In this document: piece by piece, positions 1 to 64,000 of the stretch | Numbering within the stretch: position 1 is the stretch's first letter | Layout of the letters: each line of letters starts with the position of its first letter | Origin: Chelatococcus sambhunathii | GTDB lineage: Bacteria; Pseudomonadota; Alphaproteobacteria; Rhizobiales; Beijerinckiaceae | DNA: 64,000 nt | Assembly (NCBI RefSeq): GCF_001418005.1 | Contig: NZ_LIOL01000013.1 | Span: 1-64,000, forward strand | Reading direction: 5' to 3' | Made by a program: the position numbers and the translations under genes | Notes under the pieces: generated by a model | Database searches by the model: none | Seen by the model: the letters and a program-made list of their open reading frames with translations, nothing else | Told to the model about the DNA's origin: nothing

Positions 1-241
1 TGATCGCGTCCATGAGCCGATCCCAGACGCCCGCCTTCCGCCATCGGTTGAAGCGGTTGTAGATCGTGGTCGGCGGCCCGTAGCGCGCCGGCATGTCCGC
101 CCACGGCGCGCCCGAGCGCAGGCACCAGAAGATGCCATTGAGAACCCGCCGGTCATCCACGCGAGGCACGCCCCGCGACTTGTTGGGAAGGTGAGGCCGG
201 ATCGCCTCCCATTCGAAATCCGTCAGATCGTAGCGGCCCAT
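1..241 (-). CDS. IS5-family transposase, N-terminal part (runs off window)
   Basis: The minus strand encodes 80 residues beginning MGRYDLTDFEWEAI, with SGAPWADMP and YNRFNRWRKAG further on. This is the N-terminal DUF4096-type region of IS5-family (IS427-like) transposases, which cut and rejoin the element ends. The DDE catalytic residues would lie beyond base 1, so completeness cannot be judged. Such elements often make the transposase from two frames; only the first part is visible. The start ATG is at 239-241, directly after a 7-bp hairpin that overlaps the ribosome-binding region. The gene points away from infC, from which it is separated by the infC terminator. Confidence 0.85.
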   Translation of the reverse strand, partial: MGRYDLTDFEWEAIRPHLPNKSRGVPRVDDRRVLNGIFWCLRSGAPWADMPARYGPPTTIYNRFNRWRKAGVWDRLMDAI

Positions 242-318
242 CGCAAAGCTCCCGAAAAGGAGCTTGAATCACAATTGCCACCGTCAGGAAACCCAGAGCC
301 GTTTATGGGTTTACGGCC
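1..318 (-). mobile_element. IS5/IS427-like insertion sequence, one end
   Basis: The transposase reading frame plus about 77 bp of leader. I place the outer end near base 318, where the minus-strand sequence begins GGCCGTAAACCCATAAACGG next to a CTAG; IS5 relatives often duplicate TA or CTAG. The matching opposite terminal repeat lies outside the window, so the boundary is an inference. The leader has arms AAGCTCC (246-252) and GGAGCTT (259-265) that can pair just before the start codon. Confidence 0.5.
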
Positions 319-404
319 TAGGGGTCAGCCTGTCATTCAATTCATAAAAGCTTACATGCCCTTCACCCATCTAGAGAAGTAAATAGAAGCCGCTGACCCG
401 TCCA

Positions 405-434
405 ATAGAAAAAGCCGCCGGCGGTGCCGGCGGC
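405..434 (-). terminator. Rho-independent terminator of infC
   Basis: Read on the minus strand, a perfect 9-bp stem (GCCGCCGGC with GCCGGCGGC, 3-base loop) is followed directly by TTTTTCTATT. It begins 33 bases after the infC stop codon. It suggests that infC ends its own transcript here instead of running into rpmI-rplT as in many bacteria. Confidence 0.85.
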
Positions 435-467
435 CTTCGACCATCTGGCACGAGAGTGGCCGGCGCG

Positions 468-1010
468 TCAGCGCGGCGCCATCACCATGATCATCTGGCG
501 GCCTTCAAGTTGCGGCTCGCTCTCCACCTTGGCGATCTCGCTCATCTCTTCCTTGACGCGCACCAGCAGCTTATAGCCGAGATCCTGGTGCGCCATCTCG
601 CGGCCGCGAAAACGCAGCGTCACCTTGACCTTGTCGCCCTCCTCGAAGAAGCGGCGCATGGCCTTCATCTTCACCTCGTAGTCGTGGGTGTCGATGCCCG
701 GCCGGAGCTTGATTTCCTTGACCTCGACGGTCTTCTGGCGCTTGCGCGCCTCCGCGGCCTTCTTCTGCTCGAGAAACTTGTAGCGCCCGTAGTCGAGCAG
801 CTTGCAGACCGGCGGTGTCGCGTTCGGAGCAATCTCGACGAGATCGAGCCCCACCTCCTCGGCGATCCTCAGCGCATCGAAGAACGACACGATGCCGCGA
901 TTCTGCCCGTTCTCGTCAATGAGCTGGACCTCACGGACACCACGGATGTCCCGGTTGGCGCGCGGCCCCTCCTTCTGGGGCATCGCCATTGCTCTCATAG
1001 GCCTGCGAAT
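468..1010 (-). CDS. infC: Translation initiation factor IF-3 (AUU start)
   Basis: IF-3 binds the 30S subunit, keeps it apart from 50S and checks the start codon and initiator tRNA. The N-terminal domain ([15 protein letters not shown]) is followed by the basic linker ([22 protein letters not shown]) region and the C-terminal domain with [14 protein letters not shown] and [11 protein letters not shown] start it at an in-frame ATT (1008-1010), four codons before the first ATG (996-998). GAGGAG at 1020-1025 lies 9 bases before that ATT, while the ATG has no good ribosome-binding site. The resulting N-terminus, MRRPMRAM, fits alphaproteobacterial IF-3. In E. coli the AUU start lets IF-3 repress its own translation; the same is inferred here. 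Length is 180 residues. Confidence 0.93.
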
Positions 1011-1154
1011 GGTTCGTAACTCCTCGTTCGGCGCCGTTGCGGATACATCCTGCGGCCTCGGGCAGCGCGATATGGCCCGACCTCTTCGGACCGATCCGCC
1101 GATGCCAAGCCGCGACGCTGCCGCGCCGGTACGCTCGTTCTGGCTGAAACGCGG

Positions 1155-1183
1155 ACATTCTGCACAAAGGCAGGAAAAGTCAA
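1155..1183 (-). promoter_or_regulatory. Candidate sigma-70 promoter for infC
   Basis: On the minus strand TTGACT (1178-1183) is separated by 17 bases from GAATGT (1155-1160), in the gap between the glycosyltransferase stop and infC. The -10 element is weak. It would give a leader of about 140 bases before the ATT start. Confidence 0.35.
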
Positions 1184-1187
1184 CAGA

Positions 1188-2408
1188 TCAAGCGCGCCGC
1201 CGTGGGGCACGCGCCTCGATCAGGGCGGCATAGACGTCGAGCGTGTCGGAGACCATGCGCTCGAGCGAGAACATGTCCTCCACATGCGCCCGGGCCCTGA
1301 GGCGCAGTGCCTCGGCCTGGGTAGCGCCGAGCGACAGCACCTCGCCGAGAGCCGCCGCCAGCGCCGGCGCATCGCCCGCCGGCACGTGCCAGCCCGTACG
1401 CGCCCCGGCGTCGACCTGCGGCGGGGCGAGAACCGTCTCCGGCACCGCACCAAGGTCGCTCGTTACCACGGGCGTGCCCATGGCCTGCGCCTCCACGGCC
1501 ACCCGGCCGAAGGCCTCCGGCTCGGTCGAGGGCACGGCAACGACGGAGGCCGCCAGCATGGCCGCCGGCATGTCGGCGCAATGGCCGACGCGACGCACAA
1601 TGCCCTGCAGCCCGCGCGCGGCGATAAGGCCGTCAATCTCCCGCACATAGCCGTCGCGCCCCTGGGCGTCGCCCGCAAAGACGAACACGACATCGCGCAG
1701 GCCGCCGTCGGCGAGACGGCGCGCCGCCTCCACGAGTACCCGGTGTCCCTTCCAGCCCGTCAGCCGCGCGGCGAGCAACACGATGCGCTCGTGCGGCGCG
1801 ACGTTCCACTGCCGGCGCAGCGCATCGACCCGGGCCGGTGACACGGCCGAAGGAGAGAAGACCGAGAGGTCGGTGCCGCGGTGGATCACGCGCAGCCGCT
1901 CACGGGCGAAGGGATGCATGGCGGAGATGAGCTCGGCCGTATAACGCGAATTGGCGATGACGACGTCGCCGCGCGCCATCACCGAGTTGTAGGTGACCTT
2001 CACCTTGGAACGGCCGGAATAGCTGCCGTGATAGGTTGTGACGAAGGGAAGGCCGAGCGCTCGCGCCGCCGTCAGTGCCACCCAGGCCGGCGCGCGTGAG
2101 CGCGCATGCACCACCTCCACCCCCTCGTCGAGGCAGATGCGCATCAGCTTGCGGGCGTTGACCAGCATGGCGAGCGGATTCTTGCTCGCGGCGGGAAAGG
2201 GTATCCAAACGCCGCCCTTGGCCTGGAGCTCGCCGACGAGCCGCCCGCCGGCGGTCGCCACCAGCGCCCGCGCGCCGACGGCGGCGAGGCCGGCCGCGAC
2301 ATCGACCGCCGTGCGCTCCGCCCCCCCGATCTCGAGCTCGGGAACGATCTGCAGCACCGTGCGCCCCGTCAGGGGGTGCTCGGTCGAAGTGGGAAAAGGT
2401 GCCGGCAT
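1188..2408 (-). CDS. GT4-family glycosyltransferase
   Basis: A 406-residue GT-B fold glycosyltransferase, probably transferring a sugar from a nucleotide-sugar to a lipid or polysaccharide acceptor at the inner face of the membrane. Visible are the acceptor-side GGAER motif (residues 28-32), YHGSYSGRSK, and the C-terminal donor-binding domain with LLAARLTGWKGH and the EX7E motif in EAFGRVAVE. There is no signal peptide or membrane span. I chose the ATG at 2406-2408 because it directly precedes the conserved start of the domain; the frame stays open to 2627, but that stretch runs antisense over the neighbouring hydrolase. The acceptor is unknown; a lipopolysaccharide-core or exopolysaccharide role is a guess. 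Confidence 0.85.
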   Translation of the reverse strand: MPAPFPTSTEHPLTGRTVLQIVPELEIGGAERTAVDVAAGLAAVGARALVATAGGRLVGELQAKGGVWIPFPAASKNPLAMLVNARKLMRICLDEGVEVVHARSRAPAWVALTAARALGLPFVTTYHGSYSGRSKVKVTYNSVMARGDVVIANSRYTAELISAMHPFARERLRVIHRGTDLSVFSPSAVSPARVDALRRQWNVAPHERIVLLAARLTGWKGHRVLVEAARRLADGGLRDVVFVFAGDAQGRDGYVREIDGLIAARGLQGIVRRVGHCADMPAAMLAASVVAVPSTEPEAFGRVAVEAQAMGTPVVTSDLGAVPETVLAPPQVDAGARTGWHVPAGDAPALAAALGEVLSLGATQAEALRLRARAHVEDMFSLERMVSDTLDVYAALIEARAPRRRA

Positions 2409-2490
2409 GCCGGGTCGCGTCAAAACTGCCACCGGTGTATGAGGCCTCCGAAACGCTGAACTTGAGAACAGCCCCTGCGGAGTGTTTAGG

Positions 2491-3285
2491 ATGAGCGCGC
2501 CCGAACCGCAATTTCTGAAGCGACAGGAAAATGGGGACGAGTACCGCCTCGCGCTGCGCAAGCGTGAAGGCGCGGCCCCCGCCGTCGTCTGGCTCGGCGG
2601 CTTCCGTTCCGACATGTTGGCGACCAAGGCCTCGGCCCTCGACGACTGGGCGGTGCGAACCGGCCATGCCTTCGTGCGCTTCGACTATGCCGGCCATGGC
2701 GAATCGGAGGGCGATTTCGAGAGAAGCTGCATCTCCACCTGGCTCGCCGACAGCCTCGCCGTGATCGAGGCCGAGGCCGGTGAAGCGCCGATCCTCGTCG
2801 GCTCCTCCATGGGCGGTTGGCTGGCGCTGCTCGCCACGCGCGCCTTGCGCGCGAAGAACTCGCCCGCCGCACCCGGCGGCCTCGTGCTGATCGCCCCCGC
2901 GGTCGATTTCACCGAGCGGCTGATGTGGGGCGAGATGCCGGAGGCGGTGCGGGACGAGATCATGCGCGAGGGCCGCTACCTGCAGCCCTCGCAATATTCA
3001 CCCGAGCCCTATGCCATCACGCGCCGCCTGATCGAGGACGGGCGCAACCACCTGATGCTCGGCAGCGCCATCGCCACCGGCTGCCCGATCCACATCCTGC
3101 AGGGCATGCAGGACCCGGACGTGCCGTGGCAGCACGCGATGGAGCTCGTCGAGCATCTGCCGGGGGACGAGGCCGTCGTCACGCTGGTGAAGGACGGCGA
3201 CCACCGCCTGTCGCGGCCGCAGGACCTCGACCTGCTCGTCGGCGCGGTGGAAAACCTCGCTGTCCAGAAGGTCAGTGGACGCTGA
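2491..3285 (+). CDS. Alpha/beta hydrolase (ABHD10-like serine hydrolase)
   Basis: A 264-residue cytoplasmic serine hydrolase. The nucleophile elbow GSSMGG places the catalytic serine near residue 106, an acidic residue follows in QDPDVPW and the histidine is in GDHRLS. The oxyanion region WLGGFRSDM and FDYAGHGESEG are typical of the ABHD10/thioesterase-like group. Substrate is unknown; esters or thioesters are likely. The start is ATG 2491, with GGAG a suitable distance upstream; an in-frame GTG at 2482 is possible. It is divergent from the glycosyltransferase, and its last 14 bases overlap the end of the convergent DUF1150 gene. Confidence 0.8.
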   Translation: MSAPEPQFLKRQENGDEYRLALRKREGAAPAVVWLGGFRSDMLATKASALDDWAVRTGHAFVRFDYAGHGESEGDFERSCISTWLADSLAVIEAEAGEAPILVGSSMGGWLALLATRALRAKNSPAAPGGLVLIAPAVDFTERLMWGEMPEAVRDEIMREGRYLQPSQYSPEPYAITRRLIEDGRNHLMLGSAIATGCPIHILQGMQDPDVPWQHAMELVEHLPGDEAVVTLVKDGDHRLSRPQDLDLLVGAVENLAVQKVSGR

Positions 3286-3541
3286 CCGTCTCGAGGTCGT
3301 TTGCCCAGGCATTGGCGATGGCGGCGTCCTTCGAATCGGTCAGAAGGATGGGGGTGCCGTCGGCCGCCAGCAAGGCAAAGAGATCGAGACCGGGCTGAAT
3401 GTCCGGCGCCTGCGGGAAGATCTCGCGCACCCGCTCGGAGCGGATGGCTCGCACATAGGCAACCTTGCCGCCACCAGCCTGCGCCAGCGCCGCGACATCG
3501 TGGACATCGCCGCGGAATTCGAAAGTGTCGTTGTCGTTCAT
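3272..3541 (-). CDS. DUF1150 family protein, heat-shock companion
   Basis: A small 89-residue protein (MNDNDTFEFRGDVHDVAALA...). It matches the alphaproteobacterial DUF1150 family, whose members typically sit directly downstream of small heat-shock proteins; the function is not established. The middle part (KVAYVRAIRSERVREIFP) and the C-terminal DLFALLAADGTPILL are the recognisable segments. It lies 41 bases after the Hsp20 stop on the same strand, so it should be co-transcribed from the sigma-32-type promoter at 4077-4105. I start at ATG 3539-3541; upstream in-frame codons overlap the Hsp20 gene. Confidence 0.8.
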   Translation of the reverse strand: MNDNDTFEFRGDVHDVAALAQAGGGKVAYVRAIRSERVREIFPQAPDIQPGLDLFALLAADGTPILLTDSKDAAIANAWANDLETVSVH

Positions 3542-3582
3542 CGCACCCTCCTCATGAAGCGGTGTCGGTGTTCGGCCGCGGC

Positions 3583-4011
3583 TCACCCGCGCGCCTGGAT
3601 GTCGATCTTGCGGATGATCCGCTCCGGTTCCGGCCTTGCGAGATCGACGGACAGAAGGCCGTTCGAGAGGTCTGCACTGAGCACCTCCATTCCATCAGCC
3701 AGCAGAAAGGTTCGCTGGAACTGCCGCGCGGCAATGCCGCGATGCAGGAAGTGGCGTGTCTTGTCGTCGCTCTGCCGCCCGCGGATGACGAGTTGGTTCT
3801 CCTCGACGGTGATCTCCAGCTGGTCCCGGGTAAAGCCGGCGACCGCGAGCGTGATTCGCAGCCGGTCCGGCTCGCTGTCGGTGCGCGGCAGCCGCTCGAT
3901 GTTATACGGCGGATAGCCGTCCGACGTCGCCTTGGCGACGCGATCGAGCGCTCGTTCGATCTCGTCGAAGCCGAGCAGAAACGGGGAGGACAAGGACGGT
4001 ACACGCGACAT
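3583..4011 (-). CDS. Small heat-shock protein, Hsp20 family
   Basis: A 142-residue alpha-crystallin-type chaperone that holds unfolding proteins in a refoldable state for DnaK and ClpB, without using ATP. After a short N-terminal arm (FLLGFDEIERALDRV) the crystallin domain spans about residues 35-130: RLRITLAVAGFTRDQLEITVEENQLV, then the loop and GLLSVDLARPEPER. The C-terminal I-x-I-type segment is represented by RKIDI. Size and PPYNIER fit the rhizobial class A (IbpA-like) group. It is the first gene of a pair with DUF1150 and has a sigma-32-like promoter and a structured leader. Confidence 0.92.
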   Translation of the reverse strand: MSRVPSLSSPFLLGFDEIERALDRVAKATSDGYPPYNIERLPRTDSEPDRLRITLAVAGFTRDQLEITVEENQLVIRGRQSDDKTRHFLHRGIAARQFQRTFLLADGMEVLSADLSNGLLSVDLARPEPERIIRKIDIQARG

Positions 4012-4070
4012 TGCGAAGCCCTCTCAGGCACTTCGGATCCTTGGACCCGCCTTGGGCGGCATCCTCGTTG
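4012..4070 (-). promoter_or_regulatory. Structured 5' leader of hsp20, candidate RNA thermometer
   Basis: The leader of roughly 58-60 bases between the promoter and the hsp20 ATG can form a GC hairpin (GCCGCC-CAA-GGCGG) and a second stem, GAAG..CC with GG.CUUC, whose loop and 3' arm hold the GAGAGG ribosome-binding site. Rhizobial small heat-shock genes often carry ROSE-type thermosensors of this layout. I cannot fold it by computation and the typical ROSE signature is not certain. Confidence 0.4.
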
Positions 4071-4076
4071 CCAAGC

Positions 4077-4105
4077 ATATGGCGTCCCTCCGCCGACGGG
4101 TCAAG
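4077..4105 (-). promoter_or_regulatory. Sigma-32 (RpoH)-type promoter for hsp20-DUF1150
   Basis: On the minus strand CTTGAC (4100-4105), 17 bases, then CCATAT (4077-4082). This agrees well with the alphaproteobacterial RpoH pattern CTTGA-N16-18-CCATAT-like and lies about 65 bases before the hsp20 start. Confidence 0.7.
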
Positions 4106-4284
4106 AGCACGGCGCACGCGCCGCGGTCGTTGCCGCGCGGCTGAAGGCGAAGGAGGAGAGGACGTCCGCCGGCGGGACCGTCAGATGGCGCCCCGGCCCG
4201 GAAGCGGGCCACGGTGGCCAGATGCACCCATGCTGCTGCGCAACATACGCTATTTTTTGGAGGCTACACAGTGGAGAATGAGTT

Positions 4285-4360
<76 letters not shown>

Positions 4361-4417
4361 ATCCGAACCGGTGCGGCTTGGGTTCCGCACGGGGCCGCCG
4401 CGAGGGCGACGGCCGGG

Positions 4418-4446
4418 TCTATATCCTCAATGCGCCGTTGTATCAA
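4418..4446 (-). promoter_or_regulatory. Sigma-70 promoter for tRNA-Ala
   Basis: TTGATA (4441-4446), a 17-base spacer and TATAGA (4418-4423) on the minus strand form a near-consensus housekeeping promoter about 55 bases before the tRNA 5' end. The -35 hexamer contains the TGA stop codon of the upstream FYDLN gene. Confidence 0.7.
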
Positions 4447-4811
4447 GCCTCTTCATCGTCGTCGATGTCGCCGTCGATGAGATCGCTCACGTCATCGTCC
4501 GAGGTTTCGTCTTCTTCCAGGAAAGTGTCGTCGTCGTCAATATCATCTTCGATATCGACATCGTCATCCACAGCCCCTTCCTTGGCCTTCTCGCCGGCAG
4601 CAACCTCGTCGAGGGAGACGATGTCCGCGCCCGTCTCGAGCTCGGTTTCCTCGCCCTCCTCGGCCCGCGCTGTCTCCGCGCGGCCGCGCAGAGCCTGGAC
4701 GACGAAGACCGTCCCGCACTTCGGGCAGACGATCGGATCCTTGTTGAGGTCGTAGAACTTGGCGCCGCAGCTCAGGCATTGGCGCTTCGTGCCGAGTTCC
4801 GGTTTCGCCAC
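4443..4811 (-). CDS. FYDLN acid domain protein (TIGR02300 family)
   Basis: A 122-residue protein of unknown function found in alphaproteobacteria. Residues 1-40 form a zinc-ribbon-like unit with two CxxC pairs (CLSCG and CPKCG) around the FYDLN motif that names the family. From about residue 50 the chain is extremely acidic and low in complexity, with long D/E runs up to the C-terminal DDDEEA. No signal peptide or membrane span. The cysteine pairs suggest metal binding and the tail suggests contact with basic partners; both are inferences. It is divergent from aroA and upstream of tRNA-Ala, a neighbourhood often seen for this family. Confidence 0.88.
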   Translation of the reverse strand: MAKPELGTKRQCLSCGAKFYDLNKDPIVCPKCGTVFVVQALRGRAETARAEEGEETELETGADIVSLDEVAAGEKAKEGAVDDDVDIEDDIDDDDTFLEEDETSDDDVSDLIDGDIDDDEEA

Positions 4812-4847
4812 GGTGGTGCTCTCTTCCGGGGTTGAGGTTGAGCGCTC

Positions 4848-6315
<1,468 letters not shown>

Positions 6316-6330
6316 CGGGCGGGGGATGCC

Positions 6331-6969
6331 ATGATCATCGCCATCGACGGCCCCGCCGCCTCCGGCAAGGGCACGCTCGGGCGCCGGCTCGCCGCTCACT
6401 TCGGCCTGCCGCATCTCGACACCGGTCTGCTCTATCGGGCCGTGGCGCAACGCCTTCTCGCAGCCGGGGAAACTCTGGACGATGTTGCGGCGGCAACGGC
6501 GGCGGCCCGGGAGCTCGACCTCGAACGTCTCGACGAGGGCGCCCTGCGCGGTCGCGCGATGGGCGAGGCCGCCTCCATCGTCGCCGCCATGCCGAGTGTG
6601 CGCGAGGCGCTCATTGCCCTGCAGCGCGCCTTCGCCGGCCAGCCCGGCGGGGCAGTGCTCGACGGCCGCGATATCGGCACCGTGATCTGCCCCGAGGCCG
6701 ATGTGAAGCTCTTCGTCACGGCGAGCGCCGAGGAGCGGGCCCGTCGCCGCTGGCGCGAACTCGTCGCGCGCGGCGAGCCGGCCGACGAGGCCGCGATCCT
6801 CGAGGACATCCGCCGCCGCGACCGGCGTGACGCCGAGCGCCCCACGGCCCCCCTCGCGGTGGCGCCTGATGCGCACCAGCTCGACACCACCCGGCTCGAT
6901 GCCGACGGCGCCTTCGCGGCGGCGCTTGGCATCGTCTCGGCCGTGGTGGCCTCGCGCACGAAATCGTGA
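6331..6969 (+). CDS. cmk: Cytidylate kinase
   Basis: Phosphorylates CMP and dCMP with ATP to the diphosphates, in pyrimidine salvage and DNA precursor supply. The protein has 212 residues. It opens with the P-loop GPAASGKGT (7-15), followed by [12 protein letters not shown], the CMP-binding DGRDIGTVI and the lid-region RARRRWREL. Size is close to the normal 210-230. It begins 15 bases after aroA and should be translated from the same message. The expected downstream gene in many proteobacteria, rpsA, is not here; a secreted VWA protein gene follows after 87 bases. Confidence 0.95.
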
Positions 6970-7056
6970 GCCGGCCAGGGCGGGACGTTCCATCGTTTCG
7001 CCGGGAGTGGCACACTTGATGGTCCCCCTCGCCTACTGGGAGAGAGGAGACGCGAG

Positions 7057-7878
7057 ATGGGCCATCCGGCAATTGGGACGCTGCCGTGGGGATCGTTGGC
7101 CGGGGCAGCACTCGCCGGCCTCATGATGCTGCCGGCAGGAGCGCTCGCGCAGGCAGGGCCGCAGGAGGTCGATGTCGCGCTCGTCATCGCCGTCGACATC
7201 TCCTATTCCATGGACGAGGACGAGCAGCGCCTGCAGCGCAAGGGCTATGTCGAGGCGTTGCGCTCGACGCCCGTGCTTGACGCCATCGCGCGCGGCCCCG
7301 TCGGCCGCATCGCCGCCACCTATGTCGAATGGGCGGGCTCGAACTCTCAGGACATCATCGTTCCTTGGCAGGTCATCGAGGGGCCCGAGAGCGCCGATGC
7401 CTTCGTGGAGCGCATCGCCGCCGCGCCCATCCGGCGCGCCTATCGCACCTCGATCTCCGGTGCCATCGACTTCGCCGCCAACCTCTTCGGCAGCAGCGGC
7501 GTCGCGGCCATGCGGCAGGTGATCGACATCTCCGGCGACGGGCCGAACAACCAGGGCCGGCCAGTGACCGACGCCCGCGACGAGGCGGTCGCCCGCAACA
7601 TCACGATCAACGGCCTGCCGCTGCTCTACAAACGCTCGAGCTACATGGACATCGCCGATCTGGACGCCTACTACCGCGACTGCGTCATCGGCGGCCTCGG
7701 CGCGTTCATGGTGCCCGTGCGCGAGATCGAGCAGTTCCAGGACACCATCCGCAAGAAGCTCGTCATGGAGATCGCCGGCGTCAGCGGGCCTGCGCCGCAG
7801 GTCGAGCGCACGGCCGCGGAAAAGAAGGCCTCCTGCCTTGTCGGCGAATGGCGCTGGAACGAGCGCATGGGAAACTGA
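7057..7878 (+). CDS. DUF1194 domain protein, secreted VWA-type
   Basis: A 273-residue protein with a signal peptide (hydrophobic residues about 14-30 ending ALAQA) and a von Willebrand factor A-like fold. The metal-dependent adhesion site motif DxSxS is seen as DISYS near residue 48. VEWAGS and DISGDGPNNQGR are further family landmarks. DUF1194 proteins are common in Hyphomicrobiales; the role is unknown but a periplasmic metal-dependent protein-binding function is likely. There are no transmembrane segments after the signal peptide. It stands alone between cmk and mgsA, in the same direction. Confidence 0.82.
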   Translation: MGHPAIGTLPWGSLAGAALAGLMMLPAGALAQAGPQEVDVALVIAVDISYSMDEDEQRLQRKGYVEALRSTPVLDAIARGPVGRIAATYVEWAGSNSQDIIVPWQVIEGPESADAFVERIAAAPIRRAYRTSISGAIDFAANLFGSSGVAAMRQVIDISGDGPNNQGRPVTDARDEAVARNITINGLPLLYKRSSYMDIADLDAYYRDCVIGGLGAFMVPVREIEQFQDTIRKKLVMEIAGVSGPAPQVERTAAEKKASCLVGEWRWNERMGN

Positions 7879-7951
7879 TGCCGATGCCCTGTCGGATCCC
7901 GCCCCCGACGCCTGCGAGACGAGCGGGACGCGGGGGACGGCAAAAGCGCGA

Positions 7952-7980
7952 TTGCACAAAGGTGGCCGCTTTCCTAAGAC
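7952..7980 (+). promoter_or_regulatory. Candidate sigma-70 promoter for mgsA
   Basis: TTGCAC (7952-7957), 17 bases, TAAGAC (7975-7980), ending 36 bases before the mgsA ATG. Moderate match to the consensus. Confidence 0.45.
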
Positions 7981-8016
7981 CGGGGAGCCTTCCTCCGGCC
8001 TCCAGCGAAAGCCGCC

Positions 8017-8421
8017 ATGACTGAGACCACCGAGACACCCGCCGCCACCCCCACCATCGCCCTCGTCGCCCATGACGCGAAGAAGGCAGAGATGGCCGCC
8101 TTCGTCGAGGCGCATCGCAACGAACTCGCAGCCACGAGGCTCTATGCCACCGGCACGACCGGCGCGCGCGTCATGGAGCGCTGCCCGGAGCTCAGCGTGA
8201 CGCGGCTGAAGAGCGGGCCGCTTGGCGGCGACCAGCAGATCGGCGCCATGATTGCCGAGGGTCGCATCGACATGCTCATCTTCTTCGTCGATCCGCTGTC
8301 GCCACATCCGCACGACGTCGACGTGAAGGCGTTGATGCGCCTTGCCCTCGTCTACGATATTCCCATGGCGCTTAACCCTGCCACCGCCGCCCGGCTGCTG
8401 CCCGTCGCGGCATCGGCCTGA
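8017..8421 (+). CDS. mgsA: Methylglyoxal synthase
   Basis: Converts dihydroxyacetone phosphate to methylglyoxal and phosphate, a bypass that relieves phosphosugar build-up. The 134 residues show the family signatures [16 protein letters not shown], the phosphate-binding [12 protein letters not shown] and the [18 protein letters not shown] region with the catalytic aspartates. The first 13 residues are an unconserved leader rich in Thr and Ala. It is separated by 138 bases from the DUF1194 gene with a candidate promoter of its own, and is convergent with hrpB (16-base gap). Confidence 0.94.
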
Positions 8422-8437
8422 CGGCGCGGGGGCATCG

Positions 8438-10909
8438 CTAAGTGCCGCGCGGCTTGGCGCGCGTCGTCGGCGTGGCGCTGACCGGGTCCTCCGGCCAGGG
8501 ATGTTTGGGATAGCGGCCGCGCAGGTCAGCTCGCACGCCGGCCCAGGAGCCGCGCCAGAAGCCCGGCAGGTCGCGCGTAATCTGGATGGGCCGGTGCGCC
8601 GGCGACAGCAGTTCGAGGATGAGCGGCACGCGCCCGCCGGCGAGCGTCGGATGCCGGTCGAGCCCGAACAGTTCCTGCACCCGAAGGGCAATGGACGGTC
8701 CCTCCTCCCCGCCATAGTCGACGAGGATGCGCGAGCCTGTCGGTGCCTCGAAATGGGTCGGTGCCTCGGTATCGAGACGGCGCATCAGCTCCCAGGGCAC
8801 GAGGCTGCGCAGCGCCGCGTCGAGATGGCCGGCGTCGATCCCGGACAGGCTGGTCAAGCCGACGATATGGGGAGCGAGCCAGCGCTCGGCAGTTTGCGCC
8901 AGGGCCTCGTCCGTGAGGTCTGGCCAAGGTTCGCCCTCGGCGCGGCGCAGGAAGGCAACACGCTCGCGCAGTTGCTGCTGGCCCTTCGTCCAGGGCAGGC
9001 CATCGATGCCGATGGCTGCGACGCCCCGCGCCAGCACGGCGGCGGAAGCCTCGTCCGCCGGCACGGCAAGCGGGTGCTGGGCGAGGACGAGGGCGCCGAG
9101 GCGGCGTAGCTTGCGGGCGCGCAGGGCCCGGGCGGCCCGATCGAACACCACCTCTTCCACGTTCTCGATGTGATGGCCTGCGATAGCCTCGATGCCAGCT
9201 GGCGTGATCGGCGCCGCCAGCACGATGCGGGCGCTTGCGCCGCCGCCGGCGATCTCGGCCACGGCAAGGAAGGATTCGCGCGCCAGCCGGTCGGCCGAGT
9301 CGACGAAGGCGCCGCGGCCGTTGGCAAGCAGGAACTCACCCGCCTTGCCACGCGCGCGTGCGATGCGGTCCGGATAGGCTAGCGCGACGAGGACGCCGGG
9401 GTCATCGTTCGCCGCCGCGGCCGGCAGCCCGGCCGCAGCGGATTGCTGGGCCCAGCCGGCCGCCGTGCGGCGCATGTCGGCCGCCCGACGTGAACGGTCG
9501 GCCCGGAAGCGCTCCAGCCGCTCGACGAGATCCGTGCCGCTCCCACCGAGCCCGCGCTCGACGAGGATGGCGGCAATCTCCGCTGCAGTGCCGGCCGCGG
9601 TGCCGGCGGCGAGGACCATACGCGCGAGGCGCGGCGGTAGTGGCAGGTCGTGCAGGTGCCGGCCCGTCGGCGTGAGCCGCCCGCTACCGTCGAGCGCGTC
9701 GATCTCGACGAGGAGGCGCCGCGCCTCGGCAAGCGCGGGGGCGGGCGGCGCGTCGAGGAGGCGCAGCCGCATCGGGTCGCTGAGCCCCCAGGCCGCGCAG
9801 TCGAGCAGCAGCGGTGCAAGGTCGGCGGTCAGGATCTCGGGCCGTGCGAAAGGCTCGAGCGCGCCGTTGCCCGCCTCCTCCCACAGCCGGTAGCAGACGC
9901 CCGGCTCCGTCCTGCCGGCGCGGCCGCGCCGCTGGTCGGCCGAGGCGCGCGACACGCGCACCGTCTCGAGCCGCGTCAAGCCGATGTCGGGCTCGTAGCG
10001 CGGCACGCGCGCGAGACCGGAATCGATGACGACCCGGACACCGGCGATCGTCAGCGAGGTCTCGGCGACGGCGGTGGCCAGGACCACCTTGCGCCGCCCG
10101 GGCGGCGCAGACGCGATGGCCCGGTCCTGCGCGACACGATCAAGGGTGCCGTAGAGGGGCGCAATGTCGACGCTTGGGTCACGGATGCGCGCGCCTAGCA
10201 TCTCCGCCACGCGGCGGATCTCGCCCTGGCCGGGCAGGAAGACGAGGAGCGAGCCGGCCTCGACACCGAGCGCTGCCACCACGGCATCGGCCACGTCTTC
10301 CTCGATGCGCCGGCCGGGCGTGCGGCCGAGATAGCGCGTCTCGACCGGAAAGGCGCGACCTTCGCTTTCGATCACCGGCGCATCGCCGAGGAGCGCGGCA
10401 ACGCGCGCGCCATCGAGCGTCGCCGACATGACGAGGAGCCGCAGATTCGCGCTGAGGGCCTCCTGCGTCTCGATGGCGAGCGCGAGGCCGAGATCGGCAT
10501 CGAGCGAGCGCTCGTGGAACTCGTCGAACAGGACCGCCGACACGCCCTCGAGCGCCGGATCGTCGAGGATCATGCGCGTGAACACGCCTTCGGTGACGAC
10601 CTCGATGCGTGTCTTGCGCGAAACGCGCGTCTCCAGCCGGACCCGGAGGCCAACCGTCTCGCCGACCGTTTCGCCCAGAGTGGCCGCCATGCGAGCGGCC
10701 GCCGCGCGCGCTGCGAGACGCCGCGGCTCGAGCACGATGACACGCCCCGCACACCAAGCCTCGTTGCGCAGGACGAGCGGCACGCGCGTCGTCTTGCCGG
10801 CGCCGGGCGGTGCCACCAGGACCGCGGCATTGCGGGCCGCGAGCGCGGCACGCAGGGCCGGCAGCGCGTCATCCACTGGCAAGGGCTCGGGTAACGGTTG
10901 ATGCGTCAT
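8438..10909 (-). CDS. hrpB: ATP-dependent helicase HrpB
   Basis: A DEAH-box (DExH) superfamily 2 helicase of 823 residues; HrpB is conserved but its RNA or DNA substrate is not settled. Visible motifs in order: I (APPGAGKTTR), II (DEFHER), III (MSATLDG), then the second RecA domain ending in motif VI (QRRGRAGRTEPG), and the HrpB C-terminal domain ending WPEDP. The start ATG is at 10907-10909, just before HQPLPEPLP; the frame stays open far upstream, but that part overlaps the divergent chemoreceptor gene and is not conserved in kind. Length agrees with the normal 810-840. Confidence 0.94.
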   Translation of the reverse strand: MTHQPLPEPLPVDDALPALRAALAARNAAVLVAPPGAGKTTRVPLVLRNEAWCAGRVIVLEPRRLAARAAAARMAATLGETVGETVGLRVRLETRVSRKTRIEVVTEGVFTRMILDDPALEGVSAVLFDEFHERSLDADLGLALAIETQEALSANLRLLVMSATLDGARVAALLGDAPVIESEGRAFPVETRYLGRTPGRRIEEDVADAVVAALGVEAGSLLVFLPGQGEIRRVAEMLGARIRDPSVDIAPLYGTLDRVAQDRAIASAPPGRRKVVLATAVAETSLTIAGVRVVIDSGLARVPRYEPDIGLTRLETVRVSRASADQRRGRAGRTEPGVCYRLWEEAGNGALEPFARPEILTADLAPLLLDCAAWGLSDPMRLRLLDAPPAPALAEARRLLVEIDALDGSGRLTPTGRHLHDLPLPPRLARMVLAAGTAAGTAAEIAAILVERGLGGSGTDLVERLERFRADRSRRAADMRRTAAGWAQQSAAAGLPAAAANDDPGVLVALAYPDRIARARGKAGEFLLANGRGAFVDSADRLARESFLAVAEIAGGGASARIVLAAPITPAGIEAIAGHHIENVEEVVFDRAARALRARKLRRLGALVLAQHPLAVPADEASAAVLARGVAAIGIDGLPWTKGQQQLRERVAFLRRAEGEPWPDLTDEALAQTAERWLAPHIVGLTSLSGIDAGHLDAALRSLVPWELMRRLDTEAPTHFEAPTGSRILVDYGGEEGPSIALRVQELFGLDRHPTLAGGRVPLILELLSPAHRPIQITRDLPGFWRGSWAGVRADLRGRYPKHPWPEDPVSATPTTRAKPRGT

Positions 10910-11083
10910 GCCGTCCTTGATGGCGAAGAAGAAGGCTGCCCGCAAGCGAAGCCGCACGGCCCCATCCGGGATCGCCGCGGAAGAGGGTTTGCGTATCGTG
11001 AAGGAATGCAACGGCGGCGCAGGGCTTTGTTTACGCTCCAGGCGTAGTCTCGCTGCCCAGCCGCCATCAAAGCGACGACTGGA

Positions 11084-12946
11084 ATGCCCTCGTTCAGTTA
11101 CTTCCTTCCGTTCGTCGAGAGCGCATCGTTTCTCGTGCTGTCGGCCGTGCTGCTCGCGATTCTCGCGCCGCCGCTGGCGCGATGGCCCCTGGTCTGGCAG
11201 GTGGCCGTCGGCGTTGTCTTCGGTCTCGTCGCCATGGTGAGCATGTATCGGCCGGCTGTTCCGGTTCCGGGTTTGCTGTTCGACGCACGCAACGTCATGG
11301 TGACGCTCGCCGCTCCGGTCGGCGGCATCGCGAGCGCCGTGATCACCGCCGCGATGGCGATGGTGGTGCGCTGGGACGCGGGAGGAACCGGACTTGCCGC
11401 AGGGCTCATCGGCATCGGCACGAGTGCCGTGGCCGGATCGGCCTATCATCTGTTTCTGCGTCGCAAGCGACGCGCCCTGAATCATCGTGACATCCACGCC
11501 CTCGGGGCCATGGCAGGCATCCTGCCGCTGTTCAGCCTAGCTGCCCTTCCGTCCTGGGAAGCGACCCTCGCCGCACTGCAGACGATTGCCGTTCCGCATG
11601 TCGTCGTGAACTGGCTCGGCGTCGAGTTCACCGGCCTGCTCATTCTCTGGGATCGGGAACGGCGCTCGGCGGTGCACGCTCTCGGCGAGACCGAGCTGTT
11701 GCGGCGCGGCATCGTCGACAATGCGCCGGGGGTGCTCTTCCAGCGCGTGCTGCATCCGGACGGCCGCATCTCCTTCCCGTTCGTTTCCAAGGGAGCCATC
11801 GAGATATTCGGCATCGAGGCAGCCGAAATCATGAAAAGCGCCGACAGTCTGCACCGCCTCGTCCACCCGGAGGATCTCCCCGCATATCGCGAGGCGCTCG
11901 ACCTCTCCGCCCGCGATGGCGTGCCGTGCAACGTGCAGATCCGCGTCATCCGCCCGGAGGACGGCCGCATCGTCTGGCTGCGCACCCAGGCGACACCACG
12001 CACGGGCAACAGGGGCGAGATCATCTGGGACGGCTTTGTCATCGACGTGACCGACCGTATCACCGCTGAGGAGCTGAAGGCGGAGAACGAGCGCTCGCGC
12101 CAGCGCACGCTGCGCGAACTCGCCGACCGTTTCGAGCACGGGGTCGGGCAGGCGCTGCGCCAGCTCTCGCGGGCTGCCGATGACATGCGGGCGGCCGCCG
12201 GCAACCTCGCCACCACGGCGCAGGGCACCAGCCGCAAGGCGACCGAGGTCGCCGCCGATGCCGAGGCGACCTCGGCGCACGTGCGCACCGTGGCCGGCGC
12301 GGCGGAGCAGATCCACGCCTCCATCGACGAGTTGACCCGCCAGTCCATGGTCACGGTCGGCAAGGCACGCGAGACCTCCGAACATGTCGCCATGACCCGC
12401 GCCGACGTCGACGGCCTTGTCGATGCGGTGCAGAAGATCGGCACCATCGTCGAGTTCATCGAGGACATCGCCAATCAGACGAACCTTCTCGCCCTTAACG
12501 CCACCATCGAGGCCGCACGCGCCGGCGCCGCCGGCCGCGGCTTTGCGGTGGTGGCGAGCGAGGTCAAGAGCCTCGCCGTGCAGACGAGCCGGGCAACCGC
12601 CGAGATCGCCGCCAATATCGAGACCATCCGCAGCGCCTCCGTGGCGGCCGTGCGGGCCGTGGCCTCCATGGACGGCACGGTGGCCGACATCGGTCAGGCC
12701 GTTTCCATCGTCGCCGATGTCGCCAAGGCCCAGTCCCGCGCCGCCGAGGAGATCGCCGTCAGCGCCCGCCAGGCGGCCACGAGCACCCAGGCTGTCTCGG
12801 GCAACATCGGCGACGTGCGACTCGACGCCCAGAGCGCCGGCGTCGCCGCCGAGCAGGTGCTGCAGGCAGCGACGGAACTCGACGAGCAGGCGCTCGCCCT
12901 CAACGAGGCCGTCGACGCCTTCGTGCGCCAGGTCCGCTCCGCTTAG
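11084..12946 (+). CDS. Methyl-accepting chemotaxis protein with 5TM-LytS-type membrane region and PAS
   Basis: A 620-residue chemoreceptor. Residues about 5-190 form several membrane helices with the 5TMR-LYT signature (GLLFDARN, then [12 protein letters not shown] and [11 protein letters not shown]), as in LytS-like sensors, in place of a periplasmic ligand domain. A PAS/PAC domain follows (about 205-330: [10 protein letters not shown] to [13 protein letters not shown]), then the cytoplasmic signalling coiled coil with the conserved hairpin [21 protein letters not shown] and [15 protein letters not shown]. It should feed CheA-CheW. No CheW-binding pentapeptide-type tether is evident. The stop codon TAG is formed partly by the first base of an IS-derived insertion, so the native C-terminus may have differed slightly. 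Confidence 0.9.
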
Positions 12947-13364
12947 GCTGTGTTGACAAAGTGCCTGATCCACAGGCGGATGGCGCCGATGATTGCGAAG
13001 CCGAGCTAACTGGCCGAGGCTTTGTCGTAACGGGTGGCGATCCGGCGGTCGTTCTTGAGGCGGTTGCGCAGAGCGTAGACGACGCTGTCGACCGGGAGCC
13101 GCGCGAGACGATTGCGCTTCATGGGGATGAGCGGCTCTGCCCCGCGTGCCCGCAGATCGTCGCGGATGGCATTGCTGTCGTAGCCGTTGTCGGCGATCAA
13201 CACCTTCGCTTCCGGTCCAGGCTGATCGATCATCGGGCCGAAACCCTGGGCGTCGGACGCTTCGCCGGGTGCTGGTAGGCACGCACGACGGTGCTGTCTA
13301 TCATCTGGACGCTGGCCTGACCCACGTCGCTCGTTGAGCGGGAACCCCCTTTGTCAACACAGCC
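12946..13364 (-). mobile_element. IS5-family element, internally deleted 419-bp derivative
   Basis: The unit is bounded by perfect 15-bp terminal inverted repeats, GGCTGTGTTGACAAA at 12946-12960 and its complement at 13350-13364, each flanked by TA (12944-12945 and 13365-13366), the expected target duplication. Inside are two fragments of an IS5-type transposase on the minus strand. At 419 bp it is far below the 800-1000 bp of a full element, so it cannot move by itself but could be mobilised in trans. It lies exactly at the end of the chemoreceptor gene. Confidence 0.88.
13006..13348 (-). pseudogene. IS5-family transposase remnant
   Basis: Upstream fragment (about 13230-13348): SDVGQASVQMIDSTVVRAYQHP, the segment carrying the first catalytic Asp of IS5 transposases, ending in a stop after PTPRVSAR. 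Downstream fragment (13006-13233), in another frame: LIADNGYDSNAIRDDLRARG, the second-Asp region, and IPMKRNR up to RIATRYDKASAS. Between them the middle of the protein is missing. A TAG at 13006-13008 interrupts the end; beyond it the frame reads [19 protein letters not shown] into the terminal repeat. Deletion, frameshift and nonsense change together mean it is dead. Confidence 0.88.
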
Positions 13365-13440
13365 TAGGGAAAGGGCGTCACTCCGTTGTTCAAATAATGG
13401 CGGTGAAGCCGCCTTCATCCAAGTGTCGCTGCCGGAAGAC

Positions 13441-13965
13441 TCACCCGCGCTTTGCGGTCGCGAGAGCGGCCGAGAAAGCGTCGGCGAAGTCCGCCTTCTC
13501 ATCGGCCGACAGGACGTTGCCCACGGAAACACTTTCGCCGCGCGACACGACTGTCAGGCGTTGCAAACCGAAATCCTCGTCACAGACGCGCTCGAGCCGG
13601 GTCCAGGCCGGATTGAATCGCCACTCGCGCCGGTCGCCGCGGTGGCCGACCTTGCGCAGGAGAAGCTCAATCCGGCTCAGGACGACTTCCTCGAAACTGC
13701 GGGCGCGGCTGAAGTTGACGCGGAAGGCGAGATAGATGGCGAGCAGGTCAAGGCCGAAGAAGCCTGCAACCGGCCAGGCGCCGGCGAGCATGAAGGGGAC
13801 GCTGGAGACGAAGGTCGCGACGCACATCAGCGTCATGACCAGGCGGAAGGCGCTCTGCCCCAGCGAGCGGTGCGGCGTGATGAGCGCGCGGAACAGCGGT
13901 TCCGCCGCGGGATCGTTCACCGCGTCCGGACTCGGCGGGAGAGAGGGCTTGTCGCTCGTCATCAC
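13441..13965 (-). CDS. DUF2244 domain membrane protein
   Basis: A 174-residue protein. Residues about 40-85 contain two hydrophobic helices (FRLVMTLMCVATFVSSVPFML and VAGFFGLDLLAIYLAF), followed by a cytoplasmic beta-rich part with SRIELLLRKVG and WRFNPAWTRLERV. This is the DUF2244 architecture of alphaproteobacterial inner-membrane proteins; no function is known. It is divergent from nth, a frequent arrangement, with only 19 bases between the two start codons, so the promoters must overlap the opposite genes. ATG at 13963-13965 and a second ATG one codon later are both possible starts. Confidence 0.82.
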   Translation of the reverse strand: MMTSDKPSLPPSPDAVNDPAAEPLFRALITPHRSLGQSAFRLVMTLMCVATFVSSVPFMLAGAWPVAGFFGLDLLAIYLAFRVNFSRARSFEEVVLSRIELLLRKVGHRGDRREWRFNPAWTRLERVCDEDFGLQRLTVVSRGESVSVGNVLSADEKADFADAFSAALATAKRG

Positions 13966-13984
13966 CGTCCATTATAGGACCGGC

Positions 13985-14761
13985 ATGCGCGTGAAGCATC
14001 CTTCTTCTCCCGCCGGCGACACGGCGACTTCCCGACCCCGGCAGGCGGAGGCCGCTGGATCGGCCGGGGTGGTGCCGACCGGGAAGCTGCCGGCCCGTGC
14101 CGGCAGGGGCCGCAAGGGCCCAGTCGTGCCGGATGCCGCGACGGTCGCCGAGATCTTCAGACGCTTCCACGATGCCAACCCCGAGCCCAGGGGCGAGCTC
14201 GAATACGTCAATCCCTACACCTTGCTCGTCGCAGTCGTGCTGTCGGCCCAGGCGACGGACGCGGGCGTCAACAAGGCGACGCGCCCGCTCTTTGCCATCG
14301 CCGACACGCCGGCAAAGATGCTTGCTCTTGGCGAGGAGCCGCTGCGTGAGGCCATCAAGACCATCGGCCTCTACCGCAACAAGGCGAAAAACGTCATCGC
14401 CCTGTCGCGTCAGCTCATCGAGCGTTTCGGCGGCGAGGTGCCGCGCTCGCGTGAGGCGCTCGAGACCCTGCCGGGCGTCGGCCGCAAGACGGCGAACGTG
14501 GTCATGAACATCGCCTTCGGTGCGCCGACCATCGCCGTCGATACACATCTCTTCCGTGTCGCCAACCGCATCCCGCTCGCCCCGGGCAAAACTCCGCTCG
14601 CGGTTGAAATGGGTCTCGAGAAAGTCGTGCCCGAGCCCTATCGGCGCCACGCCCATCACTGGCTCATCCTGCACGGACGCTACGTCTGCAAGGCGCGCAA
14701 GCCGGATTGCAGCCGCTGCCTCATCAACGACCTGTGTCGCTACGAGGCCAAGACGATATGA
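13985..14761 (+). CDS. nth: Endonuclease III
   Basis: Base-excision repair glycosylase and AP lyase for oxidised pyrimidines. The 258 residues include an unconserved basic N-terminal extension of about 45 residues, then the helix-hairpin-helix LPGVGRKTANVV with the catalytic Lys and the catalytic Asp in IAVDTHLFRV. The C-terminal 4Fe-4S cluster ligands are seen as C-x6-C-x2-C-x5-C (CKARKPDCSRCLINDLC). The ATG at 13985 is chosen because it lies directly after the DUF2244 start; the open frame upstream is antisense to that gene. It is convergent with uppP (22-base gap). Confidence 0.94.
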   Translation: MRVKHPSSPAGDTATSRPRQAEAAGSAGVVPTGKLPARAGRGRKGPVVPDAATVAEIFRRFHDANPEPRGELEYVNPYTLLVAVVLSAQATDAGVNKATRPLFAIADTPAKMLALGEEPLREAIKTIGLYRNKAKNVIALSRQLIERFGGEVPRSREALETLPGVGRKTANVVMNIAFGAPTIAVDTHLFRVANRIPLAPGKTPLAVEMGLEKVVPEPYRRHAHHWLILHGRYVCKARKPDCSRCLINDLCRYEAKTI

Positions 14762-14783
14762 GCCGAGACGGCATGACGGTGGC

Positions 14784-15587
14784 TCAACCGTAGACGAGGA
14801 TGCCTGCCAGGCCGGCGGCGCCGATGACGATACGCCACCAGCCGAAGAGGGCGAACCCGTGCCGCGAGACGAAGTTGAGCAGTGAGCGCACTACGAAGAG
14901 GCCGGCGACAAAGGCCGAGACGAAGCCGATGACGATGAGGGCACCGTCGTTGAAGGAAAGGTTCTTGTAGTTCTTCAGGAGGTCGTAGGCAAAGGCCCCC
15001 GCCATGGTCGGCATGGCGAGGAAGAAGGAGAACTCCGCCGCCGAGCGCTTGTCGGCACCCATCAGCATGGCGCTGACGATGGTTGCACCCGAGCGCGACA
15101 CGCCGGGGATCATAGCGAGGCACTGGCAGATTCCGATCTTGAGATACATCGGCAGCGGGTAGTGCATGGCATCCCGATGCTCGACTTTCAGTGCCAGGCC
15201 GTCCACGGCGAGCAGTACGATGCCGCCGAGGATGAGCGAGATGCAGACGATCGTCGGATCGAACAGCACCTCCTTGATGAAGCCGTGCAAGATGGCGCCG
15301 ATGATGGCTGCCGGCAGGAACCCGATGAGGACGCCGAGGACGAAACGGCGCATGCCGGGGTCCGTCGGCAGGCCGCGGGCGACGGTGAGGAGCTTGCTGA
15401 AATAGACCGACAGGATGGCGAGGATGGCGCCGAGCTGGATCAGCACCTCGAAGGTCTTGCCATTCGATTCGAAGCCGATGAAATGGCCGACGAGCAGCAG
15501 GTGGCCCGTCGAGGACACCGGGATGAACTCCGTCAAGCCTTCGATGAGGCCGAGCACGAGTGCTTCGAGCGCGTCCGTGAAAGTCAT
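14784..15587 (-). CDS. uppP: Undecaprenyl-diphosphatase
   Basis: Integral membrane phosphatase (BacA/UppP family) that recycles undecaprenyl diphosphate to the monophosphate lipid carrier for peptidoglycan and other surface polymers. 267 residues with about eight hydrophobic helices. Catalytic motifs are [14 protein letters not shown] near the N-terminus and [10 protein letters not shown] in the second half. The ATG at 15585-15587 starts the conserved [19 protein letters not shown] segment; an upstream extension to 15713 is open but unconserved. It faces nth and is divergent from fzlA. Confidence 0.95.
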
Positions 15588-15803
15588 GCGGCGATCCTGC
15601 GGCGGGCTGTGGGCGGGCTGTGAAGAGTTGCGAGAAGGGGCGGCGACGTCGTGTTCCGAGAAACGAATCGAGTTGTCTCGGCCCGGCAGCGGTTCTATAC
15701 GGGGAATGGCCATCGTGCCAGCCGGTCTGCGCGCGCGGATATGCCGGAAGGTGACCGCTCCCGCCTTATTGCCGCCTGTCTGTCAGCATAGTCCGCGCGT
15801 ATC

Positions 15804-16499
15804 ATGGCGACCCTGCATCACTATCCCTTCTGTCCGCACTCCCGCTTCATACGGCTCATCTTCGGCGAGATCGGTGCCGAACTATCCCTGGTGGAGGAAA
15901 AGCCGTGGGAGCGGCGCACCGAATTCCTGGTGCTTAACCCCGCCGGGCTCGTCCCCGTGCTGGTGGAGGAACAGGGGCTCGTCGTGCCCGGTGCCTCCGT
16001 CATCGCCGAATATCTCGACGAGACGCGGAGCGGCGGGCTCGACGCGATGCGCCGCCTCCTGCCGCAGACGGTGGCCGACCGGGTCGAGGTGCGGCGCCTG
16101 ATGGAGTGGTTCCACCAGAAGTTCTTCGAGGAGGTGTCGGGCTATCTCGTCACCGAGAAGATCTACAAGCGCTTCATGGGGGCCGACGCCGGCGGCGGAC
16201 CGCCGGACATGAGCGCCATCCGTGCGGCGCGCAGCAATGTCCGCTATCATATGAAATACATCGGCTTCCTGGCGGCGAAGCGGAACTGGCTGGCGGGCGC
16301 GCAGCTCTCCTATGCGGACCTCGCGGCGGCGGCGCACTTGTCCTGCGCCGACTATCTGGGCGATGTGCCCTGGGACGAGGACGAAACGGCGAAGGCGTGG
16401 TACGCACGGGTAAAATCGCGGCCGTCCTTCCGGACGCTGCTGAACGACAGGGTGCCGGGCATGGCGCCGGCCGCCCACTACGCGGATCTCGATTTCTGA
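15804..16499 (+). CDS. fzlA: FtsZ-localised protein A, GST-like
   Basis: A 231-residue glutathione S-transferase-fold protein. In Caulobacter FzlA binds FtsZ filaments and is needed for constriction and the septal cell-wall enzymes. Here the thioredoxin-like N-terminal domain begins [16 protein letters not shown], and the C-terminal helical domain contains [26 protein letters not shown] and [17 protein letters not shown], which resembles FzlA more than ordinary GSTs. It is the first gene of a tight operon with queG and an NAD-binding protein; the stop codon overlaps the queG start region. Assignment as FzlA is by family resemblance, not by test. Confidence 0.8.
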
Positions 16500-17644
16500 C
16501 GGGCGAGGCGCTCAGACGCGCGATTGCCGCACGGGCCGCGGCCGAGGGCTTCGACGTCCTCAAGGTCACGCATCCGGCCGCCGTGCCGCAGCTGCCGGAG
16601 CGGCTTGGCGCGTGGCTCGCGGAAGGGTGCCAGGGCAGCATGGCGTGGATGGCAGACCGGGCAGACGAGCGGGCGGATCCCGCACGGCTCTGGCCTCAGG
16701 TGCGCTCCATCCTCCTGCTCGGCATGAACTACGGCCCTGCGGAGGATCCGCTGGCCAATCTCGCGCGGCCCGAGCGGGCGACCATCTCGGTCTATGCGCG
16801 CAACCGCGACTATCACGACATCATCAAGGGCAAGCTCAAGCAGGTGGCATCGCTCCTCGCCTCCGTAGGCGGCGCGGACGTCAAGGTCTTCGTCGACACC
16901 GCGCCGGTGATGGAGAAGCCGCTCGCGGAGGCGGCCGGTCTCGGCTGGCAGGGCAAGCACACGGTGCTCGTGTCGCGCACCTTCGGCAACTGGCTTTTCC
17001 TCGGTGCCATCTTCACCACGGCGGAGCTGCCGCCCGATGCGCCGGAAAAGGACCATTGCGGCTCGTGCCGGCGCTGCCTCGACATCTGCCCAACGGCGGC
17101 CTTCCCGGCGCCCTACGTGCTTGATGCACGACGCTGTATCTCCTACCTCACCATCGAGCACAGGGGGCCGATCCCGCGCGACCTGCGCGCCCTCATGGGC
17201 AATCGGGTCTTCGGCTGCGACGACTGCCTCGCCGTCTGCCCGTGGAACAAGTTCGCGCGGGAAGCGCGGGAGGCGCGCCTCGCCGCCCGGCCGGATCTAA
17301 CGGCGCCGTCGCTTGCTGCGCTCGCAGGGCTCGACGAGGCCGCCTTCCGGCAGCTCTTCGCCGGCTCGCCGATCAAGCGCACGGGGCGCGAACGCTTCAT
17401 CCGCAACGTGCTTGTCGCCATCGGCAATTCCGGCTTGCCGGCACTCGCGGAGTCCGCCTTGCGTCTGCTCGACGAGCCGAGTGCCCTGATACGCGGCACG
17501 GCCGTATGGGCCTTGTCGCGGCTGCTGCCGGCGGATGACTTCGTGGCGCTGGCTGCGCTTCGCATGGACGGGGAAGAGGACATGACCGTGCGCGATGAAT
17601 GGCGTTTGGCGCTCGCCGGGAGCGCAGCGGAGGGTCTGACGTGA
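16496..17644 (+). CDS. queG: Epoxyqueuosine reductase
   Basis: Cobalamin- and 4Fe-4S-dependent enzyme that reduces epoxyqueuosine to queuosine in tRNA. The DUF1730 region ([21 protein letters not shown]) is followed by two ferredoxin-type cluster motifs, [12 protein letters not shown] and [13 protein letters not shown], and a HEAT-like C-terminal part (residues about 320-375). No ATG, GTG or TTG exists in this frame near the expected start. The best fit is CTG at 16496-16498, overlapping the fzlA stop as CTGA and giving 382 residues, close to E. coli QueG (379). A GTG at 16397 would add 33 residues inside fzlA. The start is therefore uncertain, the gene itself is not. Confidence 0.9.
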
Positions 17645-18525
17645 ACCTGTTCGTCTTCGGTCTCGGCTACAGCGCCAGCCACTTCATCGCCCGGTATCGC
17701 GAGCGCTTCGGCCGCGTCTCGGGGACGGTGCGCACCGCCGAGAAGGCGGCCGCGGTCAATGCGGCACCGGGCGAGATCGAGGCCTTCGTCTTCGCAGGCG
17801 GGCACCTGCCGCAGGCGGCGGCCGCTGCACTTGCAGAAGCCGATGCGCTCATCGTCAGCATCGCGCCGGGGCCCGAGGGGGACGTGGTGCTGGCGGCCGC
17901 GCGCGAGGCCATTGGAGGGGCGCCGAGGCTCGGGTGGATCGCCTATCTGTCCACCGTCGGCGTCTACGGCGACCATGGTGGTGCCTGGGTGGATGAAAGC
18001 GCGCCGCTCAATGCCTCCATGGGGCGCACGCGCCAGCGCGTCCTTGCCGAAGAGGCATGGCTGGCGCTCGGCGGCAAGACCGGCAAGGCGGTGCAGATCT
18101 TCCGGCTCGCCGGCATCTATGGACCGGGGCGCAGCCCGCTTGCCAAGCTCCTGCGCGGCGAGGCGCAGCGCATCGTCAAGCCCGGCCAGGTCTTCAACCG
18201 CATCCATGTGGAGGACATCGCCGCCGCGCTCGCCGCCTCTCTCGCGCGGCCGTCGCCGGGGGCGATCTACAATGTCGCCGACGACGAACCGGCCCCGCCC
18301 CAGGACGTCGTCGCCTATGCGGCCGAACTCGCCGGCATCGCTCCGCCGCCGGAGGTTCCTTTCGCGGAGGCCAACCTGTCGCCGATGGCGCGCAGCTTCT
18401 ATGCCGACAACCGCCGCGTCTGCAATCGCCGCCTGCGCGAGGAACTCGGCGTGTCGCTTGCCTACCCGACCTACCGTGAAGGGATTGCCGCACTGGCGCA
18501 GGTGGAGCTTGCCGGGCGACCTTGA
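17641..18525 (+). CDS. NAD(P)-binding epimerase/dehydratase-like protein (YeeZ-like SDR)
   Basis: A 294-residue extended/atypical short-chain dehydrogenase. The N-terminal FGLGYSA is the dinucleotide-binding glycine motif, and [19 protein letters not shown] corresponds to the Ser/Tyr region of the active site. The downstream YGPGRSPL and [12 protein letters not shown] are typical of the family. Substrate unknown; YeeZ-like proteins act on or bind NAD-linked sugars. It begins with GTG 17641-17643, overlapping the queG TGA as GTGA, so translation is coupled. Third gene of the fzlA operon; convergent with the olsB-like gene (7-base gap). Confidence 0.82.
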
Positions 18526-18532
18526 GACCCCG

Positions 18533-19519
18533 TCAGGCGGCGTGGCGGTTTGCGGCCGGGCCGAAGTGGTCGATATAACGCGGGTTGATGGCTTCGACGG
18601 GCAATACCACCAGCACGTCCGTGGTGCCGAACTGATGGTCGATCACGGCCCCCTCGCCGATGAAGGCGCCGAGGCGCAGGTAGCCCTTGACCAGCGGCGG
18701 CAGTGCATGCAGCGCGGCCTTGGGATCGACGGCCTCCTTGGGCAAGCGGTCCATGGCGACGCCGCGGCCGGCGAGCGCATGGGCTCGCCAGTTCTCGGGC
18801 GCGCGGGCGAAATGGTGCAGGAAGCTGAGCTGCAGAGCCATCTGATCCGGGTTGGTACCCTCCAGGCTGGCGCAGCCCAGCATCACGTCGATGCGGTGGT
18901 GCAGCACGTAGGTCCAGATGCCGTGCCACAGCAGTTCGACGGTGCGCTTGTTGCGATAGGGCTTCAGCACGCAGGAACGGCCGAGCTCCAGGAAGCGCTT
19001 GCCGGGATTGGCGTCGATCAGCGGCTGGATGTCGAACTCGCCGGCCGTGTAGAAGCCCCAGTGCCGGTCGGCCACCTCCTGCCGGAGCAGGCGGTAGGTG
19101 CCGACCACCTGCGGCCTGGGGGTGCGGAAGGCCTTCTTCGGCACGTCGTAATCGAGCACCAGCAGATGGTCGCAGATGGCATCGTACTCGTCGATGTCGC
19201 GCCGCGACAGCATGGATGTCGCGTTCGGCAGTGCCGACATCTCCTCGTAGAAGACGCGGAAGCGCAGCCGTTGCGCCTGCTTGATCTCCTTGCGGGTGCG
19301 GGCGAGACGCACCTCGAGGGAGCCGATTCGTCCGAGGATGGTCGGCAAACCGCCGGCATCGGCCGGGGCCGGGGTGCGGAACGGCAGCAGCGCGTTTGCG
19401 GTGGCGGTTCCCCAGTTGCTGGGGCGCAGCATGTTCGTGAAACCGCGTGGCGCGACCCGGATGACGTCGGGCTGCGCGGCCCCTTGCGAGGTCTTCACCT
19501 GTGTCGGATCGTAAACCAT
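18533..19519 (-). CDS. OlsB-like acyl-ACP-dependent GNAT acyltransferase
   Basis: A 328-residue GNAT-fold protein of the OlsB/hemolysin-like group. In rhizobia OlsB adds a 3-hydroxyacyl chain from acyl-ACP to the alpha amine of ornithine, the first step to phosphate-free ornithine lipids. Visible family marks are EIKQAQRLRFRVFYEEM, DEYDAICDHLLVLD, VVGTYRLLRQ, LELGRSCVLKPYRN and the C-terminal KGYLRLGAFIGEG. I start at ATG 19517-19519; about 80 residues precede the core domain. No partner olsA (lysophospholipid acyltransferase) lies within reach, so ornithine as substrate is inferred. It is transcribed toward the end of the fzlA operon. Confidence 0.75.
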   Translation of the reverse strand: MVYDPTQVKTSQGAAQPDVIRVAPRGFTNMLRPSNWGTATANALLPFRTPAPADAGGLPTILGRIGSLEVRLARTRKEIKQAQRLRFRVFYEEMSALPNATSMLSRRDIDEYDAICDHLLVLDYDVPKKAFRTPRPQVVGTYRLLRQEVADRHWGFYTAGEFDIQPLIDANPGKRFLELGRSCVLKPYRNKRTVELLWHGIWTYVLHHRIDVMLGCASLEGTNPDQMALQLSFLHHFARAPENWRAHALAGRGVAMDRLPKEAVDPKAALHALPPLVKGYLRLGAFIGEGAVIDHQFGTTDVLVVLPVEAINPRYIDHFGPAANRHAA

Positions 19520-19658
19520 GTGCCCCAGACCGTCTGCCCCGAAGGCGGCGTCGTCAGCCCGGCGCGCCGGTTTGCCGACGCAGCCAATCCGCCGCATATC
19601 TTAACGGAACCATAAGCCTCGGAAAGTTTTGTGACAACGACGAGATGGGGCGATGAGC

Positions 19659-21767
19659 TCAGGCCCGAGCCACGCCGGCAGTACCGGCGCCATCAACAAG
19701 TTCTTGAATCTTCTGACGTTCAAACGGTTTGGCAAGAAAGTCGTCGGCCCCGGCCGCCAGGGCCGCCGCGCGGTCCTCGGCGAAGGCGTTTGCCGTCAAC
19801 ATGACGATTCGCGCATGCACCGGGCGCGGATGGGCGGCCTCGGCAGCGCGGATGCGGCGCACCGCCTCGAGACCGTCCATTTCTGGCATGCGCGCGTCCA
19901 TCAGCACGAGGTCGAACGGTTCCTCGTGGCCGGCAAGTACCCGCCGCATGGCCACGACGGCCTTGACACCGTCACGCACCCAAAGCGTCTCGGCCCCCGC
20001 CGCTTCGAGGAGCTTGAGGGCGAGCAGCGCGTTGATCTCGTTGTCCTCGGCCAGGAGGACGCGCCGGCGGCGCGGCTCGTGTCCGCCCGGCGGCGGCAGG
20101 GCCTGGGCCTGCGCCGAATGGATCTGCTGCGGCGGCAGCGCAGTGGGCTCGTGCGCGATCTGTTGCATCAGGGACAGGGCGCGCACCGGTTTCACCAGAT
20201 AGCCGTCGAAGCCGGCGGCAGCCGGCGGGCCGAACTCGCGCCGCTCGAAGGGCGAGAGGAGGACGAGGCTGCGCCGCACGCCGGAACGCCGGGCGAGGGC
20301 GGCGAGGCGGCGCGCCGCCTCTTCGCCAAGTGCGCAGTCGGTGAGGACGACGTCATAGCTGCCGGCTGTCATCGCCGCGCTCGCGGCTTCTTCGCTTTCG
20401 CAGATCTCGGCGCTCGCCCCGGCCGCGGTGAGCCGACGGGCGATGAAGGGCGCCTCGAAGGGCGAGTGGGCGATGATGAGCACGCGCTTGCCGGAAAGAT
20501 CGACCTTGGTCGGCGGCGGCAGCGCGGTGCGGCTGTCGCCGCCGACACTCGCGAGAGCGATAGTGAAGCGAAAGGTGGCGCCGCGGCCCTCCTCGCTCTC
20601 GACGGTGATGGTGCCGCCCATGCGCTCGACGATGTGCCGGCAGATGGCGAGGCCGAGGCCGGTGCCGCCATGGCGGCGGCTCGCCGTGTCGTCCACCTGC
20701 TCGAACTCGCGGAAGACGGCGTCCTGGCGGCTCTTGGGGATGCCGGGACCGGTGTCGGCGACGCTGAAGGCAATGAGTCCGTCGGACTCGACCTCGATGC
20801 TGACTCCGACGCCACCCTGGTCGGTGAACTTCACCGCATTGCCGGCGAGGTTCATCAGCACCTGGCGCAGGCGATCGCGGTCGCCCATGACGAGCGACGG
20901 TAGGTCGGGTGCAACGAAGCTCGCGATCTCGATACCCTTGCCCTGAGCCCGCGGGGCCAGAAGCTCAACGACGTTCTCGACAAGGCTGCGCAGGTCGAAC
21001 GGCTCCTGCACGAGGGCGATCTTGCCGGCCTCGATCTTGGAGAAGTCGAGGATGTCGTCGATGAGCGACAGCAGCACCTCGCCGGAGGTCTTGACGGCGC
21101 GCACATAGGTCGCTTGCTCGGGATCGAGGCGCGTGTCGGCGAGCAGATCGGCCATGCCGAGAATGCCGTTGAGCGGCGTGCGCACCTCGTGGCTGACGGT
21201 GGCGAGGAAGCGGGACTTGGCCTCGCTCGCCGCCTCGGCGCGGTGGCGTGCGTCGAGCAGGTCGTGTTCGGCCGCGACGCGGCTCGTCACGTCGCGGCCG
21301 ACGCGCTGGCGCTCGGCGCCGCTGTCGCCGATGGCGAGGGTCTCAATCCACGAGATCCAGACGATGCCGCTGCCGAACTCGATGGCCTCGTCGAAGATGC
21401 GCGCACCTGTCGTCGACAGGCGTACGTCGCTGATCTCGCGCACCACCGGTTGCCAGTGGCTGCCGATGAGTTCCTCGCGCGACCGGCCGGCGAGGCGGGC
21501 GAAGGCGTCGTTGCAGTAGATGATGTGCCCGTCCTGGGCGCGGCGCACGATGACGTCGCCCTGGGCTTCGACCAGGCTGCGATAATGCTCGCGGCTTTCG
21601 GACAGTTCCCATACCGAATCGTGCAGCGTCTCGATCTCCGCTTCGAGCCGGTCGATCTGGGAAAGAAGCGTCCGCCGACGCCGGGCGATGAGCCAAACCA
21701 CGGTCGCGACAGCGATCAGCGCGGCAGCGCCGGTCACGAGGTCATGAGAGGTGGTCAGAAGGTCCAT
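19659..21767 (-). CDS. Hybrid sensor histidine kinase with PAS and two receiver regions
   Basis: A 702-residue hybrid kinase. One N-terminal membrane helix (about residues 12-28) and a short coiled coil (33-60) precede a PAS domain (60-180: DVIVRRAQDGHIIYCN). Then come HisKA with the phospho-accepting His in SHEVRTPLNG, HATPase_c (N box NLAGNAVKFTD, G boxes DTGPGIP and GGTGLGLAI), a first receiver-like region with VVLTDCALG and a second, canonical receiver with LLAEDNEIN, the phosphorylated Asp in LMDARMPEMDG, and the Lys of AKPF. The first receiver is only partly conserved, so it may be a pseudo-receiver. No partner regulator or phosphotransferase is adjacent. The signal is unknown. Confidence 0.9.
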   Translation of the reverse strand: MDLLTTSHDLVTGAAALIAVATVVWLIARRRRTLLSQIDRLEAEIETLHDSVWELSESREHYRSLVEAQGDVIVRRAQDGHIIYCNDAFARLAGRSREELIGSHWQPVVREISDVRLSTTGARIFDEAIEFGSGIVWISWIETLAIGDSGAERQRVGRDVTSRVAAEHDLLDARHRAEAASEAKSRFLATVSHEVRTPLNGILGMADLLADTRLDPEQATYVRAVKTSGEVLLSLIDDILDFSKIEAGKIALVQEPFDLRSLVENVVELLAPRAQGKGIEIASFVAPDLPSLVMGDRDRLRQVLMNLAGNAVKFTDQGGVGVSIEVESDGLIAFSVADTGPGIPKSRQDAVFREFEQVDDTASRRHGGTGLGLAICRHIVERMGGTITVESEEGRGATFRFTIALASVGGDSRTALPPPTKVDLSGKRVLIIAHSPFEAPFIARRLTAAGASAEICESEEAASAAMTAGSYDVVLTDCALGEEAARRLAALARRSGVRRSLVLLSPFERREFGPPAAAGFDGYLVKPVRALSLMQQIAHEPTALPPQQIHSAQAQALPPPGGHEPRRRRVLLAEDNEINALLALKLLEAAGAETLWVRDGVKAVVAMRRVLAGHEEPFDLVLMDARMPEMDGLEAVRRIRAAEAAHPRPVHARIVMLTANAFAEDRAAALAAGADDFLAKPFERQKIQELVDGAGTAGVARA

Positions 21768-21861
21768 CCGGCAGATCAGCTCAGCTTTTCGTTGCTGCGC
21801 AAACTCCCATGGAGGCGTTGAGATTGCGTTGGCAGGCGTGCTGAATCGCCCGTTAAGCCGT

Positions 21862-23400
21862 TCAGGCTGGTACGGCGAGCCGTTCGAGCGTCGTGCGGTA
21901 GGACAGCGCTTCGGCGAGATGCAGGCGCCCGACCCGTTCCTCGCCGTCGAGATCGGCGAGGGTGCGCGCCACCTTCAGCACTCGGTGATAGCCGCGGGCT
22001 GTGAGGCGCATGGCGTCGGCCGCTTCGCGAATGAGGGCAAGGCCGGCATCGTCCGGCCGCGCCACCTCCTCGAGCACTGGCACGGGGCAGCGGGCATTGG
22101 TGGTGACCTCGGCGAGGCCGAGCGCGGAATAGCGGGCGCTCTGCACGGCACGGGCGCGCGCGACACGCTGCGCCACCTCCGCCGAGCCCTCGGTCGGGGG
22201 CGGCAGGATGAGATCCGCCGCCGTGACGGCCGGCACCTCGATGACGAGGTCGATGCGGTCGATCAGCGGACCGGACAGCCGCGCCTGGTACTGCGCCATG
22301 CAGCGCTCGTTGGGCGAGCGCCGGCAGGCGAAGCCGGGCTCGGTGGCGCGGCCGCAGCGGCAGGGGTTCATGGCGGCGACGAGCTGGAAGCGGGCCGGGT
22401 AGCTGACACGGTGGTTGGCGCGTGAGATCAGCACCTCGCCGGTTTCCAGCGGCTGGCGCAGGCTGTCGAGCACCTGGGGCTGGAACTCAGGCAATTCGTC
22501 GAGGAAGAGCACGCCGTGGTGGGCGAGCGAGACCTCGCCGGGCCGGGCCCTGAGACCGCCGCCCACGAGCGCGGCCATGGAGGCGGAATGATGAGGTGCG
22601 CGAAAGGGCCGGCGGTCCGTCAGGGCGCCCTCGGCGAGGAGGCCGGCGACGGACTGGATCATCGACACTTCGAGCAGCTCGGCCGGGGCGAGGGGCGGCA
22701 GGATCGAGGGCAGGCGCTGCGCCAGCATCGACTTGCCGGCGCCTGGCGGGCCGTTCATGAGCAGGTTGTGGCCGCCGGCGGCGGCGATTTCCAACGCCCG
22801 CTTGGCGCTTTCCTGGCCCTTGATGTCCCTCAGGTCCGGCAGGTCGGCGCCGGGGCGCGTCACCGCCGGCGCGGGTCGGGCCATGACCTGCGTGCCCTTG
22901 AAGTGGTTGGCGAGCTGGACGAGGGAGCGCGGGGCGAGGATGTCGAGATCGCCGCTCGCCCAGGCCGCCTCGGGGCCGCAGGCGGCCGGGCAGATGAGGC
23001 CGTGCCCGCGCGCATTGGCGGCGATCGCCGCCGGCAGCACGCCGGCGACGGCCGTGACGGACGCATCGAGCGCGAGCTCGCCAAGCACCGTATAGCCGGC
23101 AAGGGCATCCGCAGGCACCGCGCCGATGGCGGCCATCACGGCGAGGGCGATGGGCAGGTCGTAGTGCGAGCCCTCCTTGGGCAGGTCGGCCGGGGCGAGG
23201 TTGACGGTGATGCGCTTGGCCGGCAAAGCGAGCCCCGCCGCCATCAGGGCCGAGCGCACGCGCTCGCGGCTTTCGGCCACCGCCTTGTCCGGCAGGCCGA
23301 CGATGGTGAAGGCCACATTGCCCGGCGCGATCTGCACCTGCACGTCGACGGCGCGTGCCTCGATGCCCTCGAACGCGACCGTCGCGACCCTCGCCACCAT
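21862..23400 (-). CDS. comM: YifB/ComM family Mg-chelatase-like AAA+ ATPase
   Basis: A 512-residue helicase-like AAA+ ATPase. ComM in naturally competent bacteria promotes branch migration during recombination of incoming DNA; in most others its role is not known. The N-terminal ChlI-like protease-fold region (residues 1-170: EGIEARAVDVQVQIAPG) is followed by the Walker A GPPGAGKSML, Walker B VLFLDELPEF, and the C-terminal domain with a cysteine set (MNPCRCG ... CRRSPNERC). Full length. It follows the histidine kinase in the tandem minus-strand group, but a 94-base gap suggests separate transcription. Confidence 0.92.
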   Translation of the reverse strand: MVARVATVAFEGIEARAVDVQVQIAPGNVAFTIVGLPDKAVAESRERVRSALMAAGLALPAKRITVNLAPADLPKEGSHYDLPIALAVMAAIGAVPADALAGYTVLGELALDASVTAVAGVLPAAIAANARGHGLICPAACGPEAAWASGDLDILAPRSLVQLANHFKGTQVMARPAPAVTRPGADLPDLRDIKGQESAKRALEIAAAGGHNLLMNGPPGAGKSMLAQRLPSILPPLAPAELLEVSMIQSVAGLLAEGALTDRRPFRAPHHSASMAALVGGGLRARPGEVSLAHHGVLFLDELPEFQPQVLDSLRQPLETGEVLISRANHRVSYPARFQLVAAMNPCRCGRATEPGFACRRSPNERCMAQYQARLSGPLIDRIDLVIEVPAVTAADLILPPPTEGSAEVAQRVARARAVQSARYSALGLAEVTTNARCPVPVLEEVARPDDAGLALIREAADAMRLTARGYHRVLKVARTLADLDGEERVGRLHLAEALSYRTTLERLAVPA

Positions 23401-23595
23401 GCTCTTTCCCCCGGCCCGGGCGCACCTTAACGGCGATCGCGGTCCCGCTCAAGAACAGGAAGAGAACAAAAGCCGGCGCCATTGCGGCGGGTATCCGCTT
23501 TCGGCGGCGGCAGGGCAGGGTTGCAAAGACGTCGCGGGCTTCGCCCGCCCCAACGCGCTATGCCCTTGTCTGGCGGCTGCTGCGCGCCGTCGGGG

Positions 23596-24423
23596 ATGAA
23601 GGTCCGGGACATGGAATTCGATGCCGCGCTCCTGGCGCTGCCGGTCAAGATGGTGCTCGTCGCCGCGATCGTTGTCTCGGGCTCGTTCGCGGCGCAGAAG
23701 GCGGGGCCCTTCGTCGGCGGCCTGATCGCGACGCTGCCGATCTCCGCCGGCCCGGCCTATGTCGTGCTCGCCATGGACCACGGCCCGGCCTTCATCGCCG
23801 AGAGCGCGGTCGGCAGCGTCAGCATCAACGCCGTCACGGTGATCTTCGCCATGACCTATGCGGTGCTCGCCCGGCGTGGCGCGGGCGGGCTCGGCAGCAT
23901 CGCCGGGGCGATCGGCGTGTGGCTCCTTGCCGCCTTCGCCATCCGCACCATGACGCCGCCGCTGTGGTTCGGCCTGCTCATCAATGCCGCGGCCCTTGCC
24001 GTGGGGGTGCCGCTGGCGCGGCGCTTCTCGCGGGTCGTGATTCCGGCCTCGGATGGTCCCCGCCCGGTCGACCTCGTGCTGCGCGCGCTCGCCGTCGCGA
24101 CGCTCGTCGGCGTCCTCAGCATCGTCAGTTGGCATATCGGGGCGGTCGCCTCGGGCATTCTCGCCCTCTTCCCCATCGTCATCTCGAGTATTCTCGTCGT
24201 GACTCACCGGGCCATCGGCGGGCCGGCGGCCGGTGCCGTCGCGGCGAGCAGCGTCTATGGCCTCGCGGGCTTTGCGGCCGCGCTGACGGCGGTGCACCTC
24301 GCCGCCATTCCCCTGGGGTCGGCCGCCGCGCTGCTGATCGGCCTTGCCATCTGCGTCATGTGGAACGGCATGCTCTTCACGCTGCGGCTGAAGCGGCAGC
24401 GCCGCGTTGCAGCGGCCACCTGA
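23596..24423 (+). CDS. Integral membrane protein of unknown function
   Basis: A protein of about 275 residues, almost entirely hydrophobic, with roughly eight to nine membrane helices (for example residues 12-30, 35-55, 72-90, 96-117, 128-148, 168-195, 205-260). Short polar links carry Arg and His. GLIATLPISAGPAYVVLAMDHG near the N-terminus is the most distinctive segment. I do not recognise a characterised family; a transporter is the simplest guess. Start may be ATG 23596 or ATG 23611, the latter with AAGG eight bases before it. Its stop codon TGA directly abuts the stop of the convergent mutS. Confidence 0.7.
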   Translation: MKVRDMEFDAALLALPVKMVLVAAIVVSGSFAAQKAGPFVGGLIATLPISAGPAYVVLAMDHGPAFIAESAVGSVSINAVTVIFAMTYAVLARRGAGGLGSIAGAIGVWLLAAFAIRTMTPPLWFGLLINAAALAVGVPLARRFSRVVIPASDGPRPVDLVLRALAVATLVGVLSIVSWHIGAVASGILALFPIVISSILVVTHRAIGGPAAGAVAASSVYGLAGFAAALTAVHLAAIPLGSAAALLIGLAICVMWNGMLFTLRLKRQRRVAAAT

Positions 24424-27201
24424 TCAGTCGCGGTTGAGTTCAGCCCGCAGAGCCTTGAGGCCGTAGAGCGCCTCGAGCGCCTCGCGGGGTGACATCTCGT
24501 CCGGATCGATGCCGTCGAGTGCTTCGCCAAGCGCGTCTTTCTGCGGTGCCGCGGCGGCAGGGCGCGGCGGCATCGCGGCGAAGAGCGGCAGGTCGTCGAC
24601 GAGGGTGGCGACGGGCTTTTCCCGTTCGGTCTTCTCCAGCTCATCGAGGATGGCGCGGGCGCGAGCGATGACCGGGGGCGGCAGGCCGGCGAGCTTGGCC
24701 ACCTGGATGCCGTAGGAGCGGTCGGCTGCACCGGGGACGACCTCGTGCAGGAAGACGACGTCGCCTTTCCATTCGCTTACCCGCACGGTCGCGTTCTCCA
24801 CACGGGGCATACGTTCGGCAAGGGCGGTGAGCTCATGATAGTGGGTGGCAAACAGCGACCGGCAGCGGTTGACCTCGTGCAGGTGCTCGATCGCCGCCCA
24901 GGCGATGGACAGACCGTCGAAGGTCGCGGTGCCGCGGCCGATCTCGTCGAGGATGACGAGCGCACGCTCGCCCGCCTGGTTGAGGATGGCCGCGGTCTCG
25001 ATCATCTCGACCATGAAGGTCGAGCGGCCGCGGGCGAGGTCGTCGGCGGCGCCGACGCGCGAGAACAGCTTGTCGACGATGCCGATATGGGCCCGCGCCG
25101 CCGGCACGAAGGCACCCATCTGGGCGAGCACGACGATGAGAGCGTTCTGGCGCAGGAAGGTCGACTTGCCGGCCATGTTGGGGCCGGTGACGAGGGTGAT
25201 GCGGCCGGCCTTCTCGCCCTCGGGCGGCGAAAGCGCGCAGTCGTTGGCGACGAAGGTCTGGCCCGCGCGCTTCAGCGCCGCCTCGACCACCGGATGGCGC
25301 CCGGCGGCGATGGAGAAGGCGAGGCTGTCGTCGACGGTGGGGCGCGTCCAGCCGAGGTCGTCGGCAAGAAGCGCGAGCGCCGCCGTGACATCGACGACGG
25401 AGAGCGCCTCGGCAGCACGCTTGATGGCCTCGCCCGCCCCGATCACGGCATCGCCGAGCCGCTCGAAGACGGCAAGCTCGATGCCGAGCGCGCGTTCCGC
25501 CGCCGAGGCGATGCGGGCCTCAAGCTCGCCGAGCTCGGTCGTGGAGAAACGCATGGCCCCCGCCATGGTCTGGCGGTGCACAAAGGTCGCGTTGTGCGGC
25601 GGCTTGACGAGGTCCTCGCCGATGGCGGGTGGCACCTCGACGAAATAGCCGATGACATTGTTGTGTTTGACCTTCAGCGTCCGGCAGCCGGTCTCGTTGA
25701 CGTAGCGGGCCTGCAGCGCGGCGATAAAGCGGCGCGAATCGACCTGCAGCACGCGCGCCTCGTCCAGCGCCCCGTCGTAGCCCTCGCGCACGAAGCCGCC
25801 GTCGCGCTTCAGGAGCGGCAGTTCATCGGCGAGGGCGGCGGAGAGGTTTTCGGCGAGGCCCGGCGCGACGCCACGCATCGCTTCGGCAGCGGCCGCCAAT
25901 TCCGGAGGTGGGGCGGCGCTGGCGAGGAGGGACGCGACCGCTTCCGCCGCCGCGAGCCCGTCGCGCACGGCGGCGAGGTCGCGCGGGCCGCCGCGGCCGA
26001 GCGTCAGGCGCGACAGGGCACGGGCGATGTCGGGCACCGCGGAGAGAGCCTGGCGCAGGCGCTCGCGCAGCGGCCGTTCGCCGAGGAGGAAGGCCACGGC
26101 GTCGTGACGGGCGCGGATCGCGGCGACGCTCGTCAGCGGGCTCGCGAGACGCTCGGCGAGGAGACGCCCGCCGCCCGGCGTCACCGTGCGGTCGATGGTC
26201 GAAACGAGACTGCCGCTCCGTTCGCCCGAGAGGGTGCGCATCAGTTCGAGATTGGCGCGCGTCGCCGCATCGATGGAGAGCGTGCCGGAAACGTCCTCGC
26301 GTAGCGGAGGCGACAGCGCAGGGCGGGCGGCAAGCTGCGTGCGCTCGACATAGGCGAGGGCGGCGGCCGCGGCGGCGATCTCGGCGCGCGAGAAGGCGCC
26401 GAAGGCGTCGAGGCTGGCGACGCCGAAGAAATCCTTCAGCCGCCGCTCGGCGGAGGCCGGATCGAGCCCGTCGCGCGCCAGAGGCGTGACCGCGGCGCGC
26501 TGCTCGCGCCACAGGTCGCGCAGCGTCGGCTCGTCGTAGATCGTGTCCGGCACCACGATCTCGCGCGGGTCGAGCCGCGCGATTTCGGCGGACAGCCCGG
26601 CGGCGGCGGTCTCCGTCACGGTGAAGCGGCCGGTGGAGATGTCGATGGCGGCGAGGCCGTAGGCGTAGCTGTCCTCGCCGGTGCGGCGGCGGGCGAGCGC
26701 GACGAGGAGGTTGGCCTGCGCCGGGTCGAGCAGGCTGTCCTCGGTGATCGTGCCGGGCGTGACGAGGCGCACGACGCCGCGCTGCACGACGGACTTGCCG
26801 CCGCGCTTCCTCGCCTCGGCGGGGTCTTCCGTCTGCTCGCAGACCGCGACGCGGTGGCCGGCGGCGATGAGGCGCTGCAGGTAGTCCTCGGCGCGCTCCA
26901 CCGGCACGCCGCACATGGGGATGTCCTCGCCGAGGTGCTTGCCGCGCTTGGTGAGCACGATGCCAAGGGTGCGCGAGGCGATCTCGGCATCCTCGAAGAA
27001 CAGCTCGTAGAAATCGCCCATCCGGTAGAAGAGGAGACAGTCCGCGTGCGCCGCCTTGATTTCCACATACTGCGCCATCATCGGCGTCATGCGCTGGGGC
27101 TCGGCCTCGGAGCGCGCGGCCTTGTGCGTGGCGGCAGGCGCGGCGGCGCTGCCGCCGGTCTCCTCCAGATCGTCCTTCGCAGCGCTGACTTCCCGGCTCA
27201 T
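24424..27201 (-). CDS. mutS: DNA mismatch repair protein MutS
   Basis: Recognises base mismatches and small loops and recruits MutL. The 925 residues start with an unconserved 36-residue leader, then domain I with the mismatch-wedge motif [11 protein letters not shown], the connector and lever regions, and the ABC-type ATPase: Walker [10 protein letters not shown], signature region STFMVEMIE, Walker [13 protein letters not shown] and the H-loop region [10 protein letters not shown]. The C-terminal helix-turn-helix for dimerisation ([12 protein letters not shown]) and a tail are present. Length is slightly above the usual 850-900 because of the leader. It is divergent from the malic enzyme gene across 148 bases. 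Confidence 0.97.
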
Positions 27202-27349
27202 GGGCGGGGACGCTAGCAGAGCCTTACGGGCGTTTCATCCACCGTTGCATGGATGTTTTGCAGAAATCGTGGAGAACTTCGCTTGAGGGGGATCGCACGA
27301 CTGCCGTAAGGTCTCGCCCCCGACAGGAAACGCCCGAGACAATAAGACG

Positions 27350-29632
27350 ATGGATACCGCCAAGCGCCGCTCCCGCCCGACCTTCACCGACCAGGAAGCC
27401 CTCCAGTTCCATGCGCAGGGGCGGCCCGGCAAGCTGGAGGTGGTGCCCACCAAGCCGATGGCGACCCAGCGCGACCTCTCGCTCGCCTATTCGCCGGGCG
27501 TCGCCGTGCCGGTGAAGGCGATCCACGAGGATCCGAGCGTCGCCTACGACTACACGACCAAGGGCAATCTCGTCGCCGTCATCTCCAACGGTACCGCCAT
27601 CCTCGGCCTCGGCAACCTCGGCGCGCTCGCCTCCAAGCCGGTGATGGAGGGCAAGTCCGTCCTCTTCAAGCGCTTCGCCGACGTCGATTCAATCGACCTC
27701 GAGGTCGACACCGAGGATCCAGACGCCTTCATCAACGCGGTGCGCTATCTCGGGCCCTCCTTCGGTGGCATCAATCTTGAGGACATCAAGGCGCCGGACT
27801 GCTTCATCATCGAGGAGCGCCTGCGCGAGCTGATGGACATCCCGGTCTTCCACGACGATCAGCACGGCACGGCCATCATCGCCGCGGCGGGGCTCATCAA
27901 CGCGCTGCACCTGACCGGCCGGGACGTGAAGTCGACGCGGCTCGTGATCAATGGGGCCGGCTCCGCCGGCATCGCCTGCGCGGAACTCATCAAGGCCATG
28001 GGCTTCGCGCCCAACAATGTCATCCTGTGCGACACCAAGGGCGCCGTCTACAAGGGCCGCCAGGAGGGCATGAACCAGTGGAAGTCGGCCCATGCCGCCG
28101 AGACGAAGGCGCGCAGCCTCGCCGACGCGCTCGACGGCGCCGACGTCGTCTTCGGCCTTTCCGCCAAGGGGGCGCTGACGGCGGAGATGATCGCCTCCAT
28201 GGCGCCGAACCCCATCATCTTCGCCATGGCGAACCCGGACCCGGAGATCCTGCCGGAGGAGGTCGCGGCCATTCGCGACGACGCCATCATGGCGACGGGC
28301 CGCTCGGACTATCCCAACCAGGTCAACAACGTTCTCGGTTTTCCCTACATCTTCCGCGGCGCGCTCGACGTGCAGGCGACGACCATCAACATGGAGATGA
28401 AGATTGCCGCGGCCCAGGCGCTCGCCGACCTCGCGCGCGAGGACGTGCCGGACGAGGTGGCGGCCGCCTACCAGGGCGCGCGCCCGCGCTTCGGGCGCGA
28501 CTACATCATCCCCGTGCCGTTCGATCCGCGCCTCATCCACGTGGTGCCTTCCGCCGTCGCCCGGGCGGCAATGGACACGGGCGTGGCACGGCGACCGATT
28601 GTCGACATGCGCGGCTACAAGGCGCAGCTCTCGGCCCGGCGCGATCCGGTGGCGGGCACGCTCAACCGCATCTTCGAGCGCGTCAGGCGGTTTCCGAAGC
28701 GCGTGGTCTTCGCCGAAGGTGAGGAGGAGCAGGTCATCCGCGCTGCTGCGTCCTTCGTCAACCAGGGACTGGGCACGGCCATCCTCGTCGGACGCGAGGA
28801 GCGCGTCTACGAGACGGCGCGGCTTGCGGGCATCGACCTCGAGGCCAAGGACGGCATCGAGGTACACAACGCCCGCCTGTCGCATCGCAACGCCACCTAT
28901 GCGCAGTTCCTCTACGACCGGCTGCAGCGCAAGGGCTATCTCTTCCGCGACTGCCAGCGCCTCATCAACCAGGACCGCAACCACTTCGCGGCCGCCATGG
29001 TGGCACTCGGCGACGCCGACGCGATGGTGACGGGCACGACGCGCAACTATTCCATCGCCCTCGAGGACGTGCGCCGCGTCATCGACGTGAAGCCGGGCCA
29101 TCGGGTCATCGGCGTCTCCATCGTGCTGGCGCGCGGGCGCACCGTCCTCGTCGCCGACACGGCCATCACGGAGATGCCGGGCGCGAAGGATCTTGCGGAG
29201 ATCGCGGTGGAGGCCGCGGGCGTCGCCCGTCGCCTCGGCTACGAGCCGCGGGTCGCCATGCTCGCCTTCTCCACCTTCGGCCATCCGACGGGCGAGCGCT
29301 CCGAGCGCGTGCAGGAGGCGGTGCGCATCCTCGACGGGCGGCGCTGCGACTTCGAGTACGACGGCGAAATGGCGGCGGATGTCGCGCTCAACCGCGACGT
29401 GATGAGCGTCTATCCCTTCTGCCGCCTGTCAGGGCCGGCGAACGTGCTCGTCATGCCGGCTTTCCACTCGGCCTCGATCTCGACGAAGATGCTGCAGGAA
29501 CTCGGCGGCTCCACAGTCATCGGCCCGCTCATCGTCGGGCTCGACAAGCCGGTACAGATCGTACCGCTCGGCGCCAAGGACAGCGACATCGTCAACATGG
29601 CGGCGCTCGCAGCCTTCAACGTCGGCGGCTGA
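27350..29632 (+). CDS. maeB: NADP-type malic enzyme with phosphotransacetylase domain
   Basis: Oxidatively decarboxylates malate to pyruvate. The 760 residues have the large two-part layout usual in alphaproteobacteria: residues 1-430 hold the malic enzyme ([27 protein letters not shown], nucleotide-binding [31 protein letters not shown]), and about 440-760 a phosphotransacetylase-like domain ([28 protein letters not shown]). In rhizobial enzymes the second domain has no demonstrated acetyltransferase activity and may bind acetyl-CoA as a regulator. Whether NAD or NADP is used cannot be read from the sequence with certainty. Monocistronic by context. Confidence 0.93.
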
Positions 29633-29646
29633 GGGGCAGGGGCGCC

Positions 29647-29793
29647 CTACAGGACGAGATCCCAGGTCTCGCCGACGAGATCCTGCCCGAGGCTCTCGGG
29701 CGGCTCGGAGGCGACGAGGCGGTCGTGGGGCGCAGCCCAGTGGCGGTCGTCGCCGCGGAGAGCGGGATTGGCGTCAGCGGAGCGGACTTGCCT
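29647..29793 (-). pseudogene. Orphan 3' end of an unidentified gene
   Basis: On the minus strand 48 codons stay open from just inside the solo IS end to a TAG at 29647-29649. The peptide (DRHWAAPHDRLVASEPPESL near its middle, WDLVL at the end) looks like a protein C-terminus. The VASEP segment faintly recalls class II glutamine amidotransferases, but I cannot name the family. The frame meets a stop at the TA of the IS end (29794-29796), so the upstream part has been cut off. Confidence 0.4.
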
Positions 29794-29796
29794 CTA

Positions 29797-29811
29797 GGCT
29801 GTGTTGACAAA
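29797..29811 (+). repeat. Solo IS5-type terminal repeat
   Basis: GGCTGTGTTGACAAA is identical to the 15-bp ends of the element at 12946-13364 and is likewise preceded by TA. No second copy, no transposase sequence and no similarity beyond the 15 bases follow. It is best explained as a scar of an excised or deleted element. Confidence 0.75.
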
Positions 29812-29885
29812 GAGAGGCCGAGCAGCTTTCGGGTGGCACGGGCCGGCGCGATGCCTATGCTTGCCGCCGGAGGATTTGCCGGACC

Positions 29886-30791
29886 ATGCTGGACAGCGCG
29901 ATCAAGACCCTGCCCGCCGTCGACGACCTGCCCGTCACGGAGGGTGCGGCTACGGCCGCCGGCGACTATGAGCGCGTGCGGCGCATCATCGCCTTCATCT
30001 CCGAGCGCTGGCGCAGCCAGCCCTCGCTCGACGACATGGCCGCCCATGCAGGCCTGACGACGACGCAGGTGCACAATCTCTTCCGGCGCTGGTGCGGCCT
30101 CTCCCCCAAGGCCTTCCTGCAGGCGATCACGCTCGACCACGCGCGGGCCCTGCTCGATGCCTCCGCAAGCGTACTCGAAACGGCCTACGAAGTGGGACTG
30201 TCGGGCCCTGGTCGCCTGCACGATCTCTTCGTCACCCACGAGGCGATGACGCCGGGTGCCTACAAGGCCGGCGGCGCGGGCCTCGTCATGTCCTACGGCT
30301 TCCACCCCTCGCCCTTCGGTGAGGCCATCCTCGTCGCCACGGACCGCGGCCTCGCCGGCCTTGGCTTCGTTGACGGGGGCGACCGCGAGGCCGCGCTCGC
30401 CGACATGCGCCGGCGCTGGCCTCGGGCGCATTACGTGGAAGACACCTCCGTGACCAGGCCGCTCGCCGCGCGCATCTTCGATCCCGCCATGTGGCGGGCC
30501 GACCGGCCGCTCAAGGTCGTCCTCATCGGCACGGACTTCGAGGTGCGCGTGTGGCGCACCCTGCTCAAGGTACCGCTCGGCCGCGCCACCACCTATTCGC
30601 AGGTTGCAGAGCACATCGGCAAGCCGAGCGCGGCTCGCGCCGTCGGCGCTGCCGTCGGCAAGAATCCCATCTCCTTCGTCGTACCATGCCACCGTGTGCT
30701 CGGCCGTTCGGGCGCCCTCACCGGCTATCACTGGGGCCTTACGCGCAAGCAGGCCATCCTCGGCTGGGAGGCCGGACGGGCAGGCGGCTGA
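29886..30791 (+). CDS. Ada-like protein: AraC-type HTH fused to O6-methylguanine-DNA methyltransferase
   Basis: A 301-residue DNA repair protein. Residues 28-128 form an AraC-type helix-turn-helix (SLDDMAAHAGLTTTQVHNLFRRW, SPKAFLQ). About 135-205 is the methyltransferase ribonuclease-like domain, and about 213-298 the DNA-binding methyltransferase with the acceptor Cys268 in PCHR (267-270), preceded by GRATTYSQVAE. It removes alkyl groups from O6-guanine by a suicide reaction. The N-terminal zinc/Cys domain of E. coli Ada, which takes methyl from phosphotriesters and triggers activation, is absent, so it may repair without auto-induction. Start ATG 29886 follows GGAGGA at 29869-29874. It lies 75 bases after the solo IS end. 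Confidence 0.9.
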   Translation: MLDSAIKTLPAVDDLPVTEGAATAAGDYERVRRIIAFISERWRSQPSLDDMAAHAGLTTTQVHNLFRRWCGLSPKAFLQAITLDHARALLDASASVLETAYEVGLSGPGRLHDLFVTHEAMTPGAYKAGGAGLVMSYGFHPSPFGEAILVATDRGLAGLGFVDGGDREAALADMRRRWPRAHYVEDTSVTRPLAARIFDPAMWRADRPLKVVLIGTDFEVRVWRTLLKVPLGRATTYSQVAEHIGKPSAARAVGAAVGKNPISFVVPCHRVLGRSGALTGYHWGLTRKQAILGWEAGRAGG

Positions 30792-30908
30792 AGCCGCCTC
30801 CCGTTCAGGGCAAGCCGCGGGCAGGTGCGGCCGCAAGCCTTGCGAAGCGCCACCCCCGCATCCATCTCATGGCAGAAGACACCGCCGCCGGGCGCATGTG
30901 ACAGTCGC

Positions 30909-30936
30909 CTTGCCTGCCGCAGGGCCTGTCCTTATA
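30909..30936 (+). promoter_or_regulatory. Candidate sigma-32-type promoter for dnaK
   Basis: CTTGCC (30909-30914), 16 bases, CTTATA (30931-30936), about 150 bases before the dnaK ATG. It resembles alphaproteobacterial heat-shock promoters; no CIRCE inverted repeat is seen in the leader. Confidence 0.45.
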
Positions 30937-31083
30937 TACGCGCCCGACGTGCGGATTGTCGGTTAGGGGCGCAGCGCGACAGCCAAGGCCGCGATGTGCC
31001 TGAGTTTGGTTAGAGTCAAGCCATGGGCCGGATCGCTTCGGGATCCGGCACGGCGGTCTGCTTGAAAGTGAGGGATCACATCC

Positions 31084-32997
<1,914 letters not shown>

Positions 32998-33009
32998 CCC
33001 GCGCATAAC

Positions 33010-33036
33010 GGGGCCCGGCGCTTGCGCCGGGTCCCC
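33010..33036 (+). terminator. Strong hairpin between dnaK and dnaJ
   Basis: GGGGCCCGGCG and CGCCGGGTCCCC can pair in an 11-bp stem with one bulged T and a 4-base loop, 13 bases after the dnaK stop. No T-run follows, so it is more likely a partial terminator, processing site or mRNA stabiliser than a full stop. Confidence 0.55.
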
Positions 33037-33137
33037 TCGTCATTGCATGTTGAATTCATCTCCCGCGCGCCGGCATGGCGTCCGCATGGAGAAGGCCCAG
33101 GGGATCGGCCCGGTTCGATCGTCGAGGACGAGGTCGC

Positions 33138-34307
33138 ATGGCCAAGGCTGACTACTACGAAATACTCGGCGTTGAGCGCGGCGCTTCTGATGGCGAGCTC
33201 AAGAGCGCCTTTCGCAAGCTCGCCATGCGCTACCATCCCGACCGCAACCCTGGCGACCATGCCGCTGAAGCGCGCTTCAAGGAAATCAACGAGGCCTACG
33301 AGGCCCTGAAGGACCCGCAAAAACGCGCGGCCTATGACCGCTTCGGCCATGCCGCCTTCGAGCAGGGCGGCGGCATGAACGGCGCCCAAGGCTTCGGCGC
33401 TGACTTCGCCTCTTCCATGGCGGACATCTTCGACGACCTGTTCGGCGACTTCATGGGCCGCGCAGGCGCCCGCGGCCGCGGTAATGCCGGTGGCGGCCGC
33501 GAACGGGGCGCCGATATGCGCTACAACCTCGAGATCACGCTTGAGGACGCCTACAAGGGCAAGACCGCGACGATCACATTGCCGACCTCGATCGTCTGCG
33601 AAGCCTGCGACGGCTCGGGCGCCAAGCTCGGCTCGCAGCCGCGCCAATGCCCGACCTGCGGCGGTTACGGCCGCGTCCGCGCCTCCCAGGGCTTCTTCGC
33701 CATTGAGCGCACCTGCCCAGCCTGCCACGGCCGCGGCGAGATCATCGACGACCCATGCGCCGCCTGTTCGGGCGCGGGGCGCGTGACGCGCGAGCGCACG
33801 CTCTCCGTCAACATCCCTCCGGGCGTCGAGGACGGCACGCGCATCCGCCTTGCCGGCGAAGGCGAGGCGGGCCTGCGCGGCGGACCGAGCGGCGACCTCT
33901 ACATCTTCCTGTCGTTGAAGCCGCATCCCATCTACCAGCGCGATGGGGCGGACCTGTTCTGTCGTGTGCCGATCTCGATGGTCACGGCCGCGCTCGGCGG
34001 GGAATTCGACGTACCGACGGTCGACGGCGGCGAAGCCCGCGTGAAAGTGCCCGAGGGCACCCAGACCGGCAAGCAGTTCCGCCTCAGGGGCAAGGGCATG
34101 CCGGTACTGCGCTCGCGTGATTTCGGTGATCTCTACATCCAGGTAGTGGTCGAGACGCCGCAGAAGCTCACCAAGCGCCAGCGCGAGCTGCTCATGGAAT
34201 TCGAGGAAGAATCCTCGCGCGAGACGCATCCGGAAAGCACCGGCTTCTTCTCGCGCGTCAAGGACTTCTTCGAAGGCTTCGGCGGCGGCGTCAGCGGCAA
34301 TGCCTGA
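33138..34307 (+). CDS. dnaJ: Chaperone protein DnaJ (Hsp40)
   Basis: Co-chaperone that delivers substrates and stimulates DnaK ATPase. The J domain (residues 1-70) has the HPD triad in [11 protein letters not shown] Gly/Phe-rich stretch follows (about 75-125), then four zinc-binding CxxCxGxG repeats ([32 protein letters not shown]) and the C-terminal substrate domain ([22 protein letters not shown]). 389 residues, type I DnaJ. Start is ATG 33138, which gives the usual [12 protein letters not shown]; the open frame before it is unconserved. Confidence 0.97.
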
Positions 34308-34382
34308 CCGGCAAGGGGCTTGACCGCGCCGGCTGGCTGTTCCAGCTATTGTTCGTCCCGAAAGACCGGAAAGTGTCGATCC

Positions 34383-34982
34383 GTGATTGAGCTGCGCCGC
34401 CGCGAGGAAAAGCCCCCGCTCGAAGACGAAGCCCGCTTCCTCAAGTCCTGGGTCGAGCGCCCGCTCGTCACGGGTGCGGTCAGCCCCTCGGGGCGGATGC
34501 TCGCCCGCACCATGGCAAGCTATGTCGACCCGCATCTCGACGGCCCGGTCATCGAGCTCGGCCCGGGCACGGGACCTGTCACCGAGGCGATCATCCGCCG
34601 CGGCGTGGCGCCCGAGCGCCTCATCCTCGTCGAGTTCAATCCCGATTTCTGCAAGCTGCTCAGGCGCCGCTTCCCGGCGGCCACCGTCGTCGAGGGCGAT
34701 GCCTACGGCCTGGCGGAAACCCTCGGCGATAGCGCCGCCCGTCCCGCCGCCGCCGTTGTCTCTAGCCTGCCGCTGTTCACGAAACCCCTGCCCATGCGGG
34801 TCGCGCTGCTGAACGACGCCTTCGACCTGATGCGGAGCGGGGCGCCCTTCGTCCAGTTCACCTACGCGGTGGTGCCGCCCATCCCGAAGGACGCCGCGCA
34901 TTATTCTGTGACTGCCTCCAACCGCGTGTGGTGGAACCTGCCGCCGGCACGCGTATGGGTCTATCGCGCCCGTCGGGCGTAG
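34383..34982 (+). CDS. pmtA: Phosphatidylethanolamine N-methyltransferase-like (PmtA type)
   Basis: A 199-residue SAM-dependent methyltransferase. The SAM motif I is [13 protein letters not shown], with [17 protein letters not shown] as the acidic loop and [10 protein letters not shown] as the motif IV region. The sequence from [23 protein letters not shown] onward and the C-terminal [11 protein letters not shown] fit the Sinorhizobium-type PmtA, which makes phosphatidylcholine by stepwise methylation of phosphatidylethanolamine. Close relatives include KsgA-like rRNA methylases, but length and N-terminus favour PmtA. It begins with GTG 34383, 75 bases after dnaJ, and the next gene starts 3 bases after its stop. 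Confidence 0.78.
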
Positions 34983-34985
34983 CGC

Positions 34986-35618
34986 GTGGCCACGGCCTTC
35001 TACCTGACGCATCCTCAGGTCGCCATCGATCCTGTCGTGCCCGTGCCCGAGTGGGGCCTGTCAGACCGCGGCCGCGAGCGCGTACGCGACACCGCCGGCC
35101 TTGCCTGGACGCGCCGTATCGGCCGCATCGTCTCCTCCACCGAGCGCAAGGCCGTCGAGACCGCCACGATCCTTGCCGAGCACCTCGGCCTTGCCGTCGA
35201 GGTGCGCGAGGCCATGCACGAGAACGACCGCTCGGCCACCGGCTTCCTGCCGCCGCCGGAGTTCGAGGCGACGGCGAATCTCTTCTTCGCTCATCCGGAC
35301 GAGAGCATCCGCGGCTGGGAACGGGCCCGCGACGCCCAGCGGCGCATCGTCACCGCCGTCGAAGGCGCGCTCAAGGGCGAGGACGGCAGCCGCGATGTCT
35401 GCTTCGTCGGCCATGGCGGCGTCGGCACGCTGCTCTACTGCCACCTCACGGGCGAGGCGATCACACGGCGCTTCGACCAGGCGCCGGGCGGCGGCAATCT
35501 CTTCGCCTTCCCGATATTCGCCTTCGACAGCGGGCCGCGGAAGGTGCTACACGGCTGGCGCCCCTTCGACCAGCCGCAAAGGATACGTCCATGCAGACGA
35601 ACGCTCGCGATCGCCTGA
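34986..35618 (+). CDS. Histidine phosphatase superfamily protein with altered RHG motif
   Basis: A 210-residue member of the phosphoglycerate mutase-like fold. The N-terminal RHG motif is replaced by THP ([12 protein letters not shown]): the catalytic His remains but the phosphate-binding Arg is Thr. Other elements are present: [11 protein letters not shown] (second Arg), the acid region [10 protein letters not shown], and [11 protein letters not shown] with the second His. Relatives with the same LTHP-type start occur in alphaproteobacteria, so this is a subfamily trait and not a recent mutation, by my recollection. GTG start at 34986, directly after pmtA. Its last 28 bases overlap pyrF. Confidence 0.75.
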
Positions 35619-36298
35619 TCACCGCGCTCGACGTGCCGAGCGCCGACGAGGCCCTGGCACTCGTCGACAGGCTCGGCGATGCCGTCAGCTTCTACAAGAT
35701 CGGCATGGAGCTCGTTTACGGCGGGGGTGGCCTCGCCGTCGCCGAGCGGCTCGTGAAGGCGGGCAAGAAGGTCTTCCTCGACCTCAAGCTGCACGACATC
35801 CCCAACACGGTCGAGCGTGCGACGGCCCAGGTGGCACGGCTCGGCGTGCATCTCCTCACCGTCCACGGCTATCCGCAGACGATGCGCGCCGCCCATGCCG
35901 GGCGTGCCGGCACGGGTCTGAAGCTCCTCGCCGTGACCGTGATGACCTCCTACGACGACGACGATCTCGTCGCCGCCGGCTATGCTGAGGGCGTCGGGCC
36001 GACCGTGCGCCGCCGCGCCGATCAGGCGAAGGACATCGGCATCGACGGCCTCATCATCTCGCCGCACGAGGCGGCCGCCCTGCGTGCCGCCCTCGGCCCG
36101 TCCATGCTGCTCGTCACGCCGGGCGTGCGCCCGGCCGGCAGCGCCGTCGGCGACCAGAAGCGCGTGATGACGCCGGGCGAGGCGATCCGCGCCGGGGCCG
36201 ACCACCTCGTCGTCGGCCGGCCGGTGACGGCCGCGAGCGATCCACGCGCAGCGGCCGAGGCGATCGTCGCCGAGATTTCCGCAAACCTGACCGCCTGA
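35591..36298 (+). CDS. pyrF: Orotidine 5'-phosphate decarboxylase
   Basis: Last step of UMP synthesis: decarboxylation of OMP. 235 residues of a TIM-barrel enzyme; [17 protein letters not shown] at the start, the catalytic Asp/Lys array in [11 protein letters not shown], and the phosphate-binding [14 protein letters not shown] at the end are diagnostic. The ATG at 35591 sits inside the end of the preceding phosphatase-like gene (28-base overlap), which implies translational coupling. DUF1330 follows 11 bases after the stop, so the operon continues. Confidence 0.97.
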
Positions 36299-36309
36299 GG
36301 GAGGAGAGA

Positions 36310-36621
36310 ATGGCAAAAGCCTATTGGATCGGCCGCGTCGACGTCGAGGACCCGGAGGCCTACAAGGCCTATGTCGCCGCCAACGGCGACGCCTTCCGCA
36401 AGTACGGGGCCCGCTTCCTCGTGCGCGGCGGCGCTTTCGAGGCCGTGGAAGGCGGCGCGCGCCAGCGCAATGTCGTCATAGAGTTCCCGGACCGGGAGGC
36501 CGCCGTCGCCTGCTGGCACTCGCCCGAGTACAAGGCCGCCAAGGCCAAGCGCGATGGCCATGCCATCGCCGACATCATCATCATCGAGGGCTATGACGGA
36601 CCGCAGCCGTCCGACGGGTGA
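36310..36621 (+). CDS. DUF1330 domain protein
   Basis: A 103-residue cytoplasmic protein with a ferredoxin-like dimeric alpha/beta-barrel fold (DUF1330). AYWIGRVDVEDPEAYKAYV, FLVRGGAFEAVEG and VIEFPDREAAVACWHSPEYKAA are the standard landmarks; the fold is used by small oxygenases and heme-degrading enzymes, but no reaction is known for this family. GGGAGGAG lies just before ATG 36310. Located 11 bases after pyrF and overlapping the next gene by 29 bases. Confidence 0.9.
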   Translation: MAKAYWIGRVDVEDPEAYKAYVAANGDAFRKYGARFLVRGGAFEAVEGGARQRNVVIEFPDREAAVACWHSPEYKAAKAKRDGHAIADIIIIEGYDGPQPSDG

Positions 36622-37144
36622 GCCCGGCGCGCCCGCCCCTTACCGCACAAGGCCGACGCAGGCGGCGGACCTCGCCCGCCTGCCGGACGTCGAGCGCTCG
36701 GCCGGCGAACGCTTCCGGGCGAGCGATCTTGCCTGGGTCGCCGATGAGCCGCCCGCACCGGTCAAGACCCATGCGCGCCACCTCGGCTGGCACTGGGTCG
36801 CGGCCGACGCGGACGACGTGCCCGTCGCCTTCCTCTTCGCCCGGCCGTGTGGCGGCATGGTCCATATCGGCGAGATCTCGGTTGCCCTGCCGCACCAAGG
36901 GCGCGGCCTCGGCCGCGCGCTCATCGCCGCCGTCTGCCTCGAGGCGCGCCGGCAGGGTTTTGCCAAGGTCACGCTGACCACCTATCGCGACATTGCCTGG
37001 AACGGGCCCTATTACGCCTCGCTCGGCTTTCGCGAGATGGCGCCGGAGGAGCATCCGCCCTTCCTGCGCGAGCAATTGGCCGAGGAGGCGCGGCACGGCC
37101 ATGATTCGGCCCGCCGCGCCGCCATGGTGCTGGCGCTCGCCTGA
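36593..37144 (+). CDS. GNAT family N-acetyltransferase
   Basis: A 183-residue acetyltransferase. The acetyl-CoA pyrophosphate-binding motif A is [17 protein letters not shown], followed by [36 protein letters not shown], typical of GNATs that act on amines of small molecules or antibiotics. The C-terminal 40 residues are unconserved. I start at ATG 36593, inside the end of the DUF1330 gene, because GAGGG precedes it at the right distance. Substrate not known. Confidence 0.85.
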
Positions 37145-37178
37145 TCACGATGCGGGCACGATCCTTACCGACGCGGTC

Positions 37179-37207
37179 TTGGCGCAAGCCCCCCGCGCCG
37201 CTATACC
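37179..37207 (+). promoter_or_regulatory. Candidate sigma-70 promoter for dapB
   Basis: TTGGCG (37179-37184), 17 bases, TATACC (37202-37207), ending 50 bases before the dapB start. It would open a new unit dapB-gpmA-alkB. Confidence 0.5.
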
Positions 37208-37256
37208 ACCGGCCACGGTCGGGCGCAGCGGCGCCGGCCAGCGCGGGAGGGAAACC

Positions 37257-38072
37257 ATGGCGGACATGCGGCTCGTCGTCGTCGGAGCAGCCGGACGCAT
37301 GGGACGCATGCTCGTCAAAACCGTTCATGAGACACCCGGCGCGATCCTTGCTGCCGCTGTCGAGCGCGAGAGCTCGCCCTTCATCGGCAAGGACGCGGGC
37401 GATCTTGCCGGCACCGGCAACCTCGGCATCCCGGTGACGAACGACGTCGCGGCCGCCTTCGCCGAGGCCGACGGCGTCATCGACTTTACCGCCCCCGCCG
37501 CCACAGCCGCCTTCGCCCGCGCCGCGGCCGGGGCCGGCATCGTCCATGTCGTCGGCACAACCGGCTTGACGGATAGCGATCTTGCCGTGCTCGCCGAGGC
37601 CGGGCGCACGACGCGGATCGTCCAGTCCGGCAACATGAGCCTCGGCGTCAACCTGCTGACGGCGCTGGTGCGCCGCGTCGCGGCGACGCTCGGGCCGGAA
37701 TTCGACATCGAGGTGCTGGAGATGCACCATCGCATGAAGGTGGACGCCCCCTCCGGCACGGCTCTCATGCTCGGCGAAGCTGCCGCGGAGGGCCGCGCGG
37801 TCGGCCTGCGCGAGCATGCCGTGCGGGTGCGCGACGGCCACACCGGCGCGCGCCGGGCCGGCGACATCGGCTTCGCCACCCTGCGCGGCGGCTCCGTCAT
37901 CGGCGAGCACACCGTGGTCTTCGCCGGCGACGGCGAGCGCATCGAGCTCACCCACAAGGCCGACGACCGGGCGCTCTTCGCCCGCGGCGCCCTGCGCGCA
38001 GCGCTGTGGGCGCGCGAGCGCCCGGCCGGCCTCTACACCATGTCCGACGTGCTCGGCATCGCCGCGCTGTAA
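37257..38072 (+). CDS. dapB: 4-hydroxy-tetrahydrodipicolinate reductase
   Basis: NAD(P)H-dependent step of the lysine/diaminopimelate pathway, supplying the peptidoglycan cross-link amino acid. 271 residues: nucleotide-binding [12 protein letters not shown] (residues 7-18), [17 protein letters not shown], the substrate-binding SGNMSLGVN and the signature [16 protein letters not shown] with the catalytic His-His and Lys. Ends [12 protein letters not shown] 37257 follows a GGGAGGG site. gpmA follows after 23 bases. Confidence 0.97.
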
Positions 38073-38095
38073 GCCAACCCGATCCGGAGATACCA

Positions 38096-38716
38096 ATGGA
38101 GCGTCTTCTCGTCCTCGTCCGCCACGGCCAGAGCGACTGGAACCTGAAAAATCTCTTCACCGGCTGGAAGGATCCGGGCCTCACCGAGCAGGGCGTGGCC
38201 GAGGCGAAGGCCGCCGGCAAGCGCCTCAAGGCGCTCGGCCTCACCTTCGACATCGCCTTCACCTCGGACCTGAGCCGCGCGCAGCACACCTGCGACCTCA
38301 TCCTCAAGGAACTCGGCCAGGAGAACCTCGAGACCATCCGCGACCAGGCGCTCAACGAGCGCGACTACGGCGAGCTGTCGGGCCTCAACAAGGACGACGC
38401 GCGCAAGCGGTGGGGCGAGGAGCAGGTGCACGTCTGGCGCCGCTCCTATGACGTGCCGCCGCCCGGCGGCGAGAGCCTGAAGGACACGGCGGCCCGCGTG
38501 CTGCCCTATTACATCGGCGAGATCCTTCCGCGCGTGATGCGCGGCGAGAAGGTGCTCGTGGCCGCCCACGGCAACAGCCTGCGCGCCCTCGTGATGGTGC
38601 TCGACCGGCTGACACCCGAGACGATCCCGACGATGGAGCTCGCCACGGGCGAGCCGCTCGTCTATCGCCTCAAGGCGGACACGACGGTCGAATCGAAGGA
38701 CGTGCTCAAGGGCTGA
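38096..38716 (+). CDS. gpmA: 2,3-bisphosphoglycerate-dependent phosphoglycerate mutase
   Basis: Interconverts 3- and 2-phosphoglycerate in glycolysis and gluconeogenesis. 206 residues. [22 protein letters not shown] carries the phospho-His motif [14 protein letters not shown] the acid residue, and [11 protein letters not shown] the second His. It is shorter than the E. coli enzyme (250) but matches the compact alphaproteobacterial form. The gene lies between dapB and alkB in the same direction. Confidence 0.95.
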
Positions 38717-38734
38717 GGTTCGGCCACGAGGGCG

Positions 38735-39355
38735 ATGACACAGGCGCTGGAACTGCGGCCGGGCGTCCTGCACTGGCCCGGCTATCTCGACCGTCCGGCG
38801 CAGGACGCGCTCGCCGCCGCCCTGCGCGAGGTGGTGCGCGAGGCGCCGTTCTACACCCCGCGCATGCCGCGCACCGGCAAGCCCTTCTCGGTGCGCATGA
38901 CGAACTGCGGCCCGCTCGGCTGGGTCTCGGACGAGACAGGCTACCGCTATCAGCCGACCCATCCCGAGACCGGCAGGCCATGGCCCAGGATCCCCGCCGC
39001 CCTCATGGAGGCATGGCAGGCGCTTGCCGGCTATCCGCATCCGCCGGAGGCGTGCCTCGTCAACTTCTACGGCCCCGGCGCGCGCATGGGTCTGCACCAG
39101 GACAGGGACGAGGAGGATTTCGACGCGCCCGTCCTCTCCTTGTCGCTCGGCGACACCGCCCTGTTTCGCATCGGCGGCACCGGCCGGCGCGATCCCACGG
39201 TCTCGCTGCGCCTCGCCTCGGGCGACGCCTTGCTCTTCGGTGGGCCGGCGCGGCTCGCCTTTCACGGCATCGACAGGATCATGCCGGGCACTTCGACCTT
39301 GCTCCGCGAGCCGGGCCGGATCAATCTGACCCTGCGCCGCGTCACGCGGCCCTGA
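38735..39355 (+). CDS. alkB: Alpha-ketoglutarate-dependent dioxygenase AlkB
   Basis: Iron(II) and 2-oxoglutarate-dependent enzyme that removes methyl groups from 1-methyladenine and 3-methylcytosine in DNA or RNA. The 206 residues show NFYGPGARMGLHQDRDE with the iron-binding HxD, LSLGDTALFRIGG, LLFGGPARLAFHGID with the second His and RINLTLRR for 2-oxoglutarate. It begins 18 bases after gpmA. With the Ada-like protein at 29.9 kb it gives two independent routes for alkylation repair in this window, though the genes are not linked. Confidence 0.94.
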   Translation: MTQALELRPGVLHWPGYLDRPAQDALAAALREVVREAPFYTPRMPRTGKPFSVRMTNCGPLGWVSDETGYRYQPTHPETGRPWPRIPAALMEAWQALAGYPHPPEACLVNFYGPGARMGLHQDRDEEDFDAPVLSLSLGDTALFRIGGTGRRDPTVSLRLASGDALLFGGPARLAFHGIDRIMPGTSTLLREPGRINLTLRRVTRP

Positions 39356-39414
39356 CAAACCATCATCGGACGGCGGCACCGCCACGCTGCCCGCCCCGCA
39401 AGGAGAACGAGCGT

Positions 39415-40377
39415 ATGGCATCCCTGCTGCCGCGTCTTGTCACGATGGCCCTCGTGGTGGTCGCGGGCCTGAGCGCCGCGCCCTCCGTGCGCGCCGCCGA
39501 GCCGCCCTTCCTTCCGGGCCTCAGCGTCGGGTTCGAGCCGCCACCATCGATGACGCCGGCCGGCCAGTTCTCCGGCTATGTCGACGAGAGGGCGGGCGCC
39601 AGCATCATCATCGTCGAAATGCCGGCCGAGGCCTATGCCGACATCGAAAAGGGCTTCAATGCCGACGCGCTCAAGGGCCAGGGCGTCACGGTGCGCAAGC
39701 GCGCGCCCTTCGCGCTCGGCAAAGGGCTCAAGGCCTTTCTCGTCGAGGGTACGCAGAAACAGGGCACCACCGTCTTCGATAAATGGATTCTGGTGGCGAC
39801 CAACGGCAAGACCACCGCCCTCGTGACGGTGCAGGCGCCAGCGACGACCGCCGGCTATGACAGCGCAACCGTCGAGAAGAGCCTGAAGACGATCGCCTTC
39901 CGCGCGCCGCCGGGCGTCGACGAGCAACTCGCCTCCCTGCCCTTCCGCATGGGCGAACTCGCCGGCTTCCGCATCGTGCGCGTCGCCACCGGCAACAGCG
40001 TGCTGATGACGCAGGGCCCCAAGGACGTGGTGCGCGAGGCCGAGCAGCCGCTCGTCATCGTCTCCTCGGGCGAAGCGGCCATTCCCGGCACGCTGGAGCA
40101 GGACCGTTTCGCCAAGCAGGCCTTCTCCACGCTGCCCGGAATCGCCAATCTCGCCATCCAGCGCATCGAAGGCAAGGACGAGAACGGCGTGCCAATGCAC
40201 GAGATCGTCGCCACCGCCGATGACGTGCGCACCAAGCAGCGCCTGTTCCTGATGCAGATCGTACGGTTCGAGCGCTCCAACTACCTGCGCCTCGTCGTCA
40301 TGGCGCGCGAGAACCAGCGCGGCGACCTCGAGCAGCGCGCCCGCACCATCGCCGCCGGCCTGTCGGTCGGTTCGTAA
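39415..40377 (+). CDS. Secreted protein of unknown function
   Basis: A 320-residue protein with a clear signal peptide (residues 1-28, cleavage after VRAA) and no later membrane span. The mature part contains two roughly similar halves in style: residues 40-165 (GFEPPPSMTPAGQFSGYVDERAGAS and ALVTVQAPATT) and 180-315 (GELAGFRIVRVATGNSVLM and LFLMQIVRFERSNYLRLVV). No catalytic motif is apparent. Family not recognised; homologues are likely limited to alphaproteobacteria. An AAGGAG lies 10 bases before the ATG. It follows alkB after 59 bases. Confidence 0.72.
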   Translation: MASLLPRLVTMALVVVAGLSAAPSVRAAEPPFLPGLSVGFEPPPSMTPAGQFSGYVDERAGASIIIVEMPAEAYADIEKGFNADALKGQGVTVRKRAPFALGKGLKAFLVEGTQKQGTTVFDKWILVATNGKTTALVTVQAPATTAGYDSATVEKSLKTIAFRAPPGVDEQLASLPFRMGELAGFRIVRVATGNSVLMTQGPKDVVREAEQPLVIVSSGEAAIPGTLEQDRFAKQAFSTLPGIANLAIQRIEGKDENGVPMHEIVATADDVRTKQRLFLMQIVRFERSNYLRLVVMARENQRGDLEQRARTIAAGLSVGS

Positions 40378-40380
40378 GGC

Positions 40381-40752
40381 TCAGCCGACAGGCGTCATCC
40401 AGCCGATCGGCGCCCCCCTGCGGATCGCGCACGATGGCGACGCGCCCGACATTGGGGACGTCGACCACCGCGCGCACGATGCTGCCGCCGAGGGCGAGGG
40501 CCCGCGCGATCGCTGCATCGACGTCGGCCACGCTGATGAAGGAGAACCAGTAGGGCTCGCGGGCTTCCGGCAGGGCGCCGCAGGCAAGGCCCGTCACGCC
40601 GCCGGCGAAGGTCTCGCCGACCCTCGCGACGAAATAATCGCCGTCAGGCATGGCGAAGGGCTCGAAGCTCCAGCCGAGCATCTCGGCGTAGAAGGCCTTG
40701 GCCGCCTCGACGTTGTCGGTGCCAGCTCGTTCCCTACGAAGGTGCCGGGCAT
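40381..40752 (-). pseudogene. VOC-family (glyoxalase-like) protein, two frameshifts
   Basis: The conserved VOC domain is split over frames. MPGTFVGNELA (from ATG 40750-40752) is in one frame; TDNVEAAKAFYAEMLGWSFEPF to VGRVAIVRDPQG is in another; and GAPIGWMTPVG with its stop (40381-40383) is back in the first. One base appears lost near 40721, and one gained in a run of six C at 40413-40418. As read, the middle frame remains open across the whole region and could give a 163-residue hybrid protein with wrong ends. VOC proteins bind metals and small substrates; this one is probably inactive, unless the lesions are sequencing errors. Confidence 0.75.
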
Positions 40753-40842
40753 CGTCTCCTCCGCCGGTGGCAACGCATCGTCCCTCCAAAGGCGGGACGA
40801 CAACGTCTGCCGACGGAGGTGGCCAGGGTGCCCGCGCCCGGC

Positions 40843-41466
40843 TTACTGGAGCTTCGGCTCGCCACCCGGCGCGGTCGCGTCGTTATCCCCGTTGCCGGGC
40901 TTGGGGCCGCCCTTGGAGACGCCGACGAGGGCCGGCCGCAGCACACGCTCGCCGATCACGAAGCCCGCCTGCACCACCTGGACCACGGTGCCGTTGGGCA
41001 CACTCGGGTCCGGCACCTCGAACATCGCCTGATGCAGGTTGGGGTCGAAGCGCTCACCCTGAGGGGTGAGCTTCCGCACACCGTGCCGCTCGAGCGTCTT
41101 GAGGAGGTCGCGCTCGGTCAGTTCAACGCCTTCGACGAAGGGCTTGACGGTGTCGCTGTCGCGCACCTCTGGCGGTACGCTCTCAAGTGCGCGCTGGATG
41201 TTGTCGGCGACCGTCAGCATGTCGCGGGCGAAGCTGGTCATGCCATAGGCGCGCGCGTCCGCCACCTCGCGCTCGGTGCGCCGGCGCAGATTCTCCATCT
41301 CGGCCAGGGTGCGCAGCAGCTTGTCCTTGAGGTCGTCGCGCTCGCTGACGAGGGCCTCGAGTGCCTCGCTCGCGGCCTGCGCCGCCTCCGGCGCCGCATT
41401 CTCAGGAGCATCGGCCGCGGCAAGGGTCTCGTCGACCGGCTCGGGTCGGGTCGGCTTCTGGGTCAT
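40843..41466 (-). CDS. grpE: Nucleotide exchange factor GrpE
   Basis: Releases ADP from DnaK. 207 residues: an unconserved acidic N-terminus, a long coiled coil (about 35-85: [25 protein letters not shown]), and the beta-domain ([51 protein letters not shown] and [16 protein letters not shown]). hrcA, which often precedes grpE in related genomes, is not adjacent; glnD is upstream. No sigma-32-like promoter was recognised in the 60-base gap before it. Confidence 0.96.
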
Positions 41467-41526
41467 GCTGTTCCGTTGCTGGCTTGAACGATATTGAGGC
41501 CGATATCAGCCCTCGTAGCGGAAAAA

Positions 41527-44331
41527 TCAAGGACTTGCCTTCGTGCGCGCCGCTTCGCCGCGCCCGGGCGGATGGCCGTCGTCCTCCTTGCGCAGCGCCT
41601 CCATCAGCGTGCGCCTGATGGCCGCCTGGCGGCTGCCGCTGACGATCTTGGCCCCGGTGAGATCCGTTACGTAGAACACGTCCACGGCCTTCTCGCCGAA
41701 GGTGGCGATATGGGCTGAGCCGATGTTGAGGTTGAGCTTGCCGAGCGCCGTCGTGAGGTCGTAGAGCAGCCCCGGCCGGTCAAGGCAGGAGACCTCGATG
41801 ACCGTGTGGCGCTGCGACAGCTTGTTGTCGAGCGCCACCTCCGGCGGCACGTGGAAGGCGCGCATGCGCTCGCGCCCCGACGAGGGCCGCCTCGAATCGA
41901 CGAGATCGGCGATTCGCACCTCGCTCTTCAGCGCCCGCTCGATAGCGCGGGCGATGCGCTCGCCCCGGCGCAGTTCGTCCTCGTCCTCGACGAAAGCACG
42001 CGAGACGAAGATGGTGTCGAGCGCCAGCCCGTCGGTCGTCGTGAAGATCTGCGCATCCACAATGTTGCCGCCGGCCGAGGCGCAGGCGCCGGTGATGATG
42101 GCCAGGAGGCGCGGGTGATCCGGAGCGAGCACGGTCAGTTCCGTCACCCCGCGAAAGCCGTCGGTCTCGACAGCCGTCGCCGTCGTGTCGCCGCGCGCTT
42201 CCGCTGCAGCAAGGAAACGGGCGTGCTTCACGCGGCGCGGCAGTTCCACCTTGAGCCAGTAGGCAGGATAATGCCGTCCGGCATAAGCCTCGAAGGCCGC
42301 GTCCGTCCAGTCCGGCAGGGCCTCGCGCAGGGCGGCCTGGGCGCGCCGGACGCGCTCCGCCTGCCCGACGCCCGAGTGGCCGCCGGACAGCACGAGTTCC
42401 GTCTCGTAATAGAGCGTGCGCAGCAGCTCGCCCTTCCACCCGTTCCACACCCCCGGCCCCACCGCCTTGATGTCGCAGACGGTGAGGATGAGGAGCAGCT
42501 TGAGTCGTTCCATCGTCTGCACGAGGGCGGCGAAATCGGCGATGGTGCGCGGATCGGCCAGGTCGCGGCTCTGGGCGACCGTGGACATGACGAGATGGTT
42601 CTCGACGAGCCAGGCGAGGGTGTCGATCTCGCCCTCGTCGAGGCCAAAGCGCCTGCCGAGCCGCCGGGCGACGCGCGCCCCGGCGATGGAATGGTCCTCG
42701 TCCCGCCCCTTGGCGATGTCGTGCAGGAAGAGCGCCACATAGAGCACGCGCCGGTGGCGGATGCCCCCGATGATGCTGTTCGCGAGCGGATGCTCGGCCT
42801 CGAGCCGCCCGGCCTCGATTTCGGCGAGGACGCCGACAGAGCGCAAAAGGTGCTCGTCCACCGTGTAGTGGTGGTACATGTTGAACTGCATCATCGCGAC
42901 GATGCGGCCGAAATCCGGCACGAAGCGGCCGAGCACGCCGACCTCGTTCATGCGCCGCAACACGACCTCCGGCGCATTGCGCGAGGTCAGGATGTCGAGG
43001 AAGAGACGGTTCGCCTCCTGGTCCTCGCGCACCGCCCGGTCGATGAGCTTGAGCGAGCGGGTGGCGAGGCGGCTCGCGTCGGGGTGGATGGCGCGGTTGT
43101 GCCGGTCGGCCAGCCAGAACAGGCGGATGAGGTTGACCGGATCGCGCAGGAACACCTCCTCGTCGACCACGGTGATGCGGTTGTTCTCGATGGCGAAGCC
43201 CGCCACCTCGAGGGCGCTGCGCCGGGATCCGCGCAGGCGGCGCACGAAGCGGTCGAGCATGGCGCGCGGCTTCTCCTGCCGCGCCTCGAGGGCCGCGCAG
43301 ACGATCGCCGTCAGGTCGCCGACGTCCTTGGCGACGAGGAAATAGCGCTTCATGAAGCGCTCGACCGCCGAGAGCCCGCCGTGGGCGCCGTAGCCGATGC
43401 GGGCGGCGATGAGGCGCTGCAGGTCGAAGGACAGGCGCTCCTCCGCCCGGCCGGTGGCGAAATGCATGTGGCAGCGCACCCGCCAGAGGAATTCCTCGCA
43501 GCGGTGGAACAGCTTGTATTCGGCCTGGGTGAACAGCCCCGCCTTGACGAGTTGGCGCTGGTCGCGCACGCGATAGACGTATTTGGCGATCCAGAACAGG
43601 GTGTTGAGGTCGCGCAGGCCGCCCTTGCCTTCCTTGACGTTGGGCTCGACGAGATAACGCGAGGCGCCGCGCTGGGAGATGCGCGCGTCGCGCTCGGCGA
43701 GCTTGGCCTCGACGAAGGCCTGGGCCGTGCCCTCGACGATCTCGGCATCGAACCGCGTGAGGAAGTCCTCGTAGAGCGCCTTCTCGCCGGTGAGATAGCG
43801 CGTCTCGAGCAGCGCGGTGCGGATCGTCATGTCCGCCCGCGCCTCGCGCAGGCAATCGTCCACCGAGCGCGTGGCGTGGCCCACCTTCAGCTTGAGGTCC
43901 CACAGGATGTAGAGCATCGCCTCGACGACGCTCTCGCTCCAGGCGGTCTTCTTATAAGGGAGGAGGAAGAGGAGATCGACGTCCGAGCCCGGCGCCATCG
44001 TGCCACGGCCGTAGCCGCCGGTGGCGACGACGGCGAGGCGCTCGCCGGTCGAGGGATTGTCCACCCGATAGAAATGGCGCACCACGACGCCGTAGACGGC
44101 CCGCACGACGCCGTCCATGAGCGCACAGAGCCGGCGGGCGCAGGCGAGCCCGTCCTGCTCGGCGAGGAGCTTCTCCTCCACCGCCGCCCGTCCCTTGACG
44201 AGCCCGGCCGAGAGGCAGGCGATGAGCTCGCGCCGCAGCCGGTCGCGATCCTGGCCGTGGCGCGCCTCCAGCGCCGCGACCTCGGCCGCGATGTCCTCCG
44301 ATCCGTAGATGGGCCCCGTTCTGCGATCCAT
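41527..44331 (-). CDS. glnD: Bifunctional PII uridylyltransferase / uridylyl-removing enzyme
   Basis: Senses glutamine and modifies PII proteins, setting nitrogen regulation. 934 residues. The nucleotidyltransferase domain has GGYGRGTMAPGSDVDLLFLLPY, followed by the helical regulatory region and the HD domain (VLYVALFLHDIAKGRDEDHS) that removes UMP. Two C-terminal ACT domains bind glutamine (VLAPDHPRLLAIITGACASAG and VSCLDRPGLLYDLTTALGKLNLNI). I start at ATG 44329-44331 (MDRRTGPIYG); the open frame upstream overlaps the divergent OsmC gene. Length fits the rhizobial enzymes. grpE follows after 60 bases. Confidence 0.95.
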   Translation of the reverse strand: MDRRTGPIYGSEDIAAEVAALEARHGQDRDRLRRELIACLSAGLVKGRAAVEEKLLAEQDGLACARRLCALMDGVVRAVYGVVVRHFYRVDNPSTGERLAVVATGGYGRGTMAPGSDVDLLFLLPYKKTAWSESVVEAMLYILWDLKLKVGHATRSVDDCLREARADMTIRTALLETRYLTGEKALYEDFLTRFDAEIVEGTAQAFVEAKLAERDARISQRGASRYLVEPNVKEGKGGLRDLNTLFWIAKYVYRVRDQRQLVKAGLFTQAEYKLFHRCEEFLWRVRCHMHFATGRAEERLSFDLQRLIAARIGYGAHGGLSAVERFMKRYFLVAKDVGDLTAIVCAALEARQEKPRAMLDRFVRRLRGSRRSALEVAGFAIENNRITVVDEEVFLRDPVNLIRLFWLADRHNRAIHPDASRLATRSLKLIDRAVREDQEANRLFLDILTSRNAPEVVLRRMNEVGVLGRFVPDFGRIVAMMQFNMYHHYTVDEHLLRSVGVLAEIEAGRLEAEHPLANSIIGGIRHRRVLYVALFLHDIAKGRDEDHSIAGARVARRLGRRFGLDEGEIDTLAWLVENHLVMSTVAQSRDLADPRTIADFAALVQTMERLKLLLILTVCDIKAVGPGVWNGWKGELLRTLYYETELVLSGGHSGVGQAERVRRAQAALREALPDWTDAAFEAYAGRHYPAYWLKVELPRRVKHARFLAAAEARGDTTATAVETDGFRGVTELTVLAPDHPRLLAIITGACASAGGNIVDAQIFTTTDGLALDTIFVSRAFVEDEDELRRGERIARAIERALKSEVRIADLVDSRRPSSGRERMRAFHVPPEVALDNKLSQRHTVIEVSCLDRPGLLYDLTTALGKLNLNIGSAHIATFGEKAVDVFYVTDLTGAKIVSGSRQAAIRRTLMEALRKEDDGHPPGRGEAARTKASP

Positions 44332-44490
44332 GCCCGATGGCTCCCCGCGTCGTCGTTCGCGCAATAGCACAGGCCGTGCCAAAGGGCATGGTCTGCGAGC
44401 GCCTTGACGCCCGCCGCCGCACGGCGCACACGGGAAGATACGCGCCCCCGACAACGACGGCGGCGCCCCGCCGACCGACGAGGACGATCC

Positions 44491-45000
44491 ATGGACGCCC
44501 AGTCCCTCCGCGCCCTGCAGGCGCCGCTCAAGAACGCCTATCGCGAAAACGCCGACGCCGCCCTCGTCACCCTCAAGGCGCGCGGCGCTCTGGACGAGGC
44601 GAACATCGCCTGCAAGGTGGAGACCGGCCGCGCCCTTGCAGTGGCGGGCCTCCACCCGGCGACGGGCGGCACGGGCCTCGAGCTGTGCTCGGGCGACATG
44701 CTGCTGGAGGCCCTGGTGGCCTGCGCCGGCGTCACCCTCAAGGCGGTCGCGACCGCGCTCGAGATCCCGCTGCGCTCCGGCACGGTGGAGGCCGAGGGCG
44801 ACCTCGATTTCCGCGGCACACTGGGCGTCGACAAGGAGGCGCCGGTCGGCTTCCGGGCCATCCGCTTGTCGTTCACGATTGATACCGATGCGCCGCAGGA
44901 CAAGCTCGACCAGCTGATGAAGCTGACCGAGCGCTATTGCGTCGTCTACCAGACCTTGGCCAAGGGACCCGCCCTGGAGACCCGCCTGCAGCGGGCCTGA
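44491..45000 (+). CDS. OsmC family protein
   Basis: A 169-residue protein of the OsmC/Ohr superfamily, thiol peroxidases that reduce organic hydroperoxides. The two expected redox cysteines are visible: in LLEALVACAGVTLKA and in LTERYCVVYQT. KVETGRALAVAGLHPATGGTG is the N-terminal beta sheet region. The sequence is nearer to general OsmC-like proteins than to Ohr. Divergent from glnD across 159 bases and convergent with gshB. An in-frame extension upstream exists, but ATG 44491 directly precedes the conserved part. Confidence 0.88.
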   Translation: MDAQSLRALQAPLKNAYRENADAALVTLKARGALDEANIACKVETGRALAVAGLHPATGGTGLELCSGDMLLEALVACAGVTLKAVATALEIPLRSGTVEAEGDLDFRGTLGVDKEAPVGFRAIRLSFTIDTDAPQDKLDQLMKLTERYCVVYQTLAKGPALETRLQRA

Positions 45001-45041
45001 GCACTGGCCGACAGGCCCTCATGCGCTGGCGCGGACGCGGC

Positions 45042-45986
45042 TCAGGCACTCCGCCGCCGCTCGATCGCGTCCCACACCGACACGGCGAGGTCGGGCCCGC
45101 CGAGGCGCTTGATGGCGCGGATGCCGGTGGGTGACGTGACGTTGATCTCGGTGAGCAGGCCGTCGATCACGTCGATGCCGACGAGCACGAGGCCCCGCTC
45201 CCTGAGGGCTGGGCCAATCGTCTCGCAAATCTCGCGCTCGCGCGCCGTCAGATCCGTCGGCTTCGCCGCCCCGCCCCTCACCATGTTGGAGCGGATGTCG
45301 TTCTCCGCCGGCACGCGGTTGACGGCGCCGGCCGCCTCGCCGTCGACGAGGATGATGCGCTTGTCGCCATCCTTCACCTGCGGCAGGAAGCGCTGGATGA
45401 CCCATGGCTCGCGGAAGGTCGCCGCGAAGAGGTCGTAGAGCGAGCCGAAATTCGGGTCGTCGCGCGCCACGCGCAGCACGGCCGCCCCGCCATGGCCGTA
45501 GAGCGGCTTCATGACGATCTCGCCCATCTCGCGGCGGAAGGCCTCGATGTCGTCCCTGTCGCGCGTGATCAGCGTCGGCGGCATCAGGTGCGGGAATTCG
45601 GTGACGAAGAGCTTTTCCGGCGCGTTGCGCACATGGGCGGGATCGTTGATCACCAGCGTCCGGGGATGCAGGCGCTCCAGCATGTGCGTGGTCGTGATAT
45701 AGGCAAGATCGAACGGCGGATCCTGCCTGAGGAGGATGACGTCGACGCGAGAGAGGTCGATGCGCTCCGGCTCGCCGAGGCTCGCGTGTTCTCCGGCCAC
45801 GTCACGCACGCGCACCGGATGGGCCTTCGCGGTGATCATGCCGTCGCGCATCGAGAGGGTGTCGGGGGTGTAGTAGAGCAGGTCGTGCCCGCGCGCCTGC
45901 GCCTCCAGCATCAGGGCAAACGTCGTGTCGCCGGCGATGTTGATGCGCTCGATAGGGTCCATCTGCACGGCAACGGTGAGGCCCAT
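45042..45986 (-). CDS. gshB: Glutathione synthase
   Basis: ATP-grasp ligase joining gamma-glutamylcysteine and glycine. 314 residues: [22 protein letters not shown] at the start, [35 protein letters not shown] (ATP-binding lysine and glycine loop), [18 protein letters not shown] and the C-terminal [24 protein letters not shown] with metal ligands. Full length. yraN and rsmI lie upstream on the same strand (95-base gap), a common neighbourhood. Confidence 0.97.
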
Positions 45987-46081
45987 GGTCGGTGTCCTTT
46001 CTCGAAACCATCCCTATATGGCGTGGCCCCGATCCATGCGCGAGGGCGCGGCTGAAGGCAAGCGCCCGCGCGAACGGCCGT

Positions 46082-46474
46082 TCAATCGATGGCGAGGGAC
46101 AGGACCGCCGGCAGGTGCCGCGGCAGGCTGCGCGGGGCGAGGAAGACGGCGTCGCAGCGCAGCGTCAGCCCCGCCGCCCAGGGGTTGCGCGCCAGCCAGT
46201 GCCGCACGCAGCGGGCCATGCGCGCCGCCTTCTGCGCCGAGATGGCCCCGCGCGCATCGTCGAGCCGGGCGCGGGCCTTGACCTCGACGAAGGCGACGGT
46301 GTCGCCGCGGCGGGCGATGAGGTCAATCTCGCCGCCGGCGGCGGCATAGCGCCGGGCGACGATACGGTAGCCCTTGAGGGTGAGGACGAGCGCGGCCAGC
46401 ACCTCGGCACGCAGCCCGGCCCGCTGCGCGCGGGCCTGTCGGCTCGGCTGGCGATCGCGGGCCGCCGCGCTCAC
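46082..46474 (-). CDS. yraN: UPF0102 family protein YraN
   Basis: A 130-residue protein with a restriction-endonuclease-like fold: [29 protein letters not shown] holds the E/D-x-E-x-K-type residues. [18 protein letters not shown] is the following helix. UPF0102 proteins are thought to be Holliday-junction-resolvase-like nucleases, but the function is unproven. It starts with GTG overlapping the rsmI stop as GTGA (46471-46474), so it is translationally coupled to rsmI. Confidence 0.92.
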
Positions 46475-47424
46475 GTGTCCGCCTCGCCGAGCCGGAGCGC
46501 GCGCTGGTAGACCTCGCGTTTCGGCAGGCCCGTGGCGCCGGCGACGAGGGCCACCGCATCCCTGAGCGAATGGCCTGAGAGCGCCTCCTTGAGCATGTGC
46601 TCGACGTCAGCCTCGCTGTGGCGCTCCGCATCGACCGACTTGGGCCCGATCAGGACCACGATCTCGCCCTTCGGCGGTGCCTCGGCCCCATATTCGACCG
46701 CCAGCGCGGCAAGGGAGCCGCGCCGTACCGTCTCGTAGAGCTTGGTCAGTTCGCGCGCCACCGCCGCCGGCCGCTCGCCGAGGACCGCCGCCGCGTCAGC
46801 CAGCATCTCGGCGAGGCGCCGGGGCGATTCGAAGAACACCAGCGTGCCGGGAATGGCGCCGATCTCGGCCAGCCGCGCGCGCCTTGCGGCGCTTTTGGCC
46901 GGCAGGAAGCCCTCGAAGAAGAAACGGTCCGTCGGCAGGCCCGAGACGACGAGCGCTGTCAGCACGGCCGACGGACCGGGCACGGTGGTGACGGAGATGC
47001 CTTCGGCCAGCACCGCCTCGACCAGCTTGTAGCCGGGATCCGACACGAGCGGCGTGCCGGCATCGGACACGAGCGCGAGCGCTTCGCCAGCCTTCAGCCG
47101 GGCGAGGACGCGCGGGCGCATCTGCGCCGCATTGTGCTCGTGATAGGCGAGGAGCGGCGTCGTGATGCCGTAGTGGGCGAGCAGCGTCTTCGTCACCCGC
47201 GTGTCCTCGGCGAGGATCGCATCGGCCGCCGCGAGCGTGCCGAGCGCCCGGAAGGAAATGTCCTTCAGATTGCCGATGGGCGTGGCGACGAGATGCAGCC
47301 CCGGCGCGAGCGGCTCGGCCTCGGCCGCGAGGCCGAAGGCGGTGAAGCGCGCCACGGGCCGCCCGGTGGCGTCACCCCGGCCTGCTGCATCCCGCCCCGC
47401 GATGTCCCTGATTCTGCTCGTCAT
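46471..47424 (-). CDS. rsmI: 16S rRNA 2'-O-ribose C1402 methyltransferase
   Basis: SAM-dependent tetrapyrrole-methylase-fold enzyme that methylates C1402 in the decoding centre. 317 residues. [52 protein letters not shown] and [14 protein letters not shown] are diagnostic. A 35-residue unconserved N-terminal leader precedes the core. It is divergent from the LpoA-like gene (235-base gap) and coupled to yraN, reproducing the rsmI-lpoA-yraN association known from enterobacteria. Confidence 0.96.
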
Positions 47425-47659
47425 GACCGTCCCTGCCGCCGCGACCCTGGCATGCCGCGCCCCTGTTCACGAGAATTTTGCCACGCGCCTTTCGCCTTCC
47501 ATAGCAGACGCCGCCTCGCTCTGGGCAGATCATGCGCGCCGGCGGCCGGAAGGGGAGCGTTTACTTTTGGTTGCGATCCTTGCGCGACTTGCGAAGAATG
47601 CCGGCTCATTCGGCCCGCTGCCGGCCGCACCCCAGCCGAGAGGTGTTCAGGAGTCTGCC

Positions 47660-48898
47660 GTGACGCGCTTCCTTGCCCGCAATCTTGCCCGCCCGGACGC
47701 GGCTCCCTCGCTCTGGCGTCGCCTCAAGCAGGCAGCGCTGGTCCTGGCGACGGGCGCGCTCGTCGCCTCGTGCAGCGGCGGCCTGTCGAACATGACGGGC
47801 ACGGACGGCGTAGCGCCCGAGTCCGCCGCGCCCAGCGTGCCGGGCACCACTATCGGCACCGGCAACGTCAAGGTGGCGCTGCTCCTGCCCTTGTCGGCCG
47901 GCGGCCAGGCCGGGGCGGCCGCCATCTCCCTGCGCAATGCCGCCGAGCTCGCCATGAGCGAGTTTAGCGAGCCGGACATCCAGATCCTCGTCAAGGACGA
48001 TCGCGGCACGGCCGACGGGGCGCGCGCCGCAGCCCAAGCGGCCATCTCCGAGGGCGCCGAGCTCATCCTCGGGCCGCTCTTTGCGGATGCGGTGCGCGCC
48101 GCTGGACAGGTCGCCCGTGGCGCCGGCCGGCCGGTGATCGCTTTCTCGACCGATGCCGGCGCTGCCGCGCCGGGCGTCTATCTCCTGAGCTTCATGCCCG
48201 AATCGGAGGTGGAGCGCGTGGTCGCCTATGCTGCGCGCCAGGGGCAGCGGTCCTTCGCCGCGCTCATCCCCAATACGGCCTATGGCCGCGTCGCCCAGGC
48301 CGCCTTCCAGACCGCAGTGGCCCGCAACGGCAGGCGCATCGTCGCCATGGAGACCTTCGACCGCGCCAGTGCCGCGGCCCAGGCAGCGAAGATCGCGGCG
48401 GTTGCGGGCGGCGCCTCGCCGCAGGTCAATGCCGTCTTCATCCCGGACAGCGGCGATTCGCTCATCGCCGTCGCCCAGGCACTGCAGGGCGCCGGCGTCG
48501 ACCCGCAGAAGGTGCGCATGCTCGGCACCGGCGTGTGGAACGAGGCGCGCGTCTTCTCCCAGGCCGGCCTGCAGGGCGGCTGGTTCGCCGCGCCCGAGAC
48601 GGCCGGCTTCAATGCCTTCGCCCAGCGCTACCGCGCCAAGTACGGCAGCGACCCCACGCGCATCGCCACGCTCGGCTATGATGCCGTCTCGCTCGCCGCT
48701 GCGCTCGTGCGCACACAGGGTCAGCAGCGCTTCAGCGAGCCGGTGCTGACCAATGCCTCCGGCTTCGCCGGGGCGGACGGCGTCTTCCGCTTCAACCCGA
48801 ACGGCACCAATGAGCGCGGTCTCGCCGTGCTCGAAATCCGCAACGGGACGGCGGCCTCGGTCTCCCCGGCGCCCCGCCAGCTCGGCGCCGGCGGCTGA
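47660..48898 (+). CDS. Penicillin-binding protein activator (LpoA-like) lipoprotein
   Basis: A 412-residue lipoprotein: signal sequence with lipobox LVASC near residue 37, then a type I periplasmic-binding fold (VKVALLLPLSAGGQAGAAAISLRNAAELA, LILGPLFADAVRAAGQ, RIATLGYDAVSLAAAL). E. coli LpoA has such a C-terminal domain and activates PBP1A from the outer membrane; the rsmI/yraN neighbourhood supports the relation. The N-terminal TPR part of LpoA is missing, as usual in alphaproteobacterial members, so activation of a PBP is inferred. GTG 47660 follows AGGAG at a good distance. Convergent with hemW (4-base gap). Confidence 0.82.
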   Translation: MTRFLARNLARPDAAPSLWRRLKQAALVLATGALVASCSGGLSNMTGTDGVAPESAAPSVPGTTIGTGNVKVALLLPLSAGGQAGAAAISLRNAAELAMSEFSEPDIQILVKDDRGTADGARAAAQAAISEGAELILGPLFADAVRAAGQVARGAGRPVIAFSTDAGAAAPGVYLLSFMPESEVERVVAYAARQGQRSFAALIPNTAYGRVAQAAFQTAVARNGRRIVAMETFDRASAAAQAAKIAAVAGGASPQVNAVFIPDSGDSLIAVAQALQGAGVDPQKVRMLGTGVWNEARVFSQAGLQGGWFAAPETAGFNAFAQRYRAKYGSDPTRIATLGYDAVSLAAALVRTQGQQRFSEPVLTNASGFAGADGVFRFNPNGTNERGLAVLEIRNGTAASVSPAPRQLGAGG

Positions 48899-48902
48899 TC
48901 CT

Positions 48903-50063
48903 TCAGGCCGCGAGGTCGGCCACCAGCGCGTCGAGAACGGGAAAGCCCGCCTCCGACACGCGCAGCCGGCCCGCCGCATCGCGCGTGATGAGCCCGTCGG
49001 CGATCAGCGCGTCGAGCCGGCCCGCATCGAGCGGCCGACCGGCGAGCGCGGCAAAGCGCGCCGGATCGATGCCCTCCACAAGGCGCAGGCCCATCAGCAG
49101 AAATTCATCTCCTTGCGCTTCCTCCGAGAGCGTCTCGCGACTCTCGACGCCGTGGCCGTCGCGCTCCACCGCCGACAGCCATTCCTCCGGTCCGCGAATC
49201 GTCGCCGTCGCGACGCGCCCCTTATCCGTCACAAGGCGCCCGTGCGCTCCCGGCCCGATGCCGGCATATTCGCCGTAGCGCCAGTAGACGAGGTTGTGCC
49301 GGCACTCGGCGCCCGGACGGGCATGGTTGGAAATCTCGTAAGCCGGCAGACCGCGCCGGGCGCAGACCTCCTGCGTCACGTCATAGAGCGCGCGCCCGGT
49401 CTCGCTGTCCGGCACCGTGAGCTTGCCGGCAGTGAACAGCCGCTCGAACCAGGTGCCCGGCTCGATGGTGAGCTGGTAGAGCGACAGGTGCTCGACGGCA
49501 TAGCCGATGGCCTCCTCAAGCTCGGCCGCCCATTCGGCCGGCGTCTGGTGCGGGCGGGCATAGATGAGGTCGTAGGAATAGCGCTCGAACGTGTCGGCCG
49601 CGATGCGCACGGCGGCGAGCGCCTCGGCCGCGGTGTGCATGCGCCCAAGGCGGCGCAGGTCCCTGTCGTTGAGCGCCTGCACGCCGAGCGACACCCGGTT
49701 GACGCCGGCGTCGCGATAGCCGCGGAAGCGCTCGGCCTCGACGCTCGTCGGGTTTGCCTCCAACGAGATCTCGGCGCCCGGCGCGACCGACCAGTGCTTC
49801 GCCACCGCATCGAGGATGGCCCCGACCGTCGCCGGCCGCATGAGCGAGGGCGTTCCTCCGCCGAAGAAGATGCTCGTCACCTCGCGCGGGCCGGTCAGCG
49901 CGGCATTGTGGGCGATCTCGCGCTCGAAGGCGGCGATGAAGCGCGGCTCGTCGACCTGCGCGTGCCTCACATGGCTGTTGAAGTCGCAATAGGGGCACTT
50001 CGAGGCGCAGAACGGCCAGTGCAGATAGACGCCGAAGCCGGCATCGGCGGTGGGATGGGTCAA
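48903..50063 (-). CDS. hemW: Radical SAM heme chaperone HemW
   Basis: A 386-residue radical-SAM protein. The cluster motif CxxxCxxC is CASKCPYC (near residue 18), with an extra Cys-x-Phe after it as in the HemN/HemW group; SIFFGGGTPSLM, ISLEANPTSVE, RVSLGVQALNDRDLR complete the barrel. Older annotations call it oxygen-independent coproporphyrinogen oxidase, but HemW lacks the N-terminal extension of HemN and is held to deliver heme. It follows rph and rdgB on the same strand, a conserved rhizobial order, though separated from rdgB by a repeat-bearing gap. Confidence 0.94.
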   Translation of the reverse strand: MTHPTADAGFGVYLHWPFCASKCPYCDFNSHVRHAQVDEPRFIAAFEREIAHNAALTGPREVTSIFFGGGTPSLMRPATVGAILDAVAKHWSVAPGAEISLEANPTSVEAERFRGYRDAGVNRVSLGVQALNDRDLRRLGRMHTAAEALAAVRIAADTFERYSYDLIYARPHQTPAEWAAELEEAIGYAVEHLSLYQLTIEPGTWFERLFTAGKLTVPDSETGRALYDVTQEVCARRGLPAYEISNHARPGAECRHNLVYWRYGEYAGIGPGAHGRLVTDKGRVATATIRGPEEWLSAVERDGHGVESRETLSEEAQGDEFLLMGLRLVEGIDPARFAALAGRPLDAGRLDALIADGLITRDAAGRLRVSEAGFPVLDALVADLAA

Positions 50064-50138
50064 GGCTCGTCCTGCCGCGTTGATCGATGATGATCGTTTA
50101 TATGCATTCGCGCGCGTTCAAGGGAGCGCACCGCAGTT

Positions 50139-50165
50139 CCCCTCGCCCGCTTGTGGCGGGAGGGG
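50139..50165. repeat. Intergenic palindrome 1 (hemW-rdgB gap)
   Basis: CCCCT and AGGGG flank CCCGC-TTGTG-GCGGG, with a 2-base bulge. GC-rich palindromes of this sort recur between genes in many proteobacterial genomes. On the minus strand it lies between rdgB and hemW. Confidence 0.55.
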
Positions 50166-50230
50166 CTTTGGCTGGGGCACCTGCACCGCGAATGCCCGCA
50201 GCCCGGTCGGCGATCCGCCCCAAACCCCGG

Positions 50231-50257
50231 TCCTCCCCACGACCTTGTGGGGGAGGG
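50231..50257. repeat. Intergenic palindrome 2 (hemW-rdgB gap)
   Basis: CCCCAC (50235-50240) and GTGGGG (50247-50252) with a 6-base loop, extended outward by CCT / (G)AGG with one bulge. It starts 66 bases after palindrome 1. A partial transcription stop or a dispersed repeat are both possible. Confidence 0.55.
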
Positions 50258-50291
50258 AGGAGCAGCAGGCGCTGCCGACCTTTCGTTTCGC

Positions 50292-50936
50292 CTACCCGGC
50301 CCCCGTGTCCTTTCGAAGGCAGGCCGCCGCCAGCCTCGAGAAGGCGCGCGCCCGGTGCGACAGGCCCTCGCCGTGGCCCCAGCCGTGCTTCTCGTCGCTT
50401 GCCATCTCGCCGAAGGTGCGTTCGTGCCCGTCTGGCTGGAACATCGGGTCGTAGCCGAATCCCCGGTCTCCACGCGGTGGCCACACCAGCGTGCCGAAGA
50501 CGCGGCCCTCGAACAGTTCCTCGTGCCCGTCCGGCCAGGCGACCACGAGGGCGGAGACGAAATGCGCCCGCCGCTCCTCGGCGCTCGTCGCCCCGCGGCG
50601 GGCGAGTTCCTCCTCCACGCGCCGCATGGCATGAGCGAAATCCTTGCCCGACCCGGCCCAGCGGGCGGAGAAGATGCCCGGGGCACCGTCGAGCGCGGCA
50701 ACGCAGATGCCGGAATCGTCGGCGAGCGCGGGCAGGTCCGCAGCCTTCGCCGCCGCATGCGCCTTCAGTGCCGCATTCTCGGCGAAGGTCATGCCGGTCT
50801 CCTCCGGCTCGGGCAGGTTGAGGTCGCCGGCCGAGACAGCCGAGACGCCGAAGGGCGCCATGAGCTCCTGCATCTCCCTGAGTTTGCCCGCATTATGCGT
50901 GGCGATGACGATCCTGCCTTCGAGCCTGCGCGCCAT
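50292..50936 (-). CDS. rdgB: dITP/XTP pyrophosphatase
   Basis: Ham1-family enzyme that hydrolyses dITP and XTP to keep deaminated purines out of DNA. 214 residues: the substrate-binding [16 protein letters not shown] at the start, [28 protein letters not shown] with the metal site, RDGxGF-type [15 protein letters not shown], and the closing [10 protein letters not shown]. It begins 13 bases after the rph stop, so the two are one unit. The C-terminus is about 10 residues longer than E. coli RdgB. Confidence 0.95.
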
Positions 50937-50949
50937 GGTCTCACCCCGC

Positions 50950-51663
50950 TCACATCACGGCCATCTTCTGCAGGTCGACGAGCTTGGCCGTGCCCGCTCG
51001 CGCAAGCTCGACGAGGGTCATCAGTTCCTCCACCGAGAAGGGTTTGCCCTCCGCCGTGCCCTGCACCTCGACGAGCCCGCCCGAGCCGGTAATGACAAAA
51101 TTGGCATCGGTCTCGGCCGCTGAATCCTCGGCATAGTCGAGATCGAGCACCGGCGTGCCTGCAAAGATGCCGCAGGAGACGGCGGCGACATGGTCCTTCA
51201 GGGCCTCCCCCTGCACCATCGAGCGCGCCTTCATCCAGGCGAGGCAATCGTGCAGCGCGACCCACGCCCCGGTGATGGCCGCCGTGCGCGTGCCGCCGTC
51301 CGCCTGCAGGACGTCGCAATCGATGACGATTTGCCGTTCGCCGATGGCGGAAAGATCGACCACGGCGCGCAGCGAGCGGCCGATGAGGCGCTGGATCTCG
51401 TGCGTGCGGCCGGAGGGGCGGCCGCTCGTGACCTCGCGGCGCGTGCGCTCCAGCGTGGCGCGCGGCAGCATCGAATACTCGGCCGTCACCCAGCCGCGGC
51501 CGGTGCCGCGCAGCCATGGCGGCCCCCGCTCCTCGAGCGAGGCGGTGCACAGGACATGCGTGTCTCCGAACTTCACGAGACAGGAGCCTTCGGCATAGCG
51601 CGCCACCGCCCGCTCCAGCGAAACCTTGCGCAGTTCGTCCGGCGCACGCTTGGATGGCCTCAT
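50950..51663 (-). CDS. rph: Ribonuclease PH
   Basis: Phosphorolytic 3'-5' exoribonuclease trimming tRNA 3' ends. 237 residues: [72 protein letters not shown] (phosphate- and RNA-binding), [19 protein letters not shown]. The ATG at 51661-51663 gives the standard N-terminus. In many relatives hrcA is divergent from rph; here a GYD-domain gene stands in that place. Confidence 0.96.
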
Positions 51664-51971
51664 CGCTTCTCTCCTCCGGCCCTCGGCCGCTCGTCCATGG
51701 GTTTGCGATGCTTCTAAGCGGCTTTGGCGGGCGTGGGAACAGCCTTTCGTGCACGGTGGCGAGCCGGACCCGCCGGCTCGGGCCGCGGCTGGGCCGCGCC
51801 TCTCCCCCCTGTCCCCGGGGGCTTGCCCCGCCTTTCCGCGAGGTCCACACTGGCTGCTTCCGCCCCGCGTCCTGCGCCCCCTTCCGCGGCGCTTGGCGGG
51901 GCACGATCCGGCACGGGGCGGACTGGCCGGAATGAGCGCCGCGGCGGCCGAGGGCCGCCGGGAGGAGCGCC
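51664..51971. other. Divergent gap between rph and the GYD gene
   Basis: 308 bases, very GC-rich, without a credible gene. GGAGAG upstream of rph and GGGAGGAG upstream of the GYD start are the only clear signals. I looked for remains of hrcA, which occupies this position in many relatives, and found none in any frame. Confidence 0.6.
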
Positions 51972-52265
51972 ATGACAACCTATATCGTGCTCGCCAACTG
52001 GACGGACCAGGGCATCCGCAACATCAAGGAATCGCCGAGCCGGCTCGATGCGGCCAAGAAGGCGCTGACCGACATGTCCGGCGCCATGCGCGCGTTCTAC
52101 CTGTGCATGGGCGACTGCGACATGGTGCTCGTCATCGAGGCGCCCGACGATGCGGTCGCCGCCCGCTTCGCCCTCCAGGTCGGCCAGCTCGGCAATGTCC
52201 GCACGCGCACGCTGAAGGCCTTCCCCGAAGCGGCCTATCGCGAGATCATCGCCTCCCTGGCCTGA
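51972..52265 (+). CDS. GYD domain protein
   Basis: A 97-residue protein of the GYD family, a ferredoxin-like dimeric fold of unknown function. [28 protein letters not shown] and [27 protein letters not shown] are the recognisable parts; here the name motif GYD reads GDCD. No cofactor site is evident. GGGAGGAG precedes the ATG. It stands alone between rph and the SDR gene. Confidence 0.9.
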
Positions 52266-52336
52266 GAGCTGCCGCGCCTTGCCGCCATCGAGGGCAGGCC
52301 GCCGCTCCAGCCGCTGCGACACGAGGCGCTGTCTGA

Positions 52337-53086
52337 TCAGCGACCGCCGGTCACACGCACGAAGGCCCCGGTGACATAGGAGGCCGCATCCGACAGGAGG
52401 AAGAGGATGGTGCGCGCCACCTCCTCCGCCGAGCCGGTGCGGCCCATCGGGATGAGCGGCGTGAGCCGCGCCAGCCGCTCGGGTGCGTTGGAGCTCCGGG
52501 CGTGGATGTCGGTCTCGATGAGGCCGGGCTGCACGGCATTGACGCGGATGTTCTCGCCCGCGAGCTCCTTCGACAGGCCGATGGTCAGCGCATCGATGGC
52601 TCCCTTGGAAGCCGCATACCAGACATATTCGTTCGGACCACCGAGCAGCGAGGCAGCCGATGAGACGTTGACGATTGAACCGCCACGCCCGCCATGCTTC
52701 GGCGACAGGCGCCGGACCGCCTCCTGCGCCGCGAAGATGGCCCCGGTCACGTTGACGTCGATGCAGGCGCGGATCGTCTCGCTCGACGCGGCATCGAGGC
52801 GGCTGACCTGCCCGGTGATGCCGGCGTTGTTGACGAAATGGGTGAGGCGTCCGAGCCTGTCGTCGATCTCGGCGAAGAGCCGGCGGATGTCCTCTTCCTC
52901 GCCCATGTCGGCCTTGAAGGCCTCGGCGCGCACGCCCTTGGCGCGGCATTCGGCGACGAGCGTCTCGGCCGCGGTGGCATCGCTGATGTAATTGACAGCG
53001 ACGTGATAGCCCTCGGCGGCGGCAAGCCGGCAGGTTGCGGCGCCGATGCCGCGGCTGCCGCCCGTGACGAGAAGAATGCGATCCAT
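52337..53086 (-). CDS. SDR family oxidoreductase
   Basis: A 249-residue classical short-chain dehydrogenase: NAD(P)-binding TGGSRGIG, NNAGITGQ, the catalytic Ser in INVSSAASLLGG-type VNVSSAAS, and the YxxxK motif in YAASKGAIDAL. The sequence following (GENIRVNAVQPGLIETDIH) is typical for glucose/ribitol dehydrogenase-like members. Substrate cannot be read. ATG 53084-53086 gives the usual start two residues before ILLVTGG. Divergent from mutM. Confidence 0.9.
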   Translation of the reverse strand: MDRILLVTGGSRGIGAATCRLAAAEGYHVAVNYISDATAAETLVAECRAKGVRAEAFKADMGEEEDIRRLFAEIDDRLGRLTHFVNNAGITGQVSRLDAASSETIRACIDVNVTGAIFAAQEAVRRLSPKHGGRGGSIVNVSSAASLLGGPNEYVWYAASKGAIDALTIGLSKELAGENIRVNAVQPGLIETDIHARSSNAPERLARLTPLIPMGRTGSAEEVARTILFLLSDAASYVTGAFVRVTGGR

Positions 53087-53285
53087 GGGGTCCCTCCGGT
53101 CGTGTTTCGGGATCTTGCCCTTGTCCGTCATGGGAGCGCGGCGGGCCCACTCGCGTCAATGGCCGCCGCATCGGAGCCGCCATGCCCGGAACGGGAGGGT
53201 CACAGCCATGGACAGGAGGCGGCGGACGCGGCACAACGGCACCGCCGCATCGGGCGGCACCCGGTGGGTTGGAGCCTGACACGCG

Positions 53286-54170
53286 ATGCCCGAACTGCCC
53301 GAGGTCGAGACGGTGAGACGAGGCCTCGAGCCGGCGATGGTCGGCGCCAGCATCACGGCCGTCGACCAGCGCCGGCCGGATCTGCGCTTCCCCCTTCCGG
53401 AGCGTTTTGCCGAGCGGCTGCAGGGCCGCGAGATCGTCGCGCTCGGCCGGCGCGCCAAATATCTGATGGCGGACCTTTCCGGCGGCAACATTCTCGTCAT
53501 GCATCTCGGCATGACCGGCCGCTTCATCGTCGAGGAGGCGGGCGGCGCACTGCGCGAGCCCGGCGACTTCTACCAGGAGGCCGGCCGCAACGCCGCCCAC
53601 GATCATGTCGTGTTCCAGCTCTCCAATGGCGCCCGCATCACCTACAACGATGCCCGCCGCTTCGGCTTCATGACGCTCGTGCCCCGCAGCGAGCTCGATG
53701 CCCATCCGCTCTTTCGCCGCCTGGGAGTCGAGCCGCTGGGCAATGCCCTCGACGGTGCGCTCGTCGCCCGCCTCTTTGCGGGGCGGAAGACGCCGCTCAA
53801 GGCGGCGCTGATGGACCAGCGCCTCATCGCCGGCCTCGGCAATATATATGTATGCGAGGCGCTGCACCGGGCCGGCCTGTCGCCGCTGCGCGCCGCCGGC
53901 ACGCTCATGACGAAGGCCGGCCGGCCGACGGCGGCGGCCGGCCGGCTCGCGTCGGCGATCCGCGACGTGCTGAGCGAAGCCGTCGCCGCCGGCGGCTCGA
54001 CGCTGCGTGACTACATGAAAACGGATGGCTCGCTCGGCTATTTCCAGCACGCCTTCCGCGTCTACGACCGCGAGCATGCGCCCTGCCTGACCCCCGGCTG
54101 CCGCGGCACCGTCGCGCGGCTCGTCCAGTCCGGCCGCTCCACCTTCTGGTGCAGCCAGTGCCAGCGGTGA
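53286..54170 (+). CDS. mutM: Formamidopyrimidine-DNA glycosylase (MutM/Fpg)
   Basis: Removes 8-oxoguanine and formamidopyrimidines. After the initiator Met comes the catalytic Pro in [15 protein letters not shown]; the Lys of the beta-region, the H2TH segment ([19 protein letters not shown]), and the C-terminal zinc finger with C-x4-C-x16-C-x2-C (CLTPGC ... CSQC) are all present. 294 residues. The usual rhizobial neighbour ubiE, encoded divergently, is not here; an SDR gene takes the place. Downstream, in the same direction, is the crotonase gene. Confidence 0.97.
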
Positions 54171-54268
54171 GCGCATGAGAAGGCGGCGGCGGCTTTGCGC
54201 GAATGCATATGGACGCGGGCATCCACCTTCGGGTAGCCGTTCAGCAACCCCATTGGAGGACTTCGCCC

Positions 54269-55042
54269 ATGGCCTATGAAACCATCCTCGTGGAGACGCG
54301 CGGCAAGGTCGGCCTTGTCACGCTCAACCGTCCTGAGGCTCTCAACGCCCTCAACTCGCAGCTCATCGGAGAGCTCAACACGGCGCTCGACGGCTTCGAG
54401 AAGGATGCGGGCATCGGCGCGATCGTCATCACCGGCTCGCAGAAGGCCTTCGCGGCCGGCGCCGACATCAAGGAGATGCAGAACCTCTCCTATCCTGAGA
54501 CCTATCTCGAGGATTTCATCACGAACTGGGACCGCGTGGCCAGCCGGCGCAAGCCGATCATCGCCGCCGTCGCCGGCTTCGCCCTCGGCGGCGGCTGCGA
54601 GCTTGCCATGATGTGCGACATCATCATCGCCGCCGACACGGCGAAGTTCGGGCAGCCGGAGATCAAGCTCGGCGTCATGCCGGGCGCCGGCGGCACCCAG
54701 CGCTTGACGCGCATCATCGGCAAGGCCAAGGCGATGGAGCTGTGCCTGACCGGCCGCATGATGGGCGCCGAGGAGGCGGAACGCTCCGGTCTCGTGGCGC
54801 GCATCGTTCCGGCGGCGGATCTTCTGGATGACGCGCTGAAGACGGCGGCGACCATTGCCGACATGTCGCTGCCCATCGTTATGATGACGAAGGAGAGCGT
54901 CAACCGCGCCTACGAGACGACGCTTTCCGAGGGCATCCGCTTTGAGCGCCGCCTCTTCCATGCGATGTTCGCCACCGGGGACCAGAAAGAAGGCATGGCC
55001 GCTTTCGTGGACAAGCGCAAGGCGGACTTCAAGAACCGCTGA
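54269..55042 (+). CDS. Enoyl-CoA hydratase (crotonase)
   Basis: A 257-residue crotonase. The oxyanion hole is in [11 protein letters not shown] and [16 protein letters not shown]; the two catalytic glutamates are seen in GGCELA and [15 protein letters not shown], as in true short-chain enoyl-CoA hydratases of beta-oxidation (EchA/FadB-like). The gene lies in the stretch between mutM and rpsT-dnaA where several rhizobial genomes also carry an enoyl-CoA hydratase. GGAGGA sits 8 bases before ATG 54269. Confidence 0.92.
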
Positions 55043-55096
55043 CCGGTCTCTATAGAGGAGGCGCATGTCCGATCCGGCAGGGGAGGCCGGTCATCC

Positions 55097-55891
55097 ATGG
55101 CCGGTCTCGAACTCGACATCGTCGCCCTGCTTGCGGTCGTGGCGGTCGCCGCCGGCTTCGTCGACGCCATCGCCGGCGGCGGCGGCATGATCACGGTGCC
55201 GGCCCTGATGCTGGCGGGACTCGACCCTGTCACCGCCGTCGCCACCAACAAGCTGCAAGGCACCTTCGGGGTGGCGGTCGCCACCCATCGCTTCGCCCGC
55301 GCGGGGATGATCGACTGGCACGGAGCCGCGCCCTTCGCGGTTGTCGCGGGCATCGCCGCGGTCATTGGGGCCCTCGCCGTCAAGGTGCTGCCGGTCGCGC
55401 TCGTGGCCGCCGCGATGCCGATCCTCCTCATGGCCATCGCCGTCTATTTCGCCGTCTCGCGCAAGGTGCGCGACGAGGATGCGCGCGCCCGCATCGGCCG
55501 TCTCGCCTTCACCTTCGCCGTCGTGGCTCCTGTCGGTTTCTACGATGGGCTGCTCGGACCCGGCGCAGGCTCCTTCTACATGCTGGGCTTCGTCACGCTG
55601 CTCGGCTTCGGCGTGGTACGGGCAACGGCCCATACCAAGCTGCTCAATTTCGCGAGCAATCTCGGCGGGCTCATGCTCTTCGCCGCGACCGGGGCCGTCT
55701 TGTGGCCGCTCGGCCTCGCCATGGCCGCGGGCCAGCTCGTCGGTGCCCGTCTCGGCGCCGGCATGGCCCTGCGCCACGGCGCGCGCCTCATCCGCCCGCT
55801 CATCGTCGCCGTCTGCTGCCTGATGGCGCTGCGCCTCCTGCTCGACGGCGCCAATCCGCTCGGTCAGTGGCTGCGGGGCCTGCTCCTCTGA
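55097..55891 (+). CDS. TauE/SafE family membrane transporter
   Basis: A 264-residue integral membrane protein with about seven to eight helices. The repeated family motif is seen as [20 protein letters not shown] in the first half and [19 protein letters not shown] in the second. TSUP-type proteins export sulfite, sulfoacetate or other organosulfonates; the YfcA-like subgroup to which this belongs has no certain substrate. The first residues lack a cleavable signal. It starts 54 bases after the crotonase gene. Confidence 0.88.
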
Positions 55892-55932
55892 CAGCCCGCC
55901 GACGATTCCCGGCCGCCGAATGCGACAGGCCG

Positions 55933-55961
55933 TTGACGCTCGGGCTGCGAGAGACTATAAG
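55933..55961 (+). promoter_or_regulatory. Sigma-70 promoter for rpsT
   Basis: TTGACG (55933-55938), exactly 17 bases, TATAAG (55956-55961), about 115 bases before the rpsT ATG. A strong match, as expected for a ribosomal gene. The leader of roughly 108 bases could allow S20 autoregulation. Confidence 0.7.
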
Positions 55962-56075
55962 CCCGCCCTCATGGACAGCGGCTTGATCGCTGTCATTTCC
56001 GTTCAACCGCCACCACCGATCCCGATCGCCCGGCCCTTTGCCGCGCGGCCAGATCGGGACGATACGAGGATCACC

Positions 56076-56342
56076 ATGGCGAACACCCCGTCGGCCAAGA
56101 AGGCGACGCGCAAGATCGCCCGCCGCACCGCCGTGAACAAGGCGCGCCGCAGCCGCATGCGCACCTTCATCCGCAAGGTCGAGGAAGCGATCGCGACGGG
56201 CAACCAGCAGGCCGCGCTCGACGCCCTGAAGAACGCTCAGCCGGAGCTGATGCGCGCCGCCCAGAAGGGTGTGCTGCACAAGAACACCGCTTCGCGCAAG
56301 GTCGCGCGCCTGACGCATCGCATCAAGGCACTGCAGGCCTGA
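56076..56342 (+). CDS. rpsT: 30S ribosomal protein S20
   Basis: An 88-residue, lysine/arginine-rich three-helix protein that binds the 5' domain of 16S r[39 protein letters not shown] is the typical start and [19 protein letters not shown] the typical end. It is monocistronic, with its own promoter and a terminator 57 bases downstream, and marks the upstream border of the dnaA region as in most Hyphomicrobiales. Confidence 0.97.
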
Positions 56343-56398
56343 GGCCACAGAGGCGGCACCCACCATGCCGCCGAGCGGGCCTGCGAACGGGTCCAAAG

Positions 56399-56429
56399 GA
56401 GCCTGGCCTTGGCCGGGCTCTTTCCTTTT
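56399..56429 (+). terminator. Rho-independent terminator of rpsT
   Basis: GAGCCTGGCC and GGCCGGGCTC pair in a 10-bp stem (one G-U pair, inner pair open to give a CTTG loop), followed by TTTCCTTTT. Located 57 bases after the rpsT stop. Confidence 0.85.
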
Positions 56430-57287
56430 GGGGCGGCGACACGGACCGTTCTGGCGGCCTGACCGGGGCACCGGCCCGGCGACTCGGCACGGCGCAGAAA
56501 CGGCGCCATCGCCGGCAGGTTTTCCGGCGTCGGACGGCTTGACAAAACGGCGTCTTGCCGGGGTGGTGCGACCGCAGCCTGGTCGCCGTGACCGCGCAGA
56601 CAAAATGCCGTGCTGACAAAACTTTAGGGGGCAAAGGGCTGCACCCGGCCCGAATCCCTCCCGCCCGAGGCGGCCCGGACGCGTCGGTCGGCCGATCGAA
56701 ACAATGCCTTCGAAGCGCCTCCACGCTTTCGGTCGCGCCTTTAAACTCGCTGGATCCACAAGGAGTTGCACGCAATTGCCCCCGCCTCGCGAGAGCCCGC
56801 CGATCGATTTGCGCGCCCCGGTATGACAACACAACCGATAGTCGTGTTGCGTCGGATCGGCCCTTGGCGTAGGGTCATCTCACCTCGCCGCCACGGCTGA
56901 GGCTCTCAATAGCAAGTCAGAAGCATTAAGCCTCATTTCGGGGGAGGGGTTCGTGTTGTCTCGAAGACAAAGCGTCGTGCCACGCAGTTGCTTCAGCTCG
57001 AACCCATTGACTCATCCCCGTGGATTGCGGAAAAGCCTGTCGATACAGGCAAGGGATCGGACAAGCGGCATAAGAACGAACGAATAAGAACTTTTCCTAC
57101 ATAGCTGGTCCGGATTCGATTGCAGCGAGAGCACCGGGGTGTCGTTGCCGCGAGATGGCGACGGCAGACGGGGTTCTTTTTGCGGAACTCAATCGTCGGT
57201 AGCGAAAAGCGTCCAGCGGCGCTGCGGGGTGACCTGCATCGCACGGGTGCTTTCTGCACCAAACAAGAAGAACGAGGAGCTGGGGCG
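56430..57287 (+). other. Long leader/intergenic region upstream of dnaA
   Basis: 858 bases without a credible gene. It contains four inverted repeats: CAACAC/GTGTTG (56827-56849), TGAGGCT/AGCCTCA (56898-56935), TTGTCT/AGACAA (56956-56970) and GCCTGT/ACAGGC (57035-57050). TTGACA-like -35 elements occur at 56539 and 57007, but without a convincing -10. Near-matches to the DnaA box are GGATCCACA (56752-56760) and the complement of CGTGGATTG (57019-57027). GANTC sites for a CcrM-type methylase are present. Regulation of dnaA, or part of the origin, is likely but not shown. Confidence 0.55.
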
Positions 57288-58829
57288 ATGTACAAAGGCG
57301 AAGAGAGCGTGATCGAAACCAAGGGTGTGGCCGCTCCGCACGGACACGTGCCCTATATCGATGACGCTCGCAGCGCCGCCGGCGGCAGCGAGGACCTGTC
57401 AGACGCCTGGGGACGCGTGCGCCGCCGGCTGCGGGCCGAACTCGGCGAGGACGTGTTCTCGAGCTGGTTCGGCCGGCTGGAGTGCGACGGTCTTGCGGCC
57501 GGGACCGCCCGCCTGTCCGTGCCGACCCGCTTCCTCAAAAGCTGGATCGAGTCGCACTACGCCGATCGCGTTCTGGCGGTCTTCAAGGCCGAGCATGCAG
57601 CGGTCAGCCGCGTCGCCTTCTTCGTCCGCGGCGCGGTGACGCGCGAAATGCCCGTGGCCGCCCGCCCGAGCGAGCCGGCCACGGCCCCCCCGCGCGCGGC
57701 CGCCCCTGTCGTGGCGCGTCCTCGCGTCGCAGACGAGGCGCGCGAGAGCACGAGCGAGAAGGCCGCGGCCCCGGATCTTGCCGACGACAGCGCCGCCAAT
57801 GCGCTCGACCCGCGCCTCACCTTCTCCACCTTCATCGTCGGCCGCTCGAACGCCCTCGCCCATGCCGCCGCCGACCGCATCGCCCGCCATGACGGCGGCG
57901 CGCCGCTCTACAATCCGCTCTATCTCCATGCCGGCGTCGGCCTCGGCAAGACGCATCTCATGCAGGCCATCGCCCATGAGGCGCAGGGCCGCGGCAAGCG
58001 CGTCATCTACCTGACGGCCGACCGTTTCATGTACGGTTTCGTGGCCTCGCTGAAGGCCCAGACGGCCCTTGCCTTCAAGGAGCGCCTGCGCGGCATCGAC
58101 ATGCTCGTCATTGACGACGTGCAATTCCTTCAGGGCAAGTCGATCCAGCAGGAATTCGGCCACACCATCAACGCCCTGCTCGATGCCGGGCGGCAGATCG
58201 TCGTGGCGGCGGACCGTCCGCCATCGGACCTCGAGGCCCTCGACGAGCGCGTGCGCTCGCGCCTCGCCGGTGGTCTCGTCGTCGAGATGTGCCCGCTCGA
58301 CGAGGAACTGCGTTCCCGCATCCTGTCGATGCGCATCGCCGCGGTGCAGGCGCTGCATCCCGCCTTCGAGGTGCCCGAGGCCGTCGTCGCCTATGTGGCC
58401 CGGGTCATCGCCACCAACGGGCGAGACCTCGACGGCGCGGTCAACCGCCTGCTCGCCCACGCGACGCTGACCGGCTCGCCCCTCACCGTCGAGACCGCCG
58501 AGGCGGCCGTGCGCGACCTGGTGCGCACCCGCGACCCCAAGCGCGTCAAGATCGAGGACATCCAGAAGCTCGTTGCCGGCCGTTACAACGTGTCGCGCGC
58601 CGACCTCCTCTCCGAGCGCCGTACGGCGGCCGTCGTCAAGCCGCGACAGATCGCCATGTACCTCTCCAAGGTGCTGACCCTGCGTTCGCTGCCCGAGATC
58701 GGCCGGCGCTTCGGCGGGCGCGACCACACCACCGTGCTGCATGCCGTGCGCAAGATCGAGAAGGCGGTGGGCGACGACCCGGCGCTGAACGAGGAGGTCG
58801 AGCTGCTCAAGCGCATGCTGCAGGAGTGA
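57288..58829 (+). CDS. dnaA: Chromosomal replication initiator protein DnaA
   Basis: AAA+ initiator that melts oriC. 513 residues. Domain I (about 35-110: [26 protein letters not shown]), a variable Ala/Pro-rich linker (domain II, 120-180), the ATPase domain III with [17 protein letters not shown], Walker [12 protein letters not shown], Walker [14 protein letters not shown], and the DNA-binding domain IV with [21 protein letters not shown] and [16 protein letters not shown]. Start ATG 57288 with GAGGAG eight bases before it; the frame is open upstream but unconserved. dnaN follows after 162 bases. Confidence 0.97.
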
Positions 58830-58991
58830 GCGGCCGCAGCCCGAGCTGCCGCGCCCGCCACTGTTGACACACCCGTTGCCGCCCTTGCACAAGGGCCGAC
58901 AAGACGGCATTGTGCGTGCCCCGGTGGGCTATCAGCCAGCCGGGCAAGCGAGCCTCATGCGCCTTCGGGCGCCAAAGGGAAACGGGCGGTC

Positions 58992-60110
58992 ATGAAGGTC
59001 ACGGTCGAGCGGGCGGCGCTCCTCAAGTCGCTCGGGCATGTGCATCGCGTCGTCGAGCGGCGCAACACCATTCCGATCCTGTCGAACGTGCTGCTGCGCG
59101 CCGAGAGCGGCATGCTGCATCTCAAGGCGACGGACCTCGATCTCGAAGTCACCGAGGCGCTCGCCGCCGATGTGGAGATGGCGGGCGCGACCACCGTGCC
59201 CGCGCACGTGCTCTACGACATCGTGCGCAAGTTGCCCGACGGCTCCCAGGTCTCGCTCGAGACGGGCGGCGACACGAGCCAGATGCTGATCCGCTCGGGC
59301 CGTTCGCGCTTCACGCTGCAGGCCCTGCCCGAGAGCGACTTCCCCGACATCGCGGCCGGCGAGATGCCGCACCGCTTCACCCTGCCGGCGGGCGAGCTGA
59401 AGCGCCTCATCGACAAGACGCAGTTCGCGATCTCGACCGAGGAGACGCGCTACTACCTCAATGGCATCTATCTCCACACCATCGAGAGCAACGGCATGCC
59501 GGTGCTGCGCGCCGTGGCCACCGACGGGCACCGGCTCGCCCGCGTCGAGACCACGGCTCCCGAAGGCTCGGCCGGGATGCCCGGCGTCATCGTGCCGCGC
59601 AAGGCCGTGGCCGAGGTGCAGAAGCTGCTGGAGGACGCCGAGGCGCAGGCAAACGTCGAACTGTCCCCGAGCAAGATCCGCCTGTCGATCGGCTCGGTCG
59701 TCCTCACCTCCAAGCTCATCGACGGCACCTTCCCTGACTACCAGCGGGTGATCCCGGCCGGCAACGACAAGCAACTCGTCGTCGAGCGGGCGAGCTTTGC
59801 CGCCGCCGTCGACCGTGTCTCGACCATCTCCTCCGAGCGTGGCCGGGCCGTAAAGCTCGCCCTCGCCGACGGCCGGCTGACGCTCTCGGTCACAAACCCC
59901 GATTCGGGTAGCGCAACAGAGGAAATCGAGGTCGATTACGAGGCCGAAGCGCTCGATATCGGCTTCAACGCCCGCTACCTCCTCGACATCACGGCCCAGC
60001 TCGACGGCGACACGGCGCTGTTCAAGCTCGCCGACCCCGGTTCGCCGACACTGATCCAGGACCGCGAGGGCGCAAGCGCCCTCTATGTCCTGATGCCGAT
60101 GCGGGTGTAA
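58992..60110 (+). CDS. dnaN: DNA polymerase III beta subunit (sliding clamp)
   Basis: Ring-shaped clamp that tethers the polymerase and other DNA enzymes. 372 residues, the standard length, made of three similar domains; MKVTVERAALLKSLGHVHRVVERRNTIPILSNVLL is the classical start, and the C-terminal DPGSPTLIQDREGASALYVLMPMRV contains the partner-binding pocket residues up to the conserved MPMR. A TTGACA at 58864 could belong to its own promoter, but the -10 is poor. Gap to recF is 83 bases. Confidence 0.98.
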   Translation: MKVTVERAALLKSLGHVHRVVERRNTIPILSNVLLRAESGMLHLKATDLDLEVTEALAADVEMAGATTVPAHVLYDIVRKLPDGSQVSLETGGDTSQMLIRSGRSRFTLQALPESDFPDIAAGEMPHRFTLPAGELKRLIDKTQFAISTEETRYYLNGIYLHTIESNGMPVLRAVATDGHRLARVETTAPEGSAGMPGVIVPRKAVAEVQKLLEDAEAQANVELSPSKIRLSIGSVVLTSKLIDGTFPDYQRVIPAGNDKQLVVERASFAAAVDRVSTISSERGRAVKLALADGRLTLSVTNPDSGSATEEIEVDYEAEALDIGFNARYLLDITAQLDGDTALFKLADPGSPTLIQDREGASALYVLMPMRV

Positions 60111-60193
60111 GCATCCGGACGGAACGGCGCGCACGCCTCGCCGGTCTTCGGCAAGAGGCGCGGCGGGGTGCCGCGCCGCTGTGTGACGAGGCG

Positions 60194-61384
60194 ATGACCG
60201 AGCAACCGCCACCTGCTGCATTGCCGCCGACGGGCGCGGCCGCGCCGTGCCGCGTGACGCGCCTCGGCCTGCGCGACTTCCGCAGCTATCGCGCCCTCGA
60301 CGCCGACATCGACGCGCCGCTCGTCGCCCTCGTCGGCGAGAATGGCGCCGGCAAGACCAACGTGCTCGAGGCACTGTCGCTGTTCACGGCGGGCCGCGGT
60401 TTGCGGCGTGCTGATCTCGCTACGATGGCGGCGCATGAGGGGCCCGGCACCTTCTCCGTCGCTGTCGCGCTCGACACCCGCTGGGGCGGCGTCCGGCTCG
60501 GCACGGGAACGGAGCGCGCGCCGGACGGCGGCCTTGCACGCCGCTGCCGGATCGACGGCGAGACGGCGGGCTCCCCGGCCGCCTTCGCCGAATATGTGCG
60601 CGTCGTCTGGCTGACGCCGGCACTCGACGGCCTCTTCACCGGCACCCCCGGCGACCGGCGGCGCTTTCTCGACCGGCTCGTCCTCGCCGTCGACCCCGCC
60701 CACGGCACGCGCGTCAATGCCTTCGAGCGCGCCCTGCGCAGCCGCAACCGCGTGCTCGAGGAGCATCCACGCAACACCGCCTGGCTTGACGCCATCGAGA
60801 CCGAACTCGCCGAGCTCGCCGTCGCCGTGGCCGCCGCCCGGCGCGAGACCGTCACCCGTCTCGCCGCCCTCATCCTCGCGGCCCGCGACGACGCCTCGCC
60901 CTTTCCCTGGGGCGATCTCGCCATCGCGGGCGCGTTCGAGGACATGGCCGCCGACCGGCCGGCCGTCGAGGTGGAGGATCTTTACCGCGCCCACCTCGCC
61001 GAGAGCCGCATGCGCGACCGGGCCGCCGGGCGCACGCTCGCCGGCCCGCAGGCGAGCGACCTCACCGTGCGCCACGGGCCGAAGGACACGCCGGCCGCCG
61101 AATGCTCCACCGGCGAGCAGAAGGCCCTCCTCATCGGGCTCGTGCTCGCCCATGCCCGCCTCGTTGCCGCCATGAGCGGCCTAGCCCCGCTCGTGCTCCT
61201 CGACGAGATCGCCGCCCATCTCGACCCGCGGCGGCGCGCCGCGCTTTACGGCACGCTTGCCGCACTCGGCAGCCAGGTCTGGATGACCGGCGCCGATCCG
61301 GCCCTCTTCGCCGACCTGCCCGCGGACGCCGTGCGCTTCGCCGTGACGCCGGGCCGGCTCACACCGGCTGCGCCCGCCGCATGA
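60194..61384 (+). CDS. recF: DNA replication and repair protein RecF
   Basis: SMC-like ATPase that with RecO and RecR loads RecA at gaps. 396 residues: RLGLRDFRSYRALD, Walker A GENGAGKTNVLEALSLFTAGRGLR, the signature-region CSTGEQKALLIGLVLAHA, and Walker B LVLLDEIAAHLDPRRRAALY. An N-terminal leader of about 18 residues precedes the first strand. Normal neighbour of dnaN. Downstream, a decayed DUF817 gene and a LysE gene separate it from gyrB. Confidence 0.95.
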   Translation: MTEQPPPAALPPTGAAAPCRVTRLGLRDFRSYRALDADIDAPLVALVGENGAGKTNVLEALSLFTAGRGLRRADLATMAAHEGPGTFSVAVALDTRWGGVRLGTGTERAPDGGLARRCRIDGETAGSPAAFAEYVRVVWLTPALDGLFTGTPGDRRRFLDRLVLAVDPAHGTRVNAFERALRSRNRVLEEHPRNTAWLDAIETELAELAVAVAAARRETVTRLAALILAARDDASPFPWGDLAIAGAFEDMAADRPAVEVEDLYRAHLAESRMRDRAAGRTLAGPQASDLTVRHGPKDTPAAECSTGEQKALLIGLVLAHARLVAAMSGLAPLVLLDEIAAHLDPRRRAALYGTLAALGSQVWMTGADPALFADLPADAVRFAVTPGRLTPAAPAA

Positions 61385-61465
61385 AACGAGCGCTGGTGCC
61401 GATCATGCTCACCGGGCAGGTCTGAGGCCATCGGACTGACCGGTCCATCGTCACGACGGCCCGTC

Positions 61466-61700
61466 GCCGCGGCAATTCTCGTGCAGGTCGCCTCCATCCT
61501 GCTGAAGCTCGGTGAGCTGCAGGAAGCCTACATTATCCGCCCTAGCCATGTCCCGGCACGGGATTGACCATCTTCAAGACGCACGCCGGCAGCTGATCCC
61601 GCAGTGGCGCTGCGCATCGGCGGCGTGCCGCTCTTTGCCGGCTTCATGTGCGGGCGTCGGCAAGCTGCACGTCACCGTCGCCCATCCGCCGCCGGAATGA
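61466..61700 (+). pseudogene. Decayed DUF817 family membrane protein
   Basis: Between recF and the LysE gene, three frames hold pieces in DUF817 order: AILVQVASILLKLGELQEAYII, then IFKTHAGS (about 61569 onward), then IGGVPLFAGFM and finally VTVAHPPPE. Intact relatives read continuously through ...EIFKTHAGSW...RIGGVPLFSGFMYAAVGSY. Stops and frameshifts separate the pieces and both ends are missing. The segment is thus a remnant of a multi-helix membrane protein of unknown role. Identification rests on these short motifs. Confidence 0.6.
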
Positions 61701-61791
61701 TTACGCCGGCGATGCCGGACTTCGCGGATGCCGGCATTTCTGCTAAGAACGGGGCGGTCGCCGGGGAGAAGCGCTGATCCGCCCGCGACGC

Positions 61792-62433
61792 ATGGAGTTG
61801 CTGCTGTTCATGTCCGGTCTCGACCTCACGGGTCTTCTCGTCTTCGCCGGTACGCTCGCCGTGGCGGCCGCCTCACCCGGTCCCGGCATCGCCGCGATCG
61901 TCGCGCGTGTGCTCGGCCGCGGCACACAGGGAGCCGCCGCCTTCACGGCCGGCCTCGCCATCGGCGATGTCGTGTGGCTGACCTTCGCCGTGACGGGCCT
62001 CGCCGTCCTCGCCCAGACCTTCCATGGCGTCTTCCTCGTGGTGAAATACGCCGGCGCGGCCTATCTGCTCTATCTTGCCTGGAAGCTGTGGAGTGCCCCG
62101 GCCGAAGCGCGCGAGATCGAGGCGGACCGCCGGCGTGAGCACCCGGTTAAGCTGTTCTTCGCCGGGCTCGCCGTCACGCTCGGCAACCCCAAGGTCATCG
62201 TCTTCTATCTCGCGCTCGTGCCGAACATCGTCGACCTCGCCCGCCTCGATGCCGTGGGCTATGTCGAACTCGTCGTCGTGACGCTGAGTATTCTCGCCGC
62301 GGTCTTCTCGGCCTATATCGTCCTTGCCGCCCGCGCGCGCCGCCTCTTCACGAGCGCTCAGGCGGTGCGCCTCGTCAACCGCGCCACCGGGACGATGATG
62401 GCCGGCGCGGCCGTTGCGGTGGCGAGCCGTTGA
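61792..62433 (+). CDS. LysE family exporter
   Basis: A 213-residue inner-membrane transporter of the LysE/RhtB family with about six helices. The family mark is the early PGPG motif in VAAASPGPGIAAIVARVLGRG; KYAGAAYLLYLAWKLW and FFAGLAVTLGNPKVIVFYLALVPNIV are also typical. Members export basic or neutral amino acids or homoserine lactones; the substrate is unknown here. Start ATG 61792 is the first in frame. It sits between recF and gyrB, in place of the more usual direct neighbourhood. Confidence 0.9.
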   Translation: MELLLFMSGLDLTGLLVFAGTLAVAAASPGPGIAAIVARVLGRGTQGAAAFTAGLAIGDVVWLTFAVTGLAVLAQTFHGVFLVVKYAGAAYLLYLAWKLWSAPAEAREIEADRRREHPVKLFFAGLAVTLGNPKVIVFYLALVPNIVDLARLDAVGYVELVVVTLSILAAVFSAYIVLAARARRLFTSAQAVRLVNRATGTMMAGAAVAVASR

Positions 62434-62574
62434 CGGGACGCATCGGAGCCAGGGCAAGGCTGCAAATGAGGCCGCAAAAGCGGCCGCAATACGTGCAATC
62501 GCCCGGTTGAGACACTAAATTCAATAGTCGAATCAAGCCTGTCGCACGCTTCGCGTGCGGCTCAGGATCATTGA

Positions 62575-64000
<1,426 letters not shown>

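Follow-up and report, generated by a model that had tools for sequence, protein, structure and literature searches.

What lies in the 858 bases between rpsT and dnaA in Chelatococcus sambhunathii, and does it bear on the production of DnaA? We addressed the question in a stretch of 64,000 nucleotides (the window; positions are counted from its first letter, and all features below are on its forward strand). The upstream neighbour, rpsT, identified by translation and homologues as the gene for ribosomal protein S20, occupies positions 56076–56342 and is followed at 56405–56429 by a terminator-like hairpin with a T-rich tail, found in a consensus scan and conserved in the congeners G090 and G018, although the count of such sites in 56000–57500 (1, against a shuffle mean of 1.5) is not above that of shuffles. 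The gap that a first-pass annotation had placed after the rpsT terminator is therefore real; it runs from 56430 to the ATG of dnaA at 57288 (gene, 57288–58829), which is preceded by the Shine–Dalgarno (SD) sequence AGGAG at 57275–57279. Its size is usual for the group: of 84 entries, 78 yielded both genes (the 78 include one duplicate, L102, identical to L019), and in these the distance from rpsT to the start of the DnaA match is 462–1813 bases. When the window is aligned with G090 and G018, nearly invariant blocks alternate with poorly conserved stretches. Together, the features described below suggest, on the evidence of comparative sequence analysis, that the gap appears to hold a dnaA promoter and a long leader with a hairpin and a tiny upstream open reading frame (uORF) at nearly fixed places, a conserved anatomy that points to an undescribed tuning of DnaA production.

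The same annotation had also proposed that the gap contains an unknown regulator of dnaA, marked by four clustered inverted repeats. The proposal of a regulator gains, though in a form that the annotation did not foresee, from the conserved promoter-like site, the leader with its hairpin and ORF, and a distal box, but not from the repeats as a signal. All four are present, at 56827–56832/56844–56849, 56898–56904/56929–56935, 56947–56953/56999–57005 and 57035–57040/57045–57050. Counting perfect arms of at least 6 bases with loops of 3–60, however, the 858 bases contain 14 repeats against 14.4 in dinucleotide shuffles (sd 3.8; 58 of 100 shuffles reach 14), and the densest 225-base stretch contains 6 against 6.5 (73 of 100 reach 6), so that by count the cluster equals chance and was rejected as a signal. 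The sub-window 56827–57050, picked post hoc, is mildly rich (5 repeats against 2.0; 19 of 300 shuffles). As for conservation, the repeats 56898/56935 and 57035/57050 can both still pair in the window, G090 and G018, and each shows a single compensatory pair; for the latter, a short hairpin inside the uORF (GCCTGT-cgat-ACAGGC, 57035–57050), the compensatory pair is found in G018. This does not extend to the repeats as a class, and over the three congeners the number of pairs stays within what the shuffle control gives (227/500).

A location next to dnaA also invites the reading that the replication origin of the chromosome, or a site resembling one, lies here, and the annotation had called it origin-proximal, citing weak DnaA-box-like sites and GANTC sites. 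Four GANTC sites are indeed present, together with only one good DnaA-box-like site, GGATCCACA at 56752–56760, which is one mismatch from TGATCCACA and is conserved in G090 and G018 (as TGATCCACA itself in G018). The forms of the DnaA box that were searched for have no exact match in the gap, the window's one exact box lying outside it at 12966; these forms and the KOPS motif used in the scans are those we take to be the standard ones. Because dnaA and hemE are on separate contigs in this genome, the origin was sought in relatives (G018, G090 and G020), in sampled stretches. In G018 and G090 the two genes share a contig, about 170 kb and about 200 kb apart, respectively, and the sampled GC skew keeps the same sign on either side of dnaA; the sign changes only 80–110 kb beyond hemE. 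In G018 the skew turns positive between 550 and 560 kb, some 90 kb past hemE (469 kb), and KOPS-like octamers switch strand near 500 kb; in G090, where hemE is at 164 kb, the octamers switch near 140 kb, and the skew is first negative at 42–62 kb and weakly negative too at 600 to 780 kb, on the opposite side. The octamer switch is thus nearer to hemE than the skew change in both. In the complete genome of G020, forward octamers predominate between about 0.3 and 2.4 Mb and reverse ones between 2.7 and about 4.5 Mb, with a mixture in the remainder, which puts the terminus between 2.45 and 2.7 Mb and the opposite point near 5.2 Mb; hemE is at 5.16 Mb and dnaA at 0.68 Mb, and just one of the stretches sampled, beside hemE, contains three exact DnaA boxes. 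The skew of G020 drops at dnaA (+0.035 to -0.014), the reverse of the origin pattern, although it is too noisy to decide alone. Thus, neither a skew switch nor a cluster of DnaA boxes was found at the site in the relatives and the window, and the gap is probably not the replication origin: despite its adjoining dnaA, its one conserved DnaA-box-like site, its GANTC sites, and a skew change that falls past hemE rather than exactly there, we regard an origin here as very unlikely. In G018 and G090, dnaA is directed toward hemE; if the origin is near hemE, the gene runs against the replication fork.

The region instead has the marks of a control region for dnaA. Comparison with Camelimonas, Microvirga and others brings out a promoter-like pair, GTTGC(G/A) and TGTGTAAGGT, separated by 17–18 bases, which in the window reads TTGCGT (56847–56852) and TAGGGT (56870–56875) with 17 bases between them (56847–56875). 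A regular expression for the pair matches 38 of 78 loci. After removal of L102 (the duplicate of L019) and of four doubtful matches (L020, L077, L083 and L098), the remaining 33 leaders served to train a weight matrix, which outscored 99% of shuffles in 40 of 82 additional loci (98 fetched, themselves a subset of the genomes searched, minus 14 duplicates and 2 with short upstream sequence). Some of these loci belong to other families of the order, and the site can precede dnaA by as much as about 1 kb. A confident promoter is missing from the other 42 new loci by the weight matrix, and none of the Methylobacterium and Methylorubrum loci examined matches the expression. The sequence agrees poorly with the E. 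coli consensus, and a scan with the sigma-70 consensus returned no promoter site here; it is from the conservation of the motif that we infer its use as a promoter. In several Microvirga loci (L022, L025, L030 and L035), the sequence just upstream of the dnaA promoter contains TGTGGAC motifs in pairs, and GANTC sites as well, possibly targets of DnaA and CcrM.

Transcription from the predicted promoter would start at A56882, as judged from the -10 element, giving a 5' leader of 406 nt (56882–57287). A leader of predicted length 304–407 nt is found in 26 of the 33 training leaders, those with a callable dnaA start, the window included. Taking a promoter that gives at least 150 nt as the mark of a long leader, the window has a conserved promoter-like site 406 nt before the ATG, the start being a predicted one and the site having no E. 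coli-type consensus match. Directly at the predicted 5' end is a hairpin (CCTCGCCG / CGGC-T-GAGG, 56883–56902), the fold of which is better than expected across leaders: the mean z-score is -2.27 in the 33 training leaders (range -4.68 to -0.65) and -1.56 in the 40 new leaders, against -0.65 to +0.16 in control windows, with z at or above 0 in 10 of the 40. The hairpins vary widely in sequence (compare ACTCGGGTCACCCCGGGT, ACTTCAGCAATAGAGCTGAAGT and ACCTCGCCGCCACGGCTGAGG) while the folding stays, indicating that pairing is kept and not sequence. In two loci of another family, L119 and L121, a nearly perfect hairpin of 10 bp (TCATGAAGGG/CCCTTCATGA) follows immediately on the predicted promoter, about 875 nt ahead of the DnaA match. 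The leader of the window as a whole folds only slightly better than its shuffles (z -1.22; 13 of 100 shuffles do as well). The hairpin shifts in register, and RNAalifold returned no pairs on the gapped alignment.

After the hairpin, the predicted leader carries the start of a uORF. In the window, a strong SD sequence (GGAGG, 56943–56947) precedes a GTG that opens a frame of 44 codons ending in TAA (56953–57087), 200 nt upstream of dnaA; the stop is shared, with no indel, in G090 and G018. The succession of promoter-like site, hairpin, SD and start codon, and the distances between them, are maintained across genera. Defining a uORF as an SD-led ATG, GTG or TTG that opens a frame of 15 or more codons, we find a start 74–84 nt past the -10 element in 28 of the 33 training leaders, against a mean of 1.0 and a maximum of 5 in 200 rounds of shuffling, whereas other positions in these leaders are nearly empty of SD-led starts. 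With one leader per genus-like group the figure is 10 of 13 (shuffle mean 0.36, maximum 2). The five training leaders that miss the start are L045 (CTG), L088, L089, L092 and L069. The pattern was first seen in the training set and then tested on the new leaders with the interval fixed at 74–84: 17 of 40 have a start there, against 3 in positions 20–73 and 2 in positions 85–160, both flanks being wider than the interval (54 positions upstream and 76 downstream), and 23 have none. Two of the 17 positive loci are from other families; the 17 represent 12 genera, some of which are also in the training set, and hence not all are independent.

When the two sets are pooled, with related species treated as independent, 47 of 73 leaders have a start, which is TTG in 27, GTG in 18 and ATG in only 2. 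The frame is open for at least 15 codons in 44 of the 47 (44 rather than 28 + 17 = 45, as only the first start in the interval was considered), against 68% and 64% for the other two frames, and is 20–28 codons long in 35 of the 47. The window therefore shows what a putative leader ORF calls for, an SD-led start followed by an open frame, at a position in the predicted leader that is conserved. Possibly, however, the near absence of ATG speaks against a real start. The SD-plus-NTG element could then be an untranslated RNA site for an RNA-binding protein or for a base-pairing sRNA, for example one with a CU-rich loop of the EcpR1 type; the nucleotides right after the start are also alike (GTTGTYTC), and the peptide is not. 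EcpR1 is a candidate because in Sinorhizobium meliloti it represses dnaA at its ribosome-binding site (RBS), with the RBS and start codon as sufficient sites according to the portion of the report consulted (PMC4414408), and because the sRNA (RF02500, 78.8 bits) is also encoded in the present genome, next to rpmG (L183:1245–1351, contig C2). Its predicted pairing with the leader of the window is, however, not above chance, since 33 of 60 (SL1) and 58 of 60 (SL2) shuffled leaders pair as well, and was rejected; the RBS of dnaA is among the better SL1 sites, yet does not exceed chance either. Moreover, the first base varies as that of start codons does (T, G or A before TG), and the frame that follows stays open in 44 of the 47. 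An RNA site of this kind is accordingly the less expected reading, and we consider it unlikely.

If the uORF is translated, as we infer from its SD, start and frame, is it the peptide that matters? A functional small peptide, acting in trans or by stalling as a nascent chain, would find some support in Microvirga, where ten 22-codon peptides, chosen from 17 loci for equal length, are alike (MFHS.KKQAKAHPLPRGRLDRP) and show modest selection, with a pN/pS of 0.53 (0.33–0.95). Elsewhere the sequences differ freely between genera, and among the window, G090 and G018 no selection on the peptide was seen: pN/pS is 0.81 (0.51–1.57), codon position 2 is the most variable and frame +2 is also open. In the sister loci L185 and L186, whose promoters are below threshold, the peptides look, by eye, frame-shifted, and the three uORF peptides tried, that of the window among them, have no Pfam or NCBIfam match. 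A role for the peptide itself is thus improbable. With so little selection on amino acids, and with sister loci that look frame-shifted, the most economical view is that translating the uORF matters more than its product.

How might translation of the uORF reach dnaA? Attenuators of the trpL type place a short ORF close to the start of the message, before the regulated gene. The likeness to the window, a short 5' ORF ahead of a gene to be regulated, extends to S. meliloti peTrpL as described in the part of the study consulted (PMC10117765), but the window differs in having neither an intrinsic terminator, nor a conserved alternative pairing, nor a run of regulatory codons (none was seen by eye in the uORF), and in its weak start and variable peptide. 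Across the 26 leaders with a called dnaA start (the analyses of SD partners, terminators and EcpR1 omit the other seven of the 33), the dnaA SD has no consistent pairing partner and no conserved switch was found. Pairing of the uORF with this SD, seen in the minimum-energy fold of the window, was dropped because the partners differ even between congeners. A four-segment alternating fold noticed by eye in Chelatococcus (CCTC / GAGG / CCTC / GAGG) was likewise set aside, as it was not seen in Microvirga and is not significant with three sequences.

Early termination in the leader could, alternatively, release a separate 5'-derived sRNA, in the manner of UpsM of the Rhodobacter sphaeroides dcw cluster, with which the window shares a very long leader before an essential gene (division genes in the case of UpsM), to judge from the portion of that work consulted (PMC5089854). 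The strong 5' hairpin would suit such an RNA, as would a second hairpin between uORF and dnaA (GTCGTTGCC / GGCGACGGC, 57141–57165), which is strong in the window, G090 and G018, the three compared, with its register shifted in G018; in S. meliloti, moreover, a dnaA 5'-UTR fragment rises upon overproduction of EcpR1, as stated in the part of the paper seen (PMC4414408). In contrast to UpsM, which is an sRNA, the leader of the window has no intrinsic terminator in our scan, nor do 25 of the 26 leaders scanned, the sole match, in L019, being its 5' hairpin. The gap also has no Rfam match at E values up to 1; weak matches to mir-598 and CcsR1, below their gathering scores, are outside it and were taken as chance. 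We give this possibility little weight.

We therefore return to the reading in which uORF translation acts in cis on dnaA expression, which we hold to be somewhat the more probable account of this control region. Transcripts begun at the promoter at 56847–56875 would carry dnaA behind a leader of some 406 nt, the 5' hairpin would protect their end, and ribosomes engaged on the uORF would occupy the leader and, by shielding against RNase E or Rho, decide whether the message downstream stays intact and is translated. Since the start of the uORF is weak, dnaA output would follow the translation-initiation capacity of the cell.

Transcription may be subject to a further control. Upstream of the promoter, a block with conserved spacing (56594–56656) consists of GCGCAGACAAAA, CAAAACTTTA, the distal box TTAGGGGGCAAAG (56624–56636) and GAATC (56652–56656), the one GANTC of the gap that has an equivalent beside the box in relatives. 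The box, as TTAGNNGGCAAAG with small variants, is found 204–228 bases upstream of the -35 element in 34 of 73 loci, and in 33 of these 34 a GANTC follows it within 45 nt. A conserved GANTC in the promoter region would be the mark of a dnaA promoter under CcrM and GcrA; the one beside the box is about 200 nt away from the -35. It is surrounded by CGC(G/A)CA, an A-rich stretch, CAR-N4-TTA and GGAATC, whose distances from one another hardly vary; CAAAACTTTA, or CAR-N4-TTA, resembles what we take to be the IHF consensus. Each of four Chelatococcus genomes, that of the window among them, has a single exact copy of the box, always before dnaA; the pattern read backwards matches 1, 1, 4 and 1 times in the four, so that chance would account for about one match in a genome, and the significance of the box is in its place. 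Probably, the box and GANTC, about 220 nt upstream of the -35, add a transcriptional, cell-cycle-linked control of dnaA.

Long leaders before dnaA in other Alphaproteobacteria, and translational control of DnaA in Caulobacter, support the reading of the gap as a site of leader control. The Caulobacter crescentus leader is 155 nt long, structured and inhibitory to translation, according to the parts of the literature consulted (PMC8443254; PMC4489657; PMC4117421), and nutrient control of DnaA, at first ascribed to it, has since been traced to the nascent chain of the N terminus (PMC4489657; PMC8443254; PMC4117421). The likeness to the window is a long, structured leader, here predicted, in an alphaproteobacterium; the Caulobacter leader lowers translation and DnaA synthesis there is controlled post-transcriptionally, as may be the case here. 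There are also differences. The predicted leader of the window is about 2.6 times longer; the passages of these papers that describe the Caulobacter leader mention no uORF, only a toeprint at an upstream CUG in frame with dnaA that is unused in vivo; and, by the same passages, Caulobacter dnaA is without a clear SD, whereas the window has a clear SD before dnaA and an SD-led uORF. In S. meliloti, the dnaA 5' UTR is also long, its function being called unknown in 2015 in the portion of the report consulted (PMC4414408), and EcpR1 (RF02500) is common to both organisms. The excerpts concerned mention no uORF and have EcpR1 acting at the RBS and start of dnaA, whereas no significant pairing with EcpR1 is predicted for the window. 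A study of small proteins in S. meliloti describes uORFs before dnaE1 and rpoD, with 'dnaA' absent from its main text as far as this was available (PMC10117765). Among the matches listed in the open-licence literature, we found no paper on a bacterial dnaA uORF and no earlier description of this anatomy of the dnaA control region.

How the supply of DnaA follows growth is an old open question. In tentative terms, and with more doubt than confidence, we propose that Hyphomicrobiales control their replication initiator through a conserved, non-AUG leader ORF acting in cis, together with a 5' hairpin and a distal box specific to dnaA, so that translation-initiation capacity would be read on the dnaA message itself before replication starts. 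The distal box, with its exact match only before dnaA in the four Chelatococcus genomes, would offer a second handle, on transcription; and a uORF whose start is fixed while its peptide drifts provides a concrete target in the alphaproteobacterial dnaA leader.
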